Origin: Parabacteroides chongii
GTDB taxonomy: Bacteria; Bacteroidota; Bacteroidia; Bacteroidales; Tannerellaceae
DNA length: 64,000 nt
Reading direction: 5' to 3'
NCBI RefSeq assembly: GCF_029581355.1
Contig: NZ_CP120849.1
Span: 1,706,501-1,770,500, forward strand
In this document: positions 1-64,000 of the stretch, one piece after another
Position numbering within the stretch: position 1 is the stretch's first letter
Layout of the letters: every line of letters begins with the position of its first letter
The notes under the pieces: model-generated
Databases searched by the model: none
What the model was told of the DNA's origin: nothing
The model's input: only the letters and a program-made list of their open reading frames with translations
Position numbers and translations under genes: made by a program

Positions 1-407
1 CCTTTTACCATCGGCTGTTTGGATGTCAGTGTAATGGTATTGCCCGGAGCGGTTACTTCATCCTGTTTAACGGAATAGGACGGATTGGCTGCCTGGCTAT
101 TTCTTCGGGTAAATCCGGTTATGTAAGTGATTGGACTGAAATGAGTCCCTTCCCTTGAAGGTGCTTCGACTCCGCTATAGAACAACCGGACTGCTTTTAT
201 GTCGGATGTATTTGTTTCATTACCGAATTGAAGAGTCAGTTTATTTAAGATATCCCCTTTTTGTGCAGGAATACGCATTTCCAACAGCACATTGTCTGTA
301 CGATCGATCAGAATCGGGATTTGCTGCTCCCTGACATACAGGCTGTCTGCAGCAATGGCGGTTTGCACGATGAATAGAAGACAGAGATAAAAGATGCTTT
401 TTTTCAT
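1..407 (-). CDS. nanH: Sialidase (exo-alpha-neuraminidase), N-terminal part, cut by window edge
   Basis: The first 135 codons are visible; the rest lies before base 1. Residues 1-20 form a signal peptide (MKKSIFYLCLLFIVQTAIAA). The following stretch (SLYVREQQIPILIDRTDNVL, then a segment with AVRLFYSGVEA) resembles the beta-sandwich N-terminal domain of Bacteroidales BNR-repeat sialidases. The catalytic propeller, Asp boxes and arginine triad are outside the window, so activity is inferred from this domain and from the neighbours. It is the last visible gene of the nan locus, 99 bp after the transporter, and has its own -7 box. A secreted sialidase here would release sialic acid from host glycans to feed the genes upstream. 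Confidence 0.82.
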   Translation of the reverse strand, partial: MKKSIFYLCLLFIVQTAIAADSLYVREQQIPILIDRTDNVLLEMRIPAQKGDILNKLTLQFGNETNTSDIKAVRLFYSGVEAPSREGTHFSPITYITGFTRRNSQAANPSYSVKQDEVTAPGNTITLTSKQPMVK

Positions 408-440
408 GATATTTGTTCTGTGAATTAGTTAATGCTGATT

Positions 441-482
441 CCAAAGGTAATAAATTCAGGACATGAATACGATTACCTTTGG
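441..482 (-). promoter_or_regulatory. Predicted sialidase promoter inside an inverted repeat
   Basis: An 11-bp perfect inverted repeat (CCAAAGGTAAT at 441-451, ATTACCTTTGG at 472-482) fills the gap between transporter and sialidase. Its left arm holds, on the minus strand, TACCTTTG (442-449), a Bacteroidales -7 box about 35 bp before the sialidase ATG. The right arm holds the same box facing the other way. It may be a promoter overlapped by an operator, or a stem-loop in read-through mRNA. No clear -33 element is seen. Confidence 0.45.
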
Positions 483-506
483 AGCTTTTTATTGATATTC
501 TTATTG

Positions 507-1751
507 TTAATCCGTCATATTTGCCACTTTCGGACGAAGGAAACATATCTGGATCAGCAAAGCAATGGCTACAAGACCTGCCAGCATGGCAAAATCATGT
601 CCCAGATTTCCGGCATCCGTCGACCTGCCCAGTAGATCCGTGATGGCAGCTCCGGCAAATACTCCTGTCATGTTCATGATACCGTAAGCTGTGGCACGAT
701 AGCGGGGAGAAATGAACTGGCAGAGGATCGGCATGTTGTTTGCATCGAAGATACCGAAACCGACGCCGAAGCAAAGTCCGCCTCCTACAATCATCAGGAA
801 GTTATGACCGAAACCGAGCAATAATAGCGATGGAATGGTCAAAGCCAGTCCGATTGCTCCGGTATAGACACGACCGCGTACATTCGTCTGTATCCATTTG
901 TCTGACAGGATGCCACCGACGATAACACCGATAAACGATGACAAAGCGATCGTGATGGTCGACAGTGGTCCGGCTTCCGACATATCTATGGATAAGTTTT
1001 CCGAGAACAGGGTCGGCAGCCAGTTTTTCGTTGCCCAACCCGGCAAGCTGGGAGTTGCAAAATAAAGCAGGATGATCCAGAATGATATATTGGTAAACAG
1101 CATCCCCATCCCTTTGAGGGCTCCTTTGACCGGATTCTCGACGGCTGCACCGACTTCTTTGATCTTATGAACGATATGGTCTTTCTTGTCTTTCAGAAAC
1201 AGGATCAGGATGACACTGTAGGCGATTCCGACAATACCGAACCAGTGGAAAGTCGTTTCCCAGGTGAAAGCGCTTGCTACCGTGGCTCCGAAGCCTCCGA
1301 GAGCCTGGCCGGTGTAAAGACCGGTCATGTGGATACCCACTGCCAATGAACGGGTTTTTCCCTGGTGATAGTCGGTAATCAAAGATAATCCGGCAGGGAT
1401 ATACAAAGCTTCACTTACCCCCATCAAGGCGCGCAGGAAATAAATTTGGTTGAATGTGGTACAGTAGCCCATCATCAAAGTTACAAACGACCAGACGAAT
1501 AAACTACCAACGATCAGCCATTTGCGGTTTACCCTGTCGGCAATCATACCTGCTACAGGGCTCATGAATCCGTAAATCCAAAGGAATACGGCCATCAGGC
1601 GACCGAAGTTGGCTGCCGATTCCAGTTCGGTGATGTCGATCATCATTGCATCTTTCATGGTGGAGAGCATCTGCCGGTCCATATAGTTCAGTAGGGCTAC
1701 TCCCCATAACAGACCGACAACGACCCAGGGATATATCTTTTTATTATTCAT
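507..1751 (-). CDS. nanT: Sialic acid transporter, major facilitator superfamily
   Basis: A 414-residue inner-membrane carrier with about 12 hydrophobic segments, beginning with an N-terminal helix (YPWVVVGLLWGVALLNYMDRQ) typical of the anion:cation symporter/NanT branch of the MFS. A cytoplasmic loop-2 motif (GMIADRVNRKW, about residues 68-78) matches the MFS signature. It would import free N-acetylneuraminate from the periplasm. It follows the epimerase by 49 bp, giving the order lyase-epimerase-transporter known as nanLET in Bacteroides fragilis. Specificity is inferred from this order; the sequence alone only shows an MFS organic-anion or sugar-acid carrier. Confidence 0.85.
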   Translation of the reverse strand: MNNKKIYPWVVVGLLWGVALLNYMDRQMLSTMKDAMMIDITELESAANFGRLMAVFLWIYGFMSPVAGMIADRVNRKWLIVGSLFVWSFVTLMMGYCTTFNQIYFLRALMGVSEALYIPAGLSLITDYHQGKTRSLAVGIHMTGLYTGQALGGFGATVASAFTWETTFHWFGIVGIAYSVILILFLKDKKDHIVHKIKEVGAAVENPVKGALKGMGMLFTNISFWIILLYFATPSLPGWATKNWLPTLFSENLSIDMSEAGPLSTITIALSSFIGVIVGGILSDKWIQTNVRGRVYTGAIGLALTIPSLLLLGFGHNFLMIVGGGLCFGVGFGIFDANNMPILCQFISPRYRATAYGIMNMTGVFAGAAITDLLGRSTDAGNLGHDFAMLAGLVAIALLIQICFLRPKVANMTD

Positions 1752-1800
1752 TTCGTTCTATTTTATAAGGTGAAAACAAAGTTTGGTTAGGCTGTTCATA

Positions 1801-3003
1801 TTATTTTGAAAGAATTTCTTGGCAAAGCAAGTTACATTTCAGAAGCATCCGGGGGATGTGGAACGGGCCTTTGTACATATTGCCTTTGGCTGGCTGGGAG
1901 AGAGTTCCGTCGTAGTGGAAATAACCGTACCATTCACCATACTCCCTGTCCGGGAAGCGGGCATAGGTATATTCGTTGATCATCCGGTGCATTTCCAGAT
2001 ATTTACTGTCGCCGGTGGCTTCATAGGCATACAATGTGGCGATAATGGCTTCGCATTGAGGCCACCAGAATTTCATATCGTGCCAGTATTCCTGCTGAGG
2101 CAGGTTCTTGCAGTCTCTGAAATAGGTAATGCCGCCGTATGTTTTATCCCAGCCCCATTCCCAGGCCCAGTCGAGGATAGTCAGCCCCATCTCTTTCAGT
2201 TCGGGGTCCCAGTTCCGGTATTTGGCTTCTTCCAGAATGAACCAGGCAGTTTCGATGGAATGGCCCGGATTAATTGTACGGCCGGGTATCGAATCGATGA
2301 ATTCACCATTAGGTCCTACTGTTTCGAGGATGGTCTTGAACTCCGGTTTCATGAAATCCCGGCGTAGCTCGTCGATGGATTCGTCTATTTGTTTGGTGAG
2401 GATCTCGTCATCGATCGCCTCGCGGATACGGGCAGCCGTATCGATCAGGATCATGCATAAAGAGTGCCCTTTGGCAACGAATCCTTCACGGAATTTCGGT
2501 TCCAGCAATCCCGGTGTATTTTTATAATAAAGAATCTGTTTGAATAACCGGACGGCTTTCTCCGCATAGCTTTTGTCTCCCGATGCAATGGAATACTGAG
2601 CCATGGCAATGGCAGCAAAAGTTTCAGAAAACACATATCTTCTTTTGCGTACCGGAATGCCGGTTGCCGTCACTTCATAAAACATACGTCCGTCTTCATC
2701 AAAACAGTGTTTTTCGATGAAGTCAATGCCGTTTTTACATGTCTCCAGCCATTCGGGATTTTTTTCGATATGATTATAGGCGTAAGCCAGGATGAAAGCG
2801 AAACGCCCCTGGAACCATACGGATTTGTTGGAATCCATTAATGAACCATCCCTGTTCAGGCAGGTAAAATAACCGCCGTTTTCCTTGTCGATGCCATATT
2901 TCAACCAAAATGGCATGACATCGTTCAGGAAATCATTTTTGTAAACGTCGCCCCAATAGCTTAGATATTCGGTAGGCTGGGCTATATTTGCTTTTGTATC
3001 CAT
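1801..3003 (-). CDS. nanE: N-acylglucosamine 2-epimerase (AGE/RnBP family), ManNAc to GlcNAc
   Basis: At 400 residues this has the length of the (alpha/alpha)6-barrel AGE (renin-binding-protein) family. It would interconvert free N-acetylmannosamine and N-acetylglucosamine in the cytoplasm, so it differs from the unrelated TIM-barrel ManNAc-6-phosphate epimerase of enterobacteria. Supporting stretches are GRFAFILAYAYNHIEKNPEW near residue 75, NPGHSIETAWFILEEA near 245 and a C-terminal GPFHIPRMLLKCNLL containing a conserved His. There is no signal peptide. It lies 5 bp after the lyase and is surely co-transcribed with it. The epimerase bypasses the need for a ManNAc kinase, and no such kinase is present in the window. 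Confidence 0.9.
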   Translation of the reverse strand: MDTKANIAQPTEYLSYWGDVYKNDFLNDVMPFWLKYGIDKENGGYFTCLNRDGSLMDSNKSVWFQGRFAFILAYAYNHIEKNPEWLETCKNGIDFIEKHCFDEDGRMFYEVTATGIPVRKRRYVFSETFAAIAMAQYSIASGDKSYAEKAVRLFKQILYYKNTPGLLEPKFREGFVAKGHSLCMILIDTAARIREAIDDEILTKQIDESIDELRRDFMKPEFKTILETVGPNGEFIDSIPGRTINPGHSIETAWFILEEAKYRNWDPELKEMGLTILDWAWEWGWDKTYGGITYFRDCKNLPQQEYWHDMKFWWPQCEAIIATLYAYEATGDSKYLEMHRMINEYTYARFPDREYGEWYGYFHYDGTLSQPAKGNMYKGPFHIPRMLLKCNLLCQEILSK

Positions 3004-3008
3004 AATGA

Positions 3009-3926
3009 TTAGAATTTGTTACATCTTTCAAAGAAGTTGATGGCTTCCAGCTCTGCTTTCATGGCAGCTTCTTCGGCATCGGTCATGTTCTGGAACGGCG
3101 TACGGTTCTTGCCGAGGTCCAGACCGATCAGTTTCATGATGCGCTTGCCTCCTACGATATTTCCGCGATAATGGCAGATCACGTTGATCACTTCCTGTGA
3201 GAAGTTTTGTTTTTCGCGGGCTGTTTCCAGGTCACCTGCTTTCCAGGCTTCGATGATACCGACCAATTCCTTGCCGTTGTAGTTGGTTGTTCCGCCGATA
3301 CCACCTTGTGCACCGCCCATGGCCAGGCAAGGCAGAATCGTTTCGTCTTGTCCGTGCAGCATGTCGAACTTGCCGTTTTTGTACAATCGGCATTGATTAT
3401 ATTCATACAGGCTCTCGTACGTATATTTGATACCGGTAAAATTAGGAATACGCCCGTCTACTGCTTTCAGGAAATCTACCATAGAAAGGAAAGCGCCGTT
3501 GAAGGCCGGAATGTGATAGTAATAGAAAGGCAGTTCCGGTGCTCCGCAAGCAATCTCTTCGCAATATTTCACCAATTCTTCCACGCGATTTACTTTTGGG
3601 AAAGGAGAAGCCATGGCACCGATTCCCCATGCGCCGATCTTTTGAGCATGAGCAGCCAGGTTCCGGCTTGTTTTTACACAGGTGCTTCCGACATGTACGA
3701 TCACTTTGAATCCTTCCGGGGCAACTTCCACCCATCTTTCGGCCAGTTTCATGCGCTCTTCTTCGTTCAGCATGTATCCTTCGCCGGATGATCCGTTGAT
3801 GAATACGCCTTTTAATCCGTTGTTGACTAGGAGTTTAGCATAAGCTTCAATGGGTTCGTAATTCACTTCTCCATTTTCATAAAACGGAGTAAAAGGGGCA
3901 TCGATCAGACCTTTAATTCTTTCCAT
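3009..3926 (-). CDS. nanL: N-acetylneuraminate lyase
   Basis: A 305-residue class I aldolase of the DapA/NAL superfamily that cleaves N-acetylneuraminate to ManNAc and pyruvate. Lys167 in FTGIKYTY is the expected Schiff-base lysine, Tyr137 in FYYYHIP is the expected proton-shuttle tyrosine (position equal to that in the E. coli enzyme), and NGSSGEGY near residue 45 matches the carboxylate-binding GS(T/S)GE motif. DapA homologues share the fold, but the NAL-type GSSGEGY and the neighbouring epimerase and transporter favour the lyase. It is the first gene of the nanLET operon; a TATATTTG -7 box lies about 50 bp upstream. Confidence 0.93.
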   Translation of the reverse strand: MERIKGLIDAPFTPFYENGEVNYEPIEAYAKLLVNNGLKGVFINGSSGEGYMLNEEERMKLAERWVEVAPEGFKVIVHVGSTCVKTSRNLAAHAQKIGAWGIGAMASPFPKVNRVEELVKYCEEIACGAPELPFYYYHIPAFNGAFLSMVDFLKAVDGRIPNFTGIKYTYESLYEYNQCRLYKNGKFDMLHGQDETILPCLAMGGAQGGIGGTTNYNGKELVGIIEAWKAGDLETAREKQNFSQEVINVICHYRGNIVGGKRIMKLIGLDLGKNRTPFQNMTDAEEAAMKAELEAINFFERCNKF

Positions 3927-3974
3927 GGTACTTCGTATTTAATAGTTATTGTTGCTGTTGTTTTAAATATGCGG

Positions 3975-3982
3975 CAAATATA
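3975..3982 (-). promoter_or_regulatory. Predicted -7 box of the nanLET operon, with AT palindromes upstream
   Basis: On the minus strand this reads TATATTTG, matching TAnnTTTG, 49 bp before the lyase ATG. Two short AT palindromes lie just upstream (taaaatatttta and ttattaataa, the second near 4026-4035). Such sites could bind the ROK repressor encoded next door, but AT-rich palindromes arise easily by chance. Confidence 0.5.
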
Positions 3983-4142
3983 AATAAAATATTTTAATAA
4001 TATGGCTTTTGTTTAAGGATATTATTTATTAATAAGCGCATAACAAACCAAATACCAAAGACCTGCCAGTTTGGTAAAAACATAAACAACAGGAAATGTA
4101 AAGTTGTGAATTGTAAGGTTTTGGCAATGCACTTCAGGATGA

Positions 4143-5354
4143 TCAATAGCGAATCATACCGAGTATCTTACTTCGGGACAATAAACATGCTCCCAGCACT
4201 CCGGCACGTTCACCTAATTTAGATACTTTAATCTCTGTATCCTGACTGACCAGATTCAGTGAATATTTACGGATGGCACTCTTGACCGGCAGACTGAGGT
4301 ATTCACCTGTCAGGGATAATGTACCGCCTAATACAACCAGTTCCGGATTAAAGATATTCATTAGTCCGGCAATACTTCTTCCCAGGTTGACGCCCATTTC
4401 TTCCAGTATTTCGATACATAGTACATCCTCTTTTTGTATGGCTTCTATCATATCCTCCATGGTGATCTCCTCGTTTTGGTCTATTTTTTTGGCCAGGATG
4501 GTGCTGCTTCCTTCTTTGTATTTTTCGAGCAGTTTGCGATGAAGTGCAGAACCGGAAGCTTCGGTTTCAATGCAACCTTTTTTGCCGCAATGGCATAATA
4601 TTTCATTATCAAAGAAACAGAAGTGTCCGAATTCACCGGAAAAACCGGATTTACCATAATAAAGTTCCCCGTTTATAAGGATGGCAAGTCCCAGTCCCCA
4701 GCTCATATTTATATATAGTATGTTTTTTTCTCCTTTGACGATTCCCTGCATATATTCGCCGTACAGCATGGCTCGACTATCATTCTCAATATATATTTTT
4801 ATCTTGATACGTTCTTCCAGTATTTGTGAAAGAGGTTTTTCGTCGAAATAGAATCTACTGTAACTGTATCCCGATACTGGTTTGACACGCCCTGAGATGT
4901 TTACTCCGACAGCCAATATCTTTTCTCTTTCTATCGGGAGCGAATCGATGAATGTATTGATTAACCGGCATAGAGATTCAAGTGCGGCCGGTGTATTTTC
5001 CATTAAATAAGGGATGTTTTCTTCTATTCTAACTTTTTCCCCTTTAAAATCAACGGCTGCCAAATTTATTTTATTCTTGTATATGTCTACACCCACAAAG
5101 TAGCCGGATGTCGGATTCAGTCCGTAGATATTCGGTTTTCGTCCTCCGCTGGTATCTTGTTTCCCGAAGTCCAGTATATAACCATCTTCTTGTAGTTCAC
5201 CGATCAGTTTGGTGACGGTCGGGATACTTAAATCCATTTCTTTACATAGCTCAGCAATTGTAGCATCACCATTGGCAATGTAGAAATGTATGATTTTCTT
5301 TTTAAGAAGCTCACTACGTGTGCAGTCATTTGTAATGAGGAATTTTGTATTCAT
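4143..5354 (-). CDS. ROK-family transcriptional regulator, probable sialic acid regulator
   Basis: The N-terminal winged helix-turn-helix (about residues 15-65, DATIAELCKEMDLSIPTVTK) is followed by a ROK sugar-kinase-like domain. The zinc motif is intact (a His in GEFGHFCFF, then CHCGKKGCIE), as in NagC, Mlc and XylR regulators, where sugar binding releases DNA. Start: an in-frame ATG exists at 5411, but 5354 (MNTKFLITNDC) fits the family better and lies downstream of a TATTTTTG -7 box at 5388-5395, which the longer form would overlap. It reads in the same direction as nanLET and sits directly upstream, so control of that operon by sialic acid or an amino sugar is the likely role. Ligand and operator are not shown by sequence. 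Confidence 0.85.
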   Translation of the reverse strand: MNTKFLITNDCTRSELLKKKIIHFYIANGDATIAELCKEMDLSIPTVTKLIGELQEDGYILDFGKQDTSGGRKPNIYGLNPTSGYFVGVDIYKNKINLAAVDFKGEKVRIEENIPYLMENTPAALESLCRLINTFIDSLPIEREKILAVGVNISGRVKPVSGYSYSRFYFDEKPLSQILEERIKIKIYIENDSRAMLYGEYMQGIVKGEKNILYINMSWGLGLAILINGELYYGKSGFSGEFGHFCFFDNEILCHCGKKGCIETEASGSALHRKLLEKYKEGSSTILAKKIDQNEEITMEDMIEAIQKEDVLCIEILEEMGVNLGRSIAGLMNIFNPELVVLGGTLSLTGEYLSLPVKSAIRKYSLNLVSQDTEIKVSKLGERAGVLGACLLSRSKILGMIRY

Positions 5355-5387
5355 GGCTATATTATTTACAGTTATATGATTATATGG

Positions 5388-5395
5388 CAAAAATA
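5388..5395 (-). promoter_or_regulatory. Predicted -7 box of the ROK regulator
   Basis: The minus strand reads TATTTTTG (TAnnTTTG) 33 bp before the chosen ATG at 5354. It supports that start and indicates the regulator is transcribed separately from the ABC genes only 70 bp upstream. Confidence 0.45.
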
Positions 5396-5426
5396 GATAA
5401 ATAAATTTCAAATCTCTCTCTTCTTC

Positions 5427-6116
5427 TTAAATAAGTTTTCTTATCTGATCGGAAGCCCGGTTTTCTATAGTAGAATAGAGTAACTCCTGTAGCATTCCGA
5501 ATTGCTCTTTGGAATAGCTATGGTCGATTGTGCCGTGATCGATATGGTGGATCTGGTCGCAGCTGGAAGTCAATGTTTCGAAAACATGTGATGTAACCAA
5601 CACCGTTTTGCCTCCTTCCCGGAGTTGTTGCAGGATAAGAGTGAGGATGTGTGCGCTTTCCAGGTCCAAACCGTTGAATGGCTCGTCCAGGATCAGAATC
5701 GGCTTATCCGGTTTGAGGACGGCCAGCAAGGCGAGTTTCTTTCTCATCCCTGTGGAATAGTTCTCTGTGATATCATCCAGTGGAATATGGAAAAGCTGTT
5801 GCCAGCTCTCTGTGTCAAATCCGTTTTTGCCTGCCGGAAAAAGATTCAGGTATTCCCGTCCTGTCATATAAGGGTAAAAATAGTTTTCGGCTTCCAGATA
5901 CGCTATATCTTTTCTTTTCAGAGCTGTGTCATTGTAAAGGACCGAGCCTTCGGACGGGCGGATGAAAGCATAAAGCGTATTCAGCAAGGTGGTCTTTCCT
6001 GCACCGTTCAAGCCGACCAAACCATGTATTTTACCCGGTTCCATCGAGAGGTTGATCCCTTTCAGGACAGGAGATTCTTTTTTATATTCTACTTGTAGAT
6101 TCCGGATTGTAAGCAT
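5427..6116 (-). CDS. ABC transporter ATP-binding subunit
   Basis: A 229-residue nucleotide-binding domain with Walker A GLNGAGKTT (about residues 35-43), signature YSTGMRKK (about 122), Walker B ILILDEP (about 141) and the switch His in TSHVFE. It resembles the ABC-2/CcmA-like group that pairs with a separate polytopic permease. Its start overlaps the end of the permease gene by 35 bp, so the two are translationally coupled. The exported substrate cannot be read from the sequence; such pairs move drugs, lipids or peptides or act in membrane homeostasis. Confidence 0.88.
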   Translation of the reverse strand: MLTIRNLQVEYKKESPVLKGINLSMEPGKIHGLVGLNGAGKTTLLNTLYAFIRPSEGSVLYNDTALKRKDIAYLEAENYFYPYMTGREYLNLFPAGKNGFDTESWQQLFHIPLDDITENYSTGMRKKLALLAVLKPDKPILILDEPFNGLDLESAHILTLILQQLREGGKTVLVTSHVFETLTSSCDQIHHIDHGTIDHSYSKEQFGMLQELLYSTIENRASDQIRKLI

Positions 6117-7050
6117 ATAAATAGGTTGTTAGAGTCCGGCGTGCCGCCAGATAGTTTTTGATCAGGAAAAACAGGATAACCGGTAAAAGAACCGGAAGGA
6201 AAATGCTTATTACAGCAATAGTAAGGGGCACTTGTCCTCCTGTTATCTTAGTGCCAGGCAGATAATGGGCATATTTGTTTACAATGAATAACGATATATT
6301 AAGGGATATTGCGGCTAGAAAGGTGAGGATAAGCCACCAGTGTTCCGGATATAAAAACGTATATATCGCGCAAACGGGAATTATCGCGCAGAAGAATAAT
6401 TTAAGATACAGGAACAGTTTCCTGTGCAGAAACCTATTGGCTGGGAGTTCCTGTGCACAGAGTATCTGTACCGGCTCTGAAAATCGGAATAGATCGGATA
6501 ATATAACTGTCAAAAACCAAAATGAAGCCAAAGAGGCGAAAGGCAGCAACAGACCTATCCATGCACTGATATAAAGAACCAATAGCAAGCCACCGTATTT
6601 TCGTATTCCTGACCGTAGTTCAAAGGCTTCTGCCGGTATCCATTCAGGAGAATCTATCCCTTTCTTTGTCCGGTGAAAAGGCTGTTTTATGAAACTGACT
6701 CCCAGGCATCCTATTATAATTGCCAGCGATATATACCAGAATGAATTTATCAGTATAATAATAAAGAACGGTAAGGATAATAAGATGTAATCCATGCAAA
6801 ATACTTTCCAGGCATTCCTTTCAGCAAGAAAGATGAAATGGTAGTCTTTTCTCCCTAACTGAAACAAAGCCAGAAGTGTCAGCAAGAGGGCTGCTATGAT
6901 CAGGCTTCCTGTTAATTCCTTTGTAAATTGGTACAGTGCAATTCCGGGGATAAGCAAAATGCCTGTTATCGCAATCAGATAGATCACAGGAATTTCACGG
7001 ATAAACTTTCCCGACTGCCGGAGCCTGAAACGAAGGAATGCACTGTTCAT
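6082..7050 (-). CDS. ABC-2-type membrane permease
   Basis: A 322-residue polytopic protein with several strongly hydrophobic segments (for example PVIYLIAITGILLIPGIALY near residue 20 and VPLTIAVISIFLPVLLPVIL near 280), arranged as paired helices separated by basic loops. No catalytic motif is present. Its 3' end overlaps the ATPase gene, the strongest evidence that it is the membrane half of that transporter. A TACATTTG -7 box at 7074-7081 on the minus strand starts the two-gene operon, divergent from ruvB. Confidence 0.75.
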   Translation of the reverse strand: MNSAFLRFRLRQSGKFIREIPVIYLIAITGILLIPGIALYQFTKELTGSLIIAALLLTLLALFQLGRKDYHFIFLAERNAWKVFCMDYILLSLPFFIIILINSFWYISLAIIIGCLGVSFIKQPFHRTKKGIDSPEWIPAEAFELRSGIRKYGGLLLVLYISAWIGLLLPFASLASFWFLTVILSDLFRFSEPVQILCAQELPANRFLHRKLFLYLKLFFCAIIPVCAIYTFLYPEHWWLILTFLAAISLNISLFIVNKYAHYLPGTKITGGQVPLTIAVISIFLPVLLPVILFFLIKNYLAARRTLTTYLYAYNPESTSRI

Positions 7051-7073
7051 GGGTGTTCAATTAACGTTCCCGA

Positions 7074-7081
7074 CAAATGTA
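7074..7081 (-). promoter_or_regulatory. Predicted -7 box of the ABC operon
   Basis: TACATTTG on the minus strand, 23 bp before the permease ATG at 7050. With the box at 7191-7198 it makes the 155-bp gap a divergent promoter region. Confidence 0.45.
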
Positions 7082-7190
7082 GGGAATTTTATCTATTTCA
7101 GATTAGTATACATGGTAATTGTATTTTGCATCGGGAAGAAATTTGTATTTGCTAATAGGCGGCTATCCGGTGTAAAGCGAATATATTTAC

Positions 7191-7198
7191 TATCTTTG
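7191..7198 (+). promoter_or_regulatory. Predicted -7 box of ruvB
   Basis: TATCTTTG, matching TAnnTTTG, ends only 7 bp before the ATG at 7206. Transcription from it would give an almost leaderless mRNA for that ATG, or a leader of about 13 nt for the ATG at 7218. Confidence 0.5.
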
Positions 7199-7205
7199 CG
7201 AGGCA

Positions 7206-8243
7206 ATGAGCAAAAATATGGAAGACGATTTTGATATAAGAGATACCCGTATGCCGGAAAGTGAACGAGAGTACGAGAATGCACTCCGTCCCCTTTCTTT
7301 TCACGATTTCAGCGGACAGGCCAAAGTAGTCGAGAACCTGAAAATCTTTGTAATGGCTGCCCGTATGCGTAAAGAAGCATTGGATCATGTATTGCTGCAT
7401 GGACCTCCCGGACTGGGAAAAACGACATTATCGAATATTATCGCCAATGAACTGGGAGTAGGTTTTAAAGTGACTTCCGGGCCGGTGTTGGATAAGCCCG
7501 GCGATCTGGCGGGTGTGCTGACTTCGCTGGAAAAGGATGATGTCCTTTTTATCGATGAGATTCACCGTCTGAGTCCGATCGTGGAAGAATATTTGTATTC
7601 GGCTATGGAGGATTACCGGATCGACATTATGATCGATAAAGGACCGAGCGCCCGTTCCATCCAGATAGACTTGGCGCCTTTTACGTTGGTGGGGGCAACT
7701 ACCCGTAGCGGTTTGCTGACCAGTCCGTTGCGTGCCCGTTTCGGGATCAATATGCACCTCGAATATTATGAGATGGAGACATTGACGAAGATCATTCTTC
7801 GTAGTGCGGATATCCTGAATGTAAAATGCGAACTGAGTGCGGCCAAGGAAATAGCTTCCCGTAGCCGTGGAACTCCTCGTATTGCCAATGCGTTGTTGCG
7901 TCGTGTGCGTGACTTTGCACAGGTGAAAGGTTCCGGCGAAATAGACAAGGCTATATCCTGCTATGCGTTGGAGGCGTTAAATATTGACCGATACGGTCTG
8001 GATCAGATAGATAATAAGTTACTGACAACAATTATAGACAAATTTGGCGGAGGTCCGGTCGGCCTGACGACTATTGCTACGGCTTTAGGTGAAGATCCCG
8101 GAACGCTGGAAGAAGTATATGAACCTTTCCTGATCAAAGAAGGATTTATCAAACGCACACCGCGGGGCCGCGAGGTAACGGAACTGGCTTATACCCATTT
8201 GGGACGGACGCGGGGTGACGGAGTGATAGGTTCTTTATTTTAA
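7206..8243 (+). CDS. ruvB: Holliday junction branch-migration ATPase RuvB
   Basis: A 345-residue AAA+ motor that, with RuvA, drives branch migration of Holliday junctions. Diagnostic stretches: [13 protein letters not shown] near the N terminus, Walker [10 protein letters not shown], Walker [10 protein letters not shown], sensor 1 [15 protein letters not shown] with the arginine finger, then the C-terminal winged helix ([22 protein letters not shown]). An in-frame ATG at 7218 (MEDDFDI) matches the usual Bacteroidales N terminus and leaves more leader after the -7 box, so the real start may be 7218. ruvA and ruvC are not nearby, as is common in this phylum. Confidence 0.97.
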
Positions 8244-8246
8244 TTG

Positions 8247-8274
8247 TCAATTGTCAATTATCAATTATCAATTG
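8247..8274 (+). repeat. Four tandem heptamers TCAATT(G/A)
   Basis: TCAATTG, TCAATTA, TCAATTA and TCAATTG stand head to tail between ruvB and the flippase gene. Short CAATT-type tracts like this are common filler in Bacteroidales intergenic DNA; no function is assigned. Confidence 0.8.
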
Positions 8275-8281
8275 TTTAGTT

Positions 8282-9787
8282 ATGGCTGGAGGAATGAAGC
8301 GGCTCGCAGGAGAGACTGCGATTTATGGCGTTAGCAGTATTGTAGGGAAATTCCTGAACTGGATGCTCGTGCCGATGTATACGCGTGTACTGGCAACGGA
8401 GAGTGATTTTGGGATCGTTACGAATTTATATGCCTGGACGGCGTTGTTGATGGTTATACTTACTTATGGGATGGAAACGGGATTTTTCCGTTTTATGAAT
8501 AAGAAGGAAATAACGCTTCCGATGCGGGTATATGCTACCACTTTGTTTAGTATAGCTTCCACTTCCGTTCTGTTCCTGGTGATCATTTTTAATGCCTTGC
8601 ATCCTATCAGTAATTCTTTGGGATATGCTTCGAATCCGGAATTTGTCGGAATGATGGCGGCTATTGTAGCGATAGATGCCTTTTGCTGTATCCCGTTTGC
8701 TTTTCTGAGATATCAGGGAAAAGCGGTTCGTTTTGCCTCTATAAAGCTGTTCAATATTTTTTTAAATATTATCCTGGTTCTTTTCTTTTTAATAGTTTGT
8801 CCGTGGTTATCCGATCATCTTCCGGCTTTGGTTAATTGGTTTTATATGCCCGATTACCAGGTCGGTTATATCTTTATTGCTAATGTGATAACTTCGGTGG
8901 TAACCTTTGTTTTGCTTATTCCGGATATGGTTCCGGGGTTGCGTGAAAAAGCCAGTTTCGTTTTGCTCCGTCAAATGCTCAAATACTCTTTCCCAATATT
9001 GATCTTGGGAATAGCCGGTATCTTTAACCAGACGGCAGATAAGATATTATTTCCTTTTCTGTTTGAAGATAAGGAGTTGGCAAATACACAGCTGGGAATA
9101 TATGGTGCCTGCTTTAAAATAGCTGTTGTACTGGTGATGTTTACCCAGGCGTTCCGCTATGCTTATGAGCCATTCATCTTTGCGAAGAATAAGGATGATG
9201 ACAGCAAGAAGTCCTATTCGGAAGCGATGAAGTATTTCATTATTTTTTCATTGATCATATTCCTGGGAGTCATGTTCTATATCGATATATTAAAGCATTT
9301 TGTGGCAGAAGCTTATTATCCGGGATTACGTGTGGTACCTATCGTTATGTTGGGTGAATTATTTTTCGGTATTTATTTCAATCTTTCGTTTTGGTATAAA
9401 TTGATTGATCAAACCCAGTGGGGAGCTTATTTCTCAACGATCGGGTGTATAGCTACGATTCTGATTATTGTATTCTTTGCTCCAACATACGGATATATGG
9501 CTTGTGCATGGGCCTCTTTTGCCAGTAATCTGATCATGATGCTTCTTTCATATCTTATCGGCCAGAAGAAATTCCCGATACAATACGATCTTAAATCCGC
9601 AGCTATCTATTCTGTTTTAGCCGTCGCTTTCTATCTCGCCGGCATGTTGCCGACGATAGAATCGGAGTTTTTGCGTTTAGGATACCGTACTTTGCTGCTT
9701 TGTCTGTTTGTCGGTATCGTGGTGAAACGTGATTTGCCGTTACAGGAATTACCCTATGTCGGACGTTATTTTGGGAAAAAGAAATAG
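8282..9787 (+). CDS. Polysaccharide flippase (Wzx/MVF-type oligosaccharide translocase)
   Basis: A 501-residue protein with about 12-14 hydrophobic segments and the N terminus typical of the polysaccharide-export branch of the MOP superfamily (LAGETAIYGVSSIVGKFLNW, then MYTRVLATESDFGIVTNLYA). It would flip a lipid-linked oligosaccharide across the inner membrane for surface polysaccharide or glycan assembly. It starts 38 bp after ruvB on the same strand and may be co-transcribed. No glycosyltransferases are adjacent, so the glycan it serves is unknown. Confidence 0.86.
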   Translation: MAGGMKRLAGETAIYGVSSIVGKFLNWMLVPMYTRVLATESDFGIVTNLYAWTALLMVILTYGMETGFFRFMNKKEITLPMRVYATTLFSIASTSVLFLVIIFNALHPISNSLGYASNPEFVGMMAAIVAIDAFCCIPFAFLRYQGKAVRFASIKLFNIFLNIILVLFFLIVCPWLSDHLPALVNWFYMPDYQVGYIFIANVITSVVTFVLLIPDMVPGLREKASFVLLRQMLKYSFPILILGIAGIFNQTADKILFPFLFEDKELANTQLGIYGACFKIAVVLVMFTQAFRYAYEPFIFAKNKDDDSKKSYSEAMKYFIIFSLIIFLGVMFYIDILKHFVAEAYYPGLRVVPIVMLGELFFGIYFNLSFWYKLIDQTQWGAYFSTIGCIATILIIVFFAPTYGYMACAWASFASNLIMMLLSYLIGQKKFPIQYDLKSAAIYSVLAVAFYLAGMLPTIESEFLRLGYRTLLLCLFVGIVVKRDLPLQELPYVGRYFGKKK

Positions 9788-9798
9788 TTCCCGAATAT

Positions 9799-11868
9799 TT
9801 ATTCCGGTTTGAGGGGGAGCGTCAGGATGATACGTAGGCCGGTTGTATAATCGGGGTCTACGTAAATCTTACCTTTCATACGGTGTGCAATCTGCCGGCA
9901 GAGGTATAATCCCAATCCGGAACCTGGAACGAAATCGTCTGCTTTGGTGAACCGCTCGAATATCCATTCACGTTGGTCAGGGGAAATGCCACAACCGGTG
10001 TCTGTGATCTCAACTACCATCCGGTTCTGTTCCTCTTCTGCTTTGTAAGCAAGGGTAATGTGTCCCTTGTCGGTGAATTTATTCGCATTGTTCAACAGGT
10101 GGGACAGGATGAGGCTGAAATGGTTTGCATTGGTGTAAGCCATATCTTTTTGCCGGTCGCCTTCGATCTGGTATTCAATATCCTCTTTTCCGTTAAGCCT
10201 CTTCAATTGTTCCATTTCACAAGAGCAAAGCAGGTGGATATTGACCGGTGATAATGATAATTCTTCCTTATTACTGTCCAGTTGGGCAATTTCCAGAACA
10301 CTGTTCATCATGGAAGTGATGTGGTTGCAATTCTCGAAAATGATTTTGCTGAATTCCTGTTTTTCTTCGGCTGTAATATCTTCTTCCGTGATCAGGTCGG
10401 CAAATCCGTTGATCGCATTCAATGGTGTCCGGACCTCATGACACATGTTTTTAATGAAAGCATTTTTCATCCGCTCACTTTCCTGGGCTTTCTCGCTGGC
10501 AAGGATTACTTGTAGGTTAGATTCTTGCAGTTTTATATATAAAGCTTTAATTTTCCATAAGCGAAATGCGACAAAAATGGCAAAACTGACGGCCAGGATG
10601 AATAAAGACAGGAACATATAGAGTTGATTTCTGCTCTTTTGCAGATCGATTTCCAATGCTTTCTTTTCAATGACCAGTTCATCTACCCGTTTTTTGATTT
10701 CCAGGTCTTCCAGCTTCTCGTTCATGTTCCTGATCCGTGTAGAGTCCAGCAACAGGGTATATTCTTTTTGAGCCTGATAAGCATCCTTATAAAGATGAAG
10801 GCTGTCGAGCATATCTATTTTATCCTTCAGAGTCGATATGATATGATCGGACAGGTCAATTTTGAAGTCAGCTGTACGGAAATAATGCATGACGGAATCG
10901 CAATATTGTGTGGCTTTCAAGAGTTGATCTGTTGTCCGGTAATAATTAAGCGATGTGAAAAGTCGATCGTAATCTGCAGAAAAGGGGGCATCTTCAGGAT
11001 ATTGCCTGTTCAAGTCCATAAAATGCTGATAATAGGAAGTTGCCATATCTTTACCGAATGTTTTAGCGGTACAAGCCAGACAGGAATAGGCATTGAGCAG
11101 ATGTCGTTTGGTTACATAAGGACGCTTTTTCATCTCTTTTGTTTCTGCATATTCTTTTTGCATGTAAAGATACTGAAAGGCGTATTTGGCCTGGTCTGTC
11201 GGATCAAGTGAATAGAGCGTCAGGAGGTTAAACGTGTTCAGGCGGAACAGATAAGAATATTGCAGCGGGATATTTTCAGAAAGTGTTATAACCTCTTTAA
11301 AGCGTGTACAGATATCGTTATGCAATTTTTCTTCATTACCCGGTTCTTCGCGGTTGCTGTATGCCATTCCCAACAGGTAATTGATGGACATTTTTTCCAG
11401 TGGTGACAAATCTTTGTCTGTTTCCAGTTTAAGCTGGTATTGTTCTATCAACTTTTTTCTGCTTTCCCCTTCTGTATAAAAGACGACACGTACATCGATG
11501 ATCGTTTGCATATAAGTAACCAAAAAATCGCGTGCTTTCCCTTTCAGTTCGCGTTTTGCCTCGTCCATGTAGACATCGGTACTGTCTTTGATGTCGTTGT
11601 TGACGTAGAAACGAAGAATTTCAGTAAGAGCTGCTTCTTTATAGTAATCGTCGTTCTCGGCAATAGCTTCTTTATAAAGTTCTTTGGCATAGTTGACTTG
11701 TTCCTCTTGACGGGAGATATCCATTAGGTTAGTCAGTATTTCCAGCTTTTCCCGGGCGGAGGTTACTGATTTTAAACCAGCGTTTAAGATTTCTTTAGTC
11801 GCAGAATTATTAGCTACGACAGACAGGACGTAACTAAGCAGATATATAAGAATTAAGTAGCGTTTCAT
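9799..11868 (-). CDS. Membrane histidine kinase with periplasmic TPR-like sensor
   Basis: 689 residues. A signal peptide (MKRYLILIYLLSYVLSVVA) leads to an alpha-helical, TPR-like periplasmic region (about 25-400) with a coiled-coil stretch before one transmembrane helix (LYMFLSLFILAVSFAIFVAF, about 413-432). The kinase follows: HisKA with His477 in CHEVRTPLN, N box LLNNANKF, G1 DTGCGIS, F box IFERFTK and G2 GSGLGLYL. No receiver or DNA-binding domain is fused and no response regulator gene is adjacent, so the partner is unknown. A TAACTTTG -7 box lies at 11923-11930. It is transcribed toward the flippase gene and ends 11 bp from it. Confidence 0.92.
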   Translation of the reverse strand: MKRYLILIYLLSYVLSVVANNSATKEILNAGLKSVTSAREKLEILTNLMDISRQEEQVNYAKELYKEAIAENDDYYKEAALTEILRFYVNNDIKDSTDVYMDEAKRELKGKARDFLVTYMQTIIDVRVVFYTEGESRKKLIEQYQLKLETDKDLSPLEKMSINYLLGMAYSNREEPGNEEKLHNDICTRFKEVITLSENIPLQYSYLFRLNTFNLLTLYSLDPTDQAKYAFQYLYMQKEYAETKEMKKRPYVTKRHLLNAYSCLACTAKTFGKDMATSYYQHFMDLNRQYPEDAPFSADYDRLFTSLNYYRTTDQLLKATQYCDSVMHYFRTADFKIDLSDHIISTLKDKIDMLDSLHLYKDAYQAQKEYTLLLDSTRIRNMNEKLEDLEIKKRVDELVIEKKALEIDLQKSRNQLYMFLSLFILAVSFAIFVAFRLWKIKALYIKLQESNLQVILASEKAQESERMKNAFIKNMCHEVRTPLNAINGFADLITEEDITAEEKQEFSKIIFENCNHITSMMNSVLEIAQLDSNKEELSLSPVNIHLLCSCEMEQLKRLNGKEDIEYQIEGDRQKDMAYTNANHFSLILSHLLNNANKFTDKGHITLAYKAEEEQNRMVVEITDTGCGISPDQREWIFERFTKADDFVPGSGLGLYLCRQIAHRMKGKIYVDPDYTTGLRIILTLPLKPE

Positions 11869-11922
11869 TATTTATATAGATATTAAAATGAACTCTTGTC
11901 GTAAAATGTGATTGCTCATTCG

Positions 11923-11930
11923 CAAAGTTA
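11923..11930 (-). promoter_or_regulatory. Predicted -7 box of the histidine kinase gene
   Basis: The minus strand reads TAACTTTG 54 bp before the ATG at 11868, giving a leader of about 45 nt. Confidence 0.45.
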
Positions 11931-12011
11931 ATTGAAAATCAACAATTCTTTTAATTTTGAACAACTTATTCTTGTTCACACTTCTTATTTTTTATTTCGA
12001 TATACAATTTC

Positions 12012-12019
12012 TATCTTTG
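12012..12019 (+). promoter_or_regulatory. Predicted -7 box of the DUF389-DPP7 operon
   Basis: TATCTTTG 53 bp before the ATG at 12073. It faces away from the kinase promoter at 11923-11930, making 11869-12072 a divergent promoter region. Confidence 0.5.
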
Positions 12020-12072
12020 CACGATTAAGGTGAGGCTATTAGTCGGAGTATTTATAAATACAAGTTAGTGGG

Positions 12073-13431
12073 ATGGAAAAAGGAGTGTTACACAAGCAAA
12101 TACGCGACTTCTTTGTTCGTAATTTTGACGTTCGCCAAGAGAAAGAAAATGAACTGGAAACAGTTGAATCTATAAAGAAAGGTATTGAGTTTAAAGGTAC
12201 TAATCTTTGGGTTTTGATCTTTGCAACATTTGTCGCTTCATTGGGGTTGAATACCAACTCTACTGCGGTGATTATCGGTGCGATGTTAATCTCTCCGTTG
12301 ATGGGACCTATTATGGGATTCGGTCTTGGATTGGGTATCTATGACTTTGAACTGATCAAGCGCTCTTTCCGTAATTTTCTGACAGCAACTGTCTTTAGTG
12401 TAATCACTTCAACCTTGTTTTTTCTGATCTCACCAATCAGTGAGGCACAAAGTGAATTGTTGGCGCGTACGCAACCGACCGTGTATGATGTCCTGATCGC
12501 TTTCTTCGGTGGATTGGCGGGAATTGTTGCCAGTTCTACCAAAAGTAAGGGAAATGTGATTCCGGGTGTGGCTATCGCAACGGCGTTGATGCCTCCGCTT
12601 TGTACGGCGGGTTTCGGATTGGCAAGTGGTAATCTGTATTATTTCTTCGGAGCTTTTTATCTCTATTTCATCAATACGGTATTTATCAGCCTGGCTACTT
12701 TCGTGGTTGTCCGGCTTTTGAAATACCCTAAAAAGGTGTTCCTGGATAAGCAACGTGAGAAAGTGGTGACGCGCTATGTCGGTGTGATCGTATTTTTCAC
12801 GATCGTTCCCAGTCTTTTCTTAAGTTATAACCTGATCCGTTCCAGTTATTTCAATGACCGGGTTACCAATTTCGTATCGGAAGAGCTGGCGTTCCCGAAT
12901 ACGCAGATATTAAGCAAAACGGTGACAAATACCAGTGAGAAGCAGGAGGTGAAGGTCGTATTGATCGGTGAAAACGTGCCGGACCCGATGATCGAAATAG
13001 CACGGAGCCGGCTTCGCAAATATGGACTGAAAGATGTTTCATTAGTTGTCCAGCAAGGTTTTGGACAGGAAGCCACAGATATAAATGAACTGAAAAGCAT
13101 GTTGATGCAGGATCTTTATAAGAATAGTGAAGAAGTTTTACGTGTACAGTCCATACAGATCGATTCGTTGAAAAAGACGGTCGACCGTTATAAAAATGCT
13201 TCACGTATCACATCCGAACTGATCCCGGAAATGAAAGTATTATTTCCGGCCGTTCTCGAAGCCTCCTGTTCGAATACCTATATTATGACTACCGACAGCA
13301 TGAAGCAGGATACGGTTATGTTGGTTTACCTGAAAAGTAAAGAACGTATCAATGAAAAAGAACAACAAAAAATACGGGAGTGGTTGGAGGCCCGTGTGAA
13401 TGCAAAGAATATCAAATTACTAATCGAATAA
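12073..13431 (+). CDS. DUF389 family integral membrane protein
   Basis: 452 residues. After a basic N terminus (about 1-45) comes the conserved hydrophobic DUF389 core (about 50-260) with the hallmark AVIIGAMLISPLMGPIMGFG and PGVAIATALMPPLCTAGFG, followed by a soluble C-terminal half (about 270-452) with predicted coiled coil around QIDSLKKTVDRYKNA. The family is widespread and biochemically uncharacterised; the repeated Gly/Pro-rich half-helices resemble a transporter core, which is inference. It ends 9 bp before the DPP7-type peptidase gene and the two probably form an operon. Confidence 0.88.
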   Translation: MEKGVLHKQIRDFFVRNFDVRQEKENELETVESIKKGIEFKGTNLWVLIFATFVASLGLNTNSTAVIIGAMLISPLMGPIMGFGLGLGIYDFELIKRSFRNFLTATVFSVITSTLFFLISPISEAQSELLARTQPTVYDVLIAFFGGLAGIVASSTKSKGNVIPGVAIATALMPPLCTAGFGLASGNLYYFFGAFYLYFINTVFISLATFVVVRLLKYPKKVFLDKQREKVVTRYVGVIVFFTIVPSLFLSYNLIRSSYFNDRVTNFVSEELAFPNTQILSKTVTNTSEKQEVKVVLIGENVPDPMIEIARSRLRKYGLKDVSLVVQQGFGQEATDINELKSMLMQDLYKNSEEVLRVQSIQIDSLKKTVDRYKNASRITSELIPEMKVLFPAVLEASCSNTYIMTTDSMKQDTVMLVYLKSKERINEKEQQKIREWLEARVNAKNIKLLIE

Positions 13432-13440
13432 ATATAAAGA

Positions 13441-15582
13441 ATGAATTTTATGAAGAAGGTATGGGCAGTTTTACTGCTTCTGATTGCTGCAGGCCAGGTA
13501 TATGCCGATGAGGGTATGTGGGTTCTGAAGGAATTAAACAAACAGAACCTGGCGAGGATCAAGGAACTTGGATTTGTTCCGTCCTACAAGCAGCTCTACA
13601 GTGAAACTGACCCGTGTGTGGCCAATGCTGTTGTGATTTTTGGTGGCGGATGTACCGGTATTACCGTATCGGAAGAGGGATTGGTCTTTACCAATCATCA
13701 CTGTGGTTTCGGCTCGATCCAGCAGTTGAGTAGTGTTGAACATGATTATCTGAAAGATGGTTTTGTTTCGCAGAGTAAGGAAGAAGAGTTGCCCGTTCCG
13801 GGTTTGAGTGTCCGATACCTGCGTGAGACAGTGGATGTCAGTGACCGTATCAACGGTGAAATCGCGAATATTGAAGAAGAATATCTGCGTTTGGCTGCTG
13901 CCGATTCTATCGGACAGGTAATCTGCGACTCTATCGGCAATACGGAATTTCAGTCGGCAGACGTGATCCCTTTCTACAATAATAACAAGTATTTCCTGGT
14001 TGTTTACGATGTATTCAACGATGTTCGTATGGTGTTTGCTCCGCCCAGTTCTGTCGGAAAGTTCGGTGGCGATACGGATAACTGGATGTGGCCGCGTCAT
14101 ACGGGTGATTTCTCTGTATTCCGTGTGTATGCCGATGGCAATAATAAACCGGCAGAATACAGCAAAGACAACAAGCCGTACAGTCCTAAATATGTAGCGG
14201 AAGTATCTCTGCAGGGCTATCAGGATAAAGACTATGCGATGACGATCGGTTTTCCGGGAAGTACGGACCGCTATCTGAGTTCATGGGGCGTAAAACAGCG
14301 TATCGAAGACAGCAATAAACCGCGTATCGAGGTGCGTGGCGTGAAGCAGGCTATTTGGAAAGAAGCTATGTTGGCCAGCGATGAAGTTCGCATTAAATAT
14401 GCATCTAAATATGCAGGAAGTTCCAACTATTGGAAGAACTCGATCGGTATGAACCGCGGTTTGGCTAACCTGAACGTGATAGACCGTAAGAAGGAAGAAG
14501 AAGCTGCTTTTGCAGCCTGGGTTGCTCAGACACCGGAGCGTAAAGAAAAATATGGAGAAGTACTGGAATTATTGGAAAAAGGATATACTTCGACAGATGA
14601 ATACAGAAATGTTTCCACTTATTTGTCTGAAGCATTTGTGAGCGGTACTGAAATAGTGCGTCTGGCACGTATGGTTCAGGGAGTGGATGTAAATGGTTCT
14701 ACTCCGGAAGAGATAGACAGCATTCTGCAGGATAAGATCCAGCCGTTCTTTAAGGATTATGATGCTACGCTCGATCAGAAAGTACTGGCAGCCATGATGC
14801 AGGTAGTGAAAGAACGTGTTCCTGCCCAGTATCTGCCGGATATCTATCAGAAGATCGATAAAAAGTATAAGGGCAATTATGCTAAATATGCAGCAGATGT
14901 CTTTAAAAAGACTTCCTTGCTATCATACGACAAGATCGAGAAGATGCTGAAAGATCCTAAACTGTATGCGAAACTGAAAAAAGATCCGGCAGCCGAACTG
15001 AGCTTGTCTACGCTGATTTCTTTATTCGAATTGCAGCAGTTTATGGGTGATGCCCATTTCGAAATCGCTAAAGGCGAGCGTCTGTATTTTGCCGGACTGA
15101 AAGAGATGTATCCGGAAAAGGCCCTTTCTTCGGATGCGAACTTCACTATGCGTTTGAGCTACGGTTCCATCGGCGGTTACCGTCCGTATGATGCTGCCTG
15201 GTATGATTATTACTCTACAGAAAAAGGTATTCTTGAAAAAGAGAATCCGGAAGATGACGAATTTTGGGTTCAGCCGGAAATCCTGGATCTGATCCGCAGC
15301 AAAGACTTCGGTCAGTATGCCAATGAAAACGGCGAATTACAGCTTTGCTTCTTAACGAACAACGATATTACCGGTGGAAACTCAGGAAGCCCTGTATTCG
15401 ATAAAAACGCCCGTTTGATCGGTCTTGCTTTCGATGGAAACTGGGAAGCGATGAGTGGCGATATCGCATTCGAACCGGACTTGCAGCGTTGTATCGCAGT
15501 AGATATCCGTTATGTCCTTTACATGATCGACAAATGGGGAAAATGCCCGCGCTTGATCAAGGAATTGCAGCTGGTTAGATAA
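13441..15582 (+). CDS. dpp7: S46 dipeptidyl-peptidase, DPP7 type
   Basis: 713 residues, the usual S46 length. A signal peptide (about 1-22, ending QVYA) sends it to the periplasm, where it removes N-terminal dipeptides from oligopeptides. The chymotrypsin-like triad is visible: His in TNHHCGFG (86/87), Asp in GGDTDNWMWP (211/213) and Ser648 in GGNSGSP. Eighteen residues after the Ser is Gly666 (LAFDGNWE). In Porphyromonas enzymes this position is Gly in DPP7 (hydrophobic P1) and Arg in DPP11 (acidic P1), so DPP7-type specificity is predicted. Its mate upstream is the DUF389 gene. A bidirectional terminator follows. Confidence 0.94.
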   Translation: MNFMKKVWAVLLLLIAAGQVYADEGMWVLKELNKQNLARIKELGFVPSYKQLYSETDPCVANAVVIFGGGCTGITVSEEGLVFTNHHCGFGSIQQLSSVEHDYLKDGFVSQSKEEELPVPGLSVRYLRETVDVSDRINGEIANIEEEYLRLAAADSIGQVICDSIGNTEFQSADVIPFYNNNKYFLVVYDVFNDVRMVFAPPSSVGKFGGDTDNWMWPRHTGDFSVFRVYADGNNKPAEYSKDNKPYSPKYVAEVSLQGYQDKDYAMTIGFPGSTDRYLSSWGVKQRIEDSNKPRIEVRGVKQAIWKEAMLASDEVRIKYASKYAGSSNYWKNSIGMNRGLANLNVIDRKKEEEAAFAAWVAQTPERKEKYGEVLELLEKGYTSTDEYRNVSTYLSEAFVSGTEIVRLARMVQGVDVNGSTPEEIDSILQDKIQPFFKDYDATLDQKVLAAMMQVVKERVPAQYLPDIYQKIDKKYKGNYAKYAADVFKKTSLLSYDKIEKMLKDPKLYAKLKKDPAAELSLSTLISLFELQQFMGDAHFEIAKGERLYFAGLKEMYPEKALSSDANFTMRLSYGSIGGYRPYDAAWYDYYSTEKGILEKENPEDDEFWVQPEILDLIRSKDFGQYANENGELQLCFLTNNDITGGNSGSPVFDKNARLIGLAFDGNWEAMSGDIAFEPDLQRCIAVDIRYVLYMIDKWGKCPRLIKELQLVR

Positions 15583-15618
15583 CGAGTTTGTGATTCGTTT
15601 GTAAAAAACTAAGAATAT

Positions 15619-15660
15619 AAAAATGGCGCAGATCATTCAATGATGATTTGCGCCATTTTT
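15619..15660. terminator. Bidirectional intrinsic terminator
   Basis: A perfect 12-bp stem AAAAATGGCGCA / TGCGCCATTTTT with a smaller inner hairpin. It has an A tract on one side and a T tract on the other, so it serves both the convergent dpp7 gene (plus) and the GH2 gene ending PUL A (minus). Confidence 0.85.
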
Positions 15661-15674
15661 ATATCAGCAAATAT

Positions 15675-18509
15675 TTACTTGACAGCCCGTTTGGTCCGGA
15701 CTGTTACATTACCTTTCAGGCCTACGGCACTGTCTGTTGTTCCGTTCAGTAATACTCGCAGGTCACATCTTTCGTTTACTGCAGGGAACTCGACTGTAAA
15801 GTCTTCTTCCTTATCTGATGCCTTGGAGCCTATCTGTTTTCCGTTCAACCAAATTTCTGCTTTCCCCGTCAACTGTTTGAAGAGGATACTTCCACCTTCT
15901 GTCTTATGTGCTTCATAGGGATTGAACGTGGAACGTAATATAACGAAGTTGGCATTTTCCAGTTTGATCAGTTCATTACCTGCTACCGGTTGCCAGCTGT
16001 TCATGTCGTTGTCTGCTATCTGGCGGGTTGCATCAGGCTTCTCGGTCGAAAGGGGAGAAGCAACCCATTTATTCAGCAACATAGGCGGAAATTCAGGAGC
16101 AATGGATGGAATAGGAGCGACCTGGTCGGCATTGATTGTAATCGCAGCCGGTTTTAATCCGGGAGTGGAGGCTGTCAGAGTAATTGTTCCTGCGCCTTCT
16201 TTACTTTGGATGATCACTTGTGCAAGGCCATTAAACAGGCTGCGTTTATTCCCTTTTTCCGGTTCGTGACAATTGGGGTCACCATTTCCCAAACCGATGA
16301 TTTCTGCCGGACCGGTTACGGTGAATTCGATCATATGGTTGGCTGTCGGGACGTGACGGCCTTTGGAATCAATGACCTCTACGGTTATAGGCATGGCATC
16401 TCTTCCGTCGCCTGCCAGGTTGTTACGATCCGGAGTCAGGCGGACCTGGACAGGTTCTTTAGTCGTTTCCACCTTCGTTCGCGAAACGATCTTGCCGTTT
16501 TTGTAGCCGATCGCTTCCAGTTTACCCGGCTTGTAAGGAACGAACCAGGTATTCATTTCGTAGGGATCTACCTGTTGTTCGGATATTTCTTTGCCGTTCA
16601 GCAACAGTTTCACTTTGTCTGCATTGCTTAAAGCCATTACTTTGATCGGTTTTCCGATGGAATCGGCAGGCCAGTTCCAGTGTGGGACCAGTTCCAGGAT
16701 TGGCTTATCCTTTACCCATTGTGCCTGATGCAGGTAATAAGCCATTTTGGGGAAACCACATAAGTCCATGATGCCGAAGAAGGAACTGACTGTTGGCCAG
16801 CGATGCGGAGTCGGCTCGCCATGATAATCGAATCCGGTCCAGTAGAAGCAACCGGCCATCCAGGGACGTTCGTTCACAGCTTTCCAAGCTCTGCGATGCG
16901 TAGCACCCCAGCCGGCACATTCAGTGTCATAGGAATCCATCACGTGTGTTTCGTAGTCTGTCTTATATTCTCCTCGGGTCATAAAGGCCGAACCATCTTC
17001 CGAACTGGTCAGAGGAAGTTCCGGATTCTCTTCATGGAAACGGTCGTAACTTTCGATTTGGTAATTGAATCCGCCGACATCTACCGCTTGTGATACATTG
17101 TATTTGGAGAAGAATCCTCCGTTCATGGCTGCCGTAATAGGGCGAGTCGGATCCATCTTTTTAACGACATCATACATACGTCGAACCATTTCAACCCCGT
17201 TTTCCGTGCCCTGCATCGGTTCTTCATTGAAAACAGACCAAAGGATGACACTTGGACAATTACGGTCGCGGCGTACTTGCCACTCCAGTTGACGCACATA
17301 TTCGGGTGAAGTGTTGAACAATCTGTTTTCATCTAAAACCATGATACCCATGCTGTCGCAAGCAGCCATAAACTCTTTGGCAACCGGATTATGAGCTACA
17401 CGATAGGCATTGACTCCCATCTCTTTCAATTTGCGGAGGCGGAATTCCCAAAAGGCATCGGGAACGGCAACACCGACTCCGGCGTGATCCTGGTGGTTAC
17501 AAACACCTTTTATCTTGATGTTCTCTCCATTCAGCCAAAAACCTGTATTGTTATCGAAACGGATGGTACGGAAGCCGCATTTGGTTTCGACCTCATCGGT
17601 TACAATGCCGTTTTGTTTCACTGTAGTCTTTACTTTATAGAGGCTAGGACTGTCGGGTGACCAAAGTTTCGGGTCTGATACGGTCAGCGGGAGATGGGTA
17701 ATGCCTTCTCTTAATGCAGTGACAGAGACTGCTTTTGACTGTGTTGTCATTTGTTTGCCATCGGGAGCGAACAGGGTGACTTCGACTTCTCCGTCAGCCG
17801 GTAACTTGCCCGAGTTATATAAAGTAACTTCCACAGGTATTTCCCATTGGCTGTCGTTCTTCTTTACTGGATGAGCAAATACACCGTCGGTAATGATATG
17901 CAGCGGCGAACGTTTGACCAGCCATGTATGACGGTAGATTCCCGCTCCTTCATACCACCAGCCTTCCTGCGCTTCTGCATCCACGCGTACGGCGATTGTA
18001 TTGATCTCATCTCCGTAAGTTGCATACGGAGTGATGTCGATATACATGGAGGTGTATCCGCACCAGTTGCGATGCAGTACAGTTCCGTTTACCCAAATGG
18101 TTGCATGGGTTGAAATACCGTCGAATTGTATCTCAAGATGTTTCCCCTTGTCTTCGGGGTCGAGTTTGAATTTGCGGCGGTACCAGCCAAAACCGCGGTC
18201 GTAGTATCCCTGGGAGAGGTTGGCATCCGGATTCACATTCCCTTCGATGGCCCAGTCATGGGGTAAATCGACTATACGCCAGGAAGAGTCGTCATAGTTT
18301 GGAGAGGCAGCTCCGCTTACATATCCGGCTTTGGCGTTCCGGTAAGTTGCATTATGGCCTTTGATGACTGGATAAGGGATATCCCCTTTGTGGAAGCTCC
18401 AGCCTTTATCGAGGGACAGGACTTCGCGCTTGGTTACTTTTTCCTGTGCATGTGCCTGCAGAGAGAAGCTTATGCACAAAAGAAGTAGAAAACTTTTGAA
18501 TGTTGTCAT
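15675..18509 (-). CDS. GH2 beta-galactosidase, secreted
   Basis: 944 residues with signal peptide (about 1-22, ending QAHAQ). Order: jelly-roll sugar-binding domain (about 30-200), Ig-like domain (about 210-310), TIM barrel (about 315-600), then Ig-like and C-terminal beta domains (DUF4982-like and Big-like, about 640-944). GH2 residues are present: the SVFNEEP motif gives acid/base Glu429 and SSEDG gives nucleophile Glu504; GVCNHQDHAG and YRVAHNP are family hallmarks. Galactosidase activity is the most likely; GH2 also includes glucuronidases and mannosidases. It follows the phosphodiesterase by 15 bp and closes PUL A. Confidence 0.9.
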   Translation of the reverse strand: MTTFKSFLLLLCISFSLQAHAQEKVTKREVLSLDKGWSFHKGDIPYPVIKGHNATYRNAKAGYVSGAASPNYDDSSWRIVDLPHDWAIEGNVNPDANLSQGYYDRGFGWYRRKFKLDPEDKGKHLEIQFDGISTHATIWVNGTVLHRNWCGYTSMYIDITPYATYGDEINTIAVRVDAEAQEGWWYEGAGIYRHTWLVKRSPLHIITDGVFAHPVKKNDSQWEIPVEVTLYNSGKLPADGEVEVTLFAPDGKQMTTQSKAVSVTALREGITHLPLTVSDPKLWSPDSPSLYKVKTTVKQNGIVTDEVETKCGFRTIRFDNNTGFWLNGENIKIKGVCNHQDHAGVGVAVPDAFWEFRLRKLKEMGVNAYRVAHNPVAKEFMAACDSMGIMVLDENRLFNTSPEYVRQLEWQVRRDRNCPSVILWSVFNEEPMQGTENGVEMVRRMYDVVKKMDPTRPITAAMNGGFFSKYNVSQAVDVGGFNYQIESYDRFHEENPELPLTSSEDGSAFMTRGEYKTDYETHVMDSYDTECAGWGATHRRAWKAVNERPWMAGCFYWTGFDYHGEPTPHRWPTVSSFFGIMDLCGFPKMAYYLHQAQWVKDKPILELVPHWNWPADSIGKPIKVMALSNADKVKLLLNGKEISEQQVDPYEMNTWFVPYKPGKLEAIGYKNGKIVSRTKVETTKEPVQVRLTPDRNNLAGDGRDAMPITVEVIDSKGRHVPTANHMIEFTVTGPAEIIGLGNGDPNCHEPEKGNKRSLFNGLAQVIIQSKEGAGTITLTASTPGLKPAAITINADQVAPIPSIAPEFPPMLLNKWVASPLSTEKPDATRQIADNDMNSWQPVAGNELIKLENANFVILRSTFNPYEAHKTEGGSILFKQLTGKAEIWLNGKQIGSKASDKEEDFTVEFPAVNERCDLRVLLNGTTDSAVGLKGNVTVRTKRAVK

Positions 18510-18524
18510 TGTAATATTATTGGA

Positions 18525-19472
18525 TTATTTGAATATCGATTTTATTACCTCTCCAGTCCAGAATAAAGGTTGATCAACCTTGAACAGATGCAGGATAGTT
18601 GTTGCAGTATTTACCGTATTATTGGCTTCTGTGATCTTGAATCCTTTTTTTATTCCGGGACCAGTGATTCCCCACGGTACGATCATTTCGTCTGTGCTGA
18701 CTCCGCCATGTCCGTAATTAATACCGCCATGGTCTGTGAGAAACATGAAATGAGTATCTTTATACATTCCTTCCTGTTTCATTTTATTGATAAACTTGCC
18801 GATCTCGATGTCTGCTTCTTCAATCGATCGGATATATTCCGGAGACATCCATTTATATTTATGTCCGGCATGATCGGTATGCACAGAGTAGAGAAAGACT
18901 AAAGTCGGATTTGTCCGGTTTGCCATCAGGAAGGACAATGCTTTTTCATAATTCGGTATGTAAGCATCCTGTTCAAGATAACTTACTTCGTCGAAATATT
19001 GTTTGTTATATGGATAGAACAGATTGATCCAGTTATAGTAAAATGCTGTTTTCATCGTAGGAATGGTATCTTTCAATATTTTGAATACCGAAGGATAATA
19101 TCCTGCACTATCTTTTTCTATAGCGGGTAATGTGAATTTGGTTATTTCCCAGCTGTTGTCCACTACACCGTGCTGTTCCGGACCGCTCCCGGTTAGATGA
19201 CTGGTCCAGTTGGGTAATGTGACCGAAGGCATGACCACACGTGTCTCTAGTGAAAGCGAACCCTCGGCCATCAGTGCATCCAAATTGGGCGTTTTTGCTT
19301 TCAAATATCCGTCTACGCAAATGCCGTCGAGAGAGATTAAAACAATGCGTTTTGCACGGGAGGCGCTTGCCTTTGTTGATAAAGCCGTTGCGGGACTGGC
19401 AAGGGAGGCAGTGCCTAATGTCAATGCTCCGGCAAGTCCTTTCTTAAAAAAGTTTCTTCTTGAGTTTTCCAT
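18525..19472 (-). CDS. Tat-exported phosphodiesterase of the alkaline phosphatase superfamily
   Basis: 315 residues beginning with a twin-arginine-like leader (RRNFFKKGLAGALTLG), which predicts export of a folded metalloenzyme. The type I phosphodiesterase/nucleotide pyrophosphatase fold is indicated by ISLDGICVDGYL (metal Asp), a Thr in MPSVTLPNW at the nucleophile position, NWTSHLTG, HTDHAGH and FLTDHGGINYGHGG (metal Asp/His). It would hydrolyse phosphodiester or phosphomonoester bonds. Its position between GH35 and GH2 of PUL A suggests it removes a phosphate-linked decoration from the glycan; nucleotide or lipid headgroup substrates are alternatives. A TATTTTTG box lies at 19518-19525. 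Confidence 0.85.
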   Translation of the reverse strand: MENSRRNFFKKGLAGALTLGTASLASPATALSTKASASRAKRIVLISLDGICVDGYLKAKTPNLDALMAEGSLSLETRVVMPSVTLPNWTSHLTGSGPEQHGVVDNSWEITKFTLPAIEKDSAGYYPSVFKILKDTIPTMKTAFYYNWINLFYPYNKQYFDEVSYLEQDAYIPNYEKALSFLMANRTNPTLVFLYSVHTDHAGHKYKWMSPEYIRSIEEADIEIGKFINKMKQEGMYKDTHFMFLTDHGGINYGHGGVSTDEMIVPWGITGPGIKKGFKITEANNTVNTATTILHLFKVDQPLFWTGEVIKSIFK

Positions 19473-19517
19473 AGGAGTCTATATTTTATATTGTTTTGTC
19501 AATGGTTTAGCAGTGCT

Positions 19518-19525
19518 CAAAAATA
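19518..19525 (-). promoter_or_regulatory. Possible -7 box before the phosphodiesterase gene
   Basis: The minus strand reads TATTTTTG 46 bp before the ATG at 19472 and after the terminator of the GH35 gene, so the last two PUL A genes may have their own promoter. AT-rich context lowers confidence. Confidence 0.35.
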
Positions 19526-19560
19526 ATGGAATATATTGTTTTACACTTAATTTTCACAAA

Positions 19561-19588
19561 AAAAGTACGCAAACGTTTGCGTACTTTT
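19561..19588 (-). terminator. Intrinsic terminator after GH35 (28-bp perfect palindrome)
   Basis: A perfect palindrome centred at 19574/19575, core GTACGCAAAC/GTTTGCGTAC. On the minus strand the stem is followed by a run of seven Ts, 23 bp past the GH35 stop, as expected of an intrinsic terminator. Its centre also fits LacI-family operators, so an operator role for the next gene is not excluded. Confidence 0.7.
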
Positions 19589-19610
19589 CTTGTGCCCTGT
19601 TTACATGAGT

Positions 19611-22280
19611 TTAAATAGAATCCATTTCTATTTTGAAACGATATTCCTGTTTTACCTGAATACCGGAAATAGTAGGATTTACACAATCGGCAGGATCAAC
19701 ATTTTTTTCAAAATAAATAGGAGCGTCAGCCGATTTTAACCCGTTGATGCGGATTTCCATCGGGTTGACATCAATGGCTTCTTTTAACCGACTTAAGCTA
19801 AGAATCCAGTCTGTACCGTCATAGAATGAATCTCCTATTAACCGACCGTTCTGGTATGCGTTGGCTATATCCCCTTTGTAGGAGATATACATGCGTGTTT
19901 CTTCTTCTCCGGAAGATACCCTCGGAGCTTTTATTTCGTAGAGGGCAATGTGTTCTTTCGGATCGTAAGTGACAACCTTTTTTTCTTCTTTTGCGATAAT
20001 TACCGGTTGATTGTCTTTTGCCGATAGCCAGGTTGCATCTGTATTCCATATAATACGTTCGCCGTTCTTCAAGAGAATTTCAATCTCGGCCATGACACTT
20101 TTATTTGTCGGTAAAGAGAACTCTATCGTATTGTCTTCTTTTTGAAGTAAAGAAGTTACGTCAGCATACGAATAATGGTCCATCGTAGTCGTTTTAGCCT
20201 CTTTACCGTTTAGAATACAACGGACAGAAGTTGGAGAGACGTAGCGTAAATAGGCCTGTTCTATCGTAGAGAATGTATTCAGAACAAATGAGCGTTTTAC
20301 TTTATCTCCTTCTGTCGGTCGGATCCACTGACTTTTTTCCATAGGTGTGATTGAACGGAAAGTGGCTTGCAGATTGCGTGGGGCTGCCTGATACTTTTGT
20401 TGTTTGAAGGAACCATTCCGGTACATCCATATTTCTGTTGCAGGCCGATCATCGATAAGCGTGATCTTGTCCTTGTCGTAGATCAATGCCGAATGAGTGA
20501 TAGCAACAAATTCTTTTCCTTTTAGAGTTCCTTTCCATATATGGTCAGATTCCTCTTCCGTCAATGTCACGAAACGTACCGTCGAACCGTCCTTTTTAGT
20601 GATTTCGATTACGCATTCTTTACCAGGAGTTAACTGATTGATAAAATATCCGTTTTTCTCTTTTTTACAACTGCCGTTTTTTACTTTAACATCCAGTATT
20701 TCTTTGTCTGCTATTAGATATTCACTTTGAATATAATCGTCTTCAAAAAAGAAATGGGTATCGTTGTTATCTTCTTTTAAAGAGCAAATAGGTTGTGCGG
20801 TTGCATATTTCAATAAGACATTGCTCAATTCTTGATTGAACGGCCAAAGGAAATAAGTTCCATCTTTTATTGTCACTTTTTTACGCGGCATACGGATGGT
20901 TTCATCTTTCAGCTTTATGGAAAACTGAACATTTTTATAATCTTTCTTACCGTTTCTGTATAAATAGTTCGAACAAAATAAGTATCCTGTAGCCCCATTG
21001 TTACGAACAGCCCATTGTAAATTATCACGATTTTGATTTTCTTTGGGAAGATAAGCGATGGATGGTGCCAATGTCGTTCCAAAATCATTCATGAAATAAT
21101 TATATTTTTTAGTTTCCTGCATAACAGTACCTAATGTTCCAAATTCACGGATCGGTGCTTGATAATCGTAACTGATCCGTGGTCCGGAAGATTGGAAGGT
21201 TCTCTTTTCTCCTACGGGGTTGGAGCCACCTACATACATGTAATATCCCATTAGATTAGCCCCACATCCCAGGCGTAAATTAATCATTTCTCCCGCCAGT
21301 TCTTCAGGGACAACTGCGCGGCGGTGATAAAATGTGGTTGACCCGACACCGACTTCACAGGTAAAGAAAGGAGAATCGTTGTTCTCTCCACTCAATGATT
21401 CTACGTCTCCTTCGATTTTGATGATATCTGTGCCGATGTTATCGGATAAACGATTGTAAGTAAAGAACTCAAAGTTAGAAGTTGGCATTTCTTCTTTTCC
21501 GGTGGTAGTCCACGGTGCTTCAATATAGAAGCCGGCGTAAGGCACGATTTCTCCTTTAGGATATTCACTGTCCATCCAGTGAGTCATGGTATAAAGAGGT
21601 ACATCGAAACCAATTTCGACAGCCATTTTCTTCAAGTTCATTAAATGAGAGACGATCATTCCTCTTGTTACATATTCATTTTCTAGTTGAAGAGCCATGA
21701 TCGGACCGCCATCTTTCCATAGCAAGCCATTGATCTGTCCATATAAACCTTGATACCATCGACGCGTATATTCAAGGTATAGAGGGTCATTCGAGCGAAC
21801 TTTGAGGTGTTTGTTTTCGACAATCCAGTCAGGAAGTCCTCCGTTCTTGATTTCTGCATTGCAATAGGGGCCGACGCGGAGATGTACTTTCAACCCTAAC
21901 TCTTTACATAATTCAACAAAACGCCGGAGATTGAGATGACCTTCCCAGGATAATTCGCCTTCCGTCTCTTCATGTAATGACCAAATACAGTAGGTCGCAA
22001 CGATGTTAATACCGGAAGCTTTCATTTTCAGTAAAGCGTCTCGCCAATAGTCTGGATGCATCCGGCTGTAGTGAAATTCCCCCATGACAGGGAGTTTCGG
22101 AATTCCTCCTTCATCCATGTACAGGTTATTTATACGGATTTCTTTTCCGGCCGGCCCTGGATTACCTAATGTCAGGTATTGGGTAGAAGGAGAAGAAACT
22201 TTACTTAGGTCTATCGTATGTTGGGCGGAGATTCCCCCCGCGATAAGAGAAAAAGCGGATAATAGGCATATTTTATTCAT
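19611..22280 (-). CDS. GH35 beta-galactosidase, secreted
   Basis: 889 residues with a signal peptide (about 1-19, ending GGISA). The GH35 barrel (about 45-380) shows GEFHYSRMHPDYWRDALLKM, YCIWSLHEETEG and VHLRVGPYCNAEI. Acid/base Glu202 lies in QLENEY and nucleophile Glu309 in TCEVGVG. Beta-sandwich domains fill the C-terminal half. The enzyme would release terminal beta-galactose in the periplasm or at the surface. It follows the PUL A lipoprotein gene after a 101-bp gap with a stem-loop and is closed by its own terminator. Confidence 0.92.
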   Translation of the reverse strand: MNKICLLSAFSLIAGGISAQHTIDLSKVSSPSTQYLTLGNPGPAGKEIRINNLYMDEGGIPKLPVMGEFHYSRMHPDYWRDALLKMKASGINIVATYCIWSLHEETEGELSWEGHLNLRRFVELCKELGLKVHLRVGPYCNAEIKNGGLPDWIVENKHLKVRSNDPLYLEYTRRWYQGLYGQINGLLWKDGGPIMALQLENEYVTRGMIVSHLMNLKKMAVEIGFDVPLYTMTHWMDSEYPKGEIVPYAGFYIEAPWTTTGKEEMPTSNFEFFTYNRLSDNIGTDIIKIEGDVESLSGENNDSPFFTCEVGVGSTTFYHRRAVVPEELAGEMINLRLGCGANLMGYYMYVGGSNPVGEKRTFQSSGPRISYDYQAPIREFGTLGTVMQETKKYNYFMNDFGTTLAPSIAYLPKENQNRDNLQWAVRNNGATGYLFCSNYLYRNGKKDYKNVQFSIKLKDETIRMPRKKVTIKDGTYFLWPFNQELSNVLLKYATAQPICSLKEDNNDTHFFFEDDYIQSEYLIADKEILDVKVKNGSCKKEKNGYFINQLTPGKECVIEITKKDGSTVRFVTLTEEESDHIWKGTLKGKEFVAITHSALIYDKDKITLIDDRPATEIWMYRNGSFKQQKYQAAPRNLQATFRSITPMEKSQWIRPTEGDKVKRSFVLNTFSTIEQAYLRYVSPTSVRCILNGKEAKTTTMDHYSYADVTSLLQKEDNTIEFSLPTNKSVMAEIEILLKNGERIIWNTDATWLSAKDNQPVIIAKEEKKVVTYDPKEHIALYEIKAPRVSSGEEETRMYISYKGDIANAYQNGRLIGDSFYDGTDWILSLSRLKEAIDVNPMEIRINGLKSADAPIYFEKNVDPADCVNPTISGIQVKQEYRFKIEMDSI

Positions 22281-22308
22281 TCCCGATAATATTGAATTTA
22301 GTTAAGAG

Positions 22309-22345
22309 GCTGGGTTAAAAGGATTTTTCTCCTTCTTAACCCAGC
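22309..22345 (-). other. Intercistronic stem-loop between lipoprotein and GH35 genes
   Basis: A 10-bp perfect stem (GCTGGGTTAA / TTAACCCAGC) encloses a smaller AAGGA/TCCTT hairpin. On the minus strand no long T run follows, so it may be an RNA-processing or stabilising element, or a weak terminator, adjusting GH35 expression relative to susCD. Confidence 0.6.
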
Positions 22346-22381
22346 TTTTAGAATATAAAGAGTCTGTTTTATGAAATTTTC

Positions 22382-22843
22382 TTATTTTACGAAATTCGTA
22401 ATCTTGATTGTCCAGTTTGCATCATCCCCATTTCCTGCTATAACTTTATATACAAATTCTTTTGCAGAAAAATCGGAGGGAAATGTTCCCATTGTCGGAG
22501 CACCATCTATTGGAGTGATACGAGCAGCTGAAGACACGTCGACATTAATTGCTAATGTAGTCAAAGAAACCTGCTCTCTGATGGGAGCGGTAAAAGTTTG
22601 TGTAGCATCTGGAACCTTTATTGAACATACTATTTCCTTTGTATCCACATTAATCGTTTTTTCCGTTGCCATTTCTATAACACGAAGTCTTTTCTCGCTT
22701 TCATCCCACCATCTGTATTCAAAACGAATATTTGTAATATCATTCTGACTGTATGTTTCCAGTTCGTCTAAACCGGCCTTCAGACAAGAAGTGTTTATGA
22801 CGATCAATAAAAGTAGAACTAAATAATTATACAATGCTTTCAT
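22382..22843 (-). CDS. Small PUL surface lipoprotein, family not recognised
   Basis: 153 residues with a lipoprotein signal (LVLLLLIVINTSC, Cys at about 20). The rest is a single predicted beta-rich module with IRFEYRWWDESE and a DANWTIKITNF end; no catalytic motif is seen. It stands directly after susD, where Bacteroidales PULs often encode SusE/SusF-like or DUF5018-type surface glycan-binding lipoproteins. A small glycan-binding or scaffolding role at the outer membrane is inferred only from position and signal. Confidence 0.75.
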   Translation of the reverse strand: MKALYNYLVLLLLIVINTSCLKAGLDELETYSQNDITNIRFEYRWWDESEKRLRVIEMATEKTINVDTKEIVCSIKVPDATQTFTAPIREQVSLTTLAINVDVSSAARITPIDGAPTMGTFPSDFSAKEFVYKVIAGNGDDANWTIKITNFVK

Positions 22844-22877
22844 TTTTCTTGTTGTTTTGTAAGATATTTATAAATAG

Positions 22878-24632
22878 TTACCATCCTTCGTTTTGATCGA
22901 GAGACGGGTTGTTTACTCTTTCTCCTTCAGGAACCGGGAACAAATATCTTTTCTTTGTAAAGATACGTTCGTTGGAAGAGCTCTGATAGGGTAAAGGAAT
23001 AATTTCAAAGTTTTTTCCGTCTTCGGAAATACTGATAGCGTGATGAGCTTTTGTCAATTCTTCCACTTTATCTTTTTTGTCGGCTTTTCCCCATCGCAAT
23101 AGACTCCAATATCTGTCACCTTCATGTACTAACTCGATACGGCGTTCACGTTTATAGGCTTTCCAGGCAAGTTCAGAAGACAAGTTCAAAGGAAGTTCCG
23201 GCATTCCACCATGTACTGTGCGGGTTTTATTAATATATTCAATTGCCGTAGAGATGTTACCCAAACGTAACATTGCCTCAGCATAGTTCAGATAAGAGCG
23301 TCCCAATCGCAGAACTACGTAATGATAATAAGTCGGGTCTGAATTCAATAACGGTTTTGCCGTGTATATACCTTTGCGATAAACATATCCGTTTAGAGCC
23401 ATTCCCCAATCACCTCCGGCTTTACTATCCCAATGCATATTACCTTTTGCGCGCATCGTTACGAGGCTGTTGAAAAAATGGCTTGAGTCTTGTACGACAG
23501 TTGCATAGAAGCGATTGTCCCGGTTCTTATAAATAGCGTCCGAAACATATCCGCCATTTTGTTGCCAGCTTTTGTAAAAACTACTTTGATCCCAGTCTTT
23601 GGCTGTTCCGTCCGTGTCTCTGACTTCGTAATCGTTTACCAGGTCAACGGAAGGAAATGTACCGATCCATCCTTCAAAACTATCATTCAGTTTAGGATTG
23701 GCAAACTCTTTCAGTTTATCATTGTTCACATTCGGAACAAGATTCTGCATCCAGGTATCTGCGAACGTTGTGTTATTTTCATGCCTGAACTGGGCCAAAA
23801 TAATCTCTTTTGAATTGAGTGCATAATCGAACTCGTTGAACATTTTTTCGTAATCGGTATCCAAACTATATTCTCCGAGGGCAAAAAGGTCTTCACTGGC
23901 TTTCTTTGCAATGTTGTAGTACTCATCTTGACCGGATTCGATATAGGCTGCACCGTGAAGTGCTACTTCCGCCATTAATGCATAGGCTGCACCTTGAGTA
24001 AGCATACCTGTCTCGGAGCCTTTAATGGAGGAGGGCAGTTCGGCAGCTGCATCCTGCAAATCTTTCAGTATGAAATCATACGTGTCCTTGATTGTTTCCG
24101 TTCTGGGCAGTTCCATCTTTTCTTCTGGATCGAGTACACGATCTACAATCATCAGTTTTCCGAACAAACGAGCACGGCTGAAGTAGATCATGGCACGCTG
24201 CATCTTAGCCTGTGCAATCAGGTAATTTTTATCTTGTTCCAGGAAGGTCGTGTTTTCTTCCATTTTTTGGAGCATGAGATTACATTTGCGGATGTTGGTA
24301 TAAATATCCCCGGCTTTATCTTTATCTGCCCCAGGGTTCCAGCCGGCATCAAAATATCGGTCGATCTGTTCTTTATTTACGTTCGAAGCGTCTCCGTCAT
24401 CCTGGATGACATCATTGTCCGTCCATTTATCATTCCACACCAACTGTCCGGTGGCATAATTGAGTGAGGGATACAAGAAGGCTTGTGCCAATTCCGCACT
24501 TTCCCATACATCGTTTTCCGAAAATTTGTCTAACGGACCTTTGTCTAGAATGTCACTACAAGCCGTACACCCTATTAGTAAGGCCACTGATATTGTTTTA
24601 ATATTCATATTTTTCATATTATTAAAATTCAA
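22878..24632 (-). CDS. SusD/RagB-family outer-membrane nutrient-binding lipoprotein (PUL A)
   Basis: 584 residues. The lipobox (LLIGCTAC, Cys near 25) is followed by CSDILDKGPLDKFSENDVW, the standard SusD opening, TPR-like helices (AMIYFSRARLFGKL) and the C-terminal RERRIELVHEGDRYWSLLRW block. It would sit on the SusC barrel as a lid that captures the oligosaccharide. An in-frame ATG at 24617 leaves a more typical signal peptide than the one at 24632. The gene begins 14 bp after susC and the two are certainly co-transcribed. Confidence 0.95.
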   Translation of the reverse strand: MNFNNMKNMNIKTISVALLIGCTACSDILDKGPLDKFSENDVWESAELAQAFLYPSLNYATGQLVWNDKWTDNDVIQDDGDASNVNKEQIDRYFDAGWNPGADKDKAGDIYTNIRKCNLMLQKMEENTTFLEQDKNYLIAQAKMQRAMIYFSRARLFGKLMIVDRVLDPEEKMELPRTETIKDTYDFILKDLQDAAAELPSSIKGSETGMLTQGAAYALMAEVALHGAAYIESGQDEYYNIAKKASEDLFALGEYSLDTDYEKMFNEFDYALNSKEIILAQFRHENNTTFADTWMQNLVPNVNNDKLKEFANPKLNDSFEGWIGTFPSVDLVNDYEVRDTDGTAKDWDQSSFYKSWQQNGGYVSDAIYKNRDNRFYATVVQDSSHFFNSLVTMRAKGNMHWDSKAGGDWGMALNGYVYRKGIYTAKPLLNSDPTYYHYVVLRLGRSYLNYAEAMLRLGNISTAIEYINKTRTVHGGMPELPLNLSSELAWKAYKRERRIELVHEGDRYWSLLRWGKADKKDKVEELTKAHHAISISEDGKNFEIIPLPYQSSSNERIFTKKRYLFPVPEGERVNNPSLDQNEGW

Positions 24633-24646
24633 TTGTTATACCTTTA

Positions 24647-27600
24647 TTAAAATCCGACTGTTACACCGATAGAGTAAACACGCTGTACCGGATAACCTCC
24701 GTTTGTGGAAGTCGTTTCCGGATCGAAATAGTCTGAAACTCCGGAAATGGTAAATAGGTTGCTTCCCGTCAGGTTTACCCGGCACATGCTGAGCCAGTCT
24801 GCATTCTTCAACAGCTTGTATTTGAAATCATAAGATAGTGACAAGTTTTTCAAACGAAGGAATGAAGCATTTTTCACCCAGAAGCTCGATTCTACCTGAT
24901 TGTTACCTCCGTTAACGCTTGCTGATAACGATTTTCTCGGGAAAAGTGCATCCCTGTTATCTTCTCTCCAATAATCCAGTTGATATTCGTTTTTTACATG
25001 GACGGATTCGTCTTTTTGGGTATTGACACCGAATTCCATGTTGCGTTTACCTGTTCCGTAGAGCAGGCCGGATAGAGAAAATCCTTTGTAAGAGAATGCA
25101 AAATCCACGCCATAGGTAAAATGAGGAGCGGTAGGCATACCGTAACGTATCTGGTCTTCAGCATCTATCTTTCCGTCACCGTTGAGATCCTGATAAACGA
25201 TATCTCCTAATTTTGTTTCGGAAGATGCTAACCTGCGCGGTACACCCAATATCTGTTCCGGCGACTGATACAAACCGTTGTCGATAAGTATGACTTTGTA
25301 ATAATCCGTTTGGTGTGTACTGCGTTTATACGGGTTCATCAGCGTAGATAACGCTTCTTCTTGCTTTACCACATACAAATTGTTGTAATAGGTCATGTTT
25401 GTTCCGATCTCATAATGGAAATCCGAACCTATATTATCATTCCATCTCATGGATAACTCAAAGCCTTCGCGACGATGTTCATTGTTCGACTTGATTTGTG
25501 GCAATTTGGTCCCCAGCGGAGTCGTGTAACGGTCTTCCGGACTAACCAATCCCCCCTTGGTTACATAAAAGAAATAGTCGACGGAACCTTTTAACCGATG
25601 GTTGAAGAAGGCCGCATCAATACCATAGTTTAGAGAATTACGTGTGTACCAGCTTAATAATTCGGGGGATGTCAGTCCTCCTTCATTAAATCCGGATAAT
25701 AAATCTCCACCGATACAGATTGCATTTTCAACCATATTGTAAGTGGACAGATAACCGAATCGGTTTACTCCGGACTCTGTCCCCATCTGTCCGTAAGAAC
25801 CACGTAGCTTTATGAGATCAACGTTCTTCGGATTGAGTTTTTTGAAGAAAGGTTCTTCTGTGATGTCCCATCCCAAAGCGACAGATGGGAAGAATCCCCA
25901 ACGATGTCCCGGAGCAAAATTATCCGAACCATCGTAGCGGAAGCTACCTTCTATATAATAACGGTTCGCGAAGTCATATTTCAAGCGACCAACCAATCCC
26001 ATTCGACCGCCTTCTTCCGAATTTCCTGCATTTTGCATGGTCGTGCTGGAGCCGGCAAACAACTGATCGACGGTAGTCGACAGATAGTCTCTGCGGGAAG
26101 CCCAGAAATTATGTCCGGTATTTTCAGCCAGGGTAAATACCGCCTTGGCATCAATTGAATGCACATTGGCAAATGTACGCTGGAAAGCTGCATTTAATTC
26201 AAATTGGTAAGATTCACCGGTATAGGATTCTTCTCTTAGTGATGGTTTTGTTACTTCCAACAATGTACCATCTTTACCATATTGGGGAGCACGGGCTGAA
26301 AGCTTTTTTATATGACTGGAATTGACGCGGTAATAAAGCATAGAACCAAGTGACAAACCTTCCACCCAAGGCAATGCCCAGTCGGCTGCAAATTGTGTGT
26401 TTAAGTACATTCCGTCGTTCTTATCATATCCGGAGCGTTCATCCATTTCCATCAACGGGTTATCAGATACCGTACTTAAAGTGCCATCTTCATTGAAGGC
26501 AAGATCTAAAGGTGATTTGGCATTCAGATGATCCCAGATTTTATCAGCAGAAAATGAAGGGTATTTTTTCTTTTCCATGGCAGCATTGATGTTGAAAGAT
26601 ACTTTCAGACCAATTTCTTCAAAAGTCGTATTCACATTGCTTCGGAGATTGTATCTTGAATAATTCAAAGCATCGGAAGTGTACAAACTACCTTGGTCGA
26701 AAAGACCTAATGAAAGATAATAGTTGACATCTTTCTGATTGCCAGTCATAGATAGAGAATGTCTGTATTCCGGAGCGAAGTTTTTCAATCCTAACGAATA
26801 CCAGTCTGTATTCGGATACAGGTAAGGATCGGACTGGTTTCGGATGGCATCCATTTCTTCCTTGCTGAATTGATGGTATTCTCCGTATCCGTCTGCTATT
26901 GCTGCCTGGTTCTGAACATCTGCATATGTGTAAGCATCCAGTTTCTTTGGTAAAACAGTTGGCTGGCTGTACTGTGCATTGAAAGAGTAGACTATTGACC
27001 GTTTGCCTTTTCGACCTTCTTTTGTTTTAACCAAAACAATACCGTCTGCTGCGCGTGAACCGTAAACAGCCAGTGAGGCAGCATCTTTTAAGATGGAGAT
27101 GCTTTCAATGTCTTCTGAGTTCAATGTTTTGAACTCCCAGTCTGTGGTAATGATACCATCGATAACATATAACGGGTCACCACCGCCACGAATGGATATT
27201 TTAGGTTCACTACCCGGTTCTCCGCCTTGGTTCTGGATGATTACGCCGGAAGCCCGTCCCTGCAGGGTGGATGCGACGTTCGGAAAAGGTAAGTCCTGTA
27301 ATGTTTCTCCTTTTACGGATGTGACGGCAGAAACCATTTTTTTAGCAGAAGTGGTACCATAACCGATAATGATAATTTCATCCAATGTTTCGCTATCTTC
27401 TTTTAGCAGGATAGAGAAATCCGATTTGTTTCCGACCGCGATTTCCTGTGCCAGATAGCCTATATAAGAAATAGTAAGGGTTGCGTTTGCCGGAACATCC
27501 AGTGTGAAACGACCGTCTATATCTGTGACACTACCAATAGTAGTCCCTTTCACTACGACATTAGCTCCGATAATAGGAGTACCGGTTGTTTCTTTAACAA

Positions 27601-28024
27601 TACCGGATATTTTTCGTTTTTCCTGATTGATTGATCCTTTTTCTGCTTTTCGTAGGGAAATATATCCTTCATTGAAGTTATATTTGATTTGGCTGTCGGC
27701 AAATACCTCTTCCAGTACTTCTGAAACAGGTTTGTTTTTTGCTTTGACTTGTACCTGTTCTTGCAGATCGATCTCTTTTTCACTGTACATGAAAAGATAA
27801 TCGGTCTGTTTCTCTATCTCATGGATAAATTCCTTGAGTGGCAGATTATTCCTGCTGATGCTCACTTTGGCATTTTGGGAATGCAAAGAAGTGGCACTTA
27901 GCTGGAAAATTGCAATTAATGTGAGAACTGTCGTTATTTTCATAATACGAATTGTATGCTTTAATTCAATATAATTGACACGATTGAACAATAGCAATAA
28001 GTTTTTTTTCATAACTTTGCTCAT
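24647..28024 (-). CDS. SusC/RagA TonB-dependent oligosaccharide transporter with STN domain (PUL A)
   Basis: 1125 residues. Signal region to about 50 (SLHSQNAKVS), STN secretin/TonB N-terminal domain (about 55-125, FIHEIEKQTDYLFMYSEKEI), carboxypeptidase-D-like beta domain (about 137-215, TTGTPIIGANVVVKG), TonB box/plug (DEIIIIGYGT, then YVIDGIITTD and SISILKDAASLAVYGSRAADG) and a C-terminal barrel ending in an aromatic-rich strand. The STN domain is the part that contacts FecR, matching the sigma/anti-sigma genes upstream. Further in-frame ATGs at 28012 and 27940 may be the true start; the antisense -7 box at 28012-28019 overlaps this region. Confidence 0.95.
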   Translation of the reverse strand: MSKVMKKNLLLLFNRVNYIELKHTIRIMKITTVLTLIAIFQLSATSLHSQNAKVSISRNNLPLKEFIHEIEKQTDYLFMYSEKEIDLQEQVQVKAKNKPVSEVLEEVFADSQIKYNFNEGYISLRKAEKGSINQEKRKISGIVKETTGTPIIGANVVVKGTTIGSVTDIDGRFTLDVPANATLTISYIGYLAQEIAVGNKSDFSILLKEDSETLDEIIIIGYGTTSAKKMVSAVTSVKGETLQDLPFPNVASTLQGRASGVIIQNQGGEPGSEPKISIRGGGDPLYVIDGIITTDWEFKTLNSEDIESISILKDAASLAVYGSRAADGIVLVKTKEGRKGKRSIVYSFNAQYSQPTVLPKKLDAYTYADVQNQAAIADGYGEYHQFSKEEMDAIRNQSDPYLYPNTDWYSLGLKNFAPEYRHSLSMTGNQKDVNYYLSLGLFDQGSLYTSDALNYSRYNLRSNVNTTFEEIGLKVSFNINAAMEKKKYPSFSADKIWDHLNAKSPLDLAFNEDGTLSTVSDNPLMEMDERSGYDKNDGMYLNTQFAADWALPWVEGLSLGSMLYYRVNSSHIKKLSARAPQYGKDGTLLEVTKPSLREESYTGESYQFELNAAFQRTFANVHSIDAKAVFTLAENTGHNFWASRRDYLSTTVDQLFAGSSTTMQNAGNSEEGGRMGLVGRLKYDFANRYYIEGSFRYDGSDNFAPGHRWGFFPSVALGWDITEEPFFKKLNPKNVDLIKLRGSYGQMGTESGVNRFGYLSTYNMVENAICIGGDLLSGFNEGGLTSPELLSWYTRNSLNYGIDAAFFNHRLKGSVDYFFYVTKGGLVSPEDRYTTPLGTKLPQIKSNNEHRREGFELSMRWNDNIGSDFHYEIGTNMTYYNNLYVVKQEEALSTLMNPYKRSTHQTDYYKVILIDNGLYQSPEQILGVPRRLASSETKLGDIVYQDLNGDGKIDAEDQIRYGMPTAPHFTYGVDFAFSYKGFSLSGLLYGTGKRNMEFGVNTQKDESVHVKNEYQLDYWREDNRDALFPRKSLSASVNGGNNQVESSFWVKNASFLRLKNLSLSYDFKYKLLKNADWLSMCRVNLTGSNLFTISGVSDYFDPETTSTNGGYPVQRVYSIGVTVGF
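28012..28019 (+). promoter_or_regulatory. Predicted antisense -7 box at the susC start of PUL A
   Basis: TAACTTTG on the plus strand, opposite the susC start codons. Initiation just downstream, near 28026, followed by the terminator at 28092-28126 gives a short RNA. The nearest TTG upstream is at 27984, a spacing of 25 bp, longer than the usual 19-21, so the -33 element is weak. Confidence 0.45.
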
Positions 28025-28025
28025 A

Positions 28026-28126
28026 GCTTTAAAAGTTAATACTGTTTTTAAATGTTTGTGGAATACATGAAAAAAGGAAGGTATTGACTTAGGGGGTAGG
28101 TGCTGGTAACACTTGCCCCTTTTTTT
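28026..28126 (+). ncRNA. Predicted antisense small RNA opposing the PUL A susC leader (DonS-like)
   Basis: A plus-strand -7 box (28012-28019) and, about 70 bp on, an intrinsic terminator (stem GGGGTAGGTG at 28093-28102 with CACTTGCCCC at 28110-28119, then seven Ts at 28120-28126) define a transcript of about 100 nt. It lies wholly in the FecR-susC gap and is antisense to the susC leader. The terminator faces away from PUL transcription, so it cannot serve the operon. In B. fragilis, cis-antisense RNAs of the DonS class sit in exactly this place and repress susC. Existence here is prediction from signals only. Confidence 0.6.
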
Positions 28127-28196
28127 ATACCATGTCCTGTGGAATGATCTGGTTCTATTTCATAGGCACTATAATTTTAGGTGAATATTTGTTTTA

Positions 28197-29162
28197 TTAA
28201 AATATTTCGATTTCTTCATTGTTGACTATTTTGTACCGGAAATGGTGAACGCCCTGAAGTGCTTTCAATATCCTTTCAATATCATCACTTTGACGGAATT
28301 TTCCAGATACATACTGATCAATCTGGGCTGTATTTTTGATATCAAATTTTACCTTATACCATAAGGTCAGATAATCCAGTATTTCAGAAAATTTCTTATT
28401 ACTAAAATAGAATATTCCACTTTCCAAATATTCTTCATTGTTGAATGAAGCGGTGGATTTTATTAGGTTACCATTAAAAAGGGAGACCATTTCATTTGGT
28501 TTCAGAATGACATTTTCCTGTGGTCTGTTATTGTTGATAACCTGTACACTACCTTCTACCAGATTTGTTTCAAACCGGTTGCTTTCTGAATAAGCGAATA
28601 TATTGAATTTGGTACCGAGTACTTTTATATCATATTGTTTAGTTTTAACGATAAAAGGACGTTCCGTATCTTTTGTTACTGAAAAGAAACCTTCTCCATC
28701 CAGTTCAACCGAACGTTCTTTATTGCTAAACTCATTCGGGATTTTAATAATTGACCGGGGACTTAACCATGCTTTCGTCCCGTCCTGAAGTGTCATATAG
28801 ATACGTTGACCTTTGGGAACTTCTATTTTTGTATAGAGTACGGTTTTTTCTTTGGGTATGAATTTATCGGTGAGTAACCAGATATTGACGAGAAGAATAG
28901 CTGCCACTGCCGCATATTTAGCTAGATTGAGATAAAGATTACGGGTCTTTTTGTGGTTGATCCGGCTTCCCAGTTCTTCCATTTTTTGTGTGGCCCATTC
29001 ATTATCTCCACTTTGCTCTCCGAGTTTGGATACCGTAACTGTGTTCTGCATCCGGATAAATTCGGCTTTATTAGCCGGATCAGATTCTATCTGATCGAAG
29101 AGTGCTCTCTTTTCTATGTTTGAAAGTTCTCCGAGGAAATATTTATCTAATTGTTCATTCAT
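28197..29162 (-). CDS. FecR-family anti-sigma factor (PUL A)
   Basis: 321 residues: cytoplasmic N-terminal segment (DKYFLGELSNIEKRALFDQI), one transmembrane helix (YAAVAAILLVNIWLL, about 85-100), then the periplasmic FecR domain (GQRIYMTLQDGTKAWLSPRS, VELDGEGFFSVTKDTERPF, KVLGTKFNIFAY) and a C-terminal domain that meets the SusC STN domain. It would hold the sigma factor inactive until SusC signals that substrate is present. It lies 92 bp after the sigma gene and 172 bp before susC. Confidence 0.95.
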   Translation of the reverse strand: MNEQLDKYFLGELSNIEKRALFDQIESDPANKAEFIRMQNTVTVSKLGEQSGDNEWATQKMEELGSRINHKKTRNLYLNLAKYAAVAAILLVNIWLLTDKFIPKEKTVLYTKIEVPKGQRIYMTLQDGTKAWLSPRSIIKIPNEFSNKERSVELDGEGFFSVTKDTERPFIVKTKQYDIKVLGTKFNIFAYSESNRFETNLVEGSVQVINNNRPQENVILKPNEMVSLFNGNLIKSTASFNNEEYLESGIFYFSNKKFSEILDYLTLWYKVKFDIKNTAQIDQYVSGKFRQSDDIERILKALQGVHHFRYKIVNNEEIEIF

Positions 29163-29254
29163 GTTATTAGTGCTTGTTCTGTTTATATGACGGATAAGTT
29201 CCGGCCATCTACTAGTCGGAAACAGAAAAAAAGTAAATTTTTTTTGAAAAGATT

Positions 29255-29818
29255 TTAGATAATGAAAACAAAGAGAGGGAGATAGTCCTTTAGCTCAACT
29301 TTCAGTTTACGTATAGCGGTTACAATGTGGTTTTGCACAGTATGGACGGAAATATCCATTTGTGTGGCTATCTCTTCATATTTTAAGCCGTTCATTCTGC
29401 TCAGAATGAACACCTGCCGGCATTTCTCCGGCAGGTGTTCGATTGCTTTAGCCAGTAAGTCTTCTATTTCCTTCTCCGTAAAAATATTTTCATCGAATTG
29501 CATCAATGCCTCCATTTTTAATTTTAGTTCTCTTTCCGGAAGGTTATCCAGCGATTCATTCTTGCTGTCTATGAATGTTTTGTGACGATAGAAATCAATA
29601 CATCTGTTTTTTGTCAGAGTAAACAGAAAGGCATTCGGATTGGTCAGGGAATCCAGCATATCCCGGTGTTCCCAAAGATACATGAAAATATCCTGTACGA
29701 TGTTTTCCGCATCTTCAATAGATATTACATATTCCCGTGCAAAACGTACAAGCTTAGGAAAATAGATCAGATAGATTTTTGAGAATGTAGCATTCTCTAT
29801 TCCTGAGAGTTGTGTCAT
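29255..29818 (-). CDS. ECF sigma-70 factor (PUL A)
   Basis: 187 residues. Region 2 (FSKIYLIYFPKLVRFAREYV through DAENIVQDIFMYLWEHRD, about 10-65) and region 4 (LPEKCRQVFILSRMNGLKYEEIATQMDISVHTVQNHI, about 130-170) are both complete; region 3 is absent as in all ECF factors. It would direct RNA polymerase to the PUL A promoter when FecR lets go. Its ATG overlaps the TGA of the HU-like gene as ATGA (29815-29818), so translation of the two is coupled, an unusual arrangement for a PUL sigma factor. Confidence 0.95.
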   Translation of the reverse strand: MTQLSGIENATFSKIYLIYFPKLVRFAREYVISIEDAENIVQDIFMYLWEHRDMLDSLTNPNAFLFTLTKNRCIDFYRHKTFIDSKNESLDNLPERELKLKMEALMQFDENIFTEKEIEDLLAKAIEHLPEKCRQVFILSRMNGLKYEEIATQMDISVHTVQNHIVTAIRKLKVELKDYLPLFVFII

Positions 29819-30423
29819 ACCTCCTCCTTTCCCTTTACAGATACATATAATACAGTTTTTCCATGGCCGAGTTTTTTTATTTTCTCATCTTCGATCAACT
29901 CGTTCAGATCGCGTATGGTAGTGGAACGGTTACATCCGTTCAAACGCATATATTGTGCAGCCGTAAAGTATTCTTTCCCTTCCATAGAGTTCAGCATCCG
30001 ACCTTTACGTTGTTCCGGAGAATAACGAGTAGCTCCGGCTTGCGAATCGCGTTCCAGGTCTAGGGGTTTCAACTGTTCTTTCAACTTTTTGCTTCCTTTA
30101 AAATGGACATTATTGAAATGTACTGACCAAGAACGTAATTCCTTCTTGTCCATTACCGGACGGCATTTCAGCGAGATAGAGAATGAGCCGAGATCATCCA
30201 GTTCCACAGTATATCCTCTACGTAGGTTCTTGGAAATCACTTTTGCCAGAGCATCCAGCATTCCTTTGGTCGTAGCCGTGGAATAACCACAGCTATCGGC
30301 TATCTCTTCTGCAATTTCCGGTGTACGGATTGTCCCTTTAGGCACGATTCGAGCATGTAGAGGCTGTTTCTTCCCATCTTTTCTGGGATTAGGATTCTCA
30401 TATAAAGCGTATTTAGCTCCCAT
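29815..30423 (-). CDS. HU-related DNA-binding protein with C-terminal winged-helix-like extension
   Basis: 202 residues. The first 120 match the longer HU-related family of Bacteroidales (HU_rel): LHARIVPKGTIRTPEIAEEI, then RRGYTVELDDLGSFSISLK, which is the beta-arm region. A separate C-terminal part (about 140-202) reads as a helix-turn-helix (YFTAAQYMRLNGCNRSTTIRDLNEL) with a beta wing (GKTVLYVSVKG), so the protein could combine DNA bending with sequence reading. It is the first gene of the PUL A regulatory operon and overlaps the sigma gene by 4 bp. Its predicted leader carries four 22-bp-spaced TATCACAGYTG elements, a plausible autoregulatory target. No function is established. Confidence 0.85.
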   Translation of the reverse strand: MGAKYALYENPNPRKDGKKQPLHARIVPKGTIRTPEIAEEIADSCGYSTATTKGMLDALAKVISKNLRRGYTVELDDLGSFSISLKCRPVMDKKELRSWSVHFNNVHFKGSKKLKEQLKPLDLERDSQAGATRYSPEQRKGRMLNSMEGKEYFTAAQYMRLNGCNRSTTIRDLNELIEDEKIKKLGHGKTVLYVSVKGKEEV

Positions 30424-30463
30424 AATAATTTCTGGTAAAAGGTTATTTAACAGTTTTATTGCA

Positions 30464-30551
30464 TATCACAGCTGTGTTTCTTTCATATCACAGTTGGATT
30501 CCGTTTGTATCACAGTTGAGTTTCTTTTGTATCACAGCTGTGATATGAATA
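30464..30551. repeat. Four direct repeats at an exact 22-bp period upstream of the HU-sigma operon
   Basis: TATCACAGCTG, TATCACAGTTG, TATCACAGTTG and TATCACAGCTG begin at 30464, 30486, 30508 and 30530. The rest of each unit is similar in the first three (a GTTTCTTTT-like tail). The last extends to a 16-bp palindrome TATCACAGCTGTGATA (30530-30545). A decayed fifth copy (TATTGCAGTTT at 30666, preceded by TTCCGTTTG) lies nearer the divergent sigma gene. Two helical turns between elements put them all on one DNA face, as in cooperative operator or iteron arrays. The array lies 41-122 bp before the HU-like ATG. Confidence 0.85.
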
Positions 30552-30562
30552 GGGAATCAATA

Positions 30563-30570
30563 CAAATGTA
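30563..30570 (-). promoter_or_regulatory. Predicted -7 box of the HU-sigma operon
   Basis: The minus strand reads TACATTTG. Initiation near 30556 would place all four 22-bp repeats in the first part of a leader of about 133 nt, a position suited to repression by a bound protein. No good -33 element is seen. Confidence 0.4.
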
Positions 30571-30717
30571 CAATATATTCCAGTAAACCCATACAGTCTG
30601 CGGGGTAATTTAATCTTGCAGGAGGGTAATTGATGCTATCTCCCTATTATATTTGGTTCCGTTTGTATTGCAGTTTGGGATATTTATGTAAGTTTGTATT
30701 GTCTATACTATATAACA

Positions 30718-31266
30718 ATGTCAGAGATCGAACGATTTAACAATATATATGTGAAGCATTATGATAAGACATACCGCTTTGCCCGGTTGTATGTTCGTAA
30801 TGACTTGGTGGCTGAAGATATAGCAACGGAATCTCTTATCAAGTTGTGGGAAACGATGAAAAAGGAGCCTGTCGAGAAGCCTCTTGCTCTGTTATTGACC
30901 ATACTCAAACATAAATCACTTGACTATCTGAAAAAGCAGACCAGTATAGAAGAAGCCTTTGAAGCCATGGCGGCATGGCAACAACGGGAATTATCTATCC
31001 GTATTTCGACGCTTGAAGCCTGTAACCCGAATGATATTTTCTCAGAAGAGATCCAACAGATCCTAACCAGGACTTTAGAAGAACTGCCTTCGCAGACCCG
31101 CAAGGTTTTTATGATGAGTCGTTTCGATCAGAAATCCGGCAAGGAAATTGCCGAAGCACTGGGTATCACGGTAAAAGGAGTCGATTATCATATAGCAAAA
31201 GCATTGAAAGCGTTACGCATTTCTTTAAAAGATTATCTGCCTTTGATTTATTTCCTGCTTAATTGA
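30718..31266 (+). CDS. ECF sigma-70 factor (PUL B)
   Basis: 182 residues from the ATG at 30718 (MSEIERFNNIYVKHYDKTYR). An in-frame upstream start at 30694 would add only MYCLYYIT and is not needed. Region 2 (FARLYVRNDLVAEDIATESL) and region 4 (LPSQTRKVFMMSRFDQKSGKEIAEALGITVKGVDYHI) are complete. It is divergent from the HU-sigma operon of PUL A and reads toward its own FecR, 111 bp away. It would activate the PUL B SusCD genes. Confidence 0.94.
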   Translation: MSEIERFNNIYVKHYDKTYRFARLYVRNDLVAEDIATESLIKLWETMKKEPVEKPLALLLTILKHKSLDYLKKQTSIEEAFEAMAAWQQRELSIRISTLEACNPNDIFSEEIQQILTRTLEELPSQTRKVFMMSRFDQKSGKEIAEALGITVKGVDYHIAKALKALRISLKDYLPLIYFLLN

Positions 31267-31279
31267 ATTGGGTTTCATT

Positions 31280-31325
31280 CGGACGAAAAAGTAGTTTCAT
31301 TCGAATGAAATTTTTTTTTCGTCCG
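31280..31325 (+). other. Nested inverted repeat between sigma and FecR genes of PUL B
   Basis: Outer arms CGGACGAAAAA (31280-31290) and TTTTTCGTCCG (31315-31325) enclose a second perfect palindrome TTTCATTCGAATGAAA (31295-31310) that is followed by nine Ts. The inner part alone looks like an intrinsic terminator after the sigma gene; the outer arms could form a competing fold. It may set the sigma to anti-sigma ratio. Confidence 0.65.
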
Positions 31326-31377
31326 GTACTAGTGAACTTTCTCCGGCTGTCGTCTTATATATGTAAAGCAAAAGAAT

Positions 31378-32313
31378 ATGGACGATAAACTATTACAATT
31401 ATATTTTGAAGGTCGTACAACGGAAGGACAGTCCCGCCTGATCACGGAATGGCTGGATGCTGATGTGGCAAATATGAAACATTATCAGCAGCTGTGCCGT
31501 TTGTATGAAATTGGTTTTTGGTACGAAGAACCGGAAACTGTCACACTGTCGCTGAAAGGAAAGTTCAGGTGGCGGAGTATTATGCGGGAGGCGGTGAAGA
31601 TTGCTGCTGTTTTTGTTTTGGGATTTACGTTGAATTACTGGTTCAATCCGGGCACGGAAGAAGATATTGCCATGCAGACCGTACATGTGCCGGCCGGACA
31701 GAATGCACAGTTGACACTGGCCGATGGCTCTAAAGTCTGGCTGAATGCCGGGAGTACACTGAATTTTCCTACTCGCTTCGTTGAGGGAAAACGGCAGGTA
31801 ACCCTGGAAGGTGAAGGTTTTTTTGAAGTAAAGGCCAATAAGGAAAAACCATTTATTGTTTCGACATCTATATATGATATTAAGGCATTGGGTACCTCCT
31901 TTAATGTAAATGCCTATAAGCAATCGAAGGAATTTGAGACAGCCCTGTTAACAGGAAAAGTTGAAATATCGGATCGTATAACAGCCCGTGCCCTGTCTCT
32001 TACTCCTAACAATCGTGCCGTGCTTGGGAATAACGGGCTATCGGTTGTTCCCATAGAAAGTAAGGATTATTACCTCTGGCGCGAAGGTATTCTCTATTTT
32101 GATGAGCCGCTTACCGAAGTACTGGATAAACTGAAATTATATTTTGATGTAAACATCGATGTAAAAAATAAATCCGTACTGGAGAACAAACGGCATTGTA
32201 CGGGTAAGTTCCGGACGAGGGATGGTCTGGATCATATCTTAAATGTTTTGCAATTGACAAACCATTTCACTTATAAGAAAGATGAGGAGAAGAATCTGAT
32301 TACTATTCATTGA
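31378..32313 (+). CDS. FecR-family anti-sigma factor (PUL B)
   Basis: 311 residues with a short cytoplasmic segment (DKLLQLYFEGRTTEGQSRLI), one transmembrane helix (AVKIAAVFVLGFTLNYWF, about 71-88) and the periplasmic FecR core (GQNAQLTLADGSKVWLNAGS, TLEGEGFFEVKANKEKPF, KALGTSFNVNAY), ending in a STN-like C-terminal domain (GILYFDEPLTEVLDKLKLYF). It relays the SusC occupancy signal to the sigma factor. It is followed by a 148-bp leader containing the predicted antisense RNA. Confidence 0.95.
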   Translation: MDDKLLQLYFEGRTTEGQSRLITEWLDADVANMKHYQQLCRLYEIGFWYEEPETVTLSLKGKFRWRSIMREAVKIAAVFVLGFTLNYWFNPGTEEDIAMQTVHVPAGQNAQLTLADGSKVWLNAGSTLNFPTRFVEGKRQVTLEGEGFFEVKANKEKPFIVSTSIYDIKALGTSFNVNAYKQSKEFETALLTGKVEISDRITARALSLTPNNRAVLGNNGLSVVPIESKDYYLWREGILYFDEPLTEVLDKLKLYFDVNIDVKNKSVLENKRHCTGKFRTRDGLDHILNVLQLTNHFTYKKDEEKNLITIH

Positions 32314-32365
32314 CTTTATTGTGTAACCCTTTAAATCTGATTGCCTATGACATAAAAAGTATATG

Positions 32366-32448
32366 AAAAACCGGCAAGCGCGCCAACGCTTACCGGTTAT
32401 GGGTTAGAACCCCGAACTGGGATATTTATCGAAGTACTAACAACTTAT
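32366..32448 (-). ncRNA. Predicted antisense small RNA opposing the PUL B susC leader (DonS-like)
   Basis: On the minus strand a -7 box (TAATTTTG, 32455-32462) with a TTG 20 bp upstream of it (32483-32485) predicts initiation near 32448. A terminator lies downstream: stem CGCTTACCGGTT / AACCGGCAAGCG (32387-32398 with 32369-32380, two internal mismatches) followed on the minus strand by a T run (32366-32370). The product would be about 83 nt, antisense to the susC leader. Same design as at PUL A, with a different sequence; it matches the DonS class known in B. fragilis. Predicted from signals only. Confidence 0.62.
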
Positions 32449-32454
32449 TAATTA

Positions 32455-32462
32455 CAAAATTA
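32455..32462 (-). promoter_or_regulatory. Predicted antisense -7 box at the susC start of PUL B
   Basis: The minus strand reads TAATTTTG, with TTG 20 bp upstream at 32483-32485, a normal -33/-7 spacing. It overlaps the susC start codon on the other strand, as does the equivalent box in PUL A. Confidence 0.5.
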
Positions 32463-35400
32463 TGAATTATATTTTGTACAGACAATCTATACGTGAAATT
32501 AAACATATATTTCGTATTATGAAGATCACTATTATTGCCTTGTTTACTTGTGTTTATACACTTTTTGCGGTTGAAGCTAACTCGCAGAATGCGAAGGTTT
32601 CGATACAGGCTAACGATTTTTCTATTCAGAAAGTGATTAGTGAAATAGAAAAACAGACCGATTACTTGTTCGTGTATGATAAGAATGAAGTCGATGTGAA
32701 TAAGAAAGTCTCTGTCGATGTGAATAATGAACCTGTTTCTGAAGTTCTTAACAGAGTATTTGAAGGTACAGGTGTGGTTTATAAAGTGGTGGGTAAGAAT
32801 ATCACTTTAGCGAAAGCTACTGTTACATCTGAAAATATGTCGAACCAACAAGTATCAAAGAAAGTGACAGGTGTTGTCAAAGATCAAAACGGCGAACCGA
32901 TTATCGGTGCGAATGTATCAATAAAAGGTACGGGTATAGGAACAATTACAGATATTAATGGAAATTTTATACTAGAGATTTCAGGAAATGGATTGGTTCT
33001 TGTATCTTATATAGGGTATGTAACACAGGAAGTCGAAATTGGGAATAAGACTCAATTGAATATATTACTAAAAGAAGATTTGCAAGCTTTGGATGAAGTT
33101 GTTGTCATTGGGTATGGAACAGCAAAAAGGAAAGATTTTACAGGTTCTGTAGCCTCTGTAAAATTAGAAAATTCTCCGATAGCGTTAACAAGTAATTTGA
33201 ATGCATTGGAATCTTTGAAAGGAAATGTTTCTGGCCTGGATATTGGTTTTACAAATTCAGCAGGAGGAATACCTTCTATGCAAGTACGTGGGCAAAATTC
33301 TATTTCCGGTTCAAATGATCCGTTAATCGTTGTGGATGGAGTTATTTTCTTAGGAAATATGAATGATATTAATCCCAATGATATTGCATCATTTGACATA
33401 TTAAAAGATGCGACATCTTCAGCTGCTTACGGTTCTCGTTCTGCCAATGGTGTGATTATCATTACTACTAAAAAAGGAAAAACAGGTAAACCTGTCATTC
33501 ATTTAAATATAAGTGGGAGTATGCAGGCATGGCATCTTAAACCGGATTTAATGAATGGTGAACAATGGTTGGATGCAGTGGCAGCTGCGAACGGATATTC
33601 GGATTACAGTTTTTTGACTCCTCAGGAGGAATTGAATATGAAGTCTGGAAATGAAATAAATTGGTTAGATGAAATTTCACGAATCGGATGGATACAGGAT
33701 TATCAGGCTGCCATCTCTGGAGCTGGTGAGAATATGAATTATTATTTGTCTACTACTTATACAAAAAATGAGGGTGTTATCAAAGGTGATGATTTTGAGC
33801 GTGTTTCGGTATTAGCGAAAGTGAATGCAAATATCACAGATTGGTTGCAGATAGGTTTGGATGCTGCCTATACGAGACCGGATTATTCAGGTTTGGGAGT
33901 AACTGTGTGGAATGCAGCAATATTGTCTCCTTATGGAATGATGTACAGACCTAATGGATTATTAGAAGCAAATCCGGACGGTACCCGTGGGAATATAAAT
34001 CCGTTATGGGGGATTTATGACGAAACCAAAAAAGAAAATGTTGATTACCGAGATAATCTTCGTGCTAATACTTATGCTGTAGTAAAGTGTCCCTGGATTT
34101 CCGGATTAAGTTATCGTTTTAATTTTGCTGGTAATTTGGATTATAGGAAATGCGGAGAATTTACCCATGAGTCTTTTTTTGTTCCTAACGGGGCTTATGA
34201 TAATGATGATCGTTATTCGGCTACAACCCAAAATAGTTATTTAAGTAGTGCTAGTGGTTATATGGCTAATGAAAGGGTTTCTAGCCATGTGATTGATAAT
34301 ATATTGAATTATAATAGAGTATTTGGCAAACATAGTATTGATCTAACAGCTGTTGCTACCCGTGACTATACAAAATATGAATGTCAGAATTTGTCCGGTT
34401 CCGATTTCGCGGCGAATGGGAATACAGTTTTAGGATTAAATGGACTTCATTATGCTACAACTCAAAAAATATCGCAAGATAACTGGAAACAGACTAATGT
34501 CGGATATTTTGGGCGTGTTTCTTATTCGTTCAATGATACTTATTATTTAACAGCTTCTTATCGTCGTGACGGTTCATCTGTTTTTGGGGTGAATAACAAA
34601 TGGGGAAACTTTGGAGCTGTAGGAGCTGCATGGCGTATTAGTAATGAAACATTCATGAAAAAAGTCGGATTTTTGAATGATATGAAATTAAAATTTTCAT
34701 GGGGTAAGAATGGTAATCAGGGATTGAGTAGATATTCTACACTTTCAAGAGTAAGTAATGGACAGTCAGGCGGTATATACTATCCTTTTGATAACTCAGG
34801 AAAACCTTCTTATGGTATCCATCAGAATTCGATTGGCAATGCAAATTTAGGTTGGGAAACAACGGATGCATGGAATGTCGGTTTTGAATCCACATGGTTT
34901 GACAGTCGCCTATTTGTTGATTTAGATGTTTACTTTTCAAAAACAAACGATCAAATATTTACTCGGACAATTCCTGTTATGACAGGTTTTGGCAGTATGC
35001 TTTCTTCTATGGGAGAAGTGAGGAATAAAGGGGTTGAAGCTACTGTTCGAAGTGTTAATATTCAAAATAAAAATTTTTCCTGGAGCTCTTCTTTGACATT
35101 TTGGTTGAATCGTAATAAATTGGTCCATCTTTATGGTGAGGATCTGAATGGCGATGGAAAAGAAGATGATGATCTTGGGAATGGCTTATTTATTGGTGAA
35201 TCGATTCATTCTATTTTCGGATATGAACAGGATGGTATTGTTCAGACTAATGATGTAGAGTATATGCAGGTAAATGGAGTTTCTGCTGGTACTCCAAAAT
35301 ATGTTGATAAAAATGGTGATGGAAAAATTGATTCAGAGGATCGTACTATCTTAGGAAGTATTGACCCTAATTTCAAATTGAACCTGAATAATACTTTACA

Positions 35401-35839
35401 ATATAAGAATTGGGAATTATATATAATGATAACCGGTGTTTTTGGTGGTAATGGATATTTTCAAAAAGGTAATCCCCACGCATATATTACTTCTGGGGAA
35501 AGAGCTTATTTTGCTTCAAATGGTATATATATACCTTATTGGACAGAAGAAAAACCTAATAATAAATATCCGTCAGCAACTTTTACAGGTGACGGTTATT
35601 TCCTCGGTTTGCAGAGTCGGGCTTATGTTCGTTTGCAAGATGTGACGTTGTCCTACACATTTAACCAGCCATGGGTGAAGAATCTTGGTATAAATAATTT
35701 CAAATTGTATCTTGCCGGAAAGAATCTAGCAACTATTACTGGTTATCAAAGTGGGGATCCTGAAACGGGCAGTACGGCAGTAAGTGGAACATATCCTGTT
35801 GCGACCAGTTTATCATTAGGATTAAATCTTAGTTTCTAA
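32462..35839 (+). CDS. SusC/RagA TonB-dependent transporter with STN domain (PUL B)
   Basis: 1125 residues. The start may be 32462 or the ATG at 32519 (MKITIIALFTCVYTLFAVEA), which begins the signal peptide proper. STN domain (about 45-115, VISEIEKQTDYLFVYDKNEV), carboxypeptidase-D-like domain (about 140-215, NGEPIIGANVSIKGTGIGT), TonB box and plug (EVVVIGYGTAKRK, VVDGVIFLGN, SFDILKDATSSAAYGSRSANG) and barrel. It would import the PUL B oligosaccharide and signal through FecR. Base composition is clearly more AT-rich than in the galactoside operon downstream (one line counted at 33781 gives 38% GC against 50% at 43201). Confidence 0.95.
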   Translation: MNYILYRQSIREIKHIFRIMKITIIALFTCVYTLFAVEANSQNAKVSIQANDFSIQKVISEIEKQTDYLFVYDKNEVDVNKKVSVDVNNEPVSEVLNRVFEGTGVVYKVVGKNITLAKATVTSENMSNQQVSKKVTGVVKDQNGEPIIGANVSIKGTGIGTITDINGNFILEISGNGLVLVSYIGYVTQEVEIGNKTQLNILLKEDLQALDEVVVIGYGTAKRKDFTGSVASVKLENSPIALTSNLNALESLKGNVSGLDIGFTNSAGGIPSMQVRGQNSISGSNDPLIVVDGVIFLGNMNDINPNDIASFDILKDATSSAAYGSRSANGVIIITTKKGKTGKPVIHLNISGSMQAWHLKPDLMNGEQWLDAVAAANGYSDYSFLTPQEELNMKSGNEINWLDEISRIGWIQDYQAAISGAGENMNYYLSTTYTKNEGVIKGDDFERVSVLAKVNANITDWLQIGLDAAYTRPDYSGLGVTVWNAAILSPYGMMYRPNGLLEANPDGTRGNINPLWGIYDETKKENVDYRDNLRANTYAVVKCPWISGLSYRFNFAGNLDYRKCGEFTHESFFVPNGAYDNDDRYSATTQNSYLSSASGYMANERVSSHVIDNILNYNRVFGKHSIDLTAVATRDYTKYECQNLSGSDFAANGNTVLGLNGLHYATTQKISQDNWKQTNVGYFGRVSYSFNDTYYLTASYRRDGSSVFGVNNKWGNFGAVGAAWRISNETFMKKVGFLNDMKLKFSWGKNGNQGLSRYSTLSRVSNGQSGGIYYPFDNSGKPSYGIHQNSIGNANLGWETTDAWNVGFESTWFDSRLFVDLDVYFSKTNDQIFTRTIPVMTGFGSMLSSMGEVRNKGVEATVRSVNIQNKNFSWSSSLTFWLNRNKLVHLYGEDLNGDGKEDDDLGNGLFIGESIHSIFGYEQDGIVQTNDVEYMQVNGVSAGTPKYVDKNGDGKIDSEDRTILGSIDPNFKLNLNNTLQYKNWELYIMITGVFGGNGYFQKGNPHAYITSGERAYFASNGIYIPYWTEEKPNNKYPSATFTGDGYFLGLQSRAYVRLQDVTLSYTFNQPWVKNLGINNFKLYLAGKNLATITGYQSGDPETGSTAVSGTYPVATSLSLGLNLSF

Positions 35840-35857
35840 CTATTAAATTGTAAGGTA

Positions 35858-37642
35858 ATGAAAAAAATATATAGCAAGCATATTGTTTTGTCGCTATTGG
35901 TAATCTTTTTTGGGGTAAGTTGCGATGATGCAGGTTTTTTAAAAGAAGATCCGGAAACATTTTATACGATTGATAATGTATTTTCAACGTCAGAACAAGT
36001 TGATCAGGTTGTGACGACTTGTTATCAACTGGTTCGTAATATCTATTGTCCGTATGATAATTCCTCGGAGTTAAATGTATGGTCATACAGTATGGGGAAT
36101 GGAACTGATATGTTTGATGTCCCGACGATACGGTTTAATTATCGTTTTAACGATTATAGTATAATTAATTCGGAGAATGCTGTGTTTAAGGATACTTATG
36201 CCGCATTTTATTATTTAATTAATTCGGCGAATATGGCTTTATATGCTGCCGATAGGAAAGATATTGTATGGAATTCGGAAGAGGAGAGAGCGTATATTAT
36301 TGCACAAGCTCGTTTTTTTAGGGCTTTTGCGTATCGCAATTTAGGTGAATTATTTGGCGGTGTCCCTTTGGTGACAGAGATTACAACTACTCCGCGTTAT
36401 GATTATGTTCGTTCTACACAAATGGAAACGTATCAGTATGCTATTGAAGAAATGGAGGCTATTTTGAATGATTTGCCGGAAAAGACTGCAGAAGCTGGAC
36501 GCTTGGTAAAAGCTGCGGCACAACATAACCTTTGTCAGTTGTATTTGGATAAGGGGATATTACAAGAATCAGAAGGGGGAGATGCTGCCACTACCTATAA
36601 TAAAGCAATTTTGTATGCTAATGATGTTATTGATTCCGGAATATATAGTCTTATGACGGAGCGATTTGGGACGCGTAAAGATGAACATCCTGAATTTTAT
36701 TATGCTTCTTCAGTGGCAGAGCAAACACCAGATCATACTTATTCCTCTGCGGGTTATCCAATAGATGGAAATGTTTATTGGGATTTGTTTCAGGTTGGCA
36801 ATCAGGATTATCAGCAAGGAAATATGGAAGCTATTTGGTGTGCTCAGTCTGATTATGATGTGTATAAATCCGATGGTAAAAAGGCTTGTTTGGATTATCC
36901 GGGTATTTATGGACCGGTATTCAGAGATCAGGGAGCAGCATATATTACGGGAGATAGGGAAGATGTAGGAGGTTTCGGCATGTCCCAGATAACTCCAACA
37001 CCATATGCTCGTGATTTGATTTATGCAGATAAATGGGGTGATGATTTACGTAATTCTGAAGCTGTTTTTCATCGAACTTATTTGGGAAATGTAAAGACAT
37101 CGGAATATTATGGTAAAAAGATTCCTTGGGAAGTTCTTTATCGGATAGATGAAAATGGACAACCAGCAGATGCAGCTTATACGATGTTATATCCTATATC
37201 TTGTAAAATAGCTCCTGATGTTTATATGCCCGCTACAGATGGTACATTGCGTAGTATTTTTCGTGACGATTATCTGATCCGTTTACCTGAAACCATTCTT
37301 TTGCGTGCGGAAGCCAAGATGCGTATGGGTAATAATGTTGGTGCAGCATCGGATATTAATATGTTACGTTCACGGGCAAAATGTAGCTATCTGGTAACGA
37401 GTTCGGATGTAAATGTTGATCTTATATTGGATGAGCGAGCTCGTGAATTGGTTTACGAAGAGAGTCGTTGGAATACCTTATTGCGTATGGGAGGTACGGT
37501 TGCTATTGATCGTATCAAGAGATATTCTTATTGGGATTATCCGCGTAATACATTGAATAAAATGTTTAGTGTATGGCCTATTCCACAATCTGTTATCGAT
37601 ACAAATAAAGATGTAGATTTGAAACAAAATCAAGGTTGGTAA
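35858..37642 (+). CDS. SusD/RagB-family outer-membrane nutrient-binding lipoprotein (PUL B)
   Basis: 594 residues with a lipoprotein signal (HIVLSLLVIFFGVSC, Cys near 22) followed by the SusD opening (DDAGFLKEDPETFYTIDNVF), helix pairs such as AQARFFRAFAYRNLGELFGG, and a C-terminal ERARELVYEESRWNTLLRMG block. It is the surface lid partner of the SusC 19 bp upstream. AT-rich like its neighbours (a line at 36121 counts 33% GC), supporting recent acquisition of PUL B as a unit. Confidence 0.95.
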   Translation: MKKIYSKHIVLSLLVIFFGVSCDDAGFLKEDPETFYTIDNVFSTSEQVDQVVTTCYQLVRNIYCPYDNSSELNVWSYSMGNGTDMFDVPTIRFNYRFNDYSIINSENAVFKDTYAAFYYLINSANMALYAADRKDIVWNSEEERAYIIAQARFFRAFAYRNLGELFGGVPLVTEITTTPRYDYVRSTQMETYQYAIEEMEAILNDLPEKTAEAGRLVKAAAQHNLCQLYLDKGILQESEGGDAATTYNKAILYANDVIDSGIYSLMTERFGTRKDEHPEFYYASSVAEQTPDHTYSSAGYPIDGNVYWDLFQVGNQDYQQGNMEAIWCAQSDYDVYKSDGKKACLDYPGIYGPVFRDQGAAYITGDREDVGGFGMSQITPTPYARDLIYADKWGDDLRNSEAVFHRTYLGNVKTSEYYGKKIPWEVLYRIDENGQPADAAYTMLYPISCKIAPDVYMPATDGTLRSIFRDDYLIRLPETILLRAEAKMRMGNNVGAASDINMLRSRAKCSYLVTSSDVNVDLILDERARELVYEESRWNTLLRMGGTVAIDRIKRYSYWDYPRNTLNKMFSVWPIPQSVIDTNKDVDLKQNQGW

Positions 37643-37698
37643 ATAATTGGGGGAAAGGTAGATAAAACAGACTCCCTTTCCCTTTAATTGAAGAAATT

Positions 37699-40128
37699 AT
37701 GAATAAAATTTTATATATATTATCCGTATTGCTTTTGTCGTGTTCCTGTTCGGCTTCTGATTGCCAACAGGGGAGAAAAAGCATAACAATTGAGGAGTTG
37801 GCTGGAATGTTTCAACAACCGACTATGGACTATCGTCCTTATGTATGGTGGCATTGGATGGGGAGCAATTTCTCAAAGGGGGGAATAACAAAAGATTTGG
37901 AAGCCATGAAAGAGGCTGGTATTGGAGGAGCAACTATTTTTAATTTGACATCAGCTGTTCAGGAGTCGCAAGTCCCGATTGAAAATAATCCTTGGCCGGA
38001 GCAGATCTATCGAAGCGAGGCTTACTGGGAAGCTTTGAAATATGCAGCTTCGGAGGCAAAGCGACTAGGATTGAAATTAGGTATGCAAAATACTCCGGGG
38101 TATTCGACAACTGGAGGACCTTGGATTACAGAGGAAAGAGGTATGCAAACACTGGTTTACAGCCGAACAGAGATAAAAGGGTGTCAACTGGTCGAACTTT
38201 TTTTGGAGAAACCCGAATTGCCGATTTATAAAGGGTGGGGAAGTAGTAATAAACAAGCGACTTTTTATCGAGATATCGCTGTTATGGCTGTTCCTGATAA
38301 ATCTGAAGTATCGATTAATGAGGTAATCAATGTTTCTGGCTTTATGGATTCAAATGGCTTGTTCAAATGGAATGTTCCAGGCGGGATGTGGACAGTGTAT
38401 CGGATTGGATATGCACCGACCATGGCAAATCCTCATCCGTTGCCGGATGACTTGATTGGGAAAGTACTTGAAGCGGATAAAATGAGCAGGGAACAAAACC
38501 TGTATCACTGGCAAAACTTTTTAGACCCTTTGACCGAATATTTACATGATTATATAGGGACGACTTTCACTCATATTTTGATTGATAGTTATGAAGCGGG
38601 AGACCAAAACTGGACTCCTGGATTTAGAGATGCCTTTATTCAACGGAAAGGATATGATCCACTTCCTTGGATTGCTTTGAAACAATCCTGTAAAGAGAAT
38701 GAGGAGATCAATAGGTTTGATGAAGACTTTAAAGACGTTGTAAATCGTTTATATATTGATAATGGTTGGATGGTTGCTAAAGAGATGATAAATAAAGCTG
38801 GTTTACAATTTTATTGGGAGCCTTACTCTGGACCTTTTAATACTACGGAATGTGTGCCGATTGCGGATTTACCAATAGGAGAATTCTGGATTGGAGAAGA
38901 TGGTGCTATATCTTCGGAAATAACTGAAGCTGCGAAAACAGCAGGGAAAAGGTTAGTGGGTGCAGAAGCATTTACTGGGCGTCCGGAGATCAGTCAGTAT
39001 ACAGAAGATCCGGCTTTCCTTAAGCATTCCACAGATGGAAGTTTTCTTTCTGGTGTTAATCTGTTATTTTTGCATCATTGGGTTCATCAGCCATTTGAGG
39101 ATGACTATCAACCGGGTATGGGCATGGGCTGGTGGGGAACTCATTTTGGGAGAAATCAGACCTGGATCAAGCCTGGAAAGGCTTATTTTACTTATCTTGC
39201 TCGTTGTCAAATGTTATTGCAGGAGAGTGCTTTTATCTCTACAAACGAAAATGTGTTACATAGAAGTATGGCAGATGCCGAAATCTATTTTGTTATCAAT
39301 CCGACCCATTCTGATTTGAACAATCGCTTCGCTTTTGATGTGAAGAATAGAGTCCCGGAATTGTGGCATGCAGATAGTGGTATTATTCGACAGATATATG
39401 ATTGGGAAGAATCAGGTGATTCTACTTATATTAATCTGACTCTTTATCCGGACGAGTCTGTCTTTGTGGTTTTTCCGAGAAAGAAGGAGCATGGTTACAG
39501 GAACTTAGTATTACCGGCTGTTGAAGTAATGCAGGAAACCAGTTATCAGCTAGGAGGTAATTGGCTAGTCTGCTTTGAACCTAAATTGGATACAACTTTT
39601 GAACAAAATTTTCCTGTATTATCTGATTTTAGCCAGCACACAGAGCCTTCGATAAAATATTTCTCTGGTACAGCAACGTATAAAAAGGAAATAGGGATTG
39701 ACAAATCTTTAATAGATGATAATAAGCGGATTATACTCGATTTAGGAGAATTGAATGATATAGCGGAAGTTAGGATTAATGATAAACATGTTGGGGTTTT
39801 GTGGTATCCACCTTATCAAATAGAGATAACTTCATGGTTAAAGTCAGGAAACAACCGACTGGAAATAGCCGTGACCAACAACTGGGCAAATCGCCTGATC
39901 GGAGATGAACAATACCCCGCAGATTTTGAATGGGGGCAAGATCGTGGTCCTGAAATGGGGAGAGCGATGAAAGCTTTTCCTGATTGGTTTATACAAAAAC
40001 AACCCCGTCCTTCTAAAGAACGGAAAGCTTTTTATATCTGGTATTACCACCGAAAGGATTCTCCTCTTCAGCCTGCAGGATTGGTTGGTCCTGTACAACT
40101 AATAGAACAAAAAATTAAATATAAGTGA
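37699..40128 (+). CDS. GH106-like glycoside hydrolase (putative alpha-L-rhamnosidase), lipoprotein
   Basis: 809 residues. A lipoprotein signal (ILYILSVLLLSCSC) is followed by the GH106 opening (YRPYVWWHWMGSNFSKGGIT, KDLEAMKEAGIGGATIFN), a TIM barrel to about 450, and C-terminal beta domains ending in a carbohydrate-binding-like jelly roll (LDLGELNDIAEVRINDKHVG). It is shorter than characterised GH106 rhamnosidases of about 1,000 or more residues. As the only enzyme in PUL B it should act on the imported or surface-bound glycan, probably removing a terminal deoxy sugar; rhamnose is the family activity, not proven here. Confidence 0.82.
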   Translation: MNKILYILSVLLLSCSCSASDCQQGRKSITIEELAGMFQQPTMDYRPYVWWHWMGSNFSKGGITKDLEAMKEAGIGGATIFNLTSAVQESQVPIENNPWPEQIYRSEAYWEALKYAASEAKRLGLKLGMQNTPGYSTTGGPWITEERGMQTLVYSRTEIKGCQLVELFLEKPELPIYKGWGSSNKQATFYRDIAVMAVPDKSEVSINEVINVSGFMDSNGLFKWNVPGGMWTVYRIGYAPTMANPHPLPDDLIGKVLEADKMSREQNLYHWQNFLDPLTEYLHDYIGTTFTHILIDSYEAGDQNWTPGFRDAFIQRKGYDPLPWIALKQSCKENEEINRFDEDFKDVVNRLYIDNGWMVAKEMINKAGLQFYWEPYSGPFNTTECVPIADLPIGEFWIGEDGAISSEITEAAKTAGKRLVGAEAFTGRPEISQYTEDPAFLKHSTDGSFLSGVNLLFLHHWVHQPFEDDYQPGMGMGWWGTHFGRNQTWIKPGKAYFTYLARCQMLLQESAFISTNENVLHRSMADAEIYFVINPTHSDLNNRFAFDVKNRVPELWHADSGIIRQIYDWEESGDSTYINLTLYPDESVFVVFPRKKEHGYRNLVLPAVEVMQETSYQLGGNWLVCFEPKLDTTFEQNFPVLSDFSQHTEPSIKYFSGTATYKKEIGIDKSLIDDNKRIILDLGELNDIAEVRINDKHVGVLWYPPYQIEITSWLKSGNNRLEIAVTNNWANRLIGDEQYPADFEWGQDRGPEMGRAMKAFPDWFIQKQPRPSKERKAFYIWYYHRKDSPLQPAGLVGPVQLIEQKIKYK

Positions 40129-40178
40129 GTTTGAAATGAGAAACTAATTAATTTCATGATATTTAATGAGCATATGAA

Positions 40179-41066
40179 TCACCCCTTCTTCTGTTTCTTA
40201 TACTCCCTCGGTGACATCCCCATCACCTTGCTGAACAGGCGGGAGAAGTAGTAGGTGTCTTCGATTCCTATCTTAAAACAGATCTGGTTGACTTTCATAT
40301 CGGTGAAGTCCAGTAAGTGACAAGCTTGCTGGATCTTCAGTTGGTTGAAGTAAGTCAGTGGAGCATATCCGGTACGTTTACTGAACAGAACAGAGAAATG
40401 GGATGGTGAGTAACCGATATGAGTTGCCAGGTCGGCCAATGTCAGTTTCTTTTCCAGGTTTTCTTTCATATAATGGATGGCCGCTGTTACGATATCATTT
40501 GCATCCGATTCGTTGCGGGCCGCTTCGCGGTATTGTTGCAGGTAGCGTAAAGACCCCAGGTAATAATGGAAGGCGGAGCAGGCATACAACAGGTTCTCAT
40601 GGCTGTATCCCATTTCCAGTGTGCGGAATATCTCTTCGAAAAGATCGTTCCGGTTACTGATACGGGACTGTACGCTCGGCTTGATCTCTATCGGACGACT
40701 GGCCTGCCCGGCAAAGTAAGAGGCTAGTTTCCCTTTGAAATGTATCCAGTAAATTGTCCAGGGATTATTCTCGTCCGAACCGTAAGCGTGAGGAACTCCC
40801 GCAGGCAGTATGAAATATTGATTTGCTCTTACCGTACATTCCTGTTCGCCGACGCGAAACCAGCCGGCTCCTTCTATACAATAAATGAAAACGAACTGGC
40901 TGACCGGTTCCGTACGTTCCCGGAAATGATGCAGGGCTTTCGGATAATAACCTATGTCTGTAATATGCAGGATCGATGAAAGAGCATCTTTCTCCATCTC
41001 CTGCACAACCGATTGGGGAAGCACAAGTGCACGTTCGCCGCTAAAACCGTCTTTTAGTTTGATCAT
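40179..41066 (-). CDS. AraC-family transcriptional regulator
   Basis: 295 residues. N-terminal cupin sugar-binding domain (about 40-150, VFIYCIEGAGWFRVGEQE, YFILPAGVPHAYG) and C-terminal double helix-turn-helix (about 190-290, LTLADLATHIGYSPSHFSVL, DTYYFSRLFSKVMGMSPREY). Divergent from the sugar transporter that opens the galactoside operon, with 130 bp between them, so it probably activates that operon on binding a galactoside or galactose. A TATCTTTG -7 box at 41090-41097 precedes it. Confidence 0.93.
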   Translation of the reverse strand: MIKLKDGFSGERALVLPQSVVQEMEKDALSSILHITDIGYYPKALHHFRERTEPVSQFVFIYCIEGAGWFRVGEQECTVRANQYFILPAGVPHAYGSDENNPWTIYWIHFKGKLASYFAGQASRPIEIKPSVQSRISNRNDLFEEIFRTLEMGYSHENLLYACSAFHYYLGSLRYLQQYREAARNESDANDIVTAAIHYMKENLEKKLTLADLATHIGYSPSHFSVLFSKRTGYAPLTYFNQLKIQQACHLLDFTDMKVNQICFKIGIEDTYYFSRLFSKVMGMSPREYKKQKKG

Positions 41067-41089
41067 GGTACCAGATTTATAGATATTTG

Positions 41090-41097
41090 CAAAGATA
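41090..41097 (-). promoter_or_regulatory. Predicted -7 box of the AraC regulator
   Basis: The minus strand reads TATCTTTG 24 bp before the ATG at 41066. The divergent operon has only a weaker box (TTTCTTTG, 41165-41172), consistent with a promoter that needs an activator. Confidence 0.5.
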
Positions 41098-41196
41098 TGA
41101 TTAAATCGGAATATTGTCCATCTTTAAGCTGATTTTATCTATTTCGTTGTTGAAGAAAAGACCGTTTCTTTGCACCATAACTTTAATTCTATTGTC

Positions 41197-42570
41197 ATGA
41201 AGCGAACAACAGCTTATTTATTACTTATCTGTCTCGTCTCTGCCATGGGAGGATTGCTATTCGGTTACGACTGGGTGGTGATCGGTGGTGCAAAGATATT
41301 TTATGAACCGTTCTTTGGGTTGGAAGGCTCTGCCGCTCTTCGCGGATGGGCTATGAGTAGTGCTTTGATCGGTTGCCTGGTGGGTGCATTACTGTCCGGA
41401 GAATGGAGTGATAAATACGGGCGCAAGAAAATGTTGATCATCGCTTCTTTTCTTTTTGTATGGTCGGCCTATGGGACAGGGGCGGTCGACAGTTTTACCT
41501 GGTTTATTATTTATCGTATCATCGGTGGGTTCGGTATCGGGATTGCTTCGAACGTATCGCCGGTATATATCGCTGAGGTAGCTCCGGCTTCAGTCCGGGG
41601 AAAATTCGTTTCCCTCAATCAGCTGACAATCGTATTAGGTATCCTGATGGCACAGTTGGCAAACTGGCAGATCGGAGAATACTTTACACAAGGAGGCGAA
41701 ACGTTGACGGCAAACAGTATCGAATGGGCGTGGCGTTGGATGTTCTGGGCGGAGCTGGTTCCGGCAGGATTGTTTTTTGTCCTTTCTTTTATTATTCCTG
41801 AAAGTCCTCGCTGGCTGGCAACCGTACAAAAGACCACACAGGCACGAGGCATTCTTCTGCGTATCGGTGGCAATGAGTATGCCGATCAGACTTTGAACGA
41901 ATTAGCCCAATTGACCGATAAAAAGGAGGAAAAAGCAAACTGGAGTGCACTCTTGAAGCCGGGAGTCCGGAATGTATTGGTGATCGGGATCGTACTGGCT
42001 ATCTTCCAGCAGTGGTGTGGTATCAATGTGATCTTCAATTATGCACATGAGATATTTTCAGAGGCAGGCTATGCCGTATCTGATGTCCTGATGAATATTG
42101 TAGTGACAGGGGTGACTAATGTGATCTTTACTTTCGTCGCTATCTATACGGTGGATAAATGGGGCAGACGTACCTTGATGTTTGTCGGTTCTGCCGGGCT
42201 GGCCATTATTTATGCGGTATTAGGTACCTGCTACTTCCTGGAAATGAGCGGCTGGCCGATGCTTCTATTGGTAGTGATGGCTATTGCCTGCTATGCTATG
42301 TCGCTAGCGCCGGTGGTTTGGGTGGTTCTTTCCGAAATATTCCCGGTACGGATACGCGGGATGGCAATGGCGATCTCTACCTTCTTCCTTTGGGTGGCCT
42401 GCTTCCTGTTGACCTATACCTTCCCGATACTGAATGAAGCGGTGGGTGCTTCGGGAACCTTCTGGCTGTATGGTCTTATCTGTCTGGGCGGATTCCTGTT
42501 TATCCGTGCGAAACTTCCTGAAACAAAAGGTAAAACTTTAGAGGAACTGGAAAAAGAATTAACGAAATAA
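41197..42570 (+). CDS. Sugar:proton symporter, MFS sugar-porter family
   Basis: 457 residues from the ATG at 41197 (MKRTTAYLLLICLVSAMGG). Twelve hydrophobic segments and all sugar-porter signatures are present: GGLLFGYDWVVIGG in helix 1, SDKYGRKKM in loop 2-3, PESPRWLATV mid-loop, QQWCGINVIFNYA in helix 7, DKWGRRTLM in loop 8-9 and PETKGKTLEELE at the C terminus. It would import a monosaccharide, likely galactose or a related hexose released by the enzymes encoded downstream. It is the first gene of the operon, ending 10 bp before the DUF5107 gene. Confidence 0.93.
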   Translation: MKRTTAYLLLICLVSAMGGLLFGYDWVVIGGAKIFYEPFFGLEGSAALRGWAMSSALIGCLVGALLSGEWSDKYGRKKMLIIASFLFVWSAYGTGAVDSFTWFIIYRIIGGFGIGIASNVSPVYIAEVAPASVRGKFVSLNQLTIVLGILMAQLANWQIGEYFTQGGETLTANSIEWAWRWMFWAELVPAGLFFVLSFIIPESPRWLATVQKTTQARGILLRIGGNEYADQTLNELAQLTDKKEEKANWSALLKPGVRNVLVIGIVLAIFQQWCGINVIFNYAHEIFSEAGYAVSDVLMNIVVTGVTNVIFTFVAIYTVDKWGRRTLMFVGSAGLAIIYAVLGTCYFLEMSGWPMLLLVVMAIACYAMSLAPVVWVVLSEIFPVRIRGMAMAISTFFLWVACFLLTYTFPILNEAVGASGTFWLYGLICLGGFLFIRAKLPETKGKTLEELEKELTK

Positions 42571-42580
42571 ATATACTGAA

Positions 42581-45500
42581 ATGACTGAAAATGTGAAAGT
42601 TTGGGAAGAAGATATCCTTCTTCCTACCTACGGTATTGGCAAAGCTGAAAAGAATCCGATGTTCCTGGAGAAGCGTGTTTACCAGGGAAGCAGTGGTGTG
42701 GTTTACCCTTATTCGGTGGTTGAAAAGATAGAGGATACCTGCGAGGAAAAGAGTTACCATGCTGTCTGGCTGGAAAACGAATATATAAAAGTGATGATCC
42801 TTCCCGAGCTGGGCGGACGGGTACAAATGGCGTACGATAAGATCAAAAACCGCCATTTCATCTACTATAACCATGTTATCAAACCCGCTTTGGTCGGACT
42901 GACCGGACCGTGGATCTCCGGCGGTATCGAGTTTAACTGGCCGCAACATCACCGTCCGAGTACGTTCCTGCCGATCGACTATACGATCGAACGTTGTGCC
43001 GATGGAAGTGCCATCGTTTGGGTAAGCGAACGCGAACGGATGTTCCATCAGAAAGGGATGGCAGGTTTTACCTTGCGTCCGGGACGTGCAGTATTGGAGA
43101 TACAGGGGAAATTGTATAATCCGACTCCGGTTCCACAGACCTTCCTTTGGTGGGCCAACCCGGCAGTTGCCGTAAATGATGCCTATCAATCGGTATTTCC
43201 TGCCGATGTAAACGCCGTTTTCGATCATGGAAAACGGGATGTTTCGCGTTACCCGATTGCTACGGGCACTTACTATAAGATGGACTATTCGGCAGGCGTG
43301 GATATTTCCCGTTACAAGAATATCCCGGTTCCTACCTCTTATATGGCGATCCGTTCCAAATATAACTTTGTGGGAGGCTATGAGAACGATACCCGTGCCG
43401 GTGTCCTGCATGTGGCGAACCATCACATCTCACCGGGTAAAAAACAGTGGACCTGGGGGAACGGCGATTTCGGACAAGCCTGGGACCGCAACCTGACGGA
43501 TACCGACGGCCCTTATATCGAACTGATGACCGGTGTCTATACCGACAATCAGCCCGACTTCACCTGGCTGCAACCTTACGAAGAAAAAACATTCACCCAG
43601 TACTTCATGCCTTACCGCGAACTGGGTGTCGTAAAGAACGCCTCTTCCGATCTTCTGATGAACATAGAACCCGATGGAAAGGGCGCTTTATTAAAGATAT
43701 TTGCCACTTCGGTACAGAAGGAGCTGCATATTACCATCGAAAAAGCAGGGGAAACCTGTCTCGATATTACCCGTGATATCACCCCCGAAAATGTACTGGA
43801 GGAGTTTGTTCCTGTCGACAGTTTGTGCGATGTGAAGGTTTGTATCTGTAATGCAAAAGGCAAACAGGTATTGACATGGGAACCTGAACCGGATGTGATC
43901 AAAGAAGTTCCCGAACCTGCGAAAGCAGCACTCGATCCGGAAGATGTACGGACTACCGAACAACTCTACCTGACCGGTCTGCATCTGGAACAGTATCGCC
44001 ATGCCACCTATTCGGCTACGGATTATTATCAGGAAGCCATCCGCCGCGATCCGACCGATGTACGCAATAATAATGCAATGGGTTTGTGGCTGATCCGTAA
44101 AGGACAGTTTGCCCAGGCAGAACCTTATCTGCGTCAGGCGGTGAAGACATTGACCGAGCGGAATCCAAATCCGTATGACGGCGAACCGTTATACAACCTG
44201 GGCCTCTCCCTGAAATATCAGGGAAAGAATGAAGAAGCATACGACTTTTTCTATAAAGCCTGTTGGAATGCAGCCTGGCAGGATGCCGGCTATTATTCTC
44301 TCGCCCAATTATCAGCTGCAAAAGAAGAGTGGGAAGAAGCTCTTTATGAAATAGATAAATCCTTGCTCCGCAACTGGCATAACCTGCGGGGACGTCATTT
44401 GAAGGCTATTATTCTTCGTCACTTGGGACGAAACGATGAGGCGATTGCGTTGATCGACGAATCGTTGCGTATCGACCGTTTCAACTTTGGTTGCGGCTTT
44501 GAAAAGTATCTGATAACCGGGAACGATTCCGATCTGAAAGCACTGGTCGCTTTGATGCGTCCGGAAGGACATAATTATAGCGAGCTGGCACTCGATTATG
44601 CATCGGCAGGTTGCTGGGAAGAAGCATTGAAGGTGGCTGAGACGGCCATCGATTTGCAGGTTGCCGATCAGACGATGTTACATTATTATAAGAGTTGGTT
44701 CCTGATCCGTTTGGATCGGAAGGAAGAGGCTTTGGCGGCAATCCGTGAGGCTGAACAGCAAATTCCAGACTGCTGTTTCCCGAATACGTTGGAAGCTATT
44801 CTGGCTCTTCAGGCAGTGGTTGATTTTGCAGCCGAGGCTCCGAAAGCGTTGTATTACCTGGGCAATTTGTGGTACGACAAACGTCAGTATCCGGAAGCGA
44901 TTGCCTGTTGGGAAGCTTCGAAGAAGCAGGATGAAACATTCCCGACCGTATTGCGTAACCTTTCGCTCGCTTATTTCAATAAACTGAATAAGCAGGAAGA
45001 AGCAGTTGTTTTATTGGAGAAGGCTTTTGCCCTCGATCCGACAGACGCCCGCATTCTGATGGAGCTTGACCAACTGTATAAACGCTTGAACCGTCCGCAT
45101 GCCGATCGGCTGGCTTTCCTGGATAAACACAAAGAAGTCGCTTTCGAGCGCGATGACCTGTATCTGGAATATGTCACTTTACTCAACCAGCTTGGACAGT
45201 ATGAAGAAGCCATCCGCATGATCGATGCCCGCAAGTTCCATCCGTGGGAAGGGGGAGAAGGTAAAGTTCCTGCCCAATATCAGCTTGCCCGCGTAGAGTT
45301 GGTGAAGCAATTGCTGTCGGAAGGGAAATATCAGGATGCATTGAACTTGATAGAAGAATGTTTCGTCTATCCGCATAACTTTGGAGAAGGGAAACTGTAC
45401 GGTGCCCAGGAGAATGATTTCAATTATTATAAAGCTTGTGCTTTGCAGGGATTGGGACGCAATGAAGAAGCAACCGGATTATTCCTCAAAGCCAGTGTCG

Positions 45501-45868
45501 GAAACAGTCAGCCTGCAGCCGCTATGTATTACAACGACCAGAAGCCGGATAAGATATTCTATCAGGGACTGGCATTGCGTAAACTGGGTCGTGAAGACGA
45601 GGCACGCGGTCGCTTCAACAATCTGATCTCCTATGGTGAAAAGCATGTGTATGATGTCTTTAAGATGGATTACTTCGCCGTCTCCCTGCCGGACTTGCAG
45701 ATTTGGGAAGATGATATGAACAAAAAGAACCGTATCCACTGCAATTACCTGATGGCATTAGGCCACCTGGGCTTGGGAGATACCGAAAAAGCAATGAAGT
45801 ATTTCAATATTGCTGCCGAAATGGATAATAACCATCAGGGAGTACAGATACATCGGGAAATGATCTGA
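42581..45868 (+). CDS. DUF5107 domain protein with long tetratricopeptide region
   Basis: 1095 residues without a signal peptide, so probably cytoplasmic. The N-terminal part (about 1-420) is a DUF5107 beta-rich domain with NEYIKVMILPELGGRVQMAY and GGIEFNWPQHHRPSTF, which resembles the galactose-mutarotase-like fold. Residues about 455-1095 are TPR-like helix pairs (ATDYYQEAIRRDPTDVRNNN, LGLGDTEKAMKYFNIAAEMD). The family is often found in glycoside operons but its activity is not known to me. Position between transporter and galactosidases suggests sugar recognition or a glycoside-modifying step on intact disaccharide. Confidence 0.85.
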   Translation: MTENVKVWEEDILLPTYGIGKAEKNPMFLEKRVYQGSSGVVYPYSVVEKIEDTCEEKSYHAVWLENEYIKVMILPELGGRVQMAYDKIKNRHFIYYNHVIKPALVGLTGPWISGGIEFNWPQHHRPSTFLPIDYTIERCADGSAIVWVSERERMFHQKGMAGFTLRPGRAVLEIQGKLYNPTPVPQTFLWWANPAVAVNDAYQSVFPADVNAVFDHGKRDVSRYPIATGTYYKMDYSAGVDISRYKNIPVPTSYMAIRSKYNFVGGYENDTRAGVLHVANHHISPGKKQWTWGNGDFGQAWDRNLTDTDGPYIELMTGVYTDNQPDFTWLQPYEEKTFTQYFMPYRELGVVKNASSDLLMNIEPDGKGALLKIFATSVQKELHITIEKAGETCLDITRDITPENVLEEFVPVDSLCDVKVCICNAKGKQVLTWEPEPDVIKEVPEPAKAALDPEDVRTTEQLYLTGLHLEQYRHATYSATDYYQEAIRRDPTDVRNNNAMGLWLIRKGQFAQAEPYLRQAVKTLTERNPNPYDGEPLYNLGLSLKYQGKNEEAYDFFYKACWNAAWQDAGYYSLAQLSAAKEEWEEALYEIDKSLLRNWHNLRGRHLKAIILRHLGRNDEAIALIDESLRIDRFNFGCGFEKYLITGNDSDLKALVALMRPEGHNYSELALDYASAGCWEEALKVAETAIDLQVADQTMLHYYKSWFLIRLDRKEEALAAIREAEQQIPDCCFPNTLEAILALQAVVDFAAEAPKALYYLGNLWYDKRQYPEAIACWEASKKQDETFPTVLRNLSLAYFNKLNKQEEAVVLLEKAFALDPTDARILMELDQLYKRLNRPHADRLAFLDKHKEVAFERDDLYLEYVTLLNQLGQYEEAIRMIDARKFHPWEGGEGKVPAQYQLARVELVKQLLSEGKYQDALNLIEECFVYPHNFGEGKLYGAQENDFNYYKACALQGLGRNEEATGLFLKASVGNSQPAAAMYYNDQKPDKIFYQGLALRKLGREDEARGRFNNLISYGEKHVYDVFKMDYFAVSLPDLQIWEDDMNKKNRIHCNYLMALGHLGLGDTEKAMKYFNIAAEMDNNHQGVQIHREMI

Positions 45869-45977
45869 CTATAGGAGGTCTTGAGCGATCCAATAAATAG
45901 GAGGTCTTGGTTGTTACAGGTTCCTTTGATGAGGGGATAGCTTACTAACAATAACCAAATTACTAGAACAACAAAAT

Positions 45978-48764
45978 ATGATGAAGCAACTTCTATTTGT
46001 ATGCATATCTCTGATGATATTTTCTTCTTGCAGGGAAAGATCATCTGAACTCTCTTTAGCCGGAGAGTGGCAGTTTGCTTTGGACAGTACTGATGTCGGA
46101 GTAACGGAGAAGTGGTTTGAACATTCGTTTACCGATAAAATAGAGTTACCGGGGACTACCGATGAGGCAGGCTACGGCACTCCGAACAGTTTGCCTCCTT
46201 CAGTCGGCAAGCCGCAGATACTTCACCTGACCCGTCGGAACAGCTATGTCGGTCCCGCCTGGTATTCGCGTGAAATCACGATTCCATCGGACTGGAAAGA
46301 CAAATCTATCGAACTGAAACTGGAACGCGTTATCTGGCAGACGAAAGTCTGGATAGACGGACAACCTGTGCCGGGAACTTGTGAAAGCCTGATCAGTCCG
46401 CATCGTTTCGACCTGACGGACTATCTGACACCCGGTAAACACAAGCTGGCGATCCGTGTCGATAACCGGAAACAACACGATATTTCTGTCAATGATATGG
46501 TACATGCCTACACCAACGAAACGCAGATCATGTGGAACGGTATCATCGGAGAAATATCTCTGACTGCAAAAGAGGCCCTTTCCATCGACAATCTGCAGGT
46601 GTATCCGGATATCACCCGTAAGCAAATCCGCATACAAGGTAAGGTCTTTAATGCAGGTGAACGAATAGAAGGTATGTTGTCAGCTAAGGTGGAAAACTCA
46701 ACAAGCAGATTGCAAATATCTTCTTTCGAGCAGCAGATGGATTTTCAGCCAGGTGAAAACCTGGTGAACATCACCTGTCCGATGGGTGATTCGATAGAAG
46801 TGTGGAGTGAATTTAACCCTACTCTATATACAATGGATCTGAAGGTGGAAGCTGGTTCACAGAAGGCAAAAGGGAGTGTTAGGTTTGGTATGCGTGAATT
46901 TAGCCGAAACCAGTCAGATCTGTTATTGAACGGGAAAAAGGTATTTCTGCGGGGAACGCTCGAATGCTGTATTTTCCCCCTTACCGGTCGTCCGCCGATG
47001 GATCCGGAAGGATGGAAGAAAGTATTCCTGACTGCCCGCGAATGGGGATTGAACCATCTCCGTTTCCATTCCTGGTGCCCGCCGGAAGCCGCTTTTCAAG
47101 TGGCGGATTCTTTGGGCTTTTATCTGCAGGTGGAGCTGCCTCTCTGGTCTTTGAAAGTGGGTGAAGAAGCCCGGACAAACAAATTCCTGTATGCTGAAGC
47201 CGACCGTATCCTGTCGGAATACGGAAATCATCCCTCTTTCTGTTTCTTTAGTCTGGGTAATGAGTTGCAACCCGATTTTGATTTCCTGACCGGATTACTG
47301 AAACATGTCAAATCGCAGGACCCGCGTCATCTATATACAACTACCTCCTTTACCTTTGAAGGAGGTCATGGTGACTGGCCCGAACCGGACGATGATTTCT
47401 TTATCACGCAATGGACAAAGAAAGGCTGGGTACGTGGTCAGGGTGTGTTCGATACCCAGTCACCTTCGTTTGACAAAGATTATGTTGCATCCGTCGAGGG
47501 CATGACCGTTCCGTTGATCACCCACGAGATCGGACAGTATTCCATTTTCCCGAACCTGAAGGAGATAGATAAATATACAGGTGTACTCGACCCTCTGAAC
47601 TTTAAAGGTGTCAGACAGGAACTGGAACAGAAAGGTCTTTTGGATAAAGCCGGTGATTACCTGAAAGCATCCGGTTATCTGGCATCTATTCTCTATAAGG
47701 AAGAGATAGAACGTGCGATGAAAACGGCTGGTTGCAGTGGTTTCCAGTTGCTGGACCTGCACGACTTTCCCGGACAGGGAACGGCTTTGGTCGGTCTGTT
47801 GGATGCCTTTTGGGACAGTAAGGGGGTAACCGATGCGGAGACTTTCCGTCAGGCATGTGCTCCGGTAACTCCTTTGGCACGTTTTCCGAAAGCTGTTTAT
47901 ACAAACGATGAGACTTTTACGGCATCTGTGGAGATTGCGAACTTTACCGATCGCGAGCTGAGCGGGCAATCTCTTTCCTGGGTATTGAAAGATGAGGCGG
48001 GAAAAGAGATGAATCAGGGAAAGATCGCTTGTCAGCCCCTTTCCATCGGATTGAACAAATTGCCTGTAGCGATCAGTTGTCCTTTGAATCGGAAGGAAGC
48101 AGGCCGCCTGACTTTGTCGCTTTCATTGGAGGATACGCCTTACCGGAATGAATGGTCTGTTTGGGTATATCCGGCAGAGTTGACAACTGAAAAGGGCGAA
48201 ATCATCGTTACTCGTGACCAACGGGAGGCTCAAAAGGCGTTAGCCGACGGAAAGAAAGTATTGTATAACCCCGATTATAAGAAGGTGGAAGGACTGGAAG
48301 GCAAATTCGTTCCGGTGTTCTGGAGTCCGGTTCATTTCCCGAAACAGGCAGGTTCGATGGGTATCTTATGTGATGCCACGCATCCGGCATTCCGCCATTT
48401 CCCGACAGGCAACTATACCGACTGGCAATGGTGGTCGTTGCTGAAACAGTCCCGGACGGTCGTGACAGATAGCTTGCCTGCTGTAACGCCTTTGGTGGAG
48501 GTTGTCGATAATTTTGTCAATAACCGCCGCTTGTCGAATCTGTTTGAGGTGAAAGTCGGAGCGGGTAAACTCCTGTTCTGTTCTATGGATTTGCTGTCTG
48601 ACTGGAAGCAACGCCCGGAAGCGCGTCAGTTATATTTCAGTCTGCTTGAATATATGAAAAGCGATGCATTTAACCCGTCAAACACGATGGAATCGGGAGT
48701 TTTGTCCCGATTGCTTATAGGCGGAACCTCTGCGGAAACAAGCAAACCGGAAGATATTTATTGA
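45978..48764 (+). CDS. GH2-family glycoside hydrolase, lipoprotein
   Basis: 928 residues with lipoprotein signal (LLFVCISLMIFSSC, Cys about 18); the second ATG at 45981 is equally possible. Sugar-binding domain (about 25-190, GEWQFALDSTDVG, PGTTDEAGYG), Ig-like domain, then TIM barrel with GTLECCIFPLTGRPPMDPEG. Catalytic candidates are Glu429 in LGNELQPD and Glu517 in ITHEIGQY, at the GH2 acid/base and nucleophile positions. The barrel differs from classical LacZ, so the sugar is uncertain; the GH36 and mutarotase neighbours favour a galactoside. A 109-bp gap with a repeated ATAGGAGGTCTTG (45871, 45897) precedes it. Confidence 0.84.
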   Translation: MMKQLLFVCISLMIFSSCRERSSELSLAGEWQFALDSTDVGVTEKWFEHSFTDKIELPGTTDEAGYGTPNSLPPSVGKPQILHLTRRNSYVGPAWYSREITIPSDWKDKSIELKLERVIWQTKVWIDGQPVPGTCESLISPHRFDLTDYLTPGKHKLAIRVDNRKQHDISVNDMVHAYTNETQIMWNGIIGEISLTAKEALSIDNLQVYPDITRKQIRIQGKVFNAGERIEGMLSAKVENSTSRLQISSFEQQMDFQPGENLVNITCPMGDSIEVWSEFNPTLYTMDLKVEAGSQKAKGSVRFGMREFSRNQSDLLLNGKKVFLRGTLECCIFPLTGRPPMDPEGWKKVFLTAREWGLNHLRFHSWCPPEAAFQVADSLGFYLQVELPLWSLKVGEEARTNKFLYAEADRILSEYGNHPSFCFFSLGNELQPDFDFLTGLLKHVKSQDPRHLYTTTSFTFEGGHGDWPEPDDDFFITQWTKKGWVRGQGVFDTQSPSFDKDYVASVEGMTVPLITHEIGQYSIFPNLKEIDKYTGVLDPLNFKGVRQELEQKGLLDKAGDYLKASGYLASILYKEEIERAMKTAGCSGFQLLDLHDFPGQGTALVGLLDAFWDSKGVTDAETFRQACAPVTPLARFPKAVYTNDETFTASVEIANFTDRELSGQSLSWVLKDEAGKEMNQGKIACQPLSIGLNKLPVAISCPLNRKEAGRLTLSLSLEDTPYRNEWSVWVYPAELTTEKGEIIVTRDQREAQKALADGKKVLYNPDYKKVEGLEGKFVPVFWSPVHFPKQAGSMGILCDATHPAFRHFPTGNYTDWQWWSLLKQSRTVVTDSLPAVTPLVEVVDNFVNNRRLSNLFEVKVGAGKLLFCSMDLLSDWKQRPEARQLYFSLLEYMKSDAFNPSNTMESGVLSRLLIGGTSAETSKPEDIY

Positions 48765-48787
48765 TTAATGTAAAAAGAAAGTAACTT

Positions 48788-50932
48788 ATGAAGAAGCTGT
48801 TTATCGTGTTATTTGTACTGGTGACAGGGATGGGTTGGGCACAACAGTCTGCTGTTACAACGGGTAATGACGGAAAGTCGTGGACATTGTCTACGCGCTC
48901 TTTTATTTATCAGATACGTGTGTCTGAACAGGGAGTCGTGAATATGTTTTATTTCGGTGATAAAAGCCAGGATCCGGACATGCTTCGTCATCCGTTAGGC
49001 GAGGAAGTAACGGTTCGCGGCGGCTATTCGGCTACCACTCCGATGCTGGAAGCTGTCTTTAAAGATCGGGTGAGGGATATAGAGCTGACTTATGCCGGTT
49101 CGGAGCTTTTGACACAGGATGGATACACGACGTTGGCTATCCATCAGAAAGATAAGTTTTATCCGCTGGCGGTAACGGAATATATCCGTGTCCTTCCGGA
49201 ATACGATCTGCTGGAAAAGTGGATAGAGATAAAGAATACGGGAAAGAAAGGCAGTATCGATATCGAAAATGCCCAGTCCGGAACCTTCTTTCTGCCGAAG
49301 AATGCCTATGAACTGACGCATTTGTCCGGCAGGTGGGGCTACGAATACCAGATGAACGTGACCAAACTGACCCAGGGACTGAAAACAATTCAGACAAAAG
49401 ACCTGCGCTCATACGGTTCTTCCTTCTTTGCGATAAGGCCGGAAGGCGAGCAGGAAGAGACCTGCGGGGAAGTTTGGTTCGGTACTTTGCAGTATAGCGG
49501 CAACTGGCGGATGGATTTCGAAAAGTATGCTCCCGGCGAGGTACAGGTGACCGGAGGTATCAGTTTCTGGGATCAACTCCTGGTTCTTCAGCCCGGAAAA
49601 AGTTTTACTACCCCCAAAATGATGATAGGATATACCAATCGGGGAATGGAAGGTGTCTCACAGAACCTGGCCTCTTTTACCCGTGAAAAGGTGCTGTATC
49701 CTTCCCATCGCGACCAGGTACGCCCGGTTTTGTATAATAGCTGGTATGCGACCACTTTTGATGTGAATGAAGAGCATCAGCTGGCATTGGCAAAGATCGC
49801 TAAAGAGCTGGGTGTCGAGGTTTTCGTGATCGACGATGGTTGGTTTAAAGGCCGTGTGAACGATAAAGGCGGTCTGGGAGACTGGACGGTCGATAAGAAT
49901 AAATTCCCTAACGGCCTGCAGCCGATGATCGATAAGATCAATGCTATGGGGCTGGATTTCGGTATCTGGATAGAGCCGGAGATGGTAAATCCGAACAGCG
50001 ACCTCTACCGTCAGCATCCTGACTGGGTGTTCCATTATCCCAACCGTACCCGTCATGAGACACGTAACCAGCTGATGCTGAATCTCGCACGTGAGGATGT
50101 CTATCAGTATCTGTATACCAGCTTCTCTACTCTGTTGCGTGAAAACAATATCAAATTCATCAAATGGGATATGAACCGCGGGGTGACTGAACCGGGTTTC
50201 CTGTCTGCACCGACTGACGAGCAACGGGCTGTGCGTATCAAATATATCGAAAACCTGTACCGCCTGTTTGAGACGCTACGTGCCGAATTTCCGGATGTGT
50301 GGTTCGAGAACTGTGCCGGTGGCGGGGGAAGAGTGGACCTGGGTATGATGGCACGTACCGATTTCTGTTGGGCAAGCGATAATACCGATCCGGTGGAACG
50401 AACTTTCATCCAGTATTCTTTCCTGAATGCTTTCCCGTCCAATTCCATGATCAGTTGGGTGACGCAGGAGGACTGGCATAACCAGAAGCATCCGCTGGAA
50501 TTTAAATTCGACGTATCCATGTGCGGTGTGCTGGGTGTCGGCTATGACATAACAAAGTGGACCGATAAGGAGAAAGAAACGGCTCGTGAGAAGATTGCCC
50601 TGTATAAAGAGATCCGTGAAACGGTTCATAAAGGCGACCATTACCGTCTCGTTTCCCCCTATGAAAATAACCGGAGCGTGCTCCAGTTTGTCAATAAGCC
50701 GAAAACGGAATCTGTAGTATTCGTATATAACCTGGCTGAATATCCTGACAACGCCATTCCGGAGACCAAACGCCCCAAAAAGGTGAAACTACGCGGACTG
50801 GAAGCGGATGCTTCTTATCGGATCGACGGCATGGAAGGTCTTTATAAAGGCCGCCAGTTAATGAATATAGGTGTCGAGTTTCCGTTGTACGGAGCTTTCA
50901 AAAGCCGTATCTTCAAGATCGTAAAACAATAA
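48788..50932 (+). CDS. GH36 alpha-galactosidase, secreted
   Basis: 714 residues with signal peptide (about 1-19, ending GMGWA). N-terminal beta supersandwich, central TIM barrel (VFVIDDGWFKGR, LDFGIWIEPEMVNPNSDLY) and C-terminal beta domain. Nucleophile Asp461 in KWDMNRG and acid/base Asp531 in WASDNTDP are both intact, as is ENCAGGGGRVDLGM. It would cleave terminal alpha-galactose from raffinose- or melibiose-type sugars, galactomannan or host glycans in the periplasm. It starts 23 bp after the GH2 gene and ends 18 bp before the mutarotase gene. Confidence 0.95.
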   Translation: MKKLFIVLFVLVTGMGWAQQSAVTTGNDGKSWTLSTRSFIYQIRVSEQGVVNMFYFGDKSQDPDMLRHPLGEEVTVRGGYSATTPMLEAVFKDRVRDIELTYAGSELLTQDGYTTLAIHQKDKFYPLAVTEYIRVLPEYDLLEKWIEIKNTGKKGSIDIENAQSGTFFLPKNAYELTHLSGRWGYEYQMNVTKLTQGLKTIQTKDLRSYGSSFFAIRPEGEQEETCGEVWFGTLQYSGNWRMDFEKYAPGEVQVTGGISFWDQLLVLQPGKSFTTPKMMIGYTNRGMEGVSQNLASFTREKVLYPSHRDQVRPVLYNSWYATTFDVNEEHQLALAKIAKELGVEVFVIDDGWFKGRVNDKGGLGDWTVDKNKFPNGLQPMIDKINAMGLDFGIWIEPEMVNPNSDLYRQHPDWVFHYPNRTRHETRNQLMLNLAREDVYQYLYTSFSTLLRENNIKFIKWDMNRGVTEPGFLSAPTDEQRAVRIKYIENLYRLFETLRAEFPDVWFENCAGGGGRVDLGMMARTDFCWASDNTDPVERTFIQYSFLNAFPSNSMISWVTQEDWHNQKHPLEFKFDVSMCGVLGVGYDITKWTDKEKETAREKIALYKEIRETVHKGDHYRLVSPYENNRSVLQFVNKPKTESVVFVYNLAEYPDNAIPETKRPKKVKLRGLEADASYRIDGMEGLYKGRQLMNIGVEFPLYGAFKSRIFKIVKQ

Positions 50933-50950
50933 TAAAGCATAGCTTCTTAT

Positions 50951-52063
50951 ATGAAACTTCTATCTGCATCGACATTCAGCGGCGGGGGATTGATCCCTGC
51001 CGCTGAATTGATCACATTAAGGAACCGTAACGGTCTTGTCGCCCAGTTCACCGATTACGGTGCACGTTGGGTAAGTATGTGGGTACCCGACCGGGAGGGT
51101 CGCTTGTCGGATATCGTGCTTGGGTTCGATACGATAGACGGTTACCGGACGGCAGGGGAGAGATACCACGGTGCTATCGTCGGTCGTGTCTGCGGACGGA
51201 TCAGTAATGCCTGTTTCCGGATAGGAGGGCAGGAGTATCTGTTAGCTTCCAACGATGTGTACGGTACACCTGTTCGTAACCATTTACACGGTGGAATCGA
51301 TGCTTTTCACAACCGTTACTGGAAATTCCGTACATATATTTCTCCTTCCGGAGAGGAAGCCGTCGAGTTCACAAATAATTCACAAAGCGGTGAAGAGGGC
51401 TATCCGGGCAACCTGCAAGTGAAGGTTACTTACCTGTTGAAAGCGGACAATACCCTGCGGATGGAATGCGAAGCAACGACCGACCATCCGACTCCTGTTA
51501 ATATGACCAATCATGCTTTCTTCAACCTGCAATCTCCTTCCGCTCCGGCAGAGAGGAAAAATGTCTTATCCCATAACCTGACTCTGAACGCTTCTGCTAT
51601 CATAGAATGCGACGGTGAATTAATTCCTACAGGCCGATTGTTACCGGTAGACGGAACCTCGCTCGACTTTCGTTCGCCCCGTACCATTGTCTCGTCATTG
51701 GTTGAGGAACATCCGCAGATACAAAAGGACAAAGGTTTCTCCCTGGCCTATGCCTTGGATATCTTGGATACCAAAGAACCCGAAGAATTGAGCTTTGCCG
51801 CCCGTCTGTCTGATGATCTTTCCGGAAGAATGTTGGAAATATATACCAACCAGCCCTCCGTCCAGGTGTATAACGGTTATTTTATGGATGGTACGGACAT
51901 CGGGAAAGGTAATACCCCTTACTATGCCAGTGCAGGTATAGCCATTGAAACACAGGGCTATCCGGATGCGCCTAACCAACCGGCTTTCCCCTCTATCCTG
52001 ATAGATGAGGCAAAGAAGTATCGCCATATCACCGAATACTGCTTCACGAACGTGAGCCGGTAG
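50951..52063 (+). CDS. galM: Aldose 1-epimerase (galactose mutarotase)
   Basis: 370 residues, no signal peptide, so cytoplasmic. Mutarotase hallmarks: FTDYGARWVSMWVPDREG, GAIVGRVCGRI, NHLHGGIDAFHNRYW, the catalytic His in MTNHAFFNL and the catalytic Glu in IAIETQGYPDAPNQPAFPS. It interconverts beta- and alpha-galactose for the Leloir kinase. It is the last gene of the galactoside operon and the clearest sign that galactose is the sugar delivered by the transporter 10 kb upstream. Confidence 0.95.
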   Translation: MKLLSASTFSGGGLIPAAELITLRNRNGLVAQFTDYGARWVSMWVPDREGRLSDIVLGFDTIDGYRTAGERYHGAIVGRVCGRISNACFRIGGQEYLLASNDVYGTPVRNHLHGGIDAFHNRYWKFRTYISPSGEEAVEFTNNSQSGEEGYPGNLQVKVTYLLKADNTLRMECEATTDHPTPVNMTNHAFFNLQSPSAPAERKNVLSHNLTLNASAIIECDGELIPTGRLLPVDGTSLDFRSPRTIVSSLVEEHPQIQKDKGFSLAYALDILDTKEPEELSFAARLSDDLSGRMLEIYTNQPSVQVYNGYFMDGTDIGKGNTPYYASAGIAIETQGYPDAPNQPAFPSILIDEAKKYRHITEYCFTNVSR

Positions 52064-52588
52064 CCACGAGAAAAATAACTTTCTACACAAAGTTTTTAGA
52101 AAAGTATCTGTCATCTGTCATTCGTTGATGTAACACGTAGTCATTCAGTGGATAAGGGCGTGACAGATGCTTTTTTTATCTGCAACGGAGTCTGTCATCT
52201 GTCATCAGTGCTGCTAAAAGACTATCTGTTAAAAGGCAGACAACTACGTGTTAAATCCCGACAAATTAGGAGTAAAGTCCCTATTTAGTAAAACCACCCT
52301 GTACAGGGGAGTTAGCCAGGGTGTAGAGGGTAGTCACGCAGGGCGTACAGCGTAATCAGCTATGGTGTACAGGGTAGCAACAAAATATAAGCACTTAACA
52401 CATAGTTCCTCCTTTCTTAACAGGTAGTATCTCCTTTATCAACGATTAAAAGGGGGAGGGAAGGCTGTTAGTATATGCTGTTTGTCGGCATGGCAATTGC
52501 TTTTTATTGATAATAAATATACTTACTATTCTTATCCATCCATTAATTATGTATATTTGCGAATTACGTAACATAAAAACGCTTAATT
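52064..52588. repeat. Non-coding region with 22-bp-periodic degenerate repeats
   Basis: 525 bp without a gene. From 52227 to about 52446 short motifs recur every 22 bp: TGTTAAA at 52227 and 52249, then AGTAAAG at 52271; TGTACAG, TGTAGAG, CGTACAG and TGTACAG at 52300, 52322, 52344 and 52366; TTAACACATAGT and TTAACAGGTAGT at 52395 and 52417. All fit one 22-bp register of about ten units. Upstream are two copies of TCTGTCATCTGTCAT (52107, 52191), an inverted piece of it (GTGACAGATG, 52160) and inverted TAACACGTAGT (52131-52141 against 52242-52252). It resembles a decayed minisatellite or repeat element. Confidence 0.8.
52552..52559 (+). promoter_or_regulatory. Predicted -7 box of the PDDEXK nuclease gene
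   Basis: TATATTTG (TAnnTTTG) 29 bp before the ATG at 52589 and downstream of the 22-bp-periodic tract, so the gene has its own promoter separate from the galactoside operon. Confidence 0.5.
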
Positions 52589-53656
52589 ATGAAAAAATTA
52601 GATTCAAAATCCATGGCAGAGAATAATGATCAAATAATAGACTCTCACTCTTTTGATTTTATCAAAGAGATAAAATGCATCATTGATGCAGGTAGAACTA
52701 CGGCTTATGCAGCAGTGAATACGGCAATGATTACTACCTATTGGAATATAGGCAGGCGTATCGTGGAAGAAGAACAGCATGGAAAAGAGCGTGCCGAATA
52801 TGGTAAGGAATTGATTAAAATGCTTGCTCAGGAACTGACACATGAGTATGGGAGTGGATTTTCCGATCGTTATCTACGGGCATTCCGACAGTTTTATATA
52901 ATAGTCCCGAATTATGAGATTTGGAAATCACGATTTCCAAATCTTACCTGGACGCATATATACCAAACTCTTCGGGTCGGGGATGAGGCGGCTGTCCGCT
53001 GGTATCTGGAAAACGCATCGCAGCAAATGTGGAGCGTACGTACATTGAGCCGGAATATCTCGACACAATATTATGAGCGTCATTTTAAGCAGCCGATATT
53101 ATCTGAAGAAAATATGAAAGCGGCTGTTCCGCAGAAAGAAGAAATCCTGAAAAGTCCGTTAGTGGCAGAGTTTCTCGGTTTTAAATCTGATGAAAGTTTT
53201 TCAGAGCGCAAGTTGGAATCTAGTATCATCACACATTTGCGAGACTTCCTAATGGAGCTTGGACGTGGTTTTGCCTTTGTTGCCCGACAGCAACATATTC
53301 GCACTGATGCCGAGGACTATTTCATTGATCTCGTATTCTATAATGTAGTACTGAAATGTTATGTGCTCGTGGACTTGAAAGTCGGAAAGATAACGCATCA
53401 AGACGTAGGGCAGATGGATATGTATGTACGTATGTATGACGAACTGAAACGAACGGAAGGTGATAATCCGACCATTGGAATTGTTCTCTGTTCGGAAACA
53501 GACGCAGACATTGCGCGCTATTCAATACTGAAAGGCAACGAGCAGATATTCGCGACTAAATACAAACTCTATCTCCCCACCGAAGAACAGTTGCGACGGG
53601 AGATAGAAAGACAAAAAGAACTTTATCTGTTGCAACATACACAAATAAAGGGGTGA
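52589..53656 (+). CDS. DUF1016/YhcG-family PDDEXK nuclease
   Basis: 355 residues. N-terminal DUF1016_N helical domain (about 30-175: IDAGRTTAYAAVNTAMITTY, YGSGFSDRYLRAFRQFYIIV, VRWYLENASQQMWSVRTLSR) and a C-terminal PDDEXK-type nuclease domain (about 205-340) with FIDLVFYNVVLKCYVLVDLK, which supplies the Asp and the D-x-K pair. Related genes often sit in type I restriction loci or stand alone as suspected defence or selfish genes, but no hsd genes are present here. Flanked by a repeat-rich region and by a terminator. Confidence 0.9.
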   Translation: MKKLDSKSMAENNDQIIDSHSFDFIKEIKCIIDAGRTTAYAAVNTAMITTYWNIGRRIVEEEQHGKERAEYGKELIKMLAQELTHEYGSGFSDRYLRAFRQFYIIVPNYEIWKSRFPNLTWTHIYQTLRVGDEAAVRWYLENASQQMWSVRTLSRNISTQYYERHFKQPILSEENMKAAVPQKEEILKSPLVAEFLGFKSDESFSERKLESSIITHLRDFLMELGRGFAFVARQQHIRTDAEDYFIDLVFYNVVLKCYVLVDLKVGKITHQDVGQMDMYVRMYDELKRTEGDNPTIGIVLCSETDADIARYSILKGNEQIFATKYKLYLPTEEQLRREIERQKELYLLQHTQIKG

Positions 53657-53752
53657 ATGGAAATGAAACCCACCGATGAATGCAAAATGAATGTAGGAAT
53701 GGACAATCCTGCAGTGTAAAAAAAACTCCTTGTAGGGGGGGAGCGAATAAAG

Positions 53753-53788
53753 AAAGCCCGGCCGGAATAAACCAGTCGGGCTTTTTTT
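53753..53788 (+). terminator. Intrinsic terminator after the nuclease gene
   Basis: Stem AAAGCCCG / CGGGCTTT (53753-53760 with 53777-53784), loop about 16 nt, followed by Ts. It could also stop minus-strand transcription weakly. Confidence 0.8.
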
Positions 53789-53885
53789 GCCTGTTTTTGC
53801 TCTTCGCAGAGGTAGAACAGAAGAACTTTATTTCATTACTTTAGTATTAATACTGATCGCTTGTTCGCCCTCGCGGGGTAATTAT

Positions 53886-53912
53886 CAGGGGGCGGGTAAA
53901 CCCCGCCCTGAC
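53886..53912 (-). terminator. GC-rich hairpin after the DUF6383-like gene
   Basis: A strong hairpin (left arm near TCAGGGGGCGGG, right arm near CCCCGCCCTGA, loop about 4 nt) about 40 bp beyond the DUF6383-like stop on the minus strand. There is no T run after it, so it may protect the 3' end of an abundant mRNA or end transcription inefficiently. Confidence 0.5.
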
Positions 53913-53953
53913 GATGCGCGGTCAATTTAAATTTATTGATTATAAATAGTTAC

Positions 53954-56900
53954 TTATTTTACAATTGCTTTAACAGCAGCTTCGCCTTCAATGGCTACTA
54001 CAACTACACCTGCCGGAGCAGCAATTGTAGCTTCGTCTGAAGCGATTACTGTGTTAGCAACTGTCTGACCAAGTACGTTGCTGATAGCAACTTTCTTACC
54101 GGCTGCACCCTTAACGATTACGGCACCGTTTGTAGCGATAACCTTAACAGAAGAAGCAGCTTCGATAGATTCGTTAGCTACAGGAGCTTCAGACTGTTCT
54201 ACGTTTACAACCAAAGCCTTGGCAGCATCGGCAGTGAAGCCTAAGAAGCCGTTCAGGTTGAACAGATACTCTCTGTCGTTTACGCTCTTGATTACGTATT
54301 CGCCTTCAGATTCTTTAGTCTGCTGTACGATATTGAACTTGAAGTTGTTCAGACCGCCCAGAGTTTCTTTAGTCTTGTTTACTGTTACAGCAGCATCTTT
54401 TCCGCCTACAGTTGTAGCCAATGTATCGGAAGCAACCAGCGTAGCAGCACGGAAGATAGCTTTTGCATATTCATTTTCACCGTCTTTCAACAGGTAATTT
54501 CTGTTGCCTTCAGCGCTTGCAGTACCATTGTTATAGTAGTCGGCAGAGTCTTTTGCATTGTACATGAAGTTACCTTTGTGAGAGATATAGAATGCAGGTA
54601 CAATAGCGTCAGTGTCAGCAGTATCCAACTTGAAAGTCAGCTGTTCTGCGTTGTAAGCCGATTTCAGTGTGCTAACCGGAGCGATGATACCTTCATACAG
54701 AGTAGAATCCATAGCTACATAACCTCTATTGCTGGCGTTCAGTGCTACGTAGTTAGGTTCATGCTTCAAGCTCGGAGTCAGTTCTTCCGGTTCGATTGTC
54801 AGAGCATAGTCAGCAGTGTAATCGTAGAATACGGAAACACCGTTAGCATCGTTATCAACAGTTGCTTTAGTTCCATTGACAGAGAATGTCTTAACATTTT
54901 CGTCTGCAACAACATCGCGATATTCAGTATTACCATCTTTTACTTCGATCAACGAATAAGTGCCGTTCTTGTTCGCTTTGATCAAGAACAACTGAGCATC
55001 TGCTGCATCTTCGCATTCTTCTGTTTGCAAAGTGCTGGCAGGATCAGCATTAGTAGCATCAACATCCAAATAAGTTTTATCTACGCCATACTGTTTGAAG
55101 CTGAAAAGAGAAACTTTGATTGTATCACCGTTCAGTTTGTATTCTACTTTCTTGTCTGTTGCATTGTAGTATGCATAGTCGTTGTAAGCAACAAAAGGTT
55201 TTACTTCAGACTTAACGACAGTCCACAGATAAGTATCAGCTACGTCTTTGTGCATTGCTAAAGTAGGTGCAGTTGTACCTTTACCCAGATACAATTTGTC
55301 AGCAATCAGCGGATTGCTTGAAGTGGCAACGAACTTCATCAAACCTGAGTTATCCAGTTCGTCTGTCACGAAACCGGCTGTCGGGTTAACAGTTGCTTCT
55401 GTCAGTTCGATGGTTGTGCCGTCCAGATCAGCAGCAGTCGAAGATGTTTCATATTCTTTAGAATCCTTGTCTACCCAAGCATAACCGAATGTTTTATCAG
55501 CATTTTCAATCACCTCATACTGATTATCTTTACCTGCAATCTTAACCAACTGAACAGTAAATTTCTGGTCGGCCAAGTCTCTGTTCTGGAATGTGAAGCT
55601 GTTGGCATCCTTGTCAGCATCAACAATAATCCACTGGTTTTCCGGAGCATCCAGGTTTACGAAATCAGCACCCTGAGCGAAGAACACTTCCGTTTTACCG
55701 TTCACACCCAGATACTTGTTGTATTCAGATACAGTAGCATCTTTGTTACCTGCATTCTTGCTTAAGAACTTGATATTGAATACAGATGCTTTATCTGTAG
55801 ATAACAGTTTGTCTATTGTTTGCAGGTTAGCAGCATCGATAGTACAAGTTGAAGTGTAGCTGTCGAAGTTTGCATTGCTTTCCAGTACGGTTGTTACATA
55901 TTTACCCTGCTGGTCGTTCAAGGCTGCGATGATCAATTCACCGGCAATTGTTTTAACAGATTTTCCGTCTTTTGAAACGAAACTAGCGCCTGTCAATGAC
56001 AATTGATAGTCTGTTGTATTGTTGTATTCCAACTCTACGCTGAAAGCGGCATTGTTGCTCAATACATATCCTTTCTTTATTGCCGTTAAATCAGGTGTAG
56101 TCAACAACATAGAACCCTTTACGTTCACAAAACCGAAACCTTCACCGGCATCTATGTTCAAATCATTAATCTTGTAGTTTGACTTCGGATCAGCAGCGAT
56201 GAATGTACAGCTCTTGAAATCAGCTAAATTATCAATCACGTCCTTCTCATCCAATGACTTTGGCCAACTGGTTGCAAAGTAAACACCTTCTGTTGACCCA
56301 GTTACTTTCCTTGTGTCCACATTAAACGCTTTCAGCGCACCTGCAAACGGATTGTTTGTCGATTTGTCATACTTCAAAGTGAAAGCGCCTTTAGCTGCGT
56401 TGTTCAGGTTGGATGCAGTTACTGAGGTTGGGGCAATTGAATAAAGGATAAATTTACCGCCTCCATTTTTAGCATCAGAGAATGTTATGCTTTTGTCTGC
56501 TAGTTTTAAACCTCCGGTGGCTTCGGTTGCACCATTAATAGTAAAGACTGTCCCTAAACTATAAGGGGCTTTCATGTCATTAGCACATGCGAAATTAGAG
56601 AAAGTCCCGTTGATGTCAGAATAGTTAGTTAAAAGAGTTGCTTTATCACTTTGCAACGTCAATTTTTTACCTGTTCCTAAATTCTCGAAAGTGTAAGTGT
56701 AAGTATAGGCATCAGCTTTACCAGCCTTAGTTTGTGTCACTTTCCAGATGTAGTTCTTTTCTGTGTCTCCACTTTCAAAAACTACTCCCAAGTCATTATC
56801 TACACTCGCCAATGCTTTAGTGGCATTTGCGGTTATTTCAGCATCGGTAGCTCCTTTTGAAAATCCCATTACAATGTCATCGACTGAAGCATCGTTAGAA

Positions 56901-57058
56901 TTATCCTCATCCTGCACTACAAAGTAGGTCCCATTTTTGAATACGGAAATAGGATTTCCCAACGGCAATTTTGTTTCGCCAGCCGCATTTGCTACACTTA
57001 CCAACGAGCCACCCACCAGCAGCCCGAAGGTCAATAAAGTAGAAAACTTTTTGTTCAT
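53954..57058 (-). CDS. Large secreted DUF6383-like protein with T9SS-like C-terminal domain
   Basis: 1034 residues. Signal peptide (about 1-25, ending SVANA), then a long, repeat-like, beta-rich body rich in Ala, Asp, Asn, Lys and Thr with many short strands and no catalytic motif. The last 65 or so residues (SVKVIATNGAVIVKGAAGKK, then VAISNVLGQTVANTVIAS) follow the layout of type IX secretion C-terminal sorting domains or the DUF6383 end domain. Surface delivery is therefore likely; the T9SS machinery itself is not in the window. Function unknown: adhesin, S-layer-like or glycan-binding roles are possible. The gene stands alone, with a leader of about 370 nt predicted. Confidence 0.8.
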   Translation of the reverse strand: MNKKFSTLLTFGLLVGGSLVSVANAAGETKLPLGNPISVFKNGTYFVVQDEDNSNDASVDDIVMGFSKGATDAEITANATKALASVDNDLGVVFESGDTEKNYIWKVTQTKAGKADAYTYTYTFENLGTGKKLTLQSDKATLLTNYSDINGTFSNFACANDMKAPYSLGTVFTINGATEATGGLKLADKSITFSDAKNGGGKFILYSIAPTSVTASNLNNAAKGAFTLKYDKSTNNPFAGALKAFNVDTRKVTGSTEGVYFATSWPKSLDEKDVIDNLADFKSCTFIAADPKSNYKINDLNIDAGEGFGFVNVKGSMLLTTPDLTAIKKGYVLSNNAAFSVELEYNNTTDYQLSLTGASFVSKDGKSVKTIAGELIIAALNDQQGKYVTTVLESNANFDSYTSTCTIDAANLQTIDKLLSTDKASVFNIKFLSKNAGNKDATVSEYNKYLGVNGKTEVFFAQGADFVNLDAPENQWIIVDADKDANSFTFQNRDLADQKFTVQLVKIAGKDNQYEVIENADKTFGYAWVDKDSKEYETSSTAADLDGTTIELTEATVNPTAGFVTDELDNSGLMKFVATSSNPLIADKLYLGKGTTAPTLAMHKDVADTYLWTVVKSEVKPFVAYNDYAYYNATDKKVEYKLNGDTIKVSLFSFKQYGVDKTYLDVDATNADPASTLQTEECEDAADAQLFLIKANKNGTYSLIEVKDGNTEYRDVVADENVKTFSVNGTKATVDNDANGVSVFYDYTADYALTIEPEELTPSLKHEPNYVALNASNRGYVAMDSTLYEGIIAPVSTLKSAYNAEQLTFKLDTADTDAIVPAFYISHKGNFMYNAKDSADYYNNGTASAEGNRNYLLKDGENEYAKAIFRAATLVASDTLATTVGGKDAAVTVNKTKETLGGLNNFKFNIVQQTKESEGEYVIKSVNDREYLFNLNGFLGFTADAAKALVVNVEQSEAPVANESIEAASSVKVIATNGAVIVKGAAGKKVAISNVLGQTVANTVIASDEATIAAPAGVVVVAIEGEAAVKAIVK

Positions 57059-57434
57059 AATCTTAAAATTAATTGTTTATAAAATAGAGTAAAAAAACGT
57101 CTAACAATTAATTTTACGAAGGGGGGAACACCCCCGCGAATGATTATGAACGGGCATAAAAAAGGCGCGGGCGTGTCTATTATTTGCTCAGAGGCTCTAG
57201 CAAAGCCCGTACAACAATAATAGAACAACAGCTCGCGCCTATACGATATAATAACAATCCTCCCATAAAAATGGTGGATACACTTATACGTAATCAGCGC
57301 AAGCATTTACTGTCCATTATTCCGTTGTACTAAAAATTTGCTAGATTTCTGAACAAGAATAATCTTCGTAAAATGCTTGCAATATGTAATTGAAACCGCT
57401 TTATCGTGAGCCGCTGCCCACTACGGAATCGTTG
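57059..57434 (-). other. Long structured 5' leader of the DUF6383-like gene
   Basis: A predicted leader of about 370 nt with several stem-loops. GGCGCG (57164-57169) pairs with CGCGCC (57234-57239); inside it CTATTATT (57177-57184) pairs with AATAATAG (57216-57223), and within that a hairpin (TTGCT 57184-57188 / AGCAA 57199-57203, plus AGA/TCT) closes the apex. A separate hairpin GGGGG-GAACA-CCCCC (57121-57135) lies 63 nt before the ATG. ACGGGC (57150-57155) could also pair with GCCCGT (57205-57210), giving alternative folds. A cis-acting RNA element, possibly a thermometer or riboswitch-like control, is a reasonable guess. No coding sequence is supported here. Confidence 0.6.
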
Positions 57435-57442
57435 CAAAGGTA
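57435..57442 (-). promoter_or_regulatory. Predicted -7 box of the DUF6383-like gene
   Basis: The minus strand reads TACCTTTG, the strongest -7 match seen in the 762-bp gap. It implies a transcription start near 57428. The remaining part of the gap (57443-57724) is AT-rich and shows nothing recognisable. Confidence 0.5.
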
Positions 57443-57724
57443 AAGAGCTTTTCTGAATCAACAAGTAAAAAACCTCATATTTTTCCGAAATAGGTGTTTT
57501 ATAGAACGAAACAACACGATTTATGCAACATATTCCCCTGTTTGGGCGATAAATAGGAATTATAATTTGTTGATTTCCTCTACGGATAAACCGGTGCAAC
57601 ATTTTCGGTGTTTATTCTAAACGTCCGGCGCACTTTTTATATATTTACCCTCATTTTGTTCCATATTAGCTCTCTTTTTACCCTTGTTTTGTGATTTTGC
57701 GGATATGGTTTGATGTAAACAAGT

Positions 57725-57763
57725 AACAGGTGAATGCAAAAACACTTGTTGCATTCACCTGTT
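57725..57763 (-). terminator. Long perfect hairpin after the C1 peptidase gene
   Basis: A 15-bp perfect stem (AACAGGTGAATGCAA / TTGCATTCACCTGTT) with a 9-nt loop, 58 bp beyond the peptidase stop. A T run is lacking on both sides, so it is a terminator-like or mRNA-stabilising structure. Confidence 0.65.
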
Positions 57764-57820
57764 CCCCGTTTGATTTATAAGATGTGTGGTTACTAAATGA
57801 ACTCAATGAATGATATTCCC

Positions 57821-58990
57821 TTATAAACTTAATTTTGTTCGGATCGCTTTCGGGATTGCGTCCTTGTGTACCATTACATAAATGGTCTTGGCGCGGACGA
57901 AGCTTTCTGACATATTCAGATAACCACCGAACTTATTGCGGTCTGTGCCCCAGGAGTTTTTGGTGATGTAATATTTTGTACCGTTCTGGTCTTTGGCGAT
58001 ACCGGTCAGATGCATCAGATGGTCGTCGGTAGTGACGAATGCTTCGAAACCTTCTTGACGAATCTCAGGAGTTACTTTGATTTCGGGGTAAGGCTGCTCG
58101 AATTTATACACTTCTTCCAGACGTTCTTTCTCGTCCATCTTCTCGAAACGGGCACGGTCGGTATTGGAGAAGTCTTCCACCTTCTTTACTTCCGGGTTGA
58201 TGGCTACGCCATTCTTGAAAGAGAAGCCTTTTTCGCTTACGTCACCGTCCCAACATACGGTGAAACCGTTGTTTAAGGCATAATCTACCGTTTCGATCAT
58301 CTCGTCGAGCGGCAGGTTGTACATCAGGGAATGTTCCCAGTTGTCCGGTACTTCCACATCGAATTTTTTATAATAAGGATGATGGGTGAAACTTGTCAGT
58401 TCGATATAATCATCCATATTTAATCCTAATGATTCGGCAAACGACTTGGGAGTGTATTCTTTTCCTTTGTATGTGAATTTTGCCGGCAGTTCTCCCAGAT
58501 AGGTATCGAACAGGTTCTTGATCAGTTTGTCGTATTCAGGACTACGTTTTTTGTTTTTTACGGCAACATCGGCAATAGCTTTCATATATTGAACCATTTC
58601 ACCGTGGTTGTGGCGGTCGGAATCATAATTGATTCCTTTATAAACTTCTTCCGGAACGATACCGACCTGGCGGTAGGCGTTCATGAAAGTATGCGAAAGG
58701 CTACCCTGTCCGATATTCCCATCACCACGACGCAGGTAATTATCCTGTAACTGGTTCATGTATTTCTGGCGGACAATGAACATTTCGGACAGGTCGTATT
58801 CGCCTTTACCCATACGTAATAGCTCCGACTCCATGAATGAGGTAGTGGCGAAACACCAGCAAGTACCGGTAGCAGCCTGGTTCTTTACCGGGGTAGCCGG
58901 AACGGTCACCACTTCGGTAAACTGATAACCTTGTGCAAACGCGCTGAAAGTGGAAAGCAGCAAGGCACAAGAGATAAATAGTGCTTTCAT
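57821..58990 (-). CDS. C1-family aminopeptidase (bleomycin hydrolase/PepC-like), secreted
   Basis: 389 residues with signal peptide (about 1-19, ending FSAFA). The papain-like site is intact: oxyanion Gln38 in KNQAATGTCWCF, nucleophile Cys44, and near the C terminus the catalytic His in DDHLMHLTGIAKD and Asn in ITKNSWG. It is shorter than classical PepC of about 450 residues, as usual for the exported Bacteroidales branch. It would trim peptides in the periplasm, working with the C69 dipeptidase whose gene lies 36 bp upstream in the same operon. Confidence 0.93.
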   Translation of the reverse strand: MKALFISCALLLSTFSAFAQGYQFTEVVTVPATPVKNQAATGTCWCFATTSFMESELLRMGKGEYDLSEMFIVRQKYMNQLQDNYLRRGDGNIGQGSLSHTFMNAYRQVGIVPEEVYKGINYDSDRHNHGEMVQYMKAIADVAVKNKKRSPEYDKLIKNLFDTYLGELPAKFTYKGKEYTPKSFAESLGLNMDDYIELTSFTHHPYYKKFDVEVPDNWEHSLMYNLPLDEMIETVDYALNNGFTVCWDGDVSEKGFSFKNGVAINPEVKKVEDFSNTDRARFEKMDEKERLEEVYKFEQPYPEIKVTPEIRQEGFEAFVTTDDHLMHLTGIAKDQNGTKYYITKNSWGTDRNKFGGYLNMSESFVRAKTIYVMVHKDAIPKAIRTKLSL

Positions 58991-59026
58991 AAGATATGAT
59001 TTAATGATATGTATATAATTCAGTAT

Positions 59027-60637
59027 TTAAAACCCTCTTGCGAACATCTTCCAGAACTCGTCTGCCATATCTTCCCAGCGCTGCATGGTTGCTCCGGCAA
59101 AGTCGGAAGTATAGCCGGTCAGGAAAGTATTGGCGGCTTCGCTGCCTTTTGCCTGCTGTATCTCTTGGTACTGGCTTTCGACAAAAGGTAATTCCCGCTG
59201 TCCTTTCTCCTCGAAATGGGTGATGGCTGCCTGCATTTTCTCTTTTGTCAGTCCCCAGCGGACAGTTGCCAGTTTGTTGGCTTCACGGAACGACCAGATG
59301 GCTGCATCTTTCCGGTGACGGTGCTGCCCGCAGATACCGAAGCTGGGCGGAAGTGCGGTGGTTCCGGAGAAAATAGGAATACGGGGACTCTGTCCCGGAT
59401 TATCGAAAGATAACCAGGCAACACCACCTACAGCATCAGGTAGCCAGCTGCGCAACTGGATCACATGCGAATAAGAACATTGCGGAACAGCTACCAGGCG
59501 GTTACGGTCCACAGTACCGTCTTTGACACCGTTCAGCATATTGATCATGTCTGTCGTCATCCAGGGATTGGCTGCCGGACTTGTTATCGTGTCTTTCTCC
59601 GTACTGTCTTTCTTTTTGGCGAGGATTTTCAGATTCTTCGTCGTATTCCAGTCCGTCCCTTCGTAGGTAGCACGCAAAAGCGCCATTACATCGGTGGCGG
59701 CAACCGGTTTATCCGGCTTGACGCTCAACGGAAGCTCTTCCGAATCGTAAGCCAGTTTCAGGGAAGGAGCCAGGCTGTTCAGGATAAAGAACTCACGCAG
59801 GCTGAAAGATTTCGGTTCGCCGAAATAATTTCCGCCACTGTAAGCCTTCCAGAAGCGGAACGGCTCTTTTCCATCCCATAATTCCATCTTTTTAGCGACT
59901 TCGAACACGTTATCCGAAGCCATATAATTGTCTTTATCCTTTAAATCGAGCGTGGAGATGCGGGAAATATTCGCCGAAACGCTGACATGGTCGTCCGGTA
60001 TACGAACTGCAGCCCACACACCGCCGATCTTGTCGGGGCCTTCTCCGAATATCTCGAATATCCACACTTCGTTCGGGTCGGCGATGGTCAGACATTCGCC
60101 GGAATCACCGTAACCGTATTCTTTCACCAGTTTACCCATCAGGCGGATGGCGTCGCGGGCTGTCGAACAACGTTGCAGGACGATCTTTTCCAGTTCTTCG
60201 ATCATGAACATACCGTTCTTGTTTACCAGCTCTTTCCGTCCGGAAATCGTGGTTTCACCGATACCCAGCTGCTTTTCGTTCAGACAAGGGTAAGAGGTAT
60301 TCAGGAACTGATAGGTGGAGCGTGCCTGGGGAATATTCCCTTTCAGTTCCACATTTGTCAGGTCATTCGGATATTCGGTGTGCATCCGTCCGTTGTAGAT
60401 GGCAACGGTTGTGTCGCGGTCGTAAGTGGCTGCCGGGACGATTTCCATCCAGGTGCGGTAGTTTCCGTCACAGGTGTGGCTCGTCATGACCGAACCGTCC
60501 GTCGACGCTTTTTTGCCGACCATAATACTTGTACAGCTCTCCGGTGTATTGACCGGCCGGGCATATTCTATTTCCTGCGCAGTGGTGATGAGACAGTGGC
60601 AGATAAGTGTAAGAATAAGGATAAACAATCTGTTCAT
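59027..60637 (-). CDS. C69-family dipeptidase, secreted
   Basis: 536 residues from the ATG at 60637 (MNRLFILILTLICHCLITTA), chosen because it begins a signal peptide; an in-frame start at 60733 would put a long, polar extension in front of it. The N-terminal nucleophile hydrolase site is Cys35 in PESCTSIMVGKKASTDGS, which would become the new N terminus after processing. C69 enzymes of the PepD type split dipeptides. It is the first gene of a two-gene peptidase operon with the C1 aminopeptidase and has a TAGATTTG -7 box at 60703-60710. Confidence 0.93.
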   Translation of the reverse strand: MNRLFILILTLICHCLITTAQEIEYARPVNTPESCTSIMVGKKASTDGSVMTSHTCDGNYRTWMEIVPAATYDRDTTVAIYNGRMHTEYPNDLTNVELKGNIPQARSTYQFLNTSYPCLNEKQLGIGETTISGRKELVNKNGMFMIEELEKIVLQRCSTARDAIRLMGKLVKEYGYGDSGECLTIADPNEVWIFEIFGEGPDKIGGVWAAVRIPDDHVSVSANISRISTLDLKDKDNYMASDNVFEVAKKMELWDGKEPFRFWKAYSGGNYFGEPKSFSLREFFILNSLAPSLKLAYDSEELPLSVKPDKPVAATDVMALLRATYEGTDWNTTKNLKILAKKKDSTEKDTITSPAANPWMTTDMINMLNGVKDGTVDRNRLVAVPQCSYSHVIQLRSWLPDAVGGVAWLSFDNPGQSPRIPIFSGTTALPPSFGICGQHRHRKDAAIWSFREANKLATVRWGLTKEKMQAAITHFEEKGQRELPFVESQYQEIQQAKGSEAANTFLTGYTSDFAGATMQRWEDMADEFWKMFARGF

Positions 60638-60692
60638 GTGTTTGTCATTTGATTTAGTGCCTAAAGATACAAACTGTATCGGAATAAATCCA

Positions 60693-60710
60693 TATATTTG
60701 CCCAAATCTA
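60693..60710. promoter_or_regulatory. Back-to-back promoters for GH20 (+) and the peptidase operon (-)
   Basis: TATATTTG on the plus strand (60693-60700) and TAGATTTG on the minus strand (60703-60710) are separated by 2 bp. Each fits TAnnTTTG and lies at a suitable distance from its gene (43 bp to the GH20 ATG, 66 bp to the C69 ATG). Polymerase could occupy only one at a time, so the two units should compete. Confidence 0.5.
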
Positions 60711-60742
60711 AGATGTGTACGATAACATAACAATTATAATCC

Positions 60743-62317
60743 ATGAGAAAACTATTTTCTATCGTCGCATTGCTGGTATTCCTGACCTTACCGGCATTGG
60801 CTCAGCTTACCTTGTTTCCCACTCCCGCGAAGGTGTCGGGGGGAAAAGGTTCCTTTACAGTAGGTATTGCATCCCTGGTAACCGGAAACGGAGGATATGC
60901 CGATCAACTGGCTAAAAAACTTCCGTCCGAACTGAAAGGACTGGGATTGTCGGGCACTCCTTCACAGGGAACGATTCGCCTGGTACTGGATGAGAAACTG
61001 CGTATGCCGGACGAGGCGTATGCATTGACTGTTACTCCCGAGTCGGTTTTATTGGAAGCCTCTTCCGAATCCGGCCTGTTTTATGCGAAAGAAGCTTTGA
61101 AACAACTGGCACGTTTCGGCAAAGGAACAGTGCGGGCTTGTAAGATCACCGATCAGCCGCGTTATGGCTGGCGGGGTTTCATGCTGGACGAAAGCCGCCA
61201 TTTCTTCGGAAAAGAGAAGGTGAAACAGTATCTGGATATCATGGCTTCCCTTCGTATGAACGTCTTTCACTGGCATCTGACCGACGAGCCGGGCTGGCGT
61301 ATCGAGATCAAGAAATATCCGAAACTGACCTCTGTCGGTGCTATCGGCAACTGGCATGATCCGAAAGCTCCCGCTACATTCTATACGCAGGAAGAGATTA
61401 AGGAAATCGTAGCCTATGCGGCAGAACGTCATATTATGGTCGTTCCCGAATTTGATATGCCCGGACATGCGACTGCTGTCAGCCGTTCCTATCCGGAATT
61501 ATCCGGTGGCGGTGAAGGCAAATGGGATGGTTTCACCTTCCATCCCTGCAAGGAAACGACTTACCGGTTCATCAGCGATGTGCTCGATGAAATCGTTTCT
61601 TTATTTCCTTCTCCTTATATTCATATCGGTGGAGATGAGGTCCATTACGGCAATCAGAGCTGGTTTACCGATCCGGAAATCCAGCAATTCATCAAGGATA
61701 AGAAGTTACAGAATGAAACGGGGCTGGAACATTATTTCGTGAACCGTGCCGCTGATATCGTAGCTTCCAAAGGAAAGACGATGATCGGTTGGGACGAAAT
61801 CATCGATGCCGGTGTTTCTCCGGGCAAGGCAGTGGTTATGTGGTGGCGTCATGATCGCAAACATCAGCTGGTAAAGGCTCTTGAGAATGGCTACCAGGTG
61901 ATTATGACTCCGCGCCGTCCGTTCTATGCGGATTTCGTTCAATACGGAGAACACAATGTCGGTCGTCTGTGGAATGGTTATAATACGATCGAAGATGTGT
62001 ACCGTTTCCCCGAACCTATTATCCATCTGACAAAAGATTATGAAGACCAGGTGATGGGTTTGCAGTTCTCTTTGTGGACGGAACGTGTGGCGGATACGAA
62101 ACGTCTGGATTTTATGACTTTCCCGCGCTTGGTTGCTGTGGCGGAAGACGGTTGGACACCTGCCAAAGAAAAGGAATGCAGTCTGTTCATGAAGAAATTA
62201 CCGTATTTCCTGGATTACCTGAAGACATTAGGTATCTATTACTTCGATCCGTTCAATCCGGCATCTACTCCCGAACCGGATGCTCCGGCTAAAGAAGATG
62301 TATTGCAGAATGGTTGA
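60743..62317 (+). CDS. GH20 beta-N-acetylhexosaminidase, secreted
   Basis: 524 residues with signal peptide (about 1-20, ending LPALA). N-terminal GH20b alpha/beta domain (about 22-140) and TIM barrel (about 145-500) with GWRGFMLDESRHFFGKEKVK, FHWHLTDEPGWRIEI and VVPEFDMPGHATA. The catalytic Asp298-Glu299 pair lies in HIGGDEVHYG, fitting substrate-assisted cleavage of terminal beta-GlcNAc or GalNAc. It would complement the sialidase and galactosidases of the window in stepwise trimming of host glycans. A bidirectional terminator follows. Confidence 0.96.
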   Translation: MRKLFSIVALLVFLTLPALAQLTLFPTPAKVSGGKGSFTVGIASLVTGNGGYADQLAKKLPSELKGLGLSGTPSQGTIRLVLDEKLRMPDEAYALTVTPESVLLEASSESGLFYAKEALKQLARFGKGTVRACKITDQPRYGWRGFMLDESRHFFGKEKVKQYLDIMASLRMNVFHWHLTDEPGWRIEIKKYPKLTSVGAIGNWHDPKAPATFYTQEEIKEIVAYAAERHIMVVPEFDMPGHATAVSRSYPELSGGGEGKWDGFTFHPCKETTYRFISDVLDEIVSLFPSPYIHIGGDEVHYGNQSWFTDPEIQQFIKDKKLQNETGLEHYFVNRAADIVASKGKTMIGWDEIIDAGVSPGKAVVMWWRHDRKHQLVKALENGYQVIMTPRRPFYADFVQYGEHNVGRLWNGYNTIEDVYRFPEPIIHLTKDYEDQVMGLQFSLWTERVADTKRLDFMTFPRLVAVAEDGWTPAKEKECSLFMKKLPYFLDYLKTLGIYYFDPFNPASTPEPDAPAKEDVLQNG

Positions 62318-62325
62318 TGTGAAAT

Positions 62326-62362
62326 AAAAAAAGGGCGGAATCGATAACGGTTCCGCCCTTTT
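62326..62362. terminator. Bidirectional intrinsic terminator
   Basis: Stem AAGGGCGGAA / TTCCGCCCTT with a 10-nt loop, A-rich on the left and T-rich on the right, between the convergent GH20 and helicase genes. Confidence 0.9.
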
Positions 62363-62380
62363 TGATTGATATATAAAAGG

Positions 62381-64000
62381 TTAATATTTCTTCTTACGTG
62401 CGTTACGGTCTGAAGTTTCGCGTCTCCAGGGTTTCTCGCTGTTACGTCTGTCGGTAGTGCTGCCGCTGAAACCACCATCACGTCTGCCTTTGTAGCCTCC
62501 GCCACCTTTGTAACCGCCTCTTGAACCACTGCCTCCGCCGCGTGTGTTACCTCCGCCACGGCTGAAGCCGCCACGACCGCCTCTGCTGCCACCGCCTTCG
62601 CCTTTACCCTGGGCAGGTTCTACGGAAATACGTTTGCCGTCAACTTCGAAACCGTTCATGCTGTCCATGACACGCTGTGCTTCGCCTTCTTCTACTTCGA
62701 AGAATGAGAAGTTGTCGCGCAGGTCGATCTTACCGATGCGAACCTTGCCCGGAACACATTTGTTGACCAGTTCGATCAGCTGGTTCGGATATAGACCGTC
62801 TGTTTTACCGAAGTTGAGGAAGAAGCGTGAGAAACCTTCTTCAGCCGCATGGCTGCGACGTTCTCCGCGCTCTCCACGTTCACTGCGGGCTGCACGTTCG
62901 TCTACTTCCTGAATTTCGTCAGCATCTTTATAATAGTCGATCATACGGTTAAATTCCAGCGAAACAACACGTTTGATGATGTCTTCCTTGTCCAGCCATT
63001 CCAGTTTACGGTAAATCTGCGGCATCAGTGTGGCAATCTCTTCTTCGTCTACCTTTACTTTTTCGATCTGGTCTACGAGGTTGAAAAGCTGCTTTTCACA
63101 GATATCGTGTCCGCTGGGCATTTCACCCTTCTCGAATTTCTTCTTGATGATATTCTCGATCAAGCGGATTTTTCCTTTTTCCTTTACGTGGCAGATAGAG
63201 ATGGAAATCCCCGTCTTTCCGGCACGTCCCGTACGTCCGCGGCGATGGGTATACGATTCTACCTCATCGGGCAGACCGTAGTTGATCACGTGCGTCAGGT
63301 CGTCCACGTCCAGTCCGCGGGCAGCTACGTCGGTAGCAACTAACAGCTGGATATTTTTTACGCGGAATTTCTGCATCACGTAGTCACGCTGTGCCTGGCT
63401 CAGTTCGCCGTGCAGCGAGTCTGCATTGTAGCCGTCCTGTATCAGTTTGTCGGCAATCTCCTGCGTTTCTTTACGGGTACGGCAGAAAACGATACCGTAG
63501 ATATTCGGATAATAGTCGGCAATACGTTTCAGTGCCAGGTATTTGTCCTGCGCACGAACCATATAATAAATATCCTTGATATTCTTGTTACCTTCGTTCT
63601 TGTTCCCGATAACGATTTCTTTCGGGTTCTTCATGTACTTCTTCATGATGCTGGCAATGCCCTGCGGCATGGTAGCGGAGAAAAGTAACATGTTACGAGC
63701 GGGCGGTACTTCAGCCAGGATCGCGTTGATACTGTCGGTGAAACCCATGTTCAGCATTTCGTCCGCTTCGTCGAGGATCACGTTCTTTACCGTACTCAGA
63801 TCGACTGTCTTACGGTTCATCAAGTCCAACAGACGGCCCGGTGTAGCGACTACTACGTGTACACCGCGTTTCAGTGTCTTGATCTGACTTTCAATGCTCG
63901 AACCTCCGTATACCGGCAGCACCTTCAGGTTGTCGATATATTTGGAGTAATCATTCAGGTCGTCTGCAATTTGCAGGCAAAGTTCCCTGGTGGGACAAAG
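62381..64000 (-). CDS. DEAD-box RNA helicase with DbpA-like RNA-binding domain and Gly/Arg tail, 5' end outside window
   Basis: 539 codons are open from the window edge; the Q motif and Walker A lie beyond base 64000. Visible motifs in order: Ia (PTRELCLQ at the edge), Ib (ATPGRLLD), II (LDEADEML), III (FSATMP), IV (IVFCRTRKE), V (ATDVAARGLDVDDL) and VI (HRRGRTGRAGKTG). A DbpA-type RNA-binding domain follows (FFLNFGKTDGLYPNQLIELV, FFEVEEGEAQRVMDSMNGFE) and then a Gly/Arg/Ser-rich disordered tail of about 75 residues ending RNARKKKY. It would remodel rRNA or mRNA, typical of cold-inducible helicases. Confidence 0.95.
   Translation of the reverse strand, partial: LCPTRELCLQIADDLNDYSKYIDNLKVLPVYGGSSIESQIKTLKRGVHVVVATPGRLLDLMNRKTVDLSTVKNVILDEADEMLNMGFTDSINAILAEVPPARNMLLFSATMPQGIASIMKKYMKNPKEIVIGNKNEGNKNIKDIYYMVRAQDKYLALKRIADYYPNIYGIVFCRTRKETQEIADKLIQDGYNADSLHGELSQAQRDYVMQKFRVKNIQLLVATDVAARGLDVDDLTHVINYGLPDEVESYTHRRGRTGRAGKTGISISICHVKEKGKIRLIENIIKKKFEKGEMPSGHDICEKQLFNLVDQIEKVKVDEEEIATLMPQIYRKLEWLDKEDIIKRVVSLEFNRMIDYYKDADEIQEVDERAARSERGERGERRSHAAEEGFSRFFLNFGKTDGLYPNQLIELVNKCVPGKVRIGKIDLRDNFSFFEVEEGEAQRVMDSMNGFEVDGKRISVEPAQGKGEGGGSRGGRGGFSRGGGNTRGGGSGSRGGYKGGGGYKGRRDGGFSGSTTDRRNSEKPWRRETSDRNARKKKY

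What the first reader, a model, noticed from the sequence alone, without database searches (positions are those of the whole stretch)
30464..30551. Four operator-like elements at an exact 22-bp step before the HU-sigma operon
TATCACAGYTG starts at 30464, 30486, 30508 and 30530, and the last copy grows into a perfect 16-bp palindrome. The exact spacing of two helical turns suggests cooperative binding along one DNA face. The array lies between two divergent sigma-factor operons, so one binding event could control both PULs. The HU-like protein encoded next door, with its own HTH-like tail, is an obvious candidate ligand.
Basis: partly seen in the sequence, partly recalled or inferred. Interest (0 to 1): 0.72.

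Follow-up and report, generated by a model that had tools for sequence, protein, structure and literature searches.

The report
Paralog-specific DNA arrays of HU regulators
In a Parabacteroides-like bacterium, a row of four DNA words spaced exactly 22 bases apart lies in front of a gene for an HU-type DNA-binding protein; most of the tested relatives of that gene carry such a row, spelled differently from paralog to paralog, likely so that each protein recognises its own row and would thereby control its own gene and a few scattered copies.

Summary
In detail: TATCACAGYTG starts at 30464, 30486, 30508 and 30530, and the last copy is a 16-bp palindrome. It is one case of a wider pattern. Of 74 winged-helix-tailed HU-HIG genes (Parabacteroides and other Bacteroidales), 66 have best upstream periodicity 21 or 22 bp and 63 beat all shuffles; tail-less HU-HIG genes do so in 5 of 38. 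Most arrays are rows of about four dyads, often just behind a predicted -7 box, and better conserved than their flanks. Words differ between paralogs and track protein relatedness. For five words searched in whole genomes, the word recurs chiefly as further 22-bp arrays (2 to 7 besides the own leader), in intergenic DNA. Best explanation: operator arrays bound by the gene's own HU-winged-helix protein, likely autorepressing; binding is untested. The window holds a second 22-bp array, resembling another paralog's word, at 52300-52376.

The parts
30464..30545 (-). Four-unit 22-bp array; promoter-proximal unit 30530-30545 is a 16-bp dyad, the other three keep one strong half-site (CTGTGATA in gene orientation)
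30563..30570 (-). Predicted -7 box TACATTTG (TAnnTTTG) of the HU gene
   Evidence: sequence; box enriched before arrays in general; consensus from a passage of PMC7366714
29815..30423 (-). HU-HIG protein with predicted winged-helix tail, 202 aa; proposed binder of the array
   Evidence: PF18291 E 1.4e-35; TIGR01201; AlphaFold2 model; Foldseek
29255..29818 (-). ECF sigma factor gene, start overlaps the HU stop by 4 bp (same predicted operon)
30689..30696 (+). Predicted -7 box TAAGTTTG of the divergent sigma gene (ATG 30718), apart from the array
   Evidence: sequence
52300..52376 (.). Second four-unit 22-bp array in the window, word (A)GGGTGTACAGGG-like, resembling (by eye) the leader array of the P. 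gordonii HU-HIG gene in L071; between codirectional genes

Best explanation
The four 22-bp-spaced words at 30464-30545 belong to a class of arrays, mostly of four dyads, that lie behind the predicted promoters of winged-helix-tailed HU-HIG genes, with words that differ between paralogs, and they are likely the operator that this gene's own protein would bind, as dimers side by side on one DNA face, to repress its own operon. Shown: the array, its association with tailed HU-HIG genes, dyad symmetry of most such arrays (not of the window group as a whole), frequent TAnnTTTG boxes 21-30 bp before the array, conservation above flanks, co-divergence of word and protein, and recurrence of five tested words as further 22-bp arrays elsewhere in the genome. 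Inferred: that the cognate protein is the binder, that the tail reads the word while the HU part bends or packs the DNA between units, that bound dimers block the start or early elongation of transcription, and that the dispersed arrays are its other binding sites (a small regulon or DNA-architecture anchors).
For: Tailed HU-HIG genes: best lag (12-40) 22 bp in 56 and 21 bp in 10 of 74; 63 of 74 beat all 100 dinucleotide shuffles; tail-less 5 of 38 (Fisher p 7e-14). Genes were chosen by protein length or profile, not by array. Folded arrays dyad-symmetric (p<0.05) in 52 of 62. Exact TAnnTTTG: 24 in the bin 21-30 bp before the array start over 62 arrays, about 0.37 expected. Array similarity against tail identity: Mantel r 0.55, 0.39 for pairs under 50% identity, p 0.002. 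Excess local score at 50-70% tail identity (27 pairs): 13.6 in the array, 3.85 before, 0.64 behind. Words recur in 22-bp register: 24 of 25, 20 of 22, 37 of 38 hits and 29 of 30 sites. HU fold and C-terminal helix-helix-wing pattern in the model.
Against: No binding or expression data. The Mantel correlation is as high for the HU domain as for the tail (0.54), and joint inheritance of gene and leader could give part of it. 11 of 74 tailed genes show no significant 21/22-bp signal, and 5 of 38 tail-less ones do. In the window group 3 of 4 folded arrays (window, L055, L002) are not significantly dyad-symmetric. Further arrays show no promoter preference: of 22 inspected, 12 codirectional, 4 divergent, 3 convergent, 3 undetermined. 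Some words in P. gordonii, such as GTTTCACCTAGGTGAAAC, have no HU gene assigned. The transcription start is predicted, not mapped.
Confidence: 0.6

Rival explanations
1. The arrays are dispersed intergenic repeats (REP- or MITE-like) that spread as copies of HU-HIG leaders; the HU protein is their binder, silencer or passenger, and control of genes is secondary.
For: In G002 the exact flank AGCCATCCATTTTC is shared by 7 of 13 sites, and the L150 copy is followed by a short remnant of an HU-HIG start (read by eye). G033 copies align with the own leader well beyond the array. L262 and L263 flanks are homologous in inverted orientation. Arrays also occur between convergent genes.
Against: In the leaders the arrays are conserved at a fixed place across distant paralogs while flanks are not. 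Most P. gordonii L058-word arrays share little flank sequence. No transposase link was looked for.
Confidence: 0.18
2. The array acts as RNA: the transcribed leader folds into hairpins that control read-through or translation, with or without the HU protein.
For: Predicted transcribed position; sense-strand folding z mean -4.87, below -2 in 81% of 62 arrays.
Against: The antisense strand is equally structured (z -5.09), as dyads require; the window array itself is weak (z -1.41). Complementary double changes across the axis are 26 against 21.2 by shuffling, no clear excess. 32 of 57 even-centred arrays have a self-complementary central 4-mer, unsuited to a loop.
Confidence: 0.1
3. Another, unknown DNA-binding protein reads the arrays; the HU protein is only a target gene.
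For: Binding by the HU protein is untested; some words lack an assigned HU gene.
Against: Words differ between paralogs of one genome and follow the adjacent protein's relatedness, so a single common binder is unlikely.
Confidence: 0.06
4. One reading: the array lies between two divergent sigma operons and one binding event controls both PULs.
For: The geometry exists in the window and in P. gordonii.
Against: The array lies behind the HU promoter box, not between the two predicted promoters, and is kept in P. faecis and the L003 MAG without either sigma operon adjacent.
Confidence: 0.03

Closest known systems
HU-HIG family (Pfam PF18291; NCBIfam TIGR01201 HU_rel)
   Same: The neighbouring protein is a member with an HU fold (Foldseek hits 6n2l, 5lvt, 1ihf).
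   Different: Carries a winged-helix-like tail and is tied to a private array; 12 tailed genes in P. gordonii among 54 HU-HIG matches.
Plasmid iterons with winged-helix Rep initiators (22-bp iterons of R6K and pPS10; passages of PMC4980987)
   Same: Direct repeats of 17-22 bp, cooperative face-dependent binding by winged-helix proteins; an autorepressor Rep is listed there among the references.
   Different: Here the repeats are chromosomal dyad words in gene leaders and intergenic DNA; the adjacent protein is HU-HIG, no Rep protein was found by the family scan of it.
REP/RAYT or MITE-type dispersed palindromic repeats (recalled)
   Same: Intergenic palindromic copies in several places of a genome, some with shared flanks.
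   Different: Core is a 22-bp-pitch array with a word shared with one HU-HIG leader; the companion is an HU protein. A transposase was not searched for.
Classical autoregulatory tandem operators of HTH repressors (recalled)
   Same: Dyads in phase before the regulator's own gene.

Membership tests
HU-HIG (PF18291) | Profile match over the curated cut-off | tested here: met
   122.5 bits against 26.2, residues 1-125
HU-HIG (PF18291) | Fusion of the HU domain to a wHTH (as in the family description) | tested here: met
   Predicted H136-147, H155-162, H166-178, E182-185, E192-195; tail alone matches PF22168 at E 0.0013, 19.4 bits, below the cut-off of 27; 3lmm in Foldseek at E 1.4e-3. Prediction only.
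Autoregulatory operator array | In-phase repeated dyads at the regulator's own promoter | tested here: met
   window group only partly dyadic
Autoregulatory operator array | Binding and repression by the encoded protein | not testable with these tools
   needs an experiment
Iteron system | Winged-helix Rep initiator encoded next to the repeats | tested here: not met
   Adjacent protein is HU-HIG, with HU and sigma-type families only
Iteron system | Repeats form a replication origin | not tested
   Not examined; sites are spread over the chromosome contigs
REP/RAYT | Y1 transposase gene bounded by the repeats | not tested
   No search for a Y1 transposase was run; dispersed copies seen

The most novel reading that the evidence does not exclude
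HU-winged-helix paralogs and 22-bp four-dyad arrays form an orthogonal protein-DNA code: each paralog owns a word, autorepresses through the array in its own leader, and is targeted to a few dispersed anchors, so that an expanded HU family works as a set of private, sequence-addressed nucleoid architects that spread by copying their leader arrays. HU-DUF4469 proteins would be a sister system with 23- and 24-bp arrays behind their stop codons.
Probability: 0.35. Interest if true: 0.87.

Novelty: new variant of a known kind. Interest (0 to 1): 0.75.

Why it matters
HU is the textbook sequence-neutral nucleoid protein, yet a P. gordonii genome carries 54 HU-HIG matches of largely unknown role. 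If the winged-helix-tailed ones each read a private word, the arrays give a direct, testable list of protein-site pairs and candidate regulons, and perhaps mutually orthogonal repressor-operator pairs for gut Bacteroidales.

Tried and rejected
Own genome not held, so further sites of the window's own organism could not be counted beyond 64 kb; P. gordonii and others served instead. Shared-promoter reading: rejected (see rivals). RNA-hairpin reading: tested, weak but not excluded. Singling out the tail over the HU domain as determinant of the word: undecided, Mantel values equal. The family search around G033 returned 3 genomes and no new case. Ten literature searches were run; of their listings I saw titles and the starts of abstracts, none of which describes these arrays; two papers were opened for passages only. 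The paper that defined HU-HIG is recalled and was not found in the library. Rows dropped before counts: of 42 matches outside G001/G002 (in-frame stop or fragment); 5 HU-type loci under 120 aa were in neither group; 62 of 74 tailed genes (score 12 or more) entered; about 15% of pairs under 30% identity were sampled. Many of the 74 are orthologs, so the Fisher p overstates independence.

Full report
OBSERVATION. The window contains TATCACAGYTG exactly at 30464, 30486, 30508 and 30530, and with up to one mismatch nothing else except the reverse half of the last copy. The last copy is the perfect 16-bp dyad TATCACAGCTGTGATA. TRF finds the array independently, and its lag-22 score exceeds all 100 dinucleotide shuffles.

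SETTING. The adjacent gene (29815-30423, minus) encodes a 202-aa HU-HIG protein (PF18291, 1.4e-35). Its AlphaFold2 model (mean pLDDT 84.3, pTM 0.55) has an HU domain followed by a winged-helix-like tail; Foldseek returns HU/IHF structures first and DIP2311 (3lmm) at E 1.4e-3; the tail alone matches PF22168 below its cut-off. Its stop overlaps the start of an ECF sigma gene by 4 bp. In gene orientation the order is -7-like box TACATTTG (30570-30563), array (30545-30464), 40 bp, ATG (30423). TAnnTTTG as the -7 consensus comes from a passage of PMC7366714. The divergent sigma gene (ATG 30718) has its own TAAGTTTG at 30689-30696.

ORTHOLOGS. The one genome-contig scan gave four relatives. P. gordonii (87%), P. 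faecis (88%) and a Parabacteroides MAG (76%) have a 22-bp array at the same place with shifted spelling: TGTGGTATG in all four units of P. gordonii, TGTGATATG in three and TGTGAAAC in one of P. faecis, mostly TGTGAAAC in the MAG. P. chinchillae (39%) has another 22-bp word. In P. faecis and the MAG neither sigma operon is adjacent; P. gordonii keeps both sigma genes. So the array goes with the HU gene.

PARALOGS. P. gordonii (G001) holds 54 HU-HIG matches, 12 of them tailed. Tailed genes were chosen by length (185 aa or more) or by the profile A1 built from them, not by array. Over 74 tailed genes (window, P. faecis, G001-G003, G014, G026, G033, G044, G062, G065, G068-G070, G072-G081) the best upstream lag between 12 and 40 is 22 in 56 and 21 in 10; 63 beat all shuffles. 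Tail-less HU-HIG genes (120-184 aa) do so in 5 of 38: L033 (a 7-bp repeat), L066, L067, L071, L121. The 11 tailed genes without significant signal are L041, L075, L118, L120, L125, L129, L130, L136, L170, L177, L191; some have 42-45-bp signals. A tailed or partial match was found in 16 of 21 genomes of the genus sample at E 1e-30 and in 7 of 60 of the order sample at E 1e-20, one being the centre G001 and one (G037) a 132-aa protein only.

ANATOMY. Folding 62 arrays on their pitch shows dyad symmetry (p<0.05) in 52; 57 of 62 are even-centred. The window group is an exception: window, P. gordonii and P. faecis are not significant, the MAG is (p 0.033). Exact TAnnTTTG boxes pile up 21-30 bp before the array start (24 over 62 arrays, 0.37 expected). 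The pitch is 21 bp in two protein subfamilies and 22 in the others.

CO-DIVERGENCE. Array similarity correlates with tail identity (Mantel r 0.55; 0.39 for pairs under 50%; p 0.002, 500 permutations) and equally with HU-domain identity (0.54, 0.37). Local-score excess at 50-70% tail identity (27 pairs) is 13.6 in the array, 3.85 before it, 0.64 behind it; above 70% (10 pairs) flanks are alike too. Complementary double changes across the axis number 26 against 21.2 expected, while double changes of any kind are more than independent (54 against 28). RNA folding is strong on both strands (z -4.87 sense, -5.09 antisense), weak for the window array (-1.41).

FURTHER ARRAYS. In 1.2 Mb of P. gordonii, intergenic periodic segments of score 16 or more number 17 at lag 22, 12 at 23, 3 at 24 and 0-3 at every other lag from 15 to 40; segments of tailed HU-HIG leaders are among the 17. 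Whole-genome pattern searches: L058 word 24 of 25 hits in 6 arrays (reversed control 1); L062 word 20 of 22 hits in 3 arrays (control 5); window-group word 9 of 9 exact hits in 3 arrays, but of 29 one-mismatch hits only 4 are in array register (control 22); G073, L187 word, 37 of 38 hits in 7 arrays (control 8, two mismatches allowed); G033, L131 word, 29 of 30 sites in 8 arrays of 2-4 units (control 0). Counts of arrays include the own leader. Of 22 arrays outside the own leader that I inspected (9, 13) only short ORFs judged spurious overlap any (97 aa in L265; 106 aa for the L266 array); 12 lie between codirectional, 4 divergent and 3 convergent genes, 3 undetermined (L259, whose left side is masked, L279, L280). 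For the window-group word the two P. gordonii sites lie before a DUF6528 gene followed by ECF sigma, FecR-like and SusC-like ORFs, and between GH31 and GH2 genes. Some arrays are copies of a leader: G002 (7 of 13 sites share an exact 14-nt flank, and L150 is followed by a remnant of an HU-HIG start) and G033.

MECHANISM. I commit to cognate binding by the HU-winged-helix protein with autorepression (0.6). Binding, repression and use of dispersed arrays are inferred. It works like a cooperative iteron-type array (22-bp iterons, winged-helix Rep proteins; passages of PMC4980987) but is not one, since the companion is not a Rep protein.

NOVELTY. None of the titles and abstract starts listed by ten searches of an open-licence library describes these arrays; subscription papers were not searchable, so absence from print is not shown.

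Noticed in passing
window 52300-52376: Second four-unit 22-bp array in the window, between codirectional genes 50951-52063 and 52589-53656; its word resembles (by eye) the leader array of the P. gordonii HU-HIG gene in L071.
   Followed up: partly
window 31272-31325: Two-unit dyad (TTTCATTCGAATGAAA-like, lag 22, score 14) between the divergent sigma gene and its FecR gene; an L058-word array lies between sigma and FecR genes in L261 too.
   Followed up: no
L095:13312-13396, L205:7792-7867, L108:11933-12020: 23-bp-pitch palindromic arrays 13-39 bp behind the stop codons of three HU-DNA_bdg/DUF4469 genes; a similar TTGACGG..CGTCAA word recurs between efflux genes at G001 C1:3056017.
   Followed up: partly
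G001 C2:21294, 54247, 71502 (L220, L221, L222): All three 24-bp-pitch intergenic arrays of the 1.2 Mb scan lie 20-24 bp behind genes starting MAEKTILTVDLYDN; Pfam checked for the first only (HU-DNA_bdg plus DUF4469).
   Followed up: partly
L029, L039, L068, L085: Some tail-less HU-HIG genes have 23-bp arrays 13-39 bp behind their stop codons.
   Followed up: no
L116, L124, L134, L137 upstream regions: Two adjacent arrays with different words before one tailed HU-HIG gene (read by eye), perhaps own and foreign regulator sites.
   Followed up: no
G001 C1:32763, C1:444678, C2:149168, C2:764162: Word GTTTCACCTAGGTGAAAC in four 22-bp arrays with no HU gene assigned.
   Followed up: no
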